From Chloroflexaceae bacterium (lineage in GTDB: Bacteria > Chloroflexota > Chloroflexia > Chloroflexales > Chloroflexaceae): 39,877 nucleotides of DNA. Location of the stretch: contig JANQID010000086.1 in NCBI GenBank assembly GCA_028282325.1, positions 1 to 39,877 of the forward strand, given 5' to 3'. Below the pieces are notes generated by a model that was not told the DNA's origin, ran no database searches, and saw nothing but the letters and a program-made list of their open reading frames with translations. The position numbers and the translations under genes were made by a program. This document shows, in pieces, positions 1-39,877 of the stretch (position 1 is the first letter of the stretch; each line of letters begins with the position of its first letter).

Positions 1-2
1 CG

Positions 3-107
3 CACAGCCGCGGCTTCTGGGCGGCGGATGCGGCGGTGCTCGACGCGCTGCGCGACATCTACGCTGATCTCGAAGATCGTCTGGAGGGTGTCAGTGTCGG
101 CAGTTAA
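3..107 (+). CDS. C-terminal end of an unidentified protein (partial)
   Basis: Only the last 34 codons and a TAA stop are inside the window. The readable tail is HSRGFWAADAAVLDAL followed by a charged helix-like stretch ending in GVSVGS. The frame is open to the window edge and its codon use (GCG, CTG, GAT) matches neighbouring genes. A promoter and PPK2 gene follow after a 76-base gap, so this protein probably ends its own transcript. I do not recognise the family from so short a tail. Confidence 0.55.
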   Translation, partial: HSRGFWAADAAVLDALRDIYADLEDRLEGVSVGS

Positions 108-118
108 CACAATTTGGA

Positions 119-148
119 TTGGCGCTATCGGTGCCGCCTTGCTACAAT
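119..148 (+). promoter_or_regulatory. Candidate sigma-70 promoter for the PPK2 gene
   Basis: A TTGGCG hexamer at 119-124 is followed 18 bases later by TACAAT at 143-148, which is one base from the -10 consensus. The spacing to the start codon at 184 leaves a short leader with the ribosome-binding site AGGGAGG at 170-176. It starts just after the stop codon of the preceding gene, which suggests the kinase gene is transcribed on its own. Confidence 0.45.
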
Positions 149-183
149 ACCCGCATCGCACAACGCATTAGGGAGGCTCATCG

Positions 184-1023
184 ATGAACCTGACGTTCAA
201 GGTTGAACCGGGCGGCGCACTCAATCTGGCCGATTACGACCCTCGTTACAAAGCCGATCTCGACCGCAAAGACGCCGAGGAGCAGTTTCAGCATCTGGCG
301 CGCGAGATCGACGAGTTGCAGGAATTGCTCTACGCGGCGAGCACGCATAGTTTGCTGGTGGTGTTGCAGGGAATGGACACCAGCGGCAAAGATGGAACCA
401 TTCGCAAAGTCTTCCATCGGGTTGATCCGCTCGGCACGCGGGTGAAGAGTTTCAAAACGCCGACCGAGGAAGAGTTGGCGCACGACTTTCTCTGGCGCGT
501 CCACCAGAACGCGCCCTGCCGCGGCGAGATCGGCATCTTCAATCGCTCGCACTACGAAGATGTGCTGATCGTCCGCGTGCATAACCTGGTTCCCGAGTCA
601 ATCTGGCGACAACGCTATCGTCAGATCAACGATTTCGAGCGGTTGTTGACCGAGAACAACACGATCGTGCTCAAGTTCTTTCTGCACATCAGCTATGAGG
701 AGCAGGCCGAGCGCCTGCGCGAGCGCGAAGAGGAGGTCGCCAAAGCCTGGAAGCTCTCGGTGGGCGATTGGGAGGAACGGCAGCTCTGGGATGCGTACCA
801 GGCCGCATATGTCGATGCGCTGCGTCTATGCAGCACCGAGTGCGCGCCCTGGCACATTGTACCCGCCGACCGCAAGTGGTTCCGCAATCTGGCGATTGCG
901 ACGACTATCGTCGAGATGCTACGCCCGCTCAAAGCGGATTGGTTGGCGCAACTTAAACGCCAGAGCGACCGCTCACTGGCCGAGCTACGCGAATATCGCG
1001 AGCGCAATCATACGGCGGAGTAA
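184..1023 (+). CDS. ppk2: Polyphosphate kinase 2 family protein (polyP:nucleotide phosphotransferase)
   Basis: PPK2 enzymes move phosphate between inorganic polyphosphate and nucleotides in the cytoplasm, allowing NDP or NMP phosphorylation from stored polyP. The 279-residue protein has the family P-loop GMDTSGKDG at residues 63-71, the Walker-B-like block IGIFNRSHYEDV at 116-127, and the C-terminal block PADRKWFRNLAI near 227-238. Length and a short N-terminal extension fit the single-domain PPK2 group. Whether it prefers AMP, ADP or GDP cannot be read safely from the sequence. The ATG at 184 has AGGGAGG seven bases upstream. It is convergent with the glycosyltransferase operon on the other strand, with only 27 bases between stops. 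Confidence 0.93.
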   Translation: MNLTFKVEPGGALNLADYDPRYKADLDRKDAEEQFQHLAREIDELQELLYAASTHSLLVVLQGMDTSGKDGTIRKVFHRVDPLGTRVKSFKTPTEEELAHDFLWRVHQNAPCRGEIGIFNRSHYEDVLIVRVHNLVPESIWRQRYRQINDFERLLTENNTIVLKFFLHISYEEQAERLREREEEVAKAWKLSVGDWEERQLWDAYQAAYVDALRLCSTECAPWHIVPADRKWFRNLAIATTIVEMLRPLKADWLAQLKRQSDRSLAELREYRERNHTAE

Positions 1024-1050
1024 CGCGGCGAAGGTCGGGCGCGGCGGCGC

Positions 1051-2094
1051 TTACGCATCGTTCACCAGGCTTCGCACGACGTGATCCCAGGTGATATTGC
1101 GCACCAGCGGTTGGCCGGCCTGACCCAGGCGCGCCGCAAGAGCGGCGGCGGCCATCACCTGATCGATCCGCGTCGCAATGGCCGCCGGTTCCGCGGGCAC
1201 GACAAATCCGTTGACGCCATCGTTGACAAATTCGAGCACGCCGCCTGCATCATTGGTTGTAATCACGGGACGCGCCGCGCCGAACGCCTCGACCGTAGCA
1301 AAGCCGTAATCCTCATCCACCGGGGCGTAGTAGACCGCCCGCGCCCCAGCATACAGATCGATCAGCGCAGCATCATCTACAAAGCCTAGAAAGCGCGCCC
1401 GGTCGCCGAGTTTAAGCCGCGTCGCCAATTTTTCGAGCCGCTCGCGATCCGGCCCCGTACCGGCGAAGATCGCCCGCACCGGCGCGCGCGTGCGGGCCAG
1501 CGCCTCCAGCAGCAGATCGAGCCGTTTGGCGATATCCAGCCGCGCCGACGAGAGAATGTAGTTGCCGTAGGAGCCGGCGCGCAATCGCTCGGCGTAGCGG
1601 CTGGGCGGATAAAGCGGCGTACTGTCGAGGTTGTTGAAGCGTTGCAATCGCCGGCTGACATTGCGCGAGATCGTATAACGCGCCCGCGCTTCACTTAGTC
1701 CCCGCTGGTCCATTCGAAAAATCGCGTCGCGCACCGCCCGATGAGCGTCGATGTTGAGGAAATCGCTCAGCGGCGTGCCATACTGGTCGTAGGCCTGGCG
1801 ATGTTGATGCACCAGCCAGACGACTTTGTTGGGATGACGCACCAGGTAGGAGGGGAACTTGGTGCAAATCACTTGATCGACCGGCTCGTCGTTGACATGC
1901 GTTATGTCAAGCATACGCCACGCCAACGCCGTCTGGGTTACGCGCTCAATCGGGCGCCAGTTGAACGGCAGACTCACCACATCGACGGCGAAACCCCGTT
2001 CGCGCAATGCGTCGCGCAATCCATCAACCAGATACTCGGCGCCGCCGCGCACAAATGGCACCTGAGTCGCGCAGATCAGGATGCGTCGGGTCAT
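1051..2094 (-). CDS. Glycosyltransferase, GT4-like (GT-B fold)
   Basis: The protein (347 residues) resembles retaining GT-B glycosyltransferases of family 4, which transfer a sugar from an NDP-sugar to a growing glycan or lipid acceptor. The N-terminus MTRRILICATQVPFVRGGAE carries the glycine-rich acceptor loop. The donor half has the GTGPDRERLE loop and the E-x7-E motif in DEDYGFATVEAFGAARPV. The start was set at the ATG at 2094, because its ATGA overlaps the stop of the upstream glycosyltransferase; an in-frame ATG seven codons further upstream lies inside that gene. The overlap implies translational coupling. It is the last gene of a three-gene leftward operon. Donor and acceptor are unknown. 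Confidence 0.9.
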   Translation of the reverse strand: MTRRILICATQVPFVRGGAEYLVDGLRDALRERGFAVDVVSLPFNWRPIERVTQTALAWRMLDITHVNDEPVDQVICTKFPSYLVRHPNKVVWLVHQHRQAYDQYGTPLSDFLNIDAHRAVRDAIFRMDQRGLSEARARYTISRNVSRRLQRFNNLDSTPLYPPSRYAERLRAGSYGNYILSSARLDIAKRLDLLLEALARTRAPVRAIFAGTGPDRERLEKLATRLKLGDRARFLGFVDDAALIDLYAGARAVYYAPVDEDYGFATVEAFGAARPVITTNDAGGVLEFVNDGVNGFVVPAEPAAIATRIDQVMAAAALAARLGQAGQPLVRNITWDHVVRSLVNDA

Positions 2095-3365
2095 TGTTCG
2101 CGCCCCGTCTGGCATTCAGCACGCAGCGCAAATCCGGCTGTCCGACGTGCCACCGCGTCCCAGCGGCATGTTTCCAGCACATAGGCGCGCCCGCGTTCGC
2201 CAAGCGTTCGGCGCATATCGGCGCGCGCCAACAACAGATCGAGCGCGGCGGCGAACTCGCCAAACGAGCCAAACGTCAGCCCGCCCCCACTGCGCCGCAC
2301 GTGATCGGCAGTCACAGCGCAGTCGGCGTGAACCAGCGCAGGCGCGCCTTGCAGCCAGGCTTCCATCAACACGCGACTAAAGCTTTCATACACCGATGGC
2401 TGGACAAAAACGCTGGCGGCGGCGTAAGCGTCGTATTTGGCTTGCTCATCAACGAAGCCGAGATCCATCACCGGCGCAGGCGGCGTGGTGTGCGCCATTA
2501 ACGGCTCGTGTGCATAAACGCCGACATCGAGCAACGTGAAGCGCACATCGGGGCGACCCTGGCCCATCATCACGAGGCGGGCGACATCGCCGCGCCGGGC
2601 CCAATATTCGCGGAAATAGGCCAGGAGCAGCGGGATATTTTTCATCGAGTCGCGGCGGCCGGCATACACCAGCAGCGCCGGTTCGCGCCGATCTGCCGTC
2701 GCAGTCAGGCCATAGCGCTCGCGAAACGCCGATCCGCAGCCTCGCGGCGACAGGTCGATGCCTTCGCCCGCCACGCATACGCGCTCTTCGGTCAGCCCAT
2801 AGAGCCGCCGGGCGAGATCGGCCTCGGCGTGGCTATTGGCCAGCACACCTTGCACCTGGTTGAACATGTAGTGATAGGTGGAATAGCGCGCATATGGCTC
2901 ATCGTGAAGGCACGCCAGCAATGTGCTGCGTTCCGGCGCGATCAACGCGCCCCAGAAGGTAGTCGGAAAGGGATACGGCAGAAAGATAAACCGGGTGCGC
3001 TCGCGATCATCCAGTATTGCCGCGTACAACTCATCGCTGCCGAGCAACGAACCCAGCAGCCGCAACTCGTGTTCGGGAAAGCACTCAATCGGCGGCAGCA
3101 ATTCCGGGTGTTCGCGGAAAAAGAAGGGCACGCCGCGATCATCGGCGGGAGTAGGGCGAAAACGCCAGATCGGCACGCCGTCCAGCCCATCGGCGCCGGG
3201 CGGGTAGTAGGCATCGGCGCCGGGATGAAACGAATCGCGCCCGGTGCTGGCCCAGACCCGCACCGAAGCTCCGACGTCTCGCAACGCCTGAGCCAAGTCG
3301 CGCGCCTGGGTCTCCGCGCCGCCGCGTGTATCGGCGCCGTACCAGGGTGAAACAATGGTGATCAT
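2091..3365 (-). CDS. Glycosyltransferase, GT4-like (GT-B fold)
   Basis: A 424-residue GT-B glycosyltransferase. It begins MITIVSPWYGADTRGGAETQ, with the typical N-terminal glycine-rich loop. The donor-binding half carries VYAGRRDSMKNIPLLL and the E-x7-E motif in YESFSRVLMEAWLQGAP. It overlaps the gene before it by ATGA at 3362-3365 and the gene after it by ATGA at 2091-2094, so all three leftward genes should be translated as one coupled unit. Together with the downstream glycosyltransferase it probably builds part of an exopolysaccharide, cell-surface glycan or glycolipid. The specific sugar is not deducible. The family assignment is firm; the pathway is inference. Confidence 0.92.
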   Translation of the reverse strand: MITIVSPWYGADTRGGAETQARDLAQALRDVGASVRVWASTGRDSFHPGADAYYPPGADGLDGVPIWRFRPTPADDRGVPFFFREHPELLPPIECFPEHELRLLGSLLGSDELYAAILDDRERTRFIFLPYPFPTTFWGALIAPERSTLLACLHDEPYARYSTYHYMFNQVQGVLANSHAEADLARRLYGLTEERVCVAGEGIDLSPRGCGSAFRERYGLTATADRREPALLVYAGRRDSMKNIPLLLAYFREYWARRGDVARLVMMGQGRPDVRFTLLDVGVYAHEPLMAHTTPPAPVMDLGFVDEQAKYDAYAAASVFVQPSVYESFSRVLMEAWLQGAPALVHADCAVTADHVRRSGGGLTFGSFGEFAAALDLLLARADMRRTLGERGRAYVLETCRWDAVARRTAGFALRAECQTGREQ

Positions 3366-4147
3366 ACGTGATCGCTCGCCTCATTCGACCGTTGCGCCCG
3401 TAGACTCGCCAGCGTCGCCCGCGCCTCGGCGTCGGCGGCGAGCAAGGCCGTCACCGCAGCGATCAGCGCCGCGTTGTACGCATTCTGCTGCTCGACGATG
3501 GGGTTGATCAACCAGCGCAAATAGCGGCGCACCAGCTTGTTGAGCAAGGCCCAGCCCTTCTGGATCAGCGTTCGGCCTTCCAGCTTCCAATGTGCATTCA
3601 CCAACCGGCGCTCGACCAGAGGCGCAAGCAAGGGTCGCACCTCGATGTCGGCGAGCGCCGCCGGCGACTCAGACTTTCCCAGGCGTTCAACCAGCGCCTG
3701 CACGTCGTCAACCGACAGCAGATCATCGATTGCGCGGATGTCCGTATGGGGGCCAGACGAATCCGCCGAATCGCCATCGTCTGCATTCGATTGCAGCGCA
3801 GCGATCTGGGTGCGCACCTCGTTATGCGACTCGACCAGCAGACGCAACATGCGGGCAGCCACATCGTTGAACGAATTCTGTTGCTCAACAATCGGGTTGA
3901 TATACCAGCGCAAATACAAGCGCACCAGCCGGTTGAACAATGCCCATGCACGTTCAGGCAGATTCCGACCTTCGAGCGGCCAGTGCGCGCTAACCACGCG
4001 CGTAATCTCGATTTGCTCAAGGCTGCGTTGCAATTCTCGTTCGACAGCGTTCCGGGCCGGATCGGAGGCGCCGGTTATTGCCTGGCGGCGTTCGCGGATC
4101 GCCGAGCGCAACTGTTCCAGGACTGTTGCAACGTCCATTGAAGCCAT
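3362..4147 (-). CDS. Protein with two tandem copies of an INPIVEQQN-type module, coupled to glycosyltransferases
   Basis: The 261-residue protein contains an internal duplication. Residues ~51-95 (SAHWPLEGR..., ending WYINPIVEQQNSFND) and ~181-227 (NAHWKLEGR..., ending WLINPIVEQQNAYNA) align almost position for position, 131 residues apart, joined by an acidic low-complexity linker rich in D and S (~120-135). From memory, similar R-W-Y-x-x-P-x-V-E-Q-Q-N-x-x-N segments occur at the front of methyltransferases and glycosyltransferases in glycan clusters; here no catalytic domain follows. No signal peptide or membrane segment is visible. The ATG at 4147 was chosen because AGGAG lies 11 bases upstream; the frame stays open to 4336. 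Its stop overlaps the next glycosyltransferase start (ATGA). A scaffold or membrane-association role for the glycan enzymes is speculation. Confidence 0.8.
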   Translation of the reverse strand: MASMDVATVLEQLRSAIRERRQAITGASDPARNAVERELQRSLEQIEITRVVSAHWPLEGRNLPERAWALFNRLVRLYLRWYINPIVEQQNSFNDVAARMLRLLVESHNEVRTQIAALQSNADDGDSADSSGPHTDIRAIDDLLSVDDVQALVERLGKSESPAALADIEVRPLLAPLVERRLVNAHWKLEGRTLIQKGWALLNKLVRRYLRWLINPIVEQQNAYNAALIAAVTALLAADAEARATLASLRAQRSNEASDHV

Positions 4148-4274
4148 TAGCTCTCGTACTCCTGCGGTTTGCGGCATTGCTCCAACGAGCAAGCCTGAAG
4201 ATTGACAGTCCCATTGTACAATGAAATTGCGTATGCCCGGTGCAACAGCATTATGACAAGCCGAACCGCAGCAT

Positions 4275-4306
4275 AAAAATGACCCGACAACTTCATCGCT
4301 GTCGAG
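4275..4306 (-). terminator. Possible Rho-independent terminator after the GAF gene
   Basis: On the minus strand a stem pairs 4300-4306 with 4283-4289 (seven pairs, one G-U) around a ten-base loop. A run of five U residues (4275-4279) begins three bases after the stem. It lies between the GAF gene and the glycan operon, suggesting that they are separate transcripts. The stem is short, so this is a moderate call. Confidence 0.4.
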
Positions 4307-4352
4307 CCATCCAAAAACATATCGGCGAGCGATCAATCTGTTGGTCTGTGGG

Positions 4353-5510
4353 CTAACCCTTCACACACGCGGTCAGGTTGTCGTATGCCGCACGCAACTG
4401 CTTCCTGGCTTCATCGGCCCGATCCAGGGCGGCGGTGATCTTCACCAGATCGGCGACCGCGACCGTGACCTCCGTCGTATCAGCTTGCGTCGGCATAATC
4501 AAATCTAACCCCATCCGGGCCACCTGCAACGCATCGGTTAGACAAAACTCTTCTTCGGCGAACAGCATTGCGATCGTGTTGATGCACGTCGTGACATTCG
4601 CGCTATAAAGCGCCAGGGCGACATGGTGCGCAATCAACTCAAGCAGATTCAACTGCGGCGTATCGAAGAGGTGCGTTTCGGTGGTAGTTACGGTCAGCGC
4701 GCCCAACACCCGCTCGCCCCACACCACCGGCGCCGCCATAGCGCAGCGCGTCGGCGTATCGTGTTCGCGCTCGCTCAGCGAGAGCCAGCGGCGATCAGTA
4801 TCGGTTTCATCGATGATCAACGGACGACGTTCGCGCAAGACCAGCCCGGCCAGACCTTGATCGGAAACCGCAAGCGCCCGCTCGGTTGGCAAAAGCTCGC
4901 CGATGCTCAGAGCCAGCACTGGCTCCTTTGCCTGGCCAAACGGAGTAAGAAGCAGACTGGCGCGTTCGCCGCCCACCATTGCGGGCACTCGCGTCGCCAG
5001 CGCGAGCGCCAGTTGTTGCGGCTCTTGGAGGTCGCCGGAAATCTCCCGATTGAAGGTAAGCAACCGCTCAATCGTGTCAGTGTTTGCCTGCGCTTGCGAG
5101 CGATATTGCTCGAACTGGCTGTAGAGCGAAGATTGTTCCAGCACGGCGCCGATCATTTGCGCAATCGCGGATGCCAATATCCGATCATCAGACGCAAACT
5201 CGTCCGCACGGCGGGCATCGATTCGTCCTACTACACGCCCGCCGGCCGTGATGGCTCGTGACAAGAACAACGGTTCATTCTGCGGCAAATCATCGGCGTT
5301 GGCTGGCACGCGTATCTGTATCGCATCCGACGGCAACAGATCAGATGCCAGATCGTGCAATGACGGCAATGGATCGGACTCGCGCGCTGTTTCGACAAAC
5401 AATTCGATATAATTCAGAAACTGGCGTAATCGCGCGACGCTCTGCTGCAACGTCTTGATTTGCGTCAAAGATGCGGCATCGTTCTGGCTCAATGCGTCAT
5501 TCCTATTCAC
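4353..5510 (-). CDS. Orphan GAF-domain sensor-like protein
   Basis: A cytoplasmic protein of about 385 residues with no visible signal peptide. The N-terminal part has a coiled-coil-like stretch (SLTQIKTLQQSVARLRQFL). Then come a degenerate GAF-like region (DAIQIRVP... AGGRVVGRIDARR... DDRILASAIAQMIGAVLEQS) and a clearer GAF domain (ALATRVPAMVGGERASLLL... CAMAAPVVWGERVLGALTV... LELIAHHVALALYSA). GAF domains bind small ligands or cofactors. No kinase, cyclase, HTH or phosphatase output domain follows; the C-terminal ~80 residues are unassigned helices. The start was placed at GTG 5510 because AAAGGTGG lies just upstream; an ATG at 5540 is possible but lacks a ribosome-binding site. Probably an adaptor in a phosphorelay or gliding/polarity system, which is inference. 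Confidence 0.8.
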   Translation of the reverse strand: MNRNDALSQNDAASLTQIKTLQQSVARLRQFLNYIELFVETARESDPLPSLHDLASDLLPSDAIQIRVPANADDLPQNEPLFLSRAITAGGRVVGRIDARRADEFASDDRILASAIAQMIGAVLEQSSLYSQFEQYRSQAQANTDTIERLLTFNREISGDLQEPQQLALALATRVPAMVGGERASLLLTPFGQAKEPVLALSIGELLPTERALAVSDQGLAGLVLRERRPLIIDETDTDRRWLSLSEREHDTPTRCAMAAPVVWGERVLGALTVTTTETHLFDTPQLNLLELIAHHVALALYSANVTTCINTIAMLFAEEEFCLTDALQVARMGLDLIMPTQADTTEVTVAVADLVKITAALDRADEARKQLRAAYDNLTACVKG

Positions 5511-5612
5511 AACAACCACCTTTACGATATGGCCAGGCATTGTAGAGAAGCAAGTATCTGGCAAGGCGAACGACCGGGAACATCGTTCTTTCTGCTTATT
5601 CTGTAGACAGTC

Positions 5613-5641
5613 AGGGGCGCTCGCAAATCGCGAACGCCCCT
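5613..5641 (-). terminator. Hairpin downstream of clpC
   Basis: AGGGGCG (5613-5619) pairs with CGCCCCT (5635-5641), with further inner pairing of TCGC and GCGA. It lies 35 bases after the clpC stop, before the GAF gene. No clear U-tract follows on the minus strand, so it may act with Rho or as a 3' stabilising stem. Confidence 0.5.
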
Positions 5642-5675
5642 ATCGCTCATCTTGTTACTGGCAAAGTATGTTGGT

Positions 5676-8156
5676 TTATGCTCCTAACGGTTCAGCAGGA
5701 TGCTTGCTCTCAAGCTCAATCACCCCGCCACGATGAAAGTTCAGCACGCCATCCGCCACGTCAACCTCCACTGTGTCGCCGGGCTTGAATTCCCCCTTGA
5801 GTAGCGACCGTGAGAGCGGCGTCTCAACCAGGCGTTGCACGGTGCGGCGTAGCGGACGCGCTCCATACACCGGGTTGTATCCCTCGCGCACGAGCAGATC
5901 TTTGGCAGCCGGCGTCAGGCTCAGCGCAACCTGTTGATCGCGCAGGCGCTCCACCAGCTCGGCGATCTGGAGATCGACAATCTTCGTCAGATCCTCCATC
6001 GTCAGCGCGTGGAACAGGATAATCTCATCAACGCGGTTCAAGAACTCGGGGCGGAACGCTTCCTTGAGCGCATCATTGACCTTGCGTCGCGCATCTTTCA
6101 GGTTGAGCGGCTGATCGCGATGATCACGCGCGGCAAAGCCGATGCCGGAATTTTGCAGATGTTCGGTTCCGGCATTACTGGTCATAATAATGATCGTATT
6201 GCGGAAATCGATCGTATGACCCTGCCCGTCGGTCAGGCGCCCATCGTCGAGCACCTGGAGCAGCGCATTGAACACATCGGCGTGGGCCTTCTCGATCTCG
6301 TCGAACAACACCACCTGGTACGGGCGACGACGAATGCTCTCGGTAAGCTGACCACCCTCGTCGTAGCCGACATAGCCCGGAGGCGCGCCGATCAACCGGC
6401 TTACCGTGTGACGCTCCTGGAACTCACTCATATCCACACGGGTGAGGGCATCCTCGCTGTCAAACATAAACTCAGCCAGCGCTTTGGCTAGCTCGGTTTT
6501 ACCGACGCCAGTCGGGCCGACGAAGATGAGGCTACCGATCGGACGACGCGGATCACGCAGGCCGCTGCGGGCGCGACGAATGGCGTCGGAAATGGCGACG
6601 ATCGCCTCGTGCTGACCGATAACACGCTCGTGCAGGCGCTCCTCCATATCGATGAGCTTCTCACGCTCGGTCTCAAGCATACGACTAACGGGCACGCCCG
6701 TCCAGTTCGATACAATCTGGGCAACGTCTTCCTCATCGACGGTCTCGTCGAGATTGCTTTCGCGCAACCACTCGCCGCGCTCGGCCTCGAATTCCTTGTG
6801 CAGGGCCAGATAGCGCGCGCGCAACATCGCCGCATGCTCATACTCGCGATTGGCGCCGGCCTCCTCTTCATCATGCTGGAGCCGCGCCAGTTCATCTTCC
6901 TTATCCTTCAACAATTTCGGCATTGAGAAGATGTCAATGCGCAATTTCGCGCTCGCCTCATCGATCAGATCGATCGCCTTGTCGGGCAAAAACCGATCGC
7001 TGATGTAGCGACTTGATAAGCGCGCGGCAGCCGTAAGCGCCTCGTCGCTAATCGTCAACTGGTGATGATCTTCATAGCGCCGTCGCAAGCCGCGCAGCAT
7101 CTCGACGGCCAATTCAACCGACGGCTCTTCAACAAAAACCGGGCTGAAGCGACGTTCCAACGCGGCGTCTTTTTCGACATGCTTGCGATATTCATCAATC
7201 GTCGTCGCACCGACCACCTGCACTTCGCCACGGCTGAGCGCGGGCTTGAGCATATTGCTGGCATCGATGCTGCCGGCGGCGGCGCCGGCGCCGACCACGG
7301 TGTGCAACTCATCGATAAAGAGGATAATCTTGCCCTTCGCAGCACGCACCTCATCCATAACGGCTTTCAGGCGCTCTTCAAATTCGCCGCGGAACTTGCT
7401 GCCGGCTACCATACCCGACAAATCCAGCGCCAGCAATTTGCGATCACGCAGCGTTACCGGCACGTCGCCGGAGATAATGCGTTGCGCCAACCCCTCAGCG
7501 ACCGCTGTCTTGCCCACGCCCGTCTCGCCGACAAGAACGGGGTTGTTTTTGGTGCGGCGCGAAAGAATGCGAACAACGCGTATAATCTCAGCGTCGCGCC
7601 CGATGACCGGATCAAGCTCGCTCTGGCGAGCCAGTTCGGTCAAATCAGTGCTATACTTTTCTAAGATCTCATAGCGGCCTTCGGCGCCCGGATCATCAGA
7701 ACGCTGGTTGCCGCGAATTTCCGTCACTACCTGAGAGATATGCTGCTGATCGACATTAAACGAATGCAAGATGCGCGATGAAGCGCCTTCGCGTTCACTA
7801 CTTATGGCAATTAACAGGTGATCAACGCCGACATACTGATCGTTGAGGCGATTCGCCTCTTCTTCGGCACGCTTGACCAGACGCTGGGTGCGCGGCGTGA
7901 CATACACCTGATTACCATAACCATACTGTCCGTAGACTTTGGGCGATTTCTCTAGCTCACGTTCAACACGCTGAGCGACGACATCCGCATCTACATTCAG
8001 GCGGGCGAGCACTCGCGTGGCCAACCCGTCCCGCTGGCGCAGCATCGCCAGAAACACATGCTCGACATCAAGCTGCGTATGATGCTGCTCCTGCATAATT
8101 TCCTGGGCTTCCTGAAAGGCTTCCTGGGCCTTTTCGGTAAACCGTTCAAGTCTCAT
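5676..8156 (-). CDS. clpC: ATP-dependent Clp protease ATP-binding subunit ClpC
   Basis: An 826-residue AAA+ unfoldase that feeds substrates to the ClpP peptidase in cytoplasmic protein quality control. The domains are in ClpC order. A Clp N-domain double repeat (~1-145) is followed by AAA module D1 with Walker A GETGVGKT at 210-217 and Walker B ILFIDE at 278-283. A UVR-like middle segment lies around 420-462. Module D2 has Walker A GPTGVGKT at 547-554 and Walker B VVLFDE at 615-620. The tripeptide IGF at 672-674 matches the ClpP-docking loop, separating it from ClpB. The ATG at 8156 is preceded by AAGGAT. No CIRCE element is visible upstream. It appears monocistronic, with a 3' hairpin before the next gene. 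Confidence 0.97.
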
Positions 8157-8396
8157 AGATCTTTATCCTTACTCTCTGTCGAGCCGTTAGCTGTCATTGT
8201 CACATCCACTGTACATTTGAGCTTCATCGCCAAATAATAAACGGGTTTGCTATGACAACTGCCAGTGACAGCTTGGTATAGTATAACATAAGCTATCCAG
8301 CGATCGAGCCAGGGTTGTGTAAGAGTTGTATATGCATAAGAATATCGTCATCTACGATCTGTGCAAGCGACCCGCACCCAGCAGAGAAGAGTCTCA

Positions 8397-8636
8397 CGGT
8401 ATGCCGCCGGCACAAAAACCCGCATGGCACTCGCAAGCCTGTTCCACACGTGGCAGGCACGCGGACAGAATCCCTTCGACCAATGCCTGGCCCTCCTCAG
8501 CCAGTCGGCGGCGACCCCGACCGCGTAGCTGCGATTCCGTTACCCCGATCGTGAACAGTTACCGGTATGCTTATGCTTGACATGCACCGCAGGCATGCTA
8601 TACTTGCGCGCACATTTATAGTAGCGCTCGGTATGC
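8397..8636. promoter_or_regulatory. Three CGGTATGC repeats around the fabD promoter (possible operators)
   Basis: Identical octamers CGGTATGC occur at 8397-8404, 8563-8570 and 8629-8636. The second lies just upstream of the -35 hexamer and the third just downstream of the likely transcription start, so a bound factor could bracket the promoter. Shorter TATGC copies are scattered between them, and the spacer holds the inverted pair CATGC/GCATG (8581-8585 and 8593-8597). The binding protein is unknown. Confidence 0.35.
8577..8604 (+). promoter_or_regulatory. Strong sigma-70 promoter for fabD-fabF
   Basis: A perfect -35 TTGACA (8577-8582) is followed after 16 bases by TATACT (8599-8604), five of six consensus bases. 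It points towards fabD and predicts a start near 8611 and a leader of about 150 nucleotides before the TTG start codon. A second AT-rich TATAAT at 8702-8707 lacks a matching -35. Confidence 0.65.
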
Positions 8637-8762
8637 ACAGCAGCGCAGCGAGCATATTCTTGCATTGACCGATCCGCGATATGCACATCGTCAGCACATA
8701 ATATAATCACGGCGCACCGCCGTCTGCGTAGCGTAACGCCCTGATTTTGAGGAGGCACAGAT

Positions 8763-9770
8763 TTGGAGATTCTAGACTCGCTAAAGACCAGAATTGCTCT
8801 CGTTTTCCCTGGTCAGGGTTCTCAGTATGTGGGAATGGGTCAGCAATTATACGACGCTTCTCCCGCCGCTCGCGCTGTATTTGAGCGAGCCAATGAGATT
8901 CTCGGGTTTTCTCTCTCCACGTTATGCTTTGAAGGTTCCCAAGAGAACCTCGATGATACGATCAACGCTCAGCCGGCAATCCTCACGGTAAGCGTCGCAT
9001 GCCTTGAGGCGATCAAAGAGCGTCTTGGGGACGTTGGTAAGGCGATCTCGCCGGTCGTAGTGGCCGGCCATAGCCTCGGTGAATTTACCGCCCTCGTCGC
9101 GTCAGGCGTACTCGATTTTGAAGAAACGCTCAAGTTGGTGCGCGAACGCGGGCGCCTGATGAAAGAAAGCTCTGAGGAGCGGCCCGGTGGTATGGCGGCG
9201 GTAATCGGGCTCAACCACGACGCGTTGAGCGCCGTGTGCCAGGAGGCGCAGTCTACCGGCATCGTTACACTGGCCAACGACAATTCGCCCGGTCAGACAG
9301 TATTGAGCGGCGAGATTGCAGCATTGCAGCATGCAATGGATCTGGCCAAAGAGCGCGGCGCGCGCATGGTGCGCCGATTGGCGGTGAGCATCGCCTCGCA
9401 CTCGCCGTTGATGCAGCAAGCTGCGCAGAAGTTCGGCGAGACGGTCGGCCAGATCCATCTGCGCCCACCCCAAGTGCCGCTACTCTCCAACATCACCGCC
9501 CAGGCGCTGACCAGCGTCGAAGATTTGCGCCACGAGTTGAGCGATCAGCTCATTCGCCCGGTGCAATGGACGCGATCGGTGCAAACGGCGATCGGTTCGG
9601 GCGTCGAGACATTCGTAGAAGTGGGACCGCGCCAGGTGCTTTCCGGGTTGATCAAACGGATCAGCAAAAACGTGCAGAGCGTGAGTCTCGACGATATCGC
9701 CGTCGCCAAATGGTGGCAAGAGCGCAATGAAGACAACGCCCCGCCCGCCCAAGCCGGCGACGGGGAATGA
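8763..9770 (+). CDS. fabD: Malonyl-CoA:acyl-carrier-protein transacylase FabD
   Basis: FabD loads malonyl groups from malonyl-CoA onto acyl carrier protein, supplying extender units for fatty acid synthesis. The 335-residue protein has the N-terminal FPGQGSQ motif (15-21), the nucleophile motif GHSLGE at 102-107 with Ser104, and the catalytic His213 in ASHSPLM. The start codon is TTG at 8763: GAGGAGG at 8749-8755 sits seven bases upstream, and the next residues EILDSLKTRIALVFPGQGSQ give the expected N-terminus. FabD proteins are usually near 310 residues; the small excess is a C-terminal tail rich in P, A and G. It is followed 16 bases later by fabF, so the two form an operon. The usual partners fabG, fabH and acpP are absent here. 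Confidence 0.96.
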   Translation: MEILDSLKTRIALVFPGQGSQYVGMGQQLYDASPAARAVFERANEILGFSLSTLCFEGSQENLDDTINAQPAILTVSVACLEAIKERLGDVGKAISPVVVAGHSLGEFTALVASGVLDFEETLKLVRERGRLMKESSEERPGGMAAVIGLNHDALSAVCQEAQSTGIVTLANDNSPGQTVLSGEIAALQHAMDLAKERGARMVRRLAVSIASHSPLMQQAAQKFGETVGQIHLRPPQVPLLSNITAQALTSVEDLRHELSDQLIRPVQWTRSVQTAIGSGVETFVEVGPRQVLSGLIKRISKNVQSVSLDDIAVAKWWQERNEDNAPPAQAGDGE

Positions 9771-9786
9771 TTGGCGATTGAGATTT

Positions 9787-11031
9787 ATGCAGCGTGTTGT
9801 TATCACTGGCCTAGGCGCGGTAACACCCCTTGGCAATACCATCGCGGACACCTGGCAGGCATTGCTGGAAGGTCGTTCGGGCGTCGGGCTGATCTCTCGT
9901 TTTGATACGAGCGATTTCGCCATTCGCATCGCCGGCGAGGTGAAAGACTTCAATCTGGATCCTGCCGTCGATGCACGCGAGGCCCGACGGATGGCGCTCA
10001 ACGTGCGTTACGCCCTCAACGCCGCACTCGAAGCGACTCGCTCCGCTCAACTCGATATGAACCAGGAAGACCCCAACCAGGTCGGGGTTATCTTCGGCAG
10101 CGGCGCAGGCGGTCTGGATCTGATCCTGGAGCAGCAGGAAGTATTGCGTACCAAAGGGCCGCGGCGGGTCGCCCCGCTGTTGATCGCCAACATGCTCGGC
10201 GACTCGGCCAGCGGGCAGATCGCGATCCAGATCGGCGCAAAGGGGCCGAATATGGCAGTGCTCGCCGCATGCTCCACCGGTGGCCACAATATCGGCGAAG
10301 CATTCGAGACCATTCGGCGCGGTGATGCGGCGGTGATGATCACCGGCGGCAGCGAAGCGCCGATTACACCGCTGACACTGGCCAGCTTCACGACGATGAA
10401 AGGACTGGCAAGCGATAACGAGAACCCCGCGCATGCCTGCAAGCCATTCGACGCCCGGCGTGACGGATTTATTCTCTCGGAAGGGGCGGCGGCACTAGTG
10501 CTGGAGAGTATGGAGCATGCCCAGGCGCGCAATGCATCGATCATCGCCGAGGTGATCGGCTATGGCAACGGCAATGATGCGTTTCATATGGCCGCGCCCG
10601 ATGAGCAAGGCGAAGGCGCGGTGCATACGATGAGCATGGCGCTGCGCAAAGCCGAGATCGTGCCGGACGCGGTAGATTATATCAACGCCCACGGCACCGG
10701 CACCCCTGCCAACGACGCCGTTGAGACGCAAGCGATCAAGGCGGTGTTTGGCGCGTATGCTCGCCGCGTAGCGATCAGTTCAACCAAGTCGATGCTCGGC
10801 CATATGATGGGCGCAGCCGGCGCGATCGAAGCGGTGGTTTGCGCACTGGCGATTCGCGACGGCCTTCTCCCCCCAACCATTAATTACGCCATCCCCGACC
10901 CGGAATGCGATCTGGATTATGTGCCGAACGCCCGCCGCACCGCCGCGATCGCGGTCGCGTTGTCGAACTCGATCGGGCTGGGCGGCCACAACTCCTGCCT
11001 GATCCTGCGGCGTGTCGATCAGGCTCGTTGA
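9787..11031 (+). CDS. fabF: 3-oxoacyl-[acyl-carrier-protein] synthase II FabF
   Basis: This condensing enzyme elongates acyl-ACP with malonyl-ACP. The 414-residue length is typical. The thiolase-fold catalytic triad is present: Cys162 in AACSTGGHN, His302 in NAHGTGTPAND and His339 in KSMLGHMMGAAG with Lys334. The start ATG at 9787 gives MQRVVITGLGAVTPLGN, matching the family N-terminus. An in-frame ATG at 9727 would add 20 non-conserved residues inside fabD and is less likely. The ribosome-binding site is weak, so translation may be coupled to fabD. A terminator-like hairpin 75 bases after the stop overlaps the convergent gene. Confidence 0.96.
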   Translation: MQRVVITGLGAVTPLGNTIADTWQALLEGRSGVGLISRFDTSDFAIRIAGEVKDFNLDPAVDAREARRMALNVRYALNAALEATRSAQLDMNQEDPNQVGVIFGSGAGGLDLILEQQEVLRTKGPRRVAPLLIANMLGDSASGQIAIQIGAKGPNMAVLAACSTGGHNIGEAFETIRRGDAAVMITGGSEAPITPLTLASFTTMKGLASDNENPAHACKPFDARRDGFILSEGAAALVLESMEHAQARNASIIAEVIGYGNGNDAFHMAAPDEQGEGAVHTMSMALRKAEIVPDAVDYINAHGTGTPANDAVETQAIKAVFGAYARRVAISSTKSMLGHMMGAAGAIEAVVCALAIRDGLLPPTINYAIPDPECDLDYVPNARRTAAIAVALSNSIGLGGHNSCLILRRVDQAR

Positions 11032-11071
11032 GCAACCTCTTCATCTGATACTCGACCCGAACGGCCTCAGC

Positions 11072-11641
11072 TTACGAACTACGATGCACCGGATGCGAAT
11101 CTGAAACCGCAAAACTTTGCGGTGTTTTAACAGCTAGGCGCCGCACAAGATACGTCATCAACCATTCCAAACCCGACGATTGCAAACGATAGAAATGGCG
11201 TTCGCTCAGGTTGAGACGCCGTATGACGGCCTTGGCGCGCATGCGTTCAAGATAGCGCATACGCAAAATTGCGCCGCGCACTTCCAGATCGTTGTTGGGA
11301 TCGGAGCGTTCCAATGTTTGAATCGCATCGGCGAGCATCTGGGCAAGCTCGATGCCGTTACGCGGCAAAGTCGCCAACATATCACAGTGAACCAGAGGAT
11401 GATTCGACAAACGCTCCGGCGTTTTGACGAAGCGCAGCGCGTCTTTAAGTTGATGGAGCGTTACATCGCGACACCCCATCAGATGCTGTTGATCGGCAAC
11501 CCATTGATCGGCGCGCCAGGCCAGAGTTTCGATCAAGTCCGACGTATAGCGTTCCGGAGCATTGCAAACCACGGCAAGCCCAGGATGGTTGGGTAACGGG
11601 ACATAAAAGTTGGCTGCGTGGTCGGTTGTTCTGGTTGGCAT
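11072..11641 (-). CDS. Small protein with C-terminal helix-turn-helix-like region, family unknown
   Basis: A 189-residue soluble protein I do not recognise as a named family. Residues ~120-170 read as a sigma-region-4-like helix-turn-helix: AILRMRYLERMRAKAVIRRL then NLSERHFYRLQSSGLEWL. This pattern (LRMRYLE, a short helix, LSERHFYR) resembles DNA-binding segments at the N-terminus of large signalling ATPases in Chloroflexota, an observation from memory. The N-terminal half is helical, with several Trp and His and no obvious motif. The start at ATG 11641 was chosen because AAAAGG lies seven bases upstream; the ATG at 11647 is only one base from that site. It is convergent with fabF, and its last codons carry the fabF terminator. 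A transcription-regulator role is inference. Confidence 0.7.
   Translation of the reverse strand: MPTRTTDHAANFYVPLPNHPGLAVVCNAPERYTSDLIETLAWRADQWVADQQHLMGCRDVTLHQLKDALRFVKTPERLSNHPLVHCDMLATLPRNGIELAQMLADAIQTLERSDPNNDLEVRGAILRMRYLERMRAKAVIRRLNLSERHFYRLQSSGLEWLMTYLVRRLAVKTPQSFAVSDSHPVHRSS
11106..11128 (+). terminator. Rho-independent terminator for fabD-fabF, inside the convergent gene
   Basis: ACCGCAA (11106-11112) pairs with TTGCGGT (11117-11123) around a four-base loop and is followed by GTTTT (11124-11128). It lies 75 bases past the fabF stop and within the last codons of the leftward gene ending at 11072. Confidence 0.6.
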
Positions 11642-11903
11642 ACGCATACCTTTTCATATGTTCGTATGAACGCCTAAACCGACGACCGGGCCTATCGATT
11701 ATTTTTATTCTCTACGCATTGACGGATCTATTCTCGCATACGCCGACAGTGTTTGTCACCCCGTAAACCCCGTATTTTTCTGGGAATTTTGTTGGCAAAT
11801 ACGACTGAAGTGTAAATCATGAGGAAAAGGGCCAGCCATAAGAGCAGCGCTTCCGCGTGACCGCTGCGCTGTCACGCCCGCCACTCGCGAATATTCGCCC
11901 GCC
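11642..11903. other. Intergenic region between galT and the HTH-like gene, with hairpin
   Basis: Both flanking genes point left. Near galT, GCGTGAC (11855-11861) pairs with GTCACGC (11871-11877) around nine bases, placing a hairpin 26 bases after the galT stop without a U-tract. The rest is AT-rich and would hold the promoter of the downstream gene, but I see no convincing pair of hexamers. No coding frame with a ribosome-binding site is visible. Confidence 0.5.
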
Positions 11904-12899
11904 TTACACCTCTACTTGCCGCAGAAAATCTACACAATCTTCAGGCAGCGACGGATTGATTCGCACTCCGCTGCCCAACTCAAATCCGGCTGAACGGCTA
12001 AGCCGGGGAACCAGTGCGATGTACCAATGCAGATAGGCGTTTTCCGGTTCTTTCACCGGCGCGGAGCGGATGATCAGGTTGAAATCGGGATCGTTCAGGC
12101 CATAATAAAGCCGCCGCAGAAGATCACGCAGCACCCGGGCCAATGCGGCGGTCTCCTCCGGGCGAATGTGCGTAAATGAGGAACTGTGACGGCGCGGAAC
12201 AATCCAGGCGTGGAATGGCGACGAGGCCGCATACAGGCCAAAGGAGACAAAATGCTCATTGGCCATGATGATGCGCTCATTTTGCGCAAGCTCATCATTC
12301 AGCATAGCGCAGAAGACGCATTCGCCATTTTCATCAAAGTAGCGCCGCGCTTCTTCGATCCGCCGTCGGATATCGCCCGGAACCATCGGCATCGCAATAA
12401 TCTGGCCATGTGGATGCGGCAGTGAAGCCCCGGCCCGCTCGCCGTGATTCTTGAAATAGACAATCTGCTCGATGCGCGGATCCTTGCTGATCTCACGCCC
12501 GCGCCATTGATACATTTCTAACACGAGCTGGATCTCATCGGGCTCCATCAAGGCCAGGGTTGTGTTGTGATGGGGATGTTCGACCAGGACCTCATGATAG
12601 CCAATGCCCGCCACTCGCCGCCGTACGCCGTTGAAACTGCGGGTAAGGTTGCCATCAACAGACAACGCCGGAAATTTGTTGCGCACGACACGCACCTTCC
12701 AATCGCCAACCGCTGGAATGCGGGCAATTTCCAGATCGATTTCTTCATTGCCGATGCAAAATGGACAGGCGTCATCGTGAGGGCTGCAGCTTTCGGTCAT
12801 TGCATGGCGTCGCTCAACGTAGGTGTTGGGCCGTTTCGCTCGCTCGTTGGCGATGATAACCCACTCTTTGGTCGCCAGATTCTGTCTCAGCTCGGGCAT
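11904..12899 (-). CDS. galT: Galactose-1-phosphate uridylyltransferase
   Basis: GalT exchanges UMP between UDP-glucose and galactose-1-phosphate in the Leloir pathway, in the cytoplasm. The 331-residue protein has the active-site motif HPHGQ at 162-166, with His164 as the expected nucleotidyl-bearing residue. A metal-binding CPFC pair lies at 45-48, and a second Cys and His set further on completes the class I pattern. The start ATG at 12899 gives MPELRQNLATKEWVIIANER, the standard family N-terminus, with GGAGAAGG five bases upstream; the frame extends to 12962 without support. It stands alone here: no galK, galE or mutarotase is nearby. It could also act in nucleotide-sugar supply for the surface glycan genes in this window. 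Confidence 0.95.
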   Translation of the reverse strand: MPELRQNLATKEWVIIANERAKRPNTYVERRHAMTESCSPHDDACPFCIGNEEIDLEIARIPAVGDWKVRVVRNKFPALSVDGNLTRSFNGVRRRVAGIGYHEVLVEHPHHNTTLALMEPDEIQLVLEMYQWRGREISKDPRIEQIVYFKNHGERAGASLPHPHGQIIAMPMVPGDIRRRIEEARRYFDENGECVFCAMLNDELAQNERIIMANEHFVSFGLYAASSPFHAWIVPRRHSSSFTHIRPEETAALARVLRDLLRRLYYGLNDPDFNLIIRSAPVKEPENAYLHWYIALVPRLSRSAGFELGSGVRINPSLPEDCVDFLRQVEV

Positions 12900-13133
12900 A
12901 GGCGCCTTCTCCAACACAGCGCAAGGTGGACAATGGTCAGCAATCGCGTTGCACTTAAGCATACCACATCATTGAGGCGCAGGTTCATCGTGCAACCAGG
13001 TATGCGAGAGATTTCGCCGGTCTCTGCAATCTCCGCCTTGCCCTCTCCAGTTGAGTCGCGCTAAGATATATCGGGAAGGGTCATGCGAACCATATTTCCT
13101 GTCTAGACGACAGGGTGTGGAGATAACCAGACG

Positions 13134-14039
13134 ATGTCTAACCAACCAGCTAACCAGAGTCCGGAAGAGATTCTCGAATTGGCTCGCCGACGAATCGCGT
13201 CGCGCAAGCAGGCCGAAACGCAAGAACAACGCGATCAAGCGCTGTCGCGCGTCGAACAGGAGCGCCGCTGGCGTTCGATCTTTCTGGCGGTTGTCGGCGT
13301 GATCTTGCTCACGTTTCTGTTTACGCCGGAGACATCGCTCGCCTGGAAGATGTATACCGTCGCCCATGGGCTAGTTGCCCAACAGCACAACGTCTTCCTA
13401 GATGGTCAGCAATTGCCAATCTGCGCACGCAATATCGGCATTTACAGCGGCTTTCTGATCAACCTGGTCTATTACATTGCGCGGGGCCGCCTGCGCGCCG
13501 GCGGGTTGCCGTCCTGGCCGTTCATCGTGCTGCTGGCGCTGTTTATTGTGGCAATGGCCTTCGACGGGTTCAACTCGTTCTTTGGCGATGTTGGCCTTTC
13601 GCAGCTCTACACACCGATGAATTGGTTACGTACGGTGACCGGTATGCTGATGGGCATCTCTATGACGACGGCGATTTTGCTGGTCTTCAACCGCGCGTTG
13701 CGTCAAGACCCTGACTATGACCAGCCGGTGATGAACGGTTGGCGCGACATAGCCAGCTTGTTCGCGTTGAATGCAGCATTGTTCCTTGCAGTTTATAGTA
13801 ATATCGGGCTGCTGTACTGGCCGCTGGCTTTCATATCGTTTTTTGGCATTCTCGGCGAGCTCTTCGTGGTCAATGTGATGATCGTCAGCCTGTTGATGGG
13901 CTACAGCGATTCGATCACTAGCCCGCGGCAACTGGCGCGCCCGGCAACCTACGCCGTTTTCAGCTCGATCTTCATCGTCAGCGCCTTCGCCCTGTTGCGT
14001 TTTTGGGCCGAAGCGCAAATCGCAGCAACGGCGTTGTAA
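13134..14039 (+). CDS. DUF2085 family multi-pass membrane protein
   Basis: A 301-residue predicted integral membrane protein. A charged cytoplasmic-looking N-terminus (~1-42, rich in Glu, Arg and Gln) is followed by about seven hydrophobic segments. The stretch QQHNVFLDGQQLPICARNIGIYSGF matches the core of DUF2085, where many members have CARC; here the second cysteine is Asn, so only one Cys remains. Function of the family is unknown. The ATG at 13134 has GGAG 11 bases upstream. A weak promoter (TTGCCC at 13038, TAAGAT at 13062) fits the divergent region with galT. A strong terminator follows the stop, so it is probably monocistronic. Confidence 0.82.
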   Translation: MSNQPANQSPEEILELARRRIASRKQAETQEQRDQALSRVEQERRWRSIFLAVVGVILLTFLFTPETSLAWKMYTVAHGLVAQQHNVFLDGQQLPICARNIGIYSGFLINLVYYIARGRLRAGGLPSWPFIVLLALFIVAMAFDGFNSFFGDVGLSQLYTPMNWLRTVTGMLMGISMTTAILLVFNRALRQDPDYDQPVMNGWRDIASLFALNAALFLAVYSNIGLLYWPLAFISFFGILGELFVVNVMIVSLLMGYSDSITSPRQLARPATYAVFSSIFIVSAFALLRFWAEAQIAATAL

Positions 14040-14068
14040 GAGAGTTGCATGTCTTCCCAAATAACGCA

Positions 14069-14100
14069 AAGAGGGCGTGTAGACGCCCTCTTCTATTCTT
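14069..14100 (+). terminator. Strong bidirectional Rho-independent terminator
   Basis: A perfect ten-base stem pairs 14069-14078 (AAGAGGGCGT) with 14083-14092 (ACGCCCTCTT) around a GTAG loop. It is followed by CTATTCTTGATT on the plus strand and, read the other way, by TTGCGTTATTT. It serves the DUF2085 gene and the convergent CBS gene. Confidence 0.85.
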
Positions 14101-14131
14101 GATTATCGCAGCAACCGAACATTGCAGTTGG

Positions 14132-14779
14132 CTACGGATGGCTCTCGCGAATATCAATAACCTTCAACACAACAGGCGTGATCGTCTCTTGAAGTTGCTC
14201 CAATGTCATATCCGCAACTTTGAACGTCACCTCACTGCATGAAGGATCCTCGCCATCGAAGGTTCCCAGCGCCAGAATATTACCGCCGACGCTCGCAACG
14301 GCATGGGTCAGCGCCGCCAGTTGCCCTGGTTCATCGGTCATACACACCGTCGCGCGTATGCCATGATCGCGCGCGCCCATGAGCTCCAGAAAGATCTTAA
14401 ACAGGTCAGTTTCGGTGATAATGCCGACAACATGCCCATCGCGCATCACCGGCAAGCCACCCACTTTGTTATCGGCCATAATCCGCGCCGCTTCTTCGAT
14501 CGGCGTGTCTTCGGTGATCGTCAACACCGTGCGGGTCATCACCTGGACAACCGTAACTTTGCTCAACAGATAATTCATCTCCCAGACGCTCAGCGTGGTC
14601 GCCTGTGAGGGCGAGGCGTTCAAGAGATCTTCGTTCGAGACGATCCCGACTAGTTTGCCATGATCGACGATCGGCAAGCGACGGATGTGCTCCGTGCGCA
14701 TCAGGTGCAGAGCTTCGTTGATCGGCATTGATGATGGAACCGAGATTACCGGATGCGACATCCGCTCACCTACAAGCAT
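14132..14779 (-). CDS. CBS-pair and ACT domain protein (AcuB-like)
   Basis: A 215-residue cytoplasmic regulator-like protein. Two CBS domains are visible: ERMSHPVISVPSSMPINEAL through RRLPIVDHGKLVGIVSNEDLL, and VMTRTVLTITEDTPIEEAA through GGLPVMRDGHVVGIITETDLF. They are followed by an ACT-like domain (TVCMTDEPGQLAALTHAVASV, then GGNILALGTF). The CBS-CBS-ACT order and length match AcuB of Bacillus, whose role is still loosely defined. CBS pairs usually bind adenine nucleotides, and ACT domains often bind amino acids. AAGGAGG lies five bases upstream of the ATG at 14779. It is monocistronic between two terminators or gaps. The partner enzyme it might control is not evident. Confidence 0.9.
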   Translation of the reverse strand: MLVGERMSHPVISVPSSMPINEALHLMRTEHIRRLPIVDHGKLVGIVSNEDLLNASPSQATTLSVWEMNYLLSKVTVVQVMTRTVLTITEDTPIEEAARIMADNKVGGLPVMRDGHVVGIITETDLFKIFLELMGARDHGIRATVCMTDEPGQLAALTHAVASVGGNILALGTFDGEDPSCSEVTFKVADMTLEQLQETITPVVLKVIDIRESHP

Positions 14780-14935
14780 ATCAACCTCCTTGTCGCCAGT
14801 TCCACAATGAACTTGGATCGTATGTTCAGATATAGACTATAGCACAGATATATCGTGCGAGGTTGAAAAAGGGTTTTAACCAATAGTAACGTTTCGTAAA
14901 CCTCATCCGGGCGCGCCAGGGCCGTTCCCTGTCTA

Positions 14936-15847
14936 TCACCACAGCACCGAGATCAGCGGCATCGTCAGCGCAGCGAGCAGCGTCTGCACCGTCAGTATTC
15001 CCGACATCAACTCGACATCGCCGCCCAGTTCCTGGGCCAGCAAGTACGCCGCCGGCGCGCCGGGCAGCGATGCGAACAGCACCACGATCGTGCGCAGGTC
15101 GCCCGTAACATTGAACAGGCTGCAAGCGACTGCTGTCAGCGCGGGCAGGGCACAGAGCTTGAGCAGCGCCACGAACAAGACCGGCGCGCCCGCCACCCGC
15201 AACGCCGCCAGGTTCAGACCTGCCCCGACGGTGAGCAATCCGACCGGCAGGGCAGCGCGGGCCAAGATCTCCAGGATTTCGACAAGAGAGATTGGCAGAT
15301 CAACGCCGCTTAGATTCCACGCGATGCCTGCAATGCAGGCGGTAACGGGCGGCGTTTTGATGATCGCCCAGAGCGTGGAAGACAGACGCATTGGCATATG
15401 CGATACGTAGTGGGTGAGCACTGCCACGCTCATCGTATTTACCAGCGGGATCAGCACACCGATGGCCAGCGATGATAGGGCCAGTCCCGCATCGCCCAGC
15501 AACGCTGCCGCGCATGCCAACCCGACGTAGGTATTCATACGGATGCTGCCCTGGAACAGCGACGTATACGATGGGTTCGCCACCCGTAAAAGCGGACGAA
15601 TCATAAGCATTGCCAGCGCGATAACGGCAACTGGCAGCGCGGTAGCCAGTGCCATCGAGACGATCGCGAGGTCGCCAAACTCGATCGTCGCCAGGCGCGT
15701 CGCGATAAGACAGGGAAAAAATACGAAGTAGGTAATCCGCGCAGCCAACGGCCAGAAGGCATCGCCCGGAAAGCCCGAACGTTTGAGGAGCATGCCCAGG
15801 ATGATCAGACCAAAGATCGGCACGAGGGCAGTGAAGATCTGCGCCAC
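14936..15847 (-). CDS. AEC-family (auxin efflux carrier type) membrane transporter
   Basis: A 303-residue inner-membrane permease with about ten hydrophobic segments in two halves, starting AQIFTALVPIFGLIILGMLL and ending in a small hydrophobic helix. The pattern, including NTYVGLACAAALLGDAG in the middle and LLAQELGGDVELMSGI near the end, fits PF03547 carriers, which export or exchange organic acids, malonate or similar anions. The start is placed at GTG 15847 because GGAG sits eight bases upstream; an open frame extends to 15955 but would overlap the TRAP gene and add a charged, non-hydrophobic stretch. It follows the TRAP permease gene but is separated from it by a terminator. Confidence 0.88.
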   Translation of the reverse strand: MAQIFTALVPIFGLIILGMLLKRSGFPGDAFWPLAARITYFVFFPCLIATRLATIEFGDLAIVSMALATALPVAVIALAMLMIRPLLRVANPSYTSLFQGSIRMNTYVGLACAAALLGDAGLALSSLAIGVLIPLVNTMSVAVLTHYVSHMPMRLSSTLWAIIKTPPVTACIAGIAWNLSGVDLPISLVEILEILARAALPVGLLTVGAGLNLAALRVAGAPVLFVALLKLCALPALTAVACSLFNVTGDLRTIVVLFASLPGAPAAYLLAQELGGDVELMSGILTVQTLLAALTMPLISVLW

Positions 15848-15863
15848 ACGATTCACTCCATGC

Positions 15864-15901
15864 AAAATAAAGCGAGACTTACACCATGATGCAAGTCTCG
15901 C
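15864..15901 (-). terminator. Rho-independent terminator between TRAP permease and AEC gene
   Basis: On the minus strand GCGAGACTT (15901-15893) pairs perfectly with AAGTCTCGC (15880-15872) around a 12-base loop, followed at once by TTTATTTT (15871-15864). It ends the TRAP operon, and its U-tract stops only four bases before the AEC ribosome-binding site. Confidence 0.8.
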
Positions 15902-15935
15902 CAGAAACGAACGACATATCAGAGCCGGGTAGTCG

Positions 15936-18206
15936 TTATGCTTGAGCGGGCGCACCCATTCGCGCCCGTCGTCTTACATCGTAGCTCTGCCACACCCAGA
16001 TGGCGCCAAAGATCACGACGCCGACAAGATCCGTCAGTGGGTCAGGGAAGAAACACAGCGCTGTGCCAATTGCTGCGATAGACCACTCCCACCAGTTGGT
16101 CTTGCGCACAAGATACCCCATCGTCACGGTGGAGAAGGCCACCGTACCGAGGAAAGCCGAAACATACGCCATCACGACTTCTATAATCGACAGGTCGGTC
16201 AAGATCTGGCCGCTTTCGCCAACCAACAGAACTGCTGGACTATAGGCAAACAAGATCGGCACCACATACAACAGTTTGGCAAACTTGAACGCTGTCCATC
16301 CCGTCTTCCATGGATCGGCGCCAGCGATAGCCGCTCCAGCATAGGCGGCGACGCAGACCGGGGGTGTAATATTGCTATCCTGGCTAAACCAGTAGACGAT
16401 CATATGCGCCGCAATCAGCGCCACACCCAGGTCGGTCAAAGCCGGAACCGCCAACACCGCCACGATCAGATACGAAGCAGTTACCGGCACGCCCATGCCG
16501 AGCACCAGCGACGCCAGACCGATGAGCAAGATAACCAGGATCAGGTTTCCGTTGCTCAGGCTCACAATAATGTCGGAGAAACGCAGACCGACGCCGGTGG
16601 AATAGATCGTCCCCACGATAATGCCGATCACGCCGACCGTCGCGCCGATCACCAGCGTATCGCGCACACCTTCAACCATCGCGGCGTATACATCCAGTAA
16701 TACACGCTTCGTACTGGAAATGACGCCGCTCATACCATTCTGGCGCAAGTCCTCGGCATTTTCCGGCTGAGTATACATCAGCCCGATGCACGAAAGAATG
16801 GCCCAGAAGGCCGCAAACCCAGGTGAAAAGCCGAAGATCATCAGCACGATAATGACCAGCAAGGGAATGGACATATACCAATCGCGCTTGATAATATCTA
16901 AAGCGGTAAACTCGGTCTCAACACCGTGGATATTTTGCTTTTTCGCCTCAAAATGCACCATCGTCAGGACAGAAGTAAAATAGAGTACAGCAGGAAAGAT
17001 CGATATCAGGATGATAGTTGCATACGGAATAGACGTTAACTCGCTCATCAGGAACACGCCGGCGCCCATAATTGGCGGCATAAACATACCGCCGATCGAC
17101 GCGGATGGTTCGATCGCTCCGGCGACATGCGGGCGAAAGCCGGCGCGCTTCATCAGCGGAATCGTAAATGCGCCCGTACTGACCGTGTTTGCGATCGCGC
17201 TGCCCGAAATCGACCCGAACAGCGCCGACGAAAGCACTGCCACCTTCGCCGGACCGCCGGTGCTGCGCCCGGCCAGCGCCAGGGGAAGATCGATGAAGAA
17301 GCGGCTGGCGCCCGATTTTCGCAGGAACGCGCCGAAGAAAATAAACAAGATGACATACGTCACCAGGACGTTGGCCATCACGCCAAACACGCCTTCCTGA
17401 TCGAAGAATAGGGTGGTGATAGCACGATCCCAGCCGCGCCCGCGATGCGCGAAAGCTTCGAGAACCGGAATATCGTAGAGCACATCGCCATAGCGCAGAT
17501 AGAGCAGGAATCCCGCCCCGATCAACGTCATTGACCAACCCAGCACACGCCGCGAGATTTCAAGCGCGACAATAATCCCCAGAATGCCGATCATAAAATC
17601 GGTTTGATTGTACGCACCGCCGCGGAACTGCAATGAACGGAACTGCGTGACGTAGTATCCAACAGTCAAGATCGCCAACAGAATGATTATGTAATCAAAG
17701 ATTGTCGGCCCGTCGAAGCCGCCAACCAGAAAGCGCAAAACCCGCCCCGATCCGGTGGCGTTTTCCAGTCGGGAACCAATTTGTTCATGCCAACGTTTGC
17801 CTACGCCGCGGCTACGCGGGAAGGCCGGATACAACAACAAGATCAGAATAAACGTAATGCCAACATAAATGCCACGCTGATACTGCACAGGCGCCGGCAG
17901 CGTTCCCGCCGTATAAATATAGAAGCCGGACATAAATACTGCCAGCAATACAACGATGCCGTTCCAGAAACGATTCAAGTGACGCTTATTCGGATCTTCA
18001 CGCTCGGCGAGGGCGCGAATCTGCGCATCTTCTTCGATCTGTTCCGCCGTTAAATCAACGTCACCAATGATCGGGGTTTCTTGCGGGGCGTCATCAAGCG
18101 GGATGTTATGCTGTACTTCAGGAAACTCTTTCGCCGAATGTGCCAGAGTGTGAGCGTCGTCTGGCGTCCCTGTCGGCTTCTTTGACCGGTGCGGCCCTTC
18201 TTGCAT
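15936..18206 (-). CDS. TRAP transporter fused permease (4TM/12TM), TAXI type
   Basis: This 756-residue membrane protein fuses the small DctQ-like and large DctM-like parts of a TRAP transporter, as in TAXI systems. These use an ion gradient and an extracytoplasmic receptor to take up organic acids such as carboxylates. An acidic cytoplasmic N-terminus (~1-75) precedes many hydrophobic segments. Features such as SGSAIANTVSTGAFTIPLMK, ASIGGMFMPPIMGAG and GMGVPVTASYLIVA belong to the DctM core with paired re-entrant regions. Two ATGs lie at the start; the one at 18206 has GGAGGG five bases upstream and is preferred over 18209. The receptor gene lies 108 bases upstream, with a long hairpin between. 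Substrate is unknown. Confidence 0.95.
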   Translation of the reverse strand: MQEGPHRSKKPTGTPDDAHTLAHSAKEFPEVQHNIPLDDAPQETPIIGDVDLTAEQIEEDAQIRALAEREDPNKRHLNRFWNGIVVLLAVFMSGFYIYTAGTLPAPVQYQRGIYVGITFILILLLYPAFPRSRGVGKRWHEQIGSRLENATGSGRVLRFLVGGFDGPTIFDYIIILLAILTVGYYVTQFRSLQFRGGAYNQTDFMIGILGIIVALEISRRVLGWSMTLIGAGFLLYLRYGDVLYDIPVLEAFAHRGRGWDRAITTLFFDQEGVFGVMANVLVTYVILFIFFGAFLRKSGASRFFIDLPLALAGRSTGGPAKVAVLSSALFGSISGSAIANTVSTGAFTIPLMKRAGFRPHVAGAIEPSASIGGMFMPPIMGAGVFLMSELTSIPYATIILISIFPAVLYFTSVLTMVHFEAKKQNIHGVETEFTALDIIKRDWYMSIPLLVIIVLMIFGFSPGFAAFWAILSCIGLMYTQPENAEDLRQNGMSGVISSTKRVLLDVYAAMVEGVRDTLVIGATVGVIGIIVGTIYSTGVGLRFSDIIVSLSNGNLILVILLIGLASLVLGMGVPVTASYLIVAVLAVPALTDLGVALIAAHMIVYWFSQDSNITPPVCVAAYAGAAIAGADPWKTGWTAFKFAKLLYVVPILFAYSPAVLLVGESGQILTDLSIIEVVMAYVSAFLGTVAFSTVTMGYLVRKTNWWEWSIAAIGTALCFFPDPLTDLVGVVIFGAIWVWQSYDVRRRARMGAPAQA

Positions 18207-18236
18207 CATCGCCCTCCGGGTATATGTGTGGATAAT

Positions 18237-18278
18237 GTATGCTGCCGATGCGCCTGTTGCGATGTATCGGCAGCATAC
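18237..18278 (-). promoter_or_regulatory. Long intercistronic hairpin between TRAP receptor and permease genes
   Basis: GTATGCTGCCGAT (18237-18249) and ATCGGCAGCATAC (18266-18278) form a perfect 13-base stem with a 16-base loop. No U-tract follows. It lies between the stop of the receptor gene and the ribosome-binding site of the permease. A likely role, by analogy with binding-protein operons, is to protect the receptor message and lower permease expression. Confidence 0.6.
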
Positions 18279-18314
18279 TTGTGGTCTATAACGATTCCGA
18301 CAGCCGTCTACTCT

Positions 18315-19508
18315 CTACGGCATAATGCCTTCGGGAACGTCCGTACCTATAGCTTCCCAGTAGCGCATCGCGCCGGGGTGAACTGGCACCGGGATACCGT
18401 TTACTCCGCTCTCGCGGCTCATTTCCGCCGCTGCCGGGTGGGCTTCACGCATACTTTCCAGACCCTGGTCAGAGTAGATCGCAACCAGCGCGTTGTAAAC
18501 GAGATCGTCGGGGACGCTGGCGTTCGCGACCAACATCGCCGTATCCTGGAAGCTCGGCACATCCGTGTCGACGCCGGCGTAGACGCCGCCCAGCAGATCA
18601 CGGCTGGTGTAGAAGGGGTATTCATCGAAGAATCCGGCCTCAACGCCCGGGTTGTACAGATCGATCAGGCGGATTTCGGTGAAGGTTGACGCCTCTATAA
18701 CCGCAGAGTTCGGGAATGCGGCCAGCACCCAGAAGCCATCCAACTGACCATCGCTCATTGCCTGAGCGGCCTGCGAATACCCAAGGAACTCCACTTGCAT
18801 CTGGTCAATCAAGCCCAGCGTGGTAAAGTATCGCTCGGCGGCCAGCGCTGCGCCCGAACCGGCGTTGCCCAACGCAATGCGCTTGCCGGCCAGGTCTTCG
18901 ACGCTCTCAATGCCGCTGCTGGCTGTTACGACGAGGTGTGCAACGCCGCCATACAGAGCAGCCACCGGCTTGACCTGATCGTAGATGGCGGGGTCTTCCG
19001 GCAACAGACCATTCAAGCCCAGATAAGCATCGCCGGCGTACACCAGGCCATACTGGAAATCGCCAGCGTTTACGCCGCGCAGGTTCGCACCCGAACCGCC
19101 GGAGCCTTCAGCAGCGATATCGATATAGTCGTAGGAGTCTTGCATAATGAGCGACATCGCATTCGCGAATGTCTGGAAGGCGCCGCCGACCGGGCCGCCG
19201 CCAAACGCCTGGCGAACATCTTCGCCGTACGACACAGCTTCCGGCTCGTCGCCCATAGCTTCTTCTTCCTCGGCGGGAGCTTCTTCTTCCTCGGCGGGAG
19301 CTTCTTCTTCAGCAGGGGCTTCTTCTTCCTCGGCGGGAGCTTCTTCTTCCTCAGCGGGAGCTTCTTCTTCCTCAGCGGGAGCTTCCTCGGCGGCTGTAGG
19401 CGCCGGGGCGGCGGGTTCCTGCGGCGCGCTGCCACAGGCGGCGAGCAGCATCGACATAGCAATGAGTAGAGTGAACCAAAGGCTAACCAACGAACGTGCG
19501 TTCAACAT
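18315..19508 (-). CDS. TAXI-family TRAP transporter receptor lipoprotein
   Basis: The extracytoplasmic solute receptor of the TRAP system encoded just downstream. The first 25 residues form a lipoprotein signal: a hydrophobic stretch then LLAAC, with Cys25 as the lipidation site. Residues ~26-90 are an Ala/Pro/Glu linker containing six APAEEEE-type repeats. The receptor domain follows, with SYGEDVRQAFGGG, a lysine-arginine ridge GKRIALGNAGSGAALAAERY and FWVLAAFPNSAV, typical of TAXI proteins. ATG 19508 is preceded by GGAGG at ten bases. Lipid anchoring fits a single-membrane or atypical envelope. The 397-residue length is longer than usual because of the linker. Glutamate or other carboxylate binding is known in the family, but the ligand here is not known. 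Confidence 0.94.
   Translation of the reverse strand: MLNARSLVSLWFTLLIAMSMLLAACGSAPQEPAAPAPTAAEEAPAEEEEAPAEEEEAPAEEEEAPAEEEAPAEEEEAPAEEEEAMGDEPEAVSYGEDVRQAFGGGPVGGAFQTFANAMSLIMQDSYDYIDIAAEGSGGSGANLRGVNAGDFQYGLVYAGDAYLGLNGLLPEDPAIYDQVKPVAALYGGVAHLVVTASSGIESVEDLAGKRIALGNAGSGAALAAERYFTTLGLIDQMQVEFLGYSQAAQAMSDGQLDGFWVLAAFPNSAVIEASTFTEIRLIDLYNPGVEAGFFDEYPFYTSRDLLGGVYAGVDTDVPSFQDTAMLVANASVPDDLVYNALVAIYSDQGLESMREAHPAAAEMSRESGVNGIPVPVHPGAMRYWEAIGTDVPEGIMP
19260..19382 (-). repeat. Six tandem 21-base units coding APAEEEE
   Basis: Residues 43-83 of the TAXI receptor consist of six units of APAEEEE, the fourth missing one Glu codon. The DNA period is 21 bases (18 in the short unit) with few substitutions. 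Units are multiples of three, so slippage would change linker length without breaking the frame. Confidence 0.9.
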
Positions 19509-19590
19509 CGACTGTAAACCTCCGTTACTTGCTACATGGCCTTACATTGGCCCTATGCAGATAAATATATGGATAAGCATGCATTCTACA

Positions 19591-19610
19591 CTAAAAATAA
19601 GCATTTTTAG
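19591..19610. promoter_or_regulatory. Perfect AT-rich palindrome upstream of the TRAP operon
   Basis: CTAAAAAT and ATTTTTAG form a perfect eight-base inverted repeat around AAGC. It lies 80-100 bases upstream of the TAXI receptor start and next to a possible minus-strand -10 (TAGAAT), so an operator is more likely than a terminator. Confidence 0.35.
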
Positions 19611-19658
19611 CGAAAAAAACGCACCGCTGACCCAACCTGAATTCATGGTCCGGTATTG

Positions 19659-19675
19659 ATACGGAACGCCCGTAT
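19659..19675. promoter_or_regulatory. Inverted repeat ATACGG-N5-CCGTAT, possible operator
   Basis: A perfect six-base inverted repeat with five-base spacer. A third, imperfect copy (CCGGTAT) lies immediately to the left at about 19650-19656, giving an array of three half-sites between divergent genes. The regulator is unknown. Confidence 0.3.
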
Positions 19676-19854
19676 TATAGCTTACGCATCTTTGTTTGAT
19701 AACTGGACTGGCAGTAATCATACCACAAGATCTTTTTTATGCAATAATCTCCACAAAATTGCGCATTCTATGAGCGTAGTAGAGCTTGAGCGCATGCAGT
19801 ATAATGCCGACTGTCCCCATTACGCTACTTTCACTTGATAGCGAGCAGAGGCTA

Positions 19855-20871
19855 ATGATACCCAACGCCGATCAACTCCTCGCCAGGGTTATAACCCTGC
19901 ATACGCGCATCCGCGACGAGGTTCTCGCCGCCTGTGAACGCCAGGCCCTGGAAGAACTCGCCGACGTTGCCGCCGAAGACGAAACGGGCGATACGATCTA
20001 TGCCGTTGATCGTGTCGGCGAGGAAGTTCTCATCGACTTTTTCAAGCGCAAGGTCGCCCCGGAGTGGCCGCTGGTCTTGATCGCCGAGGGGCTGCCCTCC
20101 GGCGAGATAGTGCTGCCGGAAGGAACTCAGTCCGCGGATGCCCTGATTCGCATCATCGTCGATCCAATCGATGGCACGCGCGGATTGATGTACCAGAAAC
20201 GCAGCGCCTGGTCGCTGACCGGCATCGCGGCCAATCGGGGCGACGCTACACGACTGCGCGATATTGAAATCGCCGTGCAGACCGAGATTCCGCTGGTCAA
20301 GCAACACCTCAGCGATATGCTCTGGGCCGTCGCGGATGGCCCGCTGCGCGCCGAGCGTTTTAACCGGCTGACCGGCGAGACGCAGACTATTCGCTTGCAC
20401 CCCTCGCGCGCGCCGAGCATCGCGCATGGATTCGCGACGATCAGCCGCTTCTTTCCCGGCGCGCGCGACGAGCTATCCGCAATCGACGAAGCCGTGATGC
20501 GGGCCGTGCTCGGTCCGCCGCCGCCGGGCAAAGCCCAGTGCTTTGAAGATCAGTACATCAGCAGCGGCGGGCAGTTGTACGAACTCATTGCCGGCCATGA
20601 TCGGTTCATCGCCGACCTGCGCCCGTTGATCTATCGCCGGCTCAACAACGATGCATCGCCCGGCATTTGCAGCCACCCCTACGATCTCTGCACGTGGCTG
20701 CTGGCTGACAAAGCCGGGGTGATCCTTACCGACGCCGCCGGCGAGACGTTTGACGCCCCGCTCAACATCGACGCCGACGTGGGATGGATCGGCTATGCCA
20801 ATGCGGCCATTCGGGCGCAGATCGAGCCGGCGTTGCTGGGCGAATTGCAACGACGCGGGTTGTACGAGTAA
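19855..20871 (+). CDS. Inositol monophosphatase-like phosphatase (IMPase/FBPase fold)
   Basis: A 338-residue cytoplasmic protein with the metal-binding signature of the IMPase/FBPase superfamily: the Glu in LIAEG (residue 78) and DPIDGTRG at 103-110. The C-terminal third has [20 protein letters not shown] in the position where IMPases carry the W-D-x-A-x-G-x-x-L block, with HPYD instead of WD. It is longer than typical IMPases (about 260), with an inserted segment around residues 150-215, so substrate may not be inositol phosphate. The ATG at 19855 has AGAGG upstream; an open frame to 19786 crosses the likely promoter. A secreted-protein gene follows after 21 bases and may be co-transcribed. 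Confidence 0.82.
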
Positions 20872-20892
20872 GACAGGAGGCGTCAGAGAGCT

Positions 20893-22449
20893 ATGAAGAC
20901 ATTGCGCAGAATCATCCAGGCATTGTTGGCGATACTGCTTGCGGTTATTAGCATCACAACGCTCGGAGCAGGAAACGCTGTCGCGGAAGACAAAGGCAAC
21001 CCAGGTCCGTCGTCGCCGCAATCCGACACAACCATCAGCGGCTCGCCGTTGAGCATTACCGTACGTGATAGTCTGGCGATGGGCGTTACGTACAATGGTG
21101 CGCGGCAATTCTATGCAAACTTCGCGAGCGGCACATTTATCGCCGTCGATGGGCAGGTGTTCGGCCCCGAACCGCCGGCAAGCGGCGTGTTTGACCCGAT
21201 TCCCTACACAGTTGTGTCGAATACCGGCCCAACCGGAGCAGGAATCGACGCCGATCCGTTCAAGATCGTCGCCGTTGCGCGTGCGGGAAGCAGCGGCATT
21301 GAGATCCGTCAGGAGACGATGTACGTCAACGGCGCAGTTCGTTATCGCAACGACTATACGCTAACGAACAGCGGTTCCGCGGCGAAGACCGTGCAAGTGT
21401 TCCACGCAGCGGATTTCTACCTCAACTTCCCGGGCAATCAGCAAGATTATGGGTATGGCTTCTATGATCCGGCCAGCGGCACGGTCGGAGCGTTGTCGCA
21501 AGATCGACAATATATGCAAGCCTTCACGCCGGTGACGCCGGCGAGTGCATACCAAGAAGCTGCCTATGATCGATTGTGGAAGCGGATTGGCGGACCGAAC
21601 GGGGCGGTTGGGTCGGGTTTCAACAATACGGTCAATAGCCAGTTTCACGATGTCGCGGCGGGTGTGCAATGGAACCTGACCGTTGATCCCGGCGCAAGTG
21701 TGACGCTGAGTCACTACAGTACATCTGGTCCCGCCAGCGCCGGCGGAGCCTCTGAGGAGCAACCGCAAGGCGCACCATTCCTGACAATCGCCCAGAAGAC
21801 CACGCCCAATGCCGCCTCCCGGCGCAATGGCATCGTCACCTACGACATCACCGTCACCAATCGCGGCGACGGCGGCTCCCAAGGCGTCAAAGTCACCATG
21901 CCCTTCGACCTCGCCGAAGTCCAGGTCCTCGACGCCGTCTTCAGCCAACCATCCGCCTGGGTCACCGAGGTCACCACCGACACCCTCGTCTTCGAGACCG
22001 ACGATATCTCTCCCCACGGCGGCGTGATGACCGCCACCATCCGCCTGGCGACGCTGTCGGGCGCGGTTGACGGCGCGGCCCTCGGCGAACGCCTGGTGAT
22101 GAGCGGCCACAGCGTGGTCGAGCCCTACCACCGCAGCAACCTGCCGACGCTGACGGTGAGCGGCGTCGATCAGCACCACGGCTACCTGGAGATGACCGCC
22201 GCAAGCGGCGAAGGCGGCGGCGACGCCTACACCTTCAGCAGCGATGTGTTCGCCCCCCGCGAGCCGGTGACGCTGTGGTATCACACACCCGATGGACGTG
22301 ACGTCGAAGTGACGCGGGTGACCACCGACGACGACGGCGGGGTGAGCGCGACCTTCTCCACCGACGGGCTGACGCCGGGGGTCTACCTGATGGTCGCCTA
22401 CGGCAACTGGAGCGACATCACTGCGGGCGGGATGTTCGAAGTGAAGTAA
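20893..22449 (+). CDS. Secreted protein with DUF11-like and C-terminal Ig-like module
   Basis: A 518-residue exported protein of unknown function. A signal peptide covers ~1-31 (basic MKTLRRI, hydrophobic core, AVA cleavage motif). Residues ~45-285 form a domain I do not recognise, with many Tyr, Gly and Asn. Residues ~293-400 resemble a DUF11/CARDB-type repeat (VTYDITVTNRGDGGSQGVKV). The last ~75 residues are an Ig-like module (DVFAPREPVTLWYHTPDGRD through LMVAYGNWSDITAGGMFEV) shared with the next gene and with the protein at 28784-29851. AGGAGG lies 12 bases upstream of the ATG. Codon use becomes markedly more C-rich after about base 21780, coinciding with the DUF11-like boundary. It has no LPXTG or membrane anchor. 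Confidence 0.85.
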   Translation: MKTLRRIIQALLAILLAVISITTLGAGNAVAEDKGNPGPSSPQSDTTISGSPLSITVRDSLAMGVTYNGARQFYANFASGTFIAVDGQVFGPEPPASGVFDPIPYTVVSNTGPTGAGIDADPFKIVAVARAGSSGIEIRQETMYVNGAVRYRNDYTLTNSGSAAKTVQVFHAADFYLNFPGNQQDYGYGFYDPASGTVGALSQDRQYMQAFTPVTPASAYQEAAYDRLWKRIGGPNGAVGSGFNNTVNSQFHDVAAGVQWNLTVDPGASVTLSHYSTSGPASAGGASEEQPQGAPFLTIAQKTTPNAASRRNGIVTYDITVTNRGDGGSQGVKVTMPFDLAEVQVLDAVFSQPSAWVTEVTTDTLVFETDDISPHGGVMTATIRLATLSGAVDGAALGERLVMSGHSVVEPYHRSNLPTLTVSGVDQHHGYLEMTAASGEGGGDAYTFSSDVFAPREPVTLWYHTPDGRDVEVTRVTTDDDGGVSATFSTDGLTPGVYLMVAYGNWSDITAGGMFEVK

Positions 22450-22540
22450 GCGCCGGCGGACAAAGAGGGCATATTCTTGGCAGGTTTTTAACCATTCAAC
22501 GGTCAGGAGGCAGGTTATAATCGGGAGCGTACAATTATAG

Positions 22541-22563
22541 TGCCTGTAGGGTTAAGACAGGCA
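22541..22563 (+). promoter_or_regulatory. Leader hairpin abutting the ribosome-binding site of the vWA gene
   Basis: TGCCTGT (22541-22547) pairs perfectly with ACAGGCA (22557-22563) around a nine-base loop. The ribosome-binding site AGAGGAG starts at the next bases (22565). Upstream, TATAAT at 22516-22521 could be the -10 of a promoter starting inside this leader, though its -35 is poor. The structure could modulate or stabilise translation initiation. Confidence 0.4.
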
Positions 22564-22574
22564 GAGGAGAAAGT

Positions 22575-24374
22575 ATGCGTAAAGCCCACAACTTGGTACG
22601 AATACTATTGGTTGCACTGCTAACGATCATTACTGCGACAATCGGGATAGGGGCGCTTACCTTCGCACAGACGGCAGGGGGAGGAGTTGACGGGATCAAT
22701 AAAAATGTAATCCCAACCCAGGTAGGCGCGGGAGATCCAGCTACGGTCAATGTCTCGATCAGCTCACTCCCGTGCGTACCTCCGTACAGTGTTAGTGTTG
22801 CATTGGTGATTGACAAATCGGGAAGTATGAGCGGTACACCGCTGGATGAGGCAAAGAACGCAGCGGCGCTCTTTGTCGATACGCTTGACTTTTCACGAGA
22901 TGAAGCATCAGTAGTGGCTTTCTCCGGCGATGGCAGAGACGGAATCTCATCCAATGACGCTGATACTTTGAGCAATCTTAGCCAGGATCGAAATGCACTG
23001 CAAAATGTAATCTCATCGATTAACGACGATGCAAACACCAACATCTACGAGGGGCTTCGCCAAGGCGGGGAAACGCTAACTGGCGCTCCGGCGGATAACG
23101 CGCGCGCGCTGGTATTGCTCACCGATGGGCTAGCGAATATCGACAGATCCGGCTATTCCAGCAGCACCGCCGATCAGGATGCTCTCAGCATTGCCAACAC
23201 GCTCAAGGGCCAGGGAGTCCGTATCTACACTATCGGTCTGGGTAATGTCGATGCATCATTCCTGCGTAACGTCGCTAGCGAGCCTGGAATGTATTACCCC
23301 TCGCCCTCGCCGAGCGATTTGCCCGAGGTATATTCCCAGATCGCCCGCTCGCTGCTCGCTGATATCGGCACAGATGCGACCTTCACCGAGACCTACGACT
23401 CAACCAACTTCGAGGTGATTCAAGGGAGTCAAGTGCCTTCAAATGGCGTTATCGATGCGACCGCCGGCACAATAACCTGGGACTTTGCTAACCTCAGCTC
23501 CCGCCAAGGCGTTAGCTATAAGGTGCGCCCGTTGCCCGGTGTATCGGGCGACTACTATGTTAGCACAGCAACGACGATCACCTATACTCAGGCCGATACG
23601 TGTCCACGAGCGGGACAGCAGCTCGATTTTAGCTTCGGCGTGGGCGCTCTTTTGACAGTGGGTTCCACAGCAACTCCTCCCCCGCCCGATCCAGCTAAGG
23701 TGTCAGTAACGATCACGTCTAAACCGAATGTAACTGTTGGCGCGAGCGATACTTTCACGCTGACGATTACGGCAACCAACCATGGCAAAGGCGATGCAGA
23801 CGATGCGACGATCACGTTACCTTTTGACCCCAATCTCGTCAGTGTGCTCAACGCTACCTTCAGTCGAGGCACAGCATGGGTAAGTCAGTTGAACAACGAT
23901 AGCATCGTCATCAAGACCGGTCCTCTCGAATCGAACGGCGATTCGGTATCTGGAGACGTGCAATTCCAGGTGAACGCGAATGCATCGATAGGCGCAATCA
24001 TCAGCAGTCAGGCTGATTTCACCTGGAGCGACCAGGTGAGCGGCGGAGGCGGCGCTACGAATACCAGCAACCTTACGGTGAGCAGCGGAAACACTTCACA
24101 GCCGTTCTTCACACTTGAAGTGATGCCCTTTAACGGAACTGCGGGTATCACGCACAACTTCCGCGGGACGTTCTTCGCCCCGGATGAGCCGGTGGCCTTC
24201 TGGTACGACACGCCCGCTGGCGCTTCAGTGGGAGTGGGAAGGGTAGCAGCCGACGCAGACGGCGTTGCGGAAACCACGTTAACGACGACGAACCTGCCTC
24301 CAGGCAACTATACTATGGTTGCATACGGGATCTGGTCGAATATCACTGCAGTAGGTGTCTTCCAGGTGGAATAG
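22575..24374 (+). CDS. Secreted von Willebrand factor A domain protein with DUF11-like and Ig-like modules
   Basis: A 599-residue exported protein. The signal peptide spans ~1-31 (hydrophobic core then FAQ). The vWA domain (~72-250) has an intact metal-ion-dependent adhesion site: DKSGSMS with Asp80, Ser82 and Ser84, Thr155 in TNIYEGL and Asp184 in LTDG. A linker domain (~255-365) and a proline spacer (PPPPDPA) lead to a DUF11-like domain (~370-485). The C-terminal ~75 residues (GTFFAPDEPVAFWYDTPAGA through MVAYGIWSNITAVGVFQVE) are the Ig-like module seen in the preceding gene. vWA proteins of this kind usually mediate adhesion or matrix contact. The promoter and structured leader upstream suggest its own transcript. 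A hairpin terminator follows. Confidence 0.92.
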   Translation: MRKAHNLVRILLVALLTIITATIGIGALTFAQTAGGGVDGINKNVIPTQVGAGDPATVNVSISSLPCVPPYSVSVALVIDKSGSMSGTPLDEAKNAAALFVDTLDFSRDEASVVAFSGDGRDGISSNDADTLSNLSQDRNALQNVISSINDDANTNIYEGLRQGGETLTGAPADNARALVLLTDGLANIDRSGYSSSTADQDALSIANTLKGQGVRIYTIGLGNVDASFLRNVASEPGMYYPSPSPSDLPEVYSQIARSLLADIGTDATFTETYDSTNFEVIQGSQVPSNGVIDATAGTITWDFANLSSRQGVSYKVRPLPGVSGDYYVSTATTITYTQADTCPRAGQQLDFSFGVGALLTVGSTATPPPPDPAKVSVTITSKPNVTVGASDTFTLTITATNHGKGDADDATITLPFDPNLVSVLNATFSRGTAWVSQLNNDSIVIKTGPLESNGDSVSGDVQFQVNANASIGAIISSQADFTWSDQVSGGGGATNTSNLTVSSGNTSQPFFTLEVMPFNGTAGITHNFRGTFFAPDEPVAFWYDTPAGASVGVGRVAADADGVAETTLTTTNLPPGNYTMVAYGIWSNITAVGVFQVE

Positions 24375-24402
24375 GGTAGTTCCGACAGACCAGGTCAAAC
24401 AG

Positions 24403-24427
24403 AGGACGCCGACAATGTCGGCGTCCT
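24403..24427 (+). terminator. Bidirectional terminator-like hairpin
   Basis: AGGACGCCGAC (24403-24413) pairs perfectly with GTCGGCGTCCT (24417-24427) around AAT. It lies between the convergent vWA and GH1 genes. There is no U-tract on either side, but the 11-base GC-rich stem is very stable. Confidence 0.65.
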
Positions 24428-24436
24428 ACACATCCC

Positions 24437-25813
<1,377 letters not shown>

Positions 25814-25924
25814 TCAGAGTAAAAATGGAAATCGTTGCTGCATTATTCCCGCCGTTGTCAAGCTATGTGCTCATAGCGTGGATCATAGTTGATTTTATCA
25901 GGTTTCGCAACGAGTGTTCGAATG

Positions 25925-27247
25925 TCAAGTTCCATAGCGCTCCAACACGCTGCGGATAGCCCGCGTGCCGAAGTCGAGTGCCGCGACGGGAATGCGCTCA
26001 TCGGCGGCGTGGATCGTCGCCCGAAAGTTGAAATCGGCGGGCAGGTTCATCGGTGTGAAGCCGTAGGTCTGGATGCCCAGGCGGCGGAAGAAGCGCGCGT
26101 CGGAGACACCGGGCAGCAGGTAGGGCAGCGGAACGCCGTCGGGGTCGAGTTCGCGCAGGATGTTGGCAAGCATAGCAAATTGGGACCAATCGGGCGCGGC
26201 GGTGGCGGACGGGTCGGCGTGCAGCACGTCGATCGTCACATCCCGCCCGACGATGGCGCGCACTTCCGCGACCATCTGCTCGACGGCGACGCCGGGCAGC
26301 ATACGACCGTCCAGGTCGAGCGTGATCTCGCCGGGAATGACGTTGATCGCCGCGCCGCCGCGGACGATCGTCGGACTGACCGTGTTGCGCAACAGTGGCG
26401 CAACCATATCCAGTCGCGCGCCCAGCCCGGCGATCACTGCGCTGCTCAGGCGCGGGCTGAGCAGCAGGCGCAAGACCTGGCGCACGGGCGAGCGGGTCGC
26501 CGCCGCCATGCCCGCGAGCATCGTCTGCGCCACGGGCGTGATGTGCGTCGGCAGCGGTCGCCGGTCGAGGGCGCGCAGGACGCGCCCCAGCCGAGCCATC
26601 GCCCCGCCGCGAATGGGCATCGAGCCGTGGCCCGCCGGGCCGCGCAAAGTCAGGCGCAACGCGCACTGCACCTTCTCGGCCACCTGAATCGGGTAGAACC
26701 GCACGCCGCCGATAGACATCGGAAAGCCACCAAGTTCGCCGAGGGCGTGTTTGACGCCCGCAAACTGTTCGGGATGCTCCTCGACCAGGTAGCGCGCGCC
26801 GTATCGCCCGCCAGCTTCCTCGTCGCTCAACGCGCACAGGATGACATCGCCGCGCGGCGTGATTCCCGCAGCCTTGAGCTGCAACAGCGCACAGGTCATC
26901 ATTGTCACGCCCGACTTCATATCTAACGCGCCGCGCCCCCAGATGTAACCATCGCGCTCGATGCCCGCGAAGGGCGGATGGGTCCAGGTCTGGCCTACGG
27001 TCGTCACCACATCGACGTGACCCTGGAGCAGCAACGGCGGGGCATGACCGGCGCCCGGCAGGCGGGCGATCAGGTTGGGGCGGTCGGGATCCTTCGCCAA
27101 CAGCGTGGTCGTGATCCCGGTTGTGCGCAAGACGCCGTCGAGATGGCCAATGCACGCGGCCTCGTTGCCGGGCGGATTGGTCGTATCAAAGCGGATCAAC
27201 TCCTGGAGGAGGCAAGCGGGGCTGATGGAAGTCGGCATAGCAATCAC
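25925..27247 (-). CDS. M20 family metallopeptidase (ArgE/DapE/CPG2-like)
   Basis: A 440-residue dizinc aminoacylase or carboxypeptidase of the M20 clan, hydrolysing amide bonds in small N-acyl amino acids or dipeptides. Metal ligands and catalytic residues are seen: His77 and Asp79 in GHVDV, Asp109 in GRGALDMKSG and the Glu143-Glu144 pair in SDEEAGG. The dimerisation domain has GPAGHGSMP. The C-terminal metal-binding His lies in RATIHAADERI. There is no signal peptide. The GTG start at 27247 overlaps the MFS stop as GTGA, implying coupling; ATG at 27238 with GGGTGA upstream is an alternative. The gene follows the MFS transporter directly, so the pair may import and cleave a peptide or N-acyl compound. 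Confidence 0.93.
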   Translation of the reverse strand: MIAMPTSISPACLLQELIRFDTTNPPGNEAACIGHLDGVLRTTGITTTLLAKDPDRPNLIARLPGAGHAPPLLLQGHVDVVTTVGQTWTHPPFAGIERDGYIWGRGALDMKSGVTMMTCALLQLKAAGITPRGDVILCALSDEEAGGRYGARYLVEEHPEQFAGVKHALGELGGFPMSIGGVRFYPIQVAEKVQCALRLTLRGPAGHGSMPIRGGAMARLGRVLRALDRRPLPTHITPVAQTMLAGMAAATRSPVRQVLRLLLSPRLSSAVIAGLGARLDMVAPLLRNTVSPTIVRGGAAINVIPGEITLDLDGRMLPGVAVEQMVAEVRAIVGRDVTIDVLHADPSATAAPDWSQFAMLANILRELDPDGVPLPYLLPGVSDARFFRRLGIQTYGFTPMNLPADFNFRATIHAADERIPVAALDFGTRAIRSVLERYGT

Positions 27248-28464
27248 CCGGAGACCTGGGGCGTCAATTCAGCGGTGCGATGCGCGAAACGGCGCATCGC
27301 CAGCAGGAACAGCGGTATCAACAGCAGGCTAACGACGGCCAGCAGACGGAACACGCCCACGAAGCCGATGTTGTTCGAGAGGCTGGTGGCCACGCCCTCG
27401 CCGGCGGCGATGCCGATGTTCGCCATCGTCTGGAACAGCGCGAACATCGAACCGGCGATGCGCAGATCGGTGACGCCCATCGCCAGCGCTGCATAGACCG
27501 TCCATTGCAACCCGGCGACCACGCCCCAGACCACGCCGAAGCCCAGCAGCAGGTTCAGGTCGGTGAAAAAACTCAGCGCCGCGCCGCCGATGCTGACCAG
27601 GATCAGCGTCGTCAGCGCCGCCGCTTTGAGACCAAAACGCACGGCTATGACGCTCATACCGACGGCGCCGATGACCATGCCCACGCCCTTAAGCGTGCCA
27701 TAGGCGCCGAGCGTGATCTCGCTCGCCTCCAGGTCGCGACTCATATAAAACGTTACCAGGCCGTCGATACCCTGAAAGGCAAACCAGGACAGGATGAGAA
27801 AAACCGCGAACAGCACATAGCTGGGCCGCAGCATCACCCCGAACGCGCGCCAGTCAAACTCCTGCTGCTTCGTATGCAACGTATTCTCCCGGAGTTGCAG
27901 CAGCATCAGCAGCGGAAAAGCCATCGTCGCCGCAATCACCAGAAAGATCACCGCGAAGCCGAAGCGCTCTGCGAGCAATCCGAAGACGAACGACAGGATA
28001 ATCAGCCCCGCCGCTCGCCCGCCGGCCATAAAACTTTGCACACGGCTGTAATCTTCCGCCGGAATGACCTCGATCGCGAAGGCGTCGGCGGTGGTGTCGA
28101 ACAGGGCCATTGCGAAGGTCGCGGAGAGCACCATCGTCGCGAGGATGCCGAAATCGAGACTGGGATCAATGAAGTAGGCGACGAAGAACGCCAGCCCGCA
28201 GAGCAGCACGCCGATGATCATATACGGCAACCGATGCCCCCGACCGAACAGGTTGAAGCGGTCGCTCACCAGGCCATACAACAGCTTGATGATGAACGGC
28301 AGCAGAGCCAGCGATGCGACCAGCGCGATTCGGTTGGCGTCGATGCCCGCGCTCGACATATGCGGTTTGAAAAAGTTGAGCTGATAGGACGTGATCACGC
28401 CCTGCACGAAATAGATCGCGCCAAAGAGCAGAAACAGAAAGCGCCGGGATTGTTGAAATCGCAC
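27244..28464 (-). CDS. Major facilitator superfamily transporter
   Basis: A 406-residue membrane protein with about 12 hydrophobic segments. The loop GLVSDRFNLFGRGHRLPY between segments 2 and 3 is the MFS motif A region. The GTG start at 28464 has a perfect AAGGAGG five bases upstream; the frame extends to an ATG at 28506 lacking support. It overlaps the downstream M20 peptidase gene by GTGA. MFS carriers of this shape (FFKPHMSSAGI in the first loop) resemble the folate/biopterin and PucC-like branches, but the substrate cannot be inferred. A 19-base palindrome 88 bases upstream is a likely operator for the operon. Confidence 0.92.
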   Translation of the reverse strand: MRFQQSRRFLFLLFGAIYFVQGVITSYQLNFFKPHMSSAGIDANRIALVASLALLPFIIKLLYGLVSDRFNLFGRGHRLPYMIIGVLLCGLAFFVAYFIDPSLDFGILATMVLSATFAMALFDTTADAFAIEVIPAEDYSRVQSFMAGGRAAGLIILSFVFGLLAERFGFAVIFLVIAATMAFPLLMLLQLRENTLHTKQQEFDWRAFGVMLRPSYVLFAVFLILSWFAFQGIDGLVTFYMSRDLEASEITLGAYGTLKGVGMVIGAVGMSVIAVRFGLKAAALTTLILVSIGGAALSFFTDLNLLLGFGVVWGVVAGLQWTVYAALAMGVTDLRIAGSMFALFQTMANIGIAAGEGVATSLSNNIGFVGVFRLLAVVSLLLIPLFLLAMRRFAHRTAELTPQVSG

Positions 28465-28550
28465 ATAGGCCTCCTTGTAAGCACAATGTAAGGTTGCTGT
28501 CATCATCCCGTTACCTGACCGACTTCTCCTAGCGCGGTCGTAGGGAGTAC

Positions 28551-28569
28551 GTTATAGGCGCCATATAAC
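28551..28569. promoter_or_regulatory. Operator-like palindrome upstream of the MFS-M20-GH1 operon
   Basis: GTTATA (28551-28556) and TATAAC (28564-28569) flank GGCGCCA, itself palindromic apart from one base, giving a near-perfect 19-base dyad with a CG centre. On the minus strand the arms overlap -10-like TATAAC. The design resembles LacI-family operators, which often control sugar operons. Placement before a glycosidase operon fits, but no regulator gene is nearby. Confidence 0.45.
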
Positions 28570-28720
28570 CGCGCGGCAGCCTGATATTGGGTTAGAGCAA
28601 CACTGATCCTAAAAGCCAAAAACCTGTCAGGTGCAGCACCAGACCCAGAGTCGCGCTTGACGGGTTTGCAAAGCGCGCAGGATTGCTAGATCCCCTGATT
28701 ATCCGTATGCAGAAGGAGGA

Positions 28721-28753
28721 ATGCCCGCTAGTGTACCACAAAATGCTGTGTAA
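28721..28753 (+). CDS. Possible ten-codon leader peptide
   Basis: ATG followed by nine codons (MPASVPQNAV) and TAA, with AAGGAGG directly before the start at 28713-28719 but only one base of spacing. It ends one base before another in-frame ATG (28754). The close spacing makes translation doubtful. It could instead be a chance frame behind a degenerate site. Confidence 0.2.
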   Translation: MPASVPQNAV

Positions 28754-28783
28754 ATGAGTTCAGCAAACAAGGAGGCGACAGCT

Positions 28784-29851
28784 ATGGTTATGAACATTGG
28801 ACGACAGCGAACATTTCTGTTGAGCTTCGCGCTAACGCTCGCGCTGCTCCTGGGAATCTGGAGCTACAGCTCGTTCGCGTCGAGCACGAGCCTGACGGTC
28901 ACCCCTAACCCGGCTCAGCAAAATAACACCGTCACGCTGATCGGGACAGGGTTTTCGCCCGACGAAACGGTGGCGATCTGGATCACCTACCCGGACTATC
29001 GCGTCTTTGCGGTGGCCGAGGTAGCCGCGAACGACGACGGAGATTTCAACTATCCGTATGTGCCCGACTTCTTGGGCGCGACCTTCACGCCGACCGGCAA
29101 GTATGTCTACACAGCGCACGGTAAGAGCAGCGGACGCGAGGTCTACGCCGAGCTGGACGTCAACATTGCCGACGCGCCGGGAACCTCATCGGACGTTTCG
29201 ATCAGCGTTGAGCCGGGCCAGGATGATCAGGGTAGCTACTTCTTGATCCGTGGTGCGAATTATGGCACGGAGGAACAGCTCGGCCTCTGGCTGCGTTACC
29301 CCGACAACTCGATCGAGGATCTGGGCCAGATCACCAGCGGGCCGAGCGGCAGCTTCGAGTATGTGCTGCGCGTCACCGGCGTGCCGGTCGGACATTATGC
29401 CTTTACCGCACGCGGCATTCGCACCGGCTTGAACGGCATCGCCGAGTTTGACGTTACCGTGGGCGATCTGACAACATCCACGGGCGAGGCGCACCTGACC
29501 ATTCGCCCGACCGACGACGATCAGCGTAGCTACGCGATCTTCGAGGGTTGGGGCTTCCAGCCGAAAGAGATCGTCTCGGTGTGGGTCACACTGCCAGATT
29601 ACTCGACGCTAGCCGTTGGCGATGTGAAGGCGAGCGAGGATGGCGCATTCGTGGCATACCTCTATCTAGGCGAGTGGGAGCCGACGGGACAGCGCACCTA
29701 CACTGCGTTTGGCAACGCCAGCCAGTTGCGCGCAATCGCCGACTACACGCTCCAGCCTGGCGGCGACCCGCCGACGGACAGCTCCACGCCGGCCGTCGAT
29801 CCTACTCCCGACGCCGTCTGTGAAGGCGCCGGCTGCTCAACTTCCTGGTAG
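28784..29851 (+). CDS. Secreted protein of three tandem Ig-like modules
   Basis: A 355-residue exported protein made almost wholly of three repeats. After a signal peptide (~1-33, hydrophobic LLSFALTLALLLGIW) come modules at ~35-130, ~139-227 and ~237-325. Each has a core pattern G-x-x-F-x-P-x-E-x-V-x-x-W-x-x-x-P-D, then D-G and P-T-G-x-Y-x-x-x-A-x-G. The tail (326-355) is Pro/Thr/Asp rich and ends CEGAGCSTSW, with two cysteines. The same module ends the proteins at 20893 and 22575. The fold looks like an IPT/TIG-type beta-sandwich. The start ATG at 28784 was chosen because AAGGAGG lies eight bases upstream; the frame extends to 28754. A hairpin follows the stop. Confidence 0.87.
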   Translation: MVMNIGRQRTFLLSFALTLALLLGIWSYSSFASSTSLTVTPNPAQQNNTVTLIGTGFSPDETVAIWITYPDYRVFAVAEVAANDDGDFNYPYVPDFLGATFTPTGKYVYTAHGKSSGREVYAELDVNIADAPGTSSDVSISVEPGQDDQGSYFLIRGANYGTEEQLGLWLRYPDNSIEDLGQITSGPSGSFEYVLRVTGVPVGHYAFTARGIRTGLNGIAEFDVTVGDLTTSTGEAHLTIRPTDDDQRSYAIFEGWGFQPKEIVSVWVTLPDYSTLAVGDVKASEDGAFVAYLYLGEWEPTGQRTYTAFGNASQLRAIADYTLQPGGDPPTDSSTPAVDPTPDAVCEGAGCSTSW

Positions 29852-29864
29852 CCCTCATCGCAGC

Positions 29865-29897
29865 GGATCTGACAGATTTGAAAAACCTGCCAGATCC
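29865..29897 (+). terminator. Long hairpin after the three-module gene
   Basis: A 33-base inverted repeat beginning GGATCTG and ending CAGATCC forms about 13 base pairs with two mismatches around a short loop. It lies 14 bases after the stop codon. No clean U-tract follows, so it may be a stabilising hairpin or a dispersed repeat rather than a classical terminator. Confidence 0.5.
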
Positions 29898-29934
29898 GCA
29901 TTCCATATTCCTCTCGCAAATTGCATTTTGCTCC

Positions 29935-29963
29935 TTGCGCTTCGGTCACATCTCCAGTACGAT
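29935..29963 (+). promoter_or_regulatory. Candidate promoter for the subtilase gene
   Basis: TTGCGC (29935-29940) and TACGAT (29958-29963) are separated by 17 bases. The predicted start leaves a leader of about 35 bases containing AAAGGAG (29992-29998). Hexamer matches are modest. Confidence 0.35.
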
Positions 29964-30003
29964 ACAGAAAATCCCTCATTATCATGGAGACAAAGGAGTA
30001 ACT

Positions 30004-33000
30004 ATGCGTCCACGTCCTCCGTTCGTTGTCGCGCTATTCCTGGCGTTTGCCCTCATCGCGCCAATGCTGCTGACTTCGCCTGCGTACAGCCAATCTCCTG
30101 CGGAGTCGTTTCCGTTAACATCGGTGAGATCGGATCGCGTCCCGAACCGCTCGGTGGAGCCGCGATGGATCGTACGTCTCTTGGATGCCCCGCTTGCCCA
30201 GGCATCCGCCGCCCAATCGCCGCAATATGCAACCGCAACGCTGGTGAAGCCCGGCAATCGGCTGCAAGTCGATAGCCCGGCGGCGGTGCAGTATCGCGCC
30301 TATCTGCGCCAGCAGCAAGATAGCGTGCTGAATGTCATCCAGAATGCTTTTCCCACAGCGCAAGTCCACCAGCGCTACGATGTGGTTTTCAACGGCATGT
30401 CGATTGTATTGCCCAACGCTGATGAAGCCGCTGTTGATCGGTTGCGGGCTATGCCCGGCGTCGCCGAGGTATATCCTGATTATGTCTATGAAATGCATAT
30501 GGCCTCCAGCATTCCGATCATCGGCGCCGACGCGTTGTGGAACAGCGCGGCCATCGGCAGTCAGGGCAGCGCCGGCGGCGGCGTCAAGATCGCAATCATT
30601 GACTCGGGTATTAAGGTTGACAATCCGTTCTTCAATCCTGAAGGCTTCAGCTATCCGGCCGGCTTCCCCAAAGGCGACCCGGCGCATACGACGCCGAAGG
30701 TGATCGCCGCTCGCGCGTACTTCCGCCCCGACCTGCCGCCGATCGATGGCAGCGAGACGCCCCAACCCGGCCCCGAAGATTCCAGCCACGGCACCCACGT
30801 CGCCGGAACGGCGGCCGGCGTCGCCAACACCAGCGCGACGATCAACGGATTGACCCAGGTCATCTCCGGCGTCGCCCCGCGCGCCTATCTGATGAACTAC
30901 AAGACATTCTACTCCAACGATTCAGCCTTCTCCGGCAGCGCCTTTGCGACCGAGCTGATCGCCGCACTCAACGACGCGGTGATCGATGGCGCCGACGTGA
31001 TCAACAACAGTTGGGGCGGTCGTCCCGATGTTGATCCCCTTTTCGACCCAATTGTCGTGGCCGCCGAAGCTGCAGTGGACGCAGGCGTGACGGTGGTCTT
31101 CTCGGCGGGCAACGAAGGGCCGAATCCGAGCACGGCGGGATCGCCCGCCTATAGCGATAAGCTGATATCCGTGGGCGCCAGCACGACAGCCCAGGCGATC
31201 ATCGCCGGTTTCGTGGATGCGACCGCGCCCGAGGGCGCTCCCGAATCGTTGCTCGAGCAACCCTATCAGTCCGCCGCGTTTGGTCCGCCGATCGAAGGCG
31301 GCATCTGGGGTCCGTCACCCTACACGCCGGTGTCGATGGTCAGCGACTCGACGCTGGCATGCGAACCGCTGCCAACCGGCTCGTTGAGCGGCCAGATCGC
31401 GCTGATCGAGCGTGGCGTGTGCCCATTCAGCCTCAAGGTGCTCAACGCCCAGATCGGCGGCGCAACCTCGGCAATCGTTTACAACTCCGAGGCCGGCGGT
31501 GAAGATCTGGTAATTATGGCGCCCAGCGACGGCGCGGAAGCGATCGGCATTCCATCGGTCTTCGTGCGTCGCTCAACCGGTCAGGCGTTGGTCGATTGGT
31601 ACAACCAGCACGGCGCTGCAGCCCAGTTGCGCATCGATCCGTTGGCGCGCGCAACCGAACGCACGCCGGATGTGCTGGCATCGTTCAGTTCGCGCGGCCC
31701 GACGTTCCAAGGCTCGCTGAAGCCCGATGTCGTCGCGCCGGGTGTGGGCATCTTATCATCTGGGTTCGCCAATGCGGAAGGCGCGGAACAGCACACTGGT
31801 TTTGGCGTATTGTCAGGAACCAGTATGGCCTCTCCGCATGTGACTGGATCCGCCGCACTGCTCTTGCAAATCCATCCCGACTGGTCGCCTGCCGATGTTA
31901 AATCGGCATTGATGTCCACCGCCGTCACTGATGTCTGGCTCGACGAGGATCGTACCCAGCGGGCCGATTTGCTTGGCCAGGGCGCGGGTCGCATCGATGT
32001 CAATCGCGCCGCCGACACAGCGTTGATCTTCGACCGCCCCATGCTCTCGTACGGCAATCTTTCGACGGCGCTCGATCAACCCACGCGCGCCGAGTTGGCG
32101 GTGACGGCGCGCAATGTGTCCGGCGCTGCCCAGACCTTCACGCTGACTGCGAACCGAACCGCCGGCCCTGATTTTGGCATCACCGTCGCGCCGATCAGCG
32201 TTACGCTTGCTGCGGGCGAGACTGTCGCGTTCAACGTGGTGATCGACATTCCCGCCAATGCGCCGAGCGGGGACTACGAGGGCATGGTGACGCTGGAGGG
32301 TGCGCAGTCGTTGCATCTGCCGCTCTGGGCGCGCGCGCTGCCGGCCGAGCGGGCGGCCAAGGTGTTGTTGATCGACAACGACGGCAGCGCCAGCCTGGGT
32401 CTGCCCGACTACTCCGGCTATTACGGCAATGCGCTGATCGAACTGGCAGTGCCCTTCCAGTACCTCGACGTGGACGCGCTGGCGAGCCAGCCGCAAACCC
32501 TGCCCGACATCAGCGAAATCCAGAAGCACGAGATCATCATCTGGTTCACCGGCGACAACGCCGCGCCCGATGGCAGCTTCATCGTGCCGACGCCGCTGAC
32601 TGCTATCGATCAAGACATCCTGATCGCATATCTGCAAAGCGGCGGCAGCTTGATCGCAACCGGCCAGGATCTGACTTGGGCGGCGGATATTTCGCCCGAC
32701 CCCGATCCGTTCTACGGTCGTTCCGATATTTACCACAGCTACCTGGGCGCACGTTTCGTGCAGGACGATGTTTTCAATACGATGCTCCTCGATGAGCAAC
32801 GCCTGGCGGGAACTGGCGCACAGCCCTGGCTGGAGAACATCGTGCTGGATGTAGGCGTGCCGCAGGGCGGCGAGTTCAGCGACAAAACCGGCGCGGGCAA
32901 CCAGTACTCGATCGACGAGACAGCAGTCTACGACAGCGATCCGCGCACCTTGCCGCTGGATGTCACGCCGATCTTCCGCGCCGTCTCGACAGGCGGATCA

Positions 33001-33582
33001 ACCGGCAATATCGTCGGCCTGAATCGCTCGTCCGAGCCGTCGCTGGAACAGCCCGCGCTGGCCGTGCGCTATCGGGCTACATACCTGGCCTTCGGTCTCG
33101 AAGGCGTGCGCAGCGATGTCAACGCAACGACGCGCATGGAGTTGCTGCAAGCGCTGCTCTACTGGCACGTGGATCGGCCTACGGTGAGCATCGAAGGAAC
33201 GGGCGTTGTCACGGATGCAAACCAGCTTGCTACCTTCACTGCAGTACCCGAGTCGAACACCCCGACCGCATTCGTGCGCTACCGCTGGGACCTCGGCGAC
33301 GGCTCGCCGATCGTTGAGACCGAAGGGGCAACGGTGGTACATCAGTATGCCCAGCCCGGCGTTTACCAGCCACGGGTTGAGGTGACCGATAGCTGGGGCC
33401 ACCGCGCCGTCGGCGGTCTGACAGCCGTTGAAGCATCGGCGCCCGGCGATACCTCGCCTTCAGCAGCGGGGTCAGTATTCACGGCAGCAACTCTGGAGCC
33501 TGCGGCTGTTGTTCCATCTGCGCCCGCGTCATCACGCGGCGTCATACGCCAACTCGGATTTCCCTACATGCGGTTTGAGTAG
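30004..33582 (+). CDS. Large secreted subtilisin-like serine protease (S8) with PA and PKD domains
   Basis: A 1192-residue exported protease. The signal peptide covers ~1-28. A propeptide inhibitor region (I9-like, ~94-163) precedes the S8 catalytic domain. The triad is Asp200 in IIDSGI, His262 in HGTHVAGTAAG and Ser607 in SGTSMASPHV, with oxyanion Asn370 in SAGNEGP. A PA domain (~459-539, QIALIERGVCPFSLK) is inserted before the serine, as in C5a-peptidase and plant-type subtilases. C-terminal parts are an Fn3-like sandwich (~695-779), a domain beginning KVLLIDNDGSASLGLPDYSG that looks like a glutamine-amidotransferase-like fold (~784-1050), and a PKD domain (~1060-1143, YRWDLGDGSP). No anchor motif is seen. 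The ATG at 30004 has AAAGGAG five bases upstream. It probably degrades external protein or matures the neighbouring surface proteins. Confidence 0.96.
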   Translation: MRPRPPFVVALFLAFALIAPMLLTSPAYSQSPAESFPLTSVRSDRVPNRSVEPRWIVRLLDAPLAQASAAQSPQYATATLVKPGNRLQVDSPAAVQYRAYLRQQQDSVLNVIQNAFPTAQVHQRYDVVFNGMSIVLPNADEAAVDRLRAMPGVAEVYPDYVYEMHMASSIPIIGADALWNSAAIGSQGSAGGGVKIAIIDSGIKVDNPFFNPEGFSYPAGFPKGDPAHTTPKVIAARAYFRPDLPPIDGSETPQPGPEDSSHGTHVAGTAAGVANTSATINGLTQVISGVAPRAYLMNYKTFYSNDSAFSGSAFATELIAALNDAVIDGADVINNSWGGRPDVDPLFDPIVVAAEAAVDAGVTVVFSAGNEGPNPSTAGSPAYSDKLISVGASTTAQAIIAGFVDATAPEGAPESLLEQPYQSAAFGPPIEGGIWGPSPYTPVSMVSDSTLACEPLPTGSLSGQIALIERGVCPFSLKVLNAQIGGATSAIVYNSEAGGEDLVIMAPSDGAEAIGIPSVFVRRSTGQALVDWYNQHGAAAQLRIDPLARATERTPDVLASFSSRGPTFQGSLKPDVVAPGVGILSSGFANAEGAEQHTGFGVLSGTSMASPHVTGSAALLLQIHPDWSPADVKSALMSTAVTDVWLDEDRTQRADLLGQGAGRIDVNRAADTALIFDRPMLSYGNLSTALDQPTRAELAVTARNVSGAAQTFTLTANRTAGPDFGITVAPISVTLAAGETVAFNVVIDIPANAPSGDYEGMVTLEGAQSLHLPLWARALPAERAAKVLLIDNDGSASLGLPDYSGYYGNALIELAVPFQYLDVDALASQPQTLPDISEIQKHEIIIWFTGDNAAPDGSFIVPTPLTAIDQDILIAYLQSGGSLIATGQDLTWAADISPDPDPFYGRSDIYHSYLGARFVQDDVFNTMLLDEQRLAGTGAQPWLENIVLDVGVPQGGEFSDKTGAGNQYSIDETAVYDSDPRTLPLDVTPIFRAVSTGGSTGNIVGLNRSSEPSLEQPALAVRYRATYLAFGLEGVRSDVNATTRMELLQALLYWHVDRPTVSIEGTGVVTDANQLATFTAVPESNTPTAFVRYRWDLGDGSPIVETEGATVVHQYAQPGVYQPRVEVTDSWGHRAVGGLTAVEASAPGDTSPSAAGSVFTAATLEPAAVVPSAPASSRGVIRQLGFPYMRFE

Positions 33583-33609
33583 CCCATAGGGAAAAACCGC
33601 CATCTTTCG

Positions 33610-33635
33610 GGGAGCGCGAAACATTTCGCGCTCCC
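33610..33635 (+). terminator. Terminator hairpin after the subtilase gene
   Basis: GGGAGCGCGAA (33610-33620) pairs perfectly with TTCGCGCTCCC (33625-33635) around ACAT. The following bases (TGACCATTTCTCTC) are only moderately U-rich. Confidence 0.7.
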
Positions 33636-33742
33636 TGACCATTTCTCTCAGACGCCTCCTGCGGTAGATCTTCGAACCTGTCTGAAACATAACGGATGGC
33701 AGGACGTTCAAGTTTTTCCAAACCGCTGTTGAGGTGCATCCT

Positions 33743-34396
33743 ATGTCGCTACGTTCTCTCGCCGATCAACTGCTGGCGTTGTTGTTTCCCGACCGCTGCG
33801 CGGTATGCCGACGACCGGGCGCGCTGTTTTGCACGGTATGCCAGGCGTCGTTGCGACCGTATCCCGCCGCCACGCCGCTGCCGCTCCTCGACGACGCAGC
33901 AGTGGCCTTCATTTTTGAAGGCGCGCTGCAACAGGCGATTCACACCTTCAAATACGACCGGGTTCGGCGTATGGCGGCGCCCCTCGGCGACCTGATCGTC
34001 GCGCGCTTACGCGAGCATCCGCTTCCCGCAGACGCGATTATCGCCGTGCCGCTGCATCCCAAGCGGCTGGCCGAACGCGGCTTCAACCAGAGCGAAGAGC
34101 TGGGGCGGCGTCTTGCGCACGCCTGGGGCATTCCCCTGCTCAAAGACGGGCTCGTGCGCTGCCGCGACACCGAGCATCAGGCTCGCCTCGACAGCCGCGC
34201 CCGTCAAGAGAATGTGCGCGACGCATTTACGTGGCATCATACTGCTGCGCCCCCCACGCGCATCTTGCTCGTAGACGATGTGCTGACGACGGGAGCGACC
34301 CTGGGCGCATGCGCCCAGGCGTTATTGGCAGCGGGAACGCGCGAAGTGCGTGCGGTGGCGCTGGCGCGCAGCCGTCCGCAGGGAACGAGCCGGTGA
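33743..34396 (+). CDS. comF: ComF family phosphoribosyltransferase-like protein
   Basis: A 217-residue protein of the ComF family, linked to natural DNA uptake and possibly nucleotide salvage. A treble-clef-like zinc site is visible in Cys19, Cys22, Cys30 and Cys33. The PRPP-binding motif ILLVDDVLTTGATL lies at ~174-187, and VPLHPKRLAERGFNQSE is the conserved mid block. The start ATG at 33743 has TTGAGG eight bases upstream; GTG 33734 is an in-frame alternative. No other competence gene is nearby. It is convergent with aroK. Confidence 0.93.
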   Translation: MSLRSLADQLLALLFPDRCAVCRRPGALFCTVCQASLRPYPAATPLPLLDDAAVAFIFEGALQQAIHTFKYDRVRRMAAPLGDLIVARLREHPLPADAIIAVPLHPKRLAERGFNQSEELGRRLAHAWGIPLLKDGLVRCRDTEHQARLDSRARQENVRDAFTWHHTAAPPTRILLVDDVLTTGATLGACAQALLAAGTREVRAVALARSRPQGTSR

Positions 34397-34433
34397 AAAG
34401 CGCCGGAAAGGTAGATTCGGTTGCGCCGTCGTT

Positions 34434-34955
34434 CTACCGCCGGAGCGCCTGGCTACAGACTGCGACGATCTGCTCAGGATTCATATCGTCGGTGTCAATA
34501 ATCTGATTGGCCAATGCCTGATAAAGATGGCCGCGTTCGGCGCGGAGCGACTCGATACGCGCGGCGGGGTCGGCGCTTGCCAGCAACGGGCGTTGCTCGG
34601 CATGGGCGGCCAATCGCTTCACCAGCGTGGTCGTCGGCGCATCGAGCCACACAATGTAGGCGTGATCGCGCAACAACGTACGGTTCGCCTCACACAAGAC
34701 AATGCCGCCGCCGGTGGCGATAACGCAGGGCTGATCATCTGCGCCAACCAGAGCCTCGCGAAGCATCGCGGTTTCCAGATCGCGGAAATACGCTTCGCCA
34801 CTGACGGCGAAGAGTTCAGCAATCGGACATCCCGCATATGCGACAACCATCGCGTCAATATCACAACGACGCCAGCCGAGGCGCCGCGCCAGCAACCGGG
34901 CGATGGTTGATTTACCGGTTCCGCTCAATCCAATCAAGGCAATGCTATGTTTCAT
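34434..34955 (-). CDS. aroK: Shikimate kinase
   Basis: Shikimate kinase phosphorylates shikimate at the 3-hydroxyl with ATP, the fifth step to chorismate. The 173-residue protein has the P-loop GLSGTGKS at 9-16, the DID pair at 32-34, the substrate-binding Arg58 in FRDLE and the GGG loop at 82-84. RPLL lies in the lid region. Length matches the AroK/AroL family. It stands alone: no aroB, aroC or other shikimate gene is next to it. The short NMP-kinase fold is shared with gluconate kinase, but the shikimate-specific residues favour AroK. A TTGACA on the minus strand about 65 bases upstream of the ATG lacks a well-spaced -10. Confidence 0.94.
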   Translation of the reverse strand: MKHSIALIGLSGTGKSTIARLLARRLGWRRCDIDAMVVAYAGCPIAELFAVSGEAYFRDLETAMLREALVGADDQPCVIATGGGIVLCEANRTLLRDHAYIVWLDAPTTTLVKRLAAHAEQRPLLASADPAARIESLRAERGHLYQALANQIIDTDDMNPEQIVAVCSQALRR

Positions 34956-35253
34956 CGACAGCAGCTTCTTACGCGAAAATGATCACTCAAGGAAAATTAT
35001 GTAAAGTTGCATTGTCAACGCATATTCTCGTGTTAGTATACCAGAGTTGGACTATACCAAACAAGATTGGAGATACCGCATGCGGTCATTCTGAGCGCAG
35101 CGAAGAATCTCGGATTCCAAGACCCTCCACTCCACCTGCGGCTCCGTTCAGAGTGACATACAGCACACTCATCATCGTTTGGTATATATACCCGATTGAA
35201 ACGTGATACACTAACGCTGTTCGATAGTAAGTTAACAATTTGAAGCGAAACCT
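34956..35253. other. Divergent intergenic region with palindromic element
   Basis: AT-rich flanks surround a nested palindrome (35053-35186, listed separately). On the plus strand TTGTCA near 35014 with TAGTAT 16 bases on could be a weak promoter. The sensor kinase start has only a weak ribosome-binding site (GAAG). No coding frame is supported. Confidence 0.45.
35053..35186. repeat. MITE-like nested palindrome
   Basis: The ends are perfect ten-base inverted repeats, TATACCAAAC (35053-35062) and GTTTGGTATA (35177-35186). Inside, a second imperfect pair GTCATTCTGAGCG (35085-35097) and CGTTCAGAGTGAC (35145-35157) brackets a core containing AGCGAAGAATCT. The GTCATTCTGAGCGCAGCGAAG wording recurs as an intergenic repeat in unrelated bacterial genomes, from memory. 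It has no coding capacity and no clear target-site duplication. Confidence 0.65.
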
Positions 35254-37968
35254 ATGAACAATGAACAACTTTTGCATACAGTTATGTTCAACGCTCCGAT
35301 CGCGCTGTTCGTCATCGATCAACAAGGCGTGATAACCCTGACCGCAGGGGCATATGTGCAGACGTTCTTTGCGACACCAGAGCCGCTGATTGGACGCGCA
35401 ATCGAGCACGTATGCCGCGATGTGCCAGAGTTGCTAACCGGCGTGCAACAGACACTACGGGGCGAAACGCAGACTCTGACCGTTGAACGCGGGACGCTGA
35501 TCTTTTATTTACACCTTACGCCAATGCAGGATCAACACGCTGGCGTAACCGGAGCGACTGGCTTCGCGACCGACATCACCGATCGTCGAGAGGCCGAGAT
35601 CGATCTGCAAGACCAGCTCGACTTCGCCTTGCGCGTGATGGGTGAAATGGGTCAGGGATTGACCATAACCGACAAAGATGGTCGGTTTGAATATGTGAAT
35701 GCAGCGTATGCGCGGATTATAGGATATACGCCCGAAGATCTGATCGGGCATTCGCCGTTTGAATTTACGTTCGAAGAAGACCATACCATTTTGACACACT
35801 CTTTCGCGCGCCGCAAAGGCGGCGAATCGAACGTCTATGAAACCTGGCTCAGACACGCGGATGGGAGAAAAGTCTACGCGATGATCAACGCCGTTCCGCG
35901 CTGGCATGGCGACACGGTTGTCGGTGCGATTGCGGTGATCACCGATATGACCGAGCGCAAGCAAGCGGAATCGCTGCTAGCCCAGGCGCGCGACCAGGCG
36001 CTTGAAGCGTCGCGGTTGAAGTCAGAGTTTCTGGGTGCCATTAGCCATGAAATCCGCACACCAATGAACGGAATCGTTGGGATGACCGATTTGCTTGCCA
36101 GCACGCCTTTATCCAGTAAGCAACGCGAATATGCTGATGCCATCGTGTATTCGACCCAATCGCTGCTGGCGATAATCGATGACATTCTCGAATTCTCGCA
36201 GTTGGAAGCGGGGCAAGTGATCCTCGAATGGGTTGATTTTGCGCCGCTCGATGTCGTCGAAAGCGCCGTAGAAAAACTTATTCCATCTGCAAATGAAAAA
36301 CAATTAGAATTGGTGATGCTGGTTGATCTGGCCATCCCCAGCTATCTTGTCGGCGATCCTGTGCGATTGGGGCAGGCGCTTCATAAGCTGATCGGCAATG
36401 CCATAAAATTCACCGAGTCGGGCGATGTTGCTGTGCATGCCACCCTGGAAAATCTCACGGATACGGAGGCAACGCTGCGCTTCACAGTGCGTGATACCGG
36501 TATTGGCATTGCTAAATCGGCGTTATCGCGCCTGTTTCAGCCGTTTATGCAAGTCGATGGATCAGCAACGCGTCGCTATGGCGGCGTCGGGTTGGGACTG
36601 GCTATCGTCCGTCATCTGGCAGCGTTAATGGGAGGTTCGACAGGCGTAGAGAGCAATGAAGGCCAGGGCGCGATCTTCTGGTTTACTGCCAGCCTTGGGC
36701 GTATCGCTTCCGATGCTCTGCCGCAGATTGGCCCTGCGCCGGACTTGCGTCACCAACGCGTGCTGATTGTTGAATCCACCCCATCCTGCTGTGAAACCTT
36801 GCACACGTATGTTCAGGCCTGGGGCGCCGATACAATCAGTACAGCAAGCGGCGCTACTGCGCTCGATCACCTCTCGGCGGCGTTGGCGGACAATGCGCCG
36901 TTCGATCTGGCGTTGATCGATCAAACGCTGACTGATATGACCGGTAACGAGTTGATCAGCGCCATCCAACACAACGATGCATTGCCATCGCCAAAGATCA
37001 TTTTGTTAGCGTCAGCTAAATTGCCAAACGAAGAAGTTCGCCAGCAATCAGGCATATTCGCAACGATAAGGAAGCCGATTCGGCGTTCTCATCTTGCATG
37101 GGCGCTCACATCATCTGCTGCATCGGCGGATCTAACGTCTGCCGTAACTGACCAACAGCCCATACCGTCCGGCATACGGGTTCTGGTCGCAGAAGATACG
37201 GCCTCTAACCGAAAACTGGCTATTCGTCAGCTTGAGCTACTGGGGTGCCAGGTTGACGCCGTTTCGCACGGACGAGCGGTTATTGAGGCTGTGAGAAAAC
37301 CCGATCACGGGTATGCCTTGATATTAATGGATTGTCAAATGCCTGGTATGGATGGCTGCACCGCGACGCAGGAAATCCGACGCATCGAAAGATCGCACGG
37401 ACGGCGATTGCCGATCATTGCGATGACTGCAAATGCGATGTATGGCAATCGCGAGTCCTGCCTGGCAGCCGGTATGAATGACTACATTAGCAAGCCGGTG
37501 AATTTGCAAACGCTGCGCGAGGTTCTTGAGCGTTGGCTGACAGGATCGGCAAGAGAATCGGTGTCCAATTCCGCAGACCCTGACAATGCATCGCCTGAGA
37601 ATGAAGAGGCGTCTCCGCTGGATATGAACATTTTCGCTTCGCTTCGCGAATTGCAAGATGAGAGCGCGCCAACTTTCCTGCACGATCTCGTTGATGCCTA
37701 TCTGAAAAGCGCACCGCCGTTGATCGAGGCAATGCATGAAGCCATTCGCCAATCTGACGCACAGGCGCTGCACAAGGCTGCGCATAGCCTGAAAGGGAAT
37801 AGCGCCAGCCTGGGAATACGCTCAGTCGCAGCGATATGCCTCGAAATCGAGACCATCAGCCGCAATAACGGCGCCCAAGAAGCCGCGGCATTGCTCCAGG
37901 CGCTTGAACACGAGTATACACGAGCGCTTACAGCCTTGAAACGCGAGATTCAATCCTCTTCAACCTGA
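35254..37968 (+). CDS. Hybrid sensor histidine kinase: PAS-PAS-HisKA-HATPase-REC-REC-Hpt
   Basis: A 904-residue cytoplasmic-looking phosphorelay protein with no membrane segment. Two PAS domains (~6-115, ~122-235) precede the dimerisation domain with phospho-acceptor His265 in SHEIRTPMNG. The ATPase domain has the N-box with Asn382 (LIGNAIKFT), Asp414 in DTGIGIA and the G-rich GGVGLGLAI. The first receiver (~500-620) keeps an aspartate (Asp556, LALIDQT) but replaces the usual acidic pair by VESTPS, so it may be a pseudo-receiver. The second receiver (~638-760) is complete: AED, Asp693 in LMDCQMPGMDG and KPV. An Hpt domain carries His844 in HSLKGNSASLG. Its downstream partner is not in the window. 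The ATG at 35254 has a weak ribosome-binding site. Confidence 0.95.
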   Translation: MNNEQLLHTVMFNAPIALFVIDQQGVITLTAGAYVQTFFATPEPLIGRAIEHVCRDVPELLTGVQQTLRGETQTLTVERGTLIFYLHLTPMQDQHAGVTGATGFATDITDRREAEIDLQDQLDFALRVMGEMGQGLTITDKDGRFEYVNAAYARIIGYTPEDLIGHSPFEFTFEEDHTILTHSFARRKGGESNVYETWLRHADGRKVYAMINAVPRWHGDTVVGAIAVITDMTERKQAESLLAQARDQALEASRLKSEFLGAISHEIRTPMNGIVGMTDLLASTPLSSKQREYADAIVYSTQSLLAIIDDILEFSQLEAGQVILEWVDFAPLDVVESAVEKLIPSANEKQLELVMLVDLAIPSYLVGDPVRLGQALHKLIGNAIKFTESGDVAVHATLENLTDTEATLRFTVRDTGIGIAKSALSRLFQPFMQVDGSATRRYGGVGLGLAIVRHLAALMGGSTGVESNEGQGAIFWFTASLGRIASDALPQIGPAPDLRHQRVLIVESTPSCCETLHTYVQAWGADTISTASGATALDHLSAALADNAPFDLALIDQTLTDMTGNELISAIQHNDALPSPKIILLASAKLPNEEVRQQSGIFATIRKPIRRSHLAWALTSSAASADLTSAVTDQQPIPSGIRVLVAEDTASNRKLAIRQLELLGCQVDAVSHGRAVIEAVRKPDHGYALILMDCQMPGMDGCTATQEIRRIERSHGRRLPIIAMTANAMYGNRESCLAAGMNDYISKPVNLQTLREVLERWLTGSARESVSNSADPDNASPENEEASPLDMNIFASLRELQDESAPTFLHDLVDAYLKSAPPLIEAMHEAIRQSDAQALHKAAHSLKGNSASLGIRSVAAICLEIETISRNNGAQEAAALLQALEHEYTRALTALKREIQSSST

Positions 37969-38436
37969 CCCATAACACCGCCAATCCATATCTTTGGAGC
38001 GCAGGCATCTCGTATATATGCACGATAGGCGCGCTTCCGAAGATTTGCGGCGCCGCCACGATGGCATGGTAGCATACGCAAAGATGACAACTCCAACATC
38101 ATTCCATCGCGCTTTATTCTGAAGAATTTCATCTTGTAGCGCTAGGTTAATATTCACCCTGATCGCAGGGTTGGTATTCGACAGCAGCAACGATGTGCTG
38201 TCTGTCCCTACCTCCTTCTACGGGTAAATGAATTTGCCGCCCGCATGACACTGATCGGTTCGCACATCGGCAACTTCTCGATACGAGCATCAATCTGTTA
38301 CGCAGTTCAGAGTTTTTATCTCAAGCGCCCGACTTCTGTTTGCTGAACATCTGCGAACCACTTCATCAGCAACGCGCGCGAAAGAAATTCCTGGGACGAT
38401 GCACCCGCGTACTCGTGGAGGGAAGGAGGTTCTCGT
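37969..38436. other. 468-base intergenic region before the last glycosyltransferase
   Basis: One hairpin is visible, GACAGCA (38180-38186) with TGCTGTC (38196-38202) around nine bases. TTGGAG near 37995 with TATGCA 17 bases on is a weak promoter candidate. AAGGAGG at 38423-38429 is the ribosome-binding site of the next gene. Short frames on the minus strand (37950-38190) lack start signals. I see nothing else with a recognisable role, so this could be a long leader or a decayed gene. Confidence 0.45.
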
Positions 38437-39696
38437 ATGAACATCCTTTTTGTTTCAGCCTACGCTCCATCGCGTATTCGCGTGCGATCCTACAACTTCA
38501 TCCTCACACTCGCCCGCCGTGGTCATGCAATTACGCTCGTGTGCGGAGCCACCCCGGAAGATAGCGTCGCATTGCAAGAGATGCGCAGCATCTGTCGTCG
38601 CGTCATCCCGATCGGCATAAGCCGGACGCAGCAGTTCTGGAATACTGTGTGCTCGCTACCCGACGATCTCCCCCTCCAGTCCTCCCTGGGCAACGATCCG
38701 CAGTTTATCGACGCAGTGCAACGCGAAGTACACATTAGGCAGTACGATGTCGTGCATATCGAACATTCGCGTGCATCATCGCTAAGCCAGGCAATCCAAC
38801 GCATCCCGGTTGTATTAGATGCGGTTCACAGCAGCAGCTTGCACCTTGAACGCCTATTGCGCAGCAACACCGATATCCGCAGTCGCACCACAGCATTGCT
38901 CAATCTCGCACGTACACGCCGGTATGAGGCAACTCTCGCCTCACGCTTCGATACGCTGGTTTCTGCTCCGGAGGATGCCTGGGCGATTCAAACGCTGATG
39001 CAGATGATGTATGCAGATGATCTGACTGAAGAAGATGTTGCGCCGATTCACATCATTCCTAACGGCGTTGACCTTAACTACTTCGCACCGCAGCCAATGA
39101 TACGCCACCCGCAGACGCTCATCTTCTCCGGCAAGATGAGTTGCCATGCCAATGAAGCCGCTGCGCTGTTTCTGGTTGAGCAGATTATGCCGCTGGTGTG
39201 GGCGCGGCGTCCAAATGCATGCCTGGTTATCGCAGGATCGTCTCCTAGTCGCAAGCTGCAAGAACTTGCTGAAGATCCACGCATTTTGGTGACGGGCTTC
39301 GTTGAAGATCTCCGCACCTATCTGGCGAGTGCAACCCTGGCCGTCGCTCCGCTTCGTTATGGCGACGGCTTGCAAAACAAGGTGTTGGAAGCAATGGCAA
39401 TGGGGACGCCCGTTGTAGCGACGCTGCAAGTGGCGCGGGCATTGCAGGCCCGGCAGGGGCGTGAGATCATTCTGGCCGAACCGCCGCTGGAGTTTGCCCA
39501 CGCGATACTTAACCTTCTCGATGAAGCGGGACAGCGCAAGCGTCTGGGTATGGCCGGTCGAAGCTACGTCGAGCGCTATCACAACTGGGAACACGCCGCC
39601 GATCAGCTCGAAGAAGCGTATATCAGCGCCGGCGCCCCGGCTCCGTTAAAAATGGCCCGGGCGGTTGGTATGCGCGAGCCGATGCCGGTGTATTAG
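38437..39696 (+). CDS. Glycosyltransferase, GT4-like (sugar transferase, Stp1-like pattern)
   Basis: A 419-residue GT-B glycosyltransferase. It starts MNILFVSAYAPSRIRVRSYN, where the family loop sits. HVVHIEH-like DVVHIEHSRA and IIPNGVDLNYF are the standard linker and hinge blocks. The donor site has LIFSGKMSCHANEAA, VTGFVEDLRTYLA and APLRYGDGLQNKVLEAMAMGTPVV. This last pattern (G-x-Q-N-K-V-L-E-A-M-A) is typical of PEP-CTERM/Stp1-type sugar transferases, an assignment from memory. AAGGAGG lies seven bases upstream of the ATG. A hairpin and a palindromic repeat follow the stop. Its role is probably surface glycan synthesis. Confidence 0.93.
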   Translation: MNILFVSAYAPSRIRVRSYNFILTLARRGHAITLVCGATPEDSVALQEMRSICRRVIPIGISRTQQFWNTVCSLPDDLPLQSSLGNDPQFIDAVQREVHIRQYDVVHIEHSRASSLSQAIQRIPVVLDAVHSSSLHLERLLRSNTDIRSRTTALLNLARTRRYEATLASRFDTLVSAPEDAWAIQTLMQMMYADDLTEEDVAPIHIIPNGVDLNYFAPQPMIRHPQTLIFSGKMSCHANEAAALFLVEQIMPLVWARRPNACLVIAGSSPSRKLQELAEDPRILVTGFVEDLRTYLASATLAVAPLRYGDGLQNKVLEAMAMGTPVVATLQVARALQARQGREIILAEPPLEFAHAILNLLDEAGQRKRLGMAGRSYVERYHNWEHAADQLEEAYISAGAPAPLKMARAVGMREPMPVY

Positions 39697-39726
39697 CAAG
39701 GCGGTGCAACGTCAAGAAGTCTGCCA

Positions 39727-39770
39727 GGCGGGAGCGCGCCGTATGGTATGTATCGAGGGATGCTCCCGCC
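39727..39770 (+). terminator. Hairpin after the last glycosyltransferase
   Basis: GGCGGGAGC (39727-39735) pairs perfectly with GCTCCCGCC (39762-39770) around a 26-base loop, 30 bases after the stop. No U-tract follows, so termination is uncertain; it may belong with the adjacent GC-rich repeat. Confidence 0.4.
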
Positions 39771-39819
39771 AGCGAAATCCTAGTACAGCCATTTGGAAGT
39801 CCGCAGGGAGTTGCGGCCT

Positions 39820-39876
39820 GGGAGCGCGGGCAGCTTGCCCGCATCCCGCCTGAGCGGGCGGGCCGCCCGCGTTCCC
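39820..39876. repeat. GC-rich nested palindromic repeat at the window end
   Basis: An outer imperfect pair (GGGAGCGCGGGC at 39820-39831 and GCCCGCGTTCCC at 39865-39876) encloses GCGGGCA-GCT-TGCCCGC (39826-39842) and GCGGGCG-GGC-CGCCCGC (39854-39870). It resembles dispersed intergenic palindromes of Chloroflexota genomes. The element ends at or just past the window edge. Confidence 0.6.
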
Positions 39877-39877
39877 G

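Follow-up and report, generated by a model that had tools for sequence, protein, structure and literature searches.

The window, which is the whole stretch of 39,877 nucleotides from a Chloroflexaceae bacterium that was analysed, contains a gene for a protein with two copies of a helical module (here called DBL), followed by the genes for two glycosyltransferases (GT1 and GT2). The features are:

3362..4147, minus strand: double-module protein DBL, 261 amino acids, without a known catalytic domain
3776..4138, minus strand: module copy 1 of DBL, about residues 4-124, with helices 6-25 and 33-49, a SAHWPLEG loop and a long predicted helix 63-124 containing WYINPIVEQQN
3365..3760, minus strand: module copy 2 of DBL, about residues 130-261, with N-terminal helices at about 146-179, a NAHWKLEG loop and a long predicted helix 194-259 containing WLINPIVEQQN
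2091..3365, minus strand: GT1, a GT4-type glycosyltransferase of 424 amino acids, the start of which overlaps the stop of DBL (ATGA)
1051..2094, minus strand: GT2, a GT4-type glycosyltransferase of 347 amino acids, the start of which overlaps the stop of GT1 (ATGA)

The ATGA joins from the module gene to the two glycosyltransferase genes, which were claimed in the first-pass annotation, are thus present at both the DBL/GT1 and the GT1/GT2 junctions. The GT1 stop at positions 2091-2093 overlaps the GT2 start at position 2094; an ATG at position 2115 is an earlier in-frame alternative, and the orthologues align from the start at 2094. The three genes are flanked by a GAF-domain gene upstream and a convergent PPK2 gene downstream, and their immediate neighbours in the window include no Wzm/Wzt-type transporter gene. 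Promoter sites were no more frequent at the locus than in shuffled sequences.

The INPIVEQQN motif starts at residues 83 and 214 of DBL, a spacing of 131 residues, and an alignment of the two halves spans 95 residues and scores 200, as compared to 61 for the best of 1000 shuffles, which establishes the tandem duplication proposed from the sequence. The copies of about 45 residues described at that stage correspond to the best conserved part, but the full repeat unit is longer, about 105-115 residues. In a core of 47 residues, 29 are identical between copies 1 and 2 while the nucleotides are only 67% identical, showing that the duplication is old and not an assembly artefact. Both copies have a three-helix layout with a W-Y/L-I-N-P-I-V-E-Q-Q-N core, and invariant residues occur in both. 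Their matches to an HMM of the module (E-values of 1.9e-43 and 7.7e-39) follow by construction, as the window copies are part of the HMM alignment. Searches of Pfam and NCBIfam with the 261 residues of DBL gave no catalytic or other domain, in line with the first-pass annotation, and the module itself matched no model in Pfam or NCBIfam and no credible chain in the PDB. The motif was not mentioned in the literature covered by a text search, and a plasmid search with DBL gave no match. In one locus (L089:4099-4979), DBL is divided into two overlapping reading frames of 211 and 82 amino acids, which is either a true split or a sequencing error.

The AlphaFold2 model of DBL, inferred with 23 orthologues, is all helical (mean pLDDT 80.6, pTM 0.67). 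In the model of each copy, a pair of short helices is followed by a loop bearing the AHW motif and then by a single helix, some 60 residues long, in which INPIVEQQN is located. The predicted model of a single-copy relative has the same layout, with helices at residues 7-24, 32-47 and 61-123 (mean pLDDT 77, pTM 0.46). The core of the long helix, its first 18-22 residues, is strongly amphipathic by computation, with a moment of 0.47-0.64 and a charge of +4 to +5, and this cationic amphipathic start would suit a membrane surface. The heptad periodicity expected of a coiled coil was not significant in DBL (p 0.10-0.23). A Foldseek search returned nothing at an E-value below 0.001, and the fold matches obtained with VIA-align were helical bundles without functional meaning.

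Orthologues of DBL were identified in 70 of 80 relatives, representing four families of the Chloroflexales. GT2 is present in 74 of the 80 and GT1 in 47, the latter being a count at the search threshold that includes paralogues. A scan of 84,980 species yielded 76 loci, nearly all of which are titled Chloroflexota or Thermomicrobia, and these include Chloroflexus, Oscillochloris, Roseiflexus and Herpetosiphon. The double-copy layout is not confined to a single genome but is widespread in the photosynthetic Chloroflexales, where it occurs alongside glycosyltransferase genes. The copy 1 sequences all group with the single copies from the Chloroflexales in the module tree (support 94), suggesting that the duplication predates the divergence of most families and that the single-copy genomes have retained copy 1. 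Three assemblies titled Gracilibacteria, Thermoflexus and Singulisphaera (L067, L108 and L114) hold typical Chloroflexales versions of the operon and may thus be mislabelled or contaminated.

The module gene is followed at its 3' end by GT1 and then GT2, by GT2 only, or by GT1 only. An exact 4-bp overlap into a homologue of GT1 or GT2 was observed for 39 of the 86 module genes read (16 into GT1, 23 into GT2). Separate adjacent genes, followed by GT1, encode the two copies in two related genomes (L050/G041 and L052/L105), and in a few genomes DBL is separate from both GT1 and GT2. GT2 has been relocated alone in Herpetosiphon and Roseiflexus with no module adjoining it, and a second module gene was looked for next to these relocated genes and was absent. 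Outside the Chloroflexales, a single stand-alone module directly precedes the GT2 orthologue in ten loci (L115, L119-L121, L123, L125-L127, L130 and L151), while a fusion of the module to a class I methyltransferase is located directly before it in another four (L117, L129, L132 and L152). In L132, the fusion gene and the GT2 orthologue are preceded by an ABC-2 transporter gene and by a gene encoding a Wzt-type ATPase that has a Wzt_C domain. In another class (L212 and L216), a fusion of the same type overlaps a GT1 homologue. Single copies in front of methyltransferases, as stated in the first-pass annotation, are thus seen in these fusions. The module is also found at the C-terminal ends of glycosyltransferases of the GT2 family and GT4 type, as well as in single copies that stand alone, and its association is thus with glycosyltransferases more than with methyltransferases.

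All ten of the loci read that encode GT1 paralogues carry the module. In five of these, including one in the same genome as the window (L133:9960-11600), it is part of the paralogue itself, about 45 residues past the end of the GT1 domain, and in the other five it is encoded by the gene just upstream of the paralogue. There are several module proteins in each paralogue cluster, and adjacency alone could therefore be due to chance; the repeated fusion of GT1 to the module is harder to explain in this way. The glycan cluster on contig C79 of the same genome contains two GT4-type glycosyltransferases with a C-terminal module (L133:5730-7514 and L133:9960-11600), one of which is the GT1 paralogue. 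Very large proteins of 1033-1319 amino acids with a GT1-like domain were observed in L134:6725-10528, L138:5546-9505 and L202:3292-6393, two of which also contain the module.

The presence of GT1 is associated with the state of copy 2. In the family to which the window belongs, GT1 was found in 0 of 15 single-copy genomes and in 15 of 22 double-copy genomes. Six double-copy genomes from three lineages lack GT1, and in all six that were read the N-terminal helices of copy 2 have decayed while copy 1 is kept. The median profile score for the N-terminal part of copy 2 is 58 in 13 GT1-bearing genomes versus 3.2 in the six GT1-less genomes (p 7e-5, with related genomes not being independent). The genomes without GT1 show just a mild weakening of the copy 2 core and no weakening of copy 1. 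A seventh GT1-less double-copy genome has intact helices; its assembly is 88% complete, and its GT1 may simply be absent from the assembly. The changes mapped on the GT2 tree number five for GT1 and six for the copy 2 state, and the three independent pairs of changes that are well supported all agree, too few to reach significance. In the Herpetosiphonaceae, the main exception, GT1 co-occurs with one module of the copy 1 type and no second stand-alone copy; the other clear module matches in this family are longer proteins, and the one that was read has the module at the C-terminus of a GT2-family enzyme. GT1 does hence not need copy 2 everywhere. A strict rule by which two copies are present if both GT1 and GT2 are present, and otherwise one, is refuted by the Herpetosiphonaceae, which have both enzymes and one copy, and by the six GT1-less genomes with two copies. 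Copies and enzymes thus show a strong tendency to go together, but not a fixed rule.

Glycan assembly enzymes are thought to act in membrane complexes, and to our knowledge non-enzymatic adaptors with sequence signatures have seldom been recognised in such systems. The module is conserved and unnamed, and DBL could plausibly act as an adaptor with two sites. Docking is the role that fits DBL best, and the coupling of GT1 to copy 2 lends it added support. We estimate a probability of roughly 0.6 that DBL is a non-enzymatic partner subunit of the two GT4-type glycosyltransferases, with both of which it probably forms a complex. Each copy would then represent one unit of a helical module that is elsewhere fused to, or encoded before, a glycosyltransferase or a glycan methyltransferase. 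We conclude that copy 2 is likely to serve GT1, which it may bind via its N-terminal helices, and copy 1 may serve GT2, as in the arrangement outside the Chloroflexales. The long cationic amphipathic helix with the conserved core motif could hold the enzymes together, probably at the membrane, so that the glycan might pass from one to the other. A more tentative extension, which we consider possible but somewhat doubtful, is that the module represents an unrecognised family of docking units, one per glycosyltransferase, and that a pair of module 1 with GT2 and a pair of module 2 with GT1 were combined in the ancestor of the Chloroflexales, where the fusion of the modules created a two-site adaptor and made the enzymes a single relay.

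The frequent 4-bp overlaps directly before one glycosyltransferase, and the common occurrence of a single module with just one such enzyme, would also fit a chaperone-like or allosteric stabiliser that promotes the folding or activity of one or both glycosyltransferases without joining the two. The decay of the copy 2 helices after the loss of GT1 is equally well accounted for by a GT1-specific stabiliser. We nevertheless find this role unlikely; it leaves unexplained that two modules are joined in one polypeptide, that the core of copy 2 is conserved after the loss of GT1, and that the module is fused to methyltransferases and other glycosyltransferases. These fusions to several unrelated glycan enzymes, together with a core helix of high amphipathic moment and net charge, could instead indicate that the module serves mainly for membrane attachment, its cationic amphipathic helix bringing glycan enzymes to the inner leaflet without any specific partner. 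However, the near-invariant INPIVEQQN motif and the N-terminal helices exceed the sequence specificity required for lipid binding, and the loss of GT1 removes exactly the N-terminal helices of copy 2 rather than the amphipathic part. A stand-alone anchor would still have to bind something, and we regard pure membrane attachment as quite improbable.

In other classes, the place of DBL ahead of GT2 is taken by proteins that combine the module with a methyltransferase, once after Wzm/Wzt-type transporter genes, and DBL might thus be the remnant of a methyltransferase-type chain terminator that has lost its catalytic domain and has little function now. Such a remnant is difficult to reconcile with the conservation of DBL across four families, in 70 of 80 genomes and with invariant residues in both copies. 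Furthermore, stand-alone forms are placed on both sides of the methyltransferase-fusion group in the GT2 tree, which would fit either a loss or a gain of the methyltransferase. We consider it very improbable that DBL is a relic of this kind.

The docking reading resembles the role of WbdD in E. coli O9a and Klebsiella, which is the terminator and scaffold of ABC-transporter-dependent O-antigen assembly (PMC3482155, PMC11231755). The membrane recruitment of the mannosyltransferase WbdA depends on WbdD (PMC3482155), for which a role as a scaffold associated with the membrane has been described (PMC11231755). The recruitment of WbdA is performed by a non-catalytic helical region, and a similar role is here proposed for DBL from its genetic association with glycosyltransferases. 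WbdD has an amphipathic membrane helix, to which the computed amphipathic core helix of DBL may correspond, and the module elsewhere forms a fusion with a methyltransferase, encoded next to genes for glycosyltransferases and Wzm/Wzt. However, DBL contains the module twice, has no methyltransferase or kinase domain in its 261 residues according to Pfam and NCBIfam, and has no credible sequence match to any PDB chain. WbdD has a long coiled-coil ruler, and long helices are also predicted in DBL, with a heptad periodicity that does not reach significance (p 0.10-0.23). Without a catalytic domain, DBL is not a WbdD, though under the docking reading it would work like the recruiting part of WbdD. 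The class I methyltransferases of glycan clusters, with a methyltransferase domain as in PDB 3DLI and a helical N-terminal segment, share the module N-terminally in L117, L129, L132 and L152, whereas DBL has two modules and no such domain. The GT1-like and GT2-family glycosyltransferases with a C-terminal module have the same module covalently joined to the enzyme, while GT1 and the module protein of the window have separate, overlapping genes.

In this analysis, neither Pfam nor NCBIfam returned a model for the domain that the module represents. As the module can be traced across genomes, with losses that track the loss of one enzyme, it can be used to predict which glycosyltransferases cooperate, and DBL provides a small natural two-site protein with which to test how two such enzymes are held together. 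On a Pseudomonas plasmid (L217:4347-9013), a related methyltransferase is located between the gene for an ABC-transporter ATPase and an overlapping glycosyltransferase gene, an order that resembles that in L132 of the Chloroflexota.
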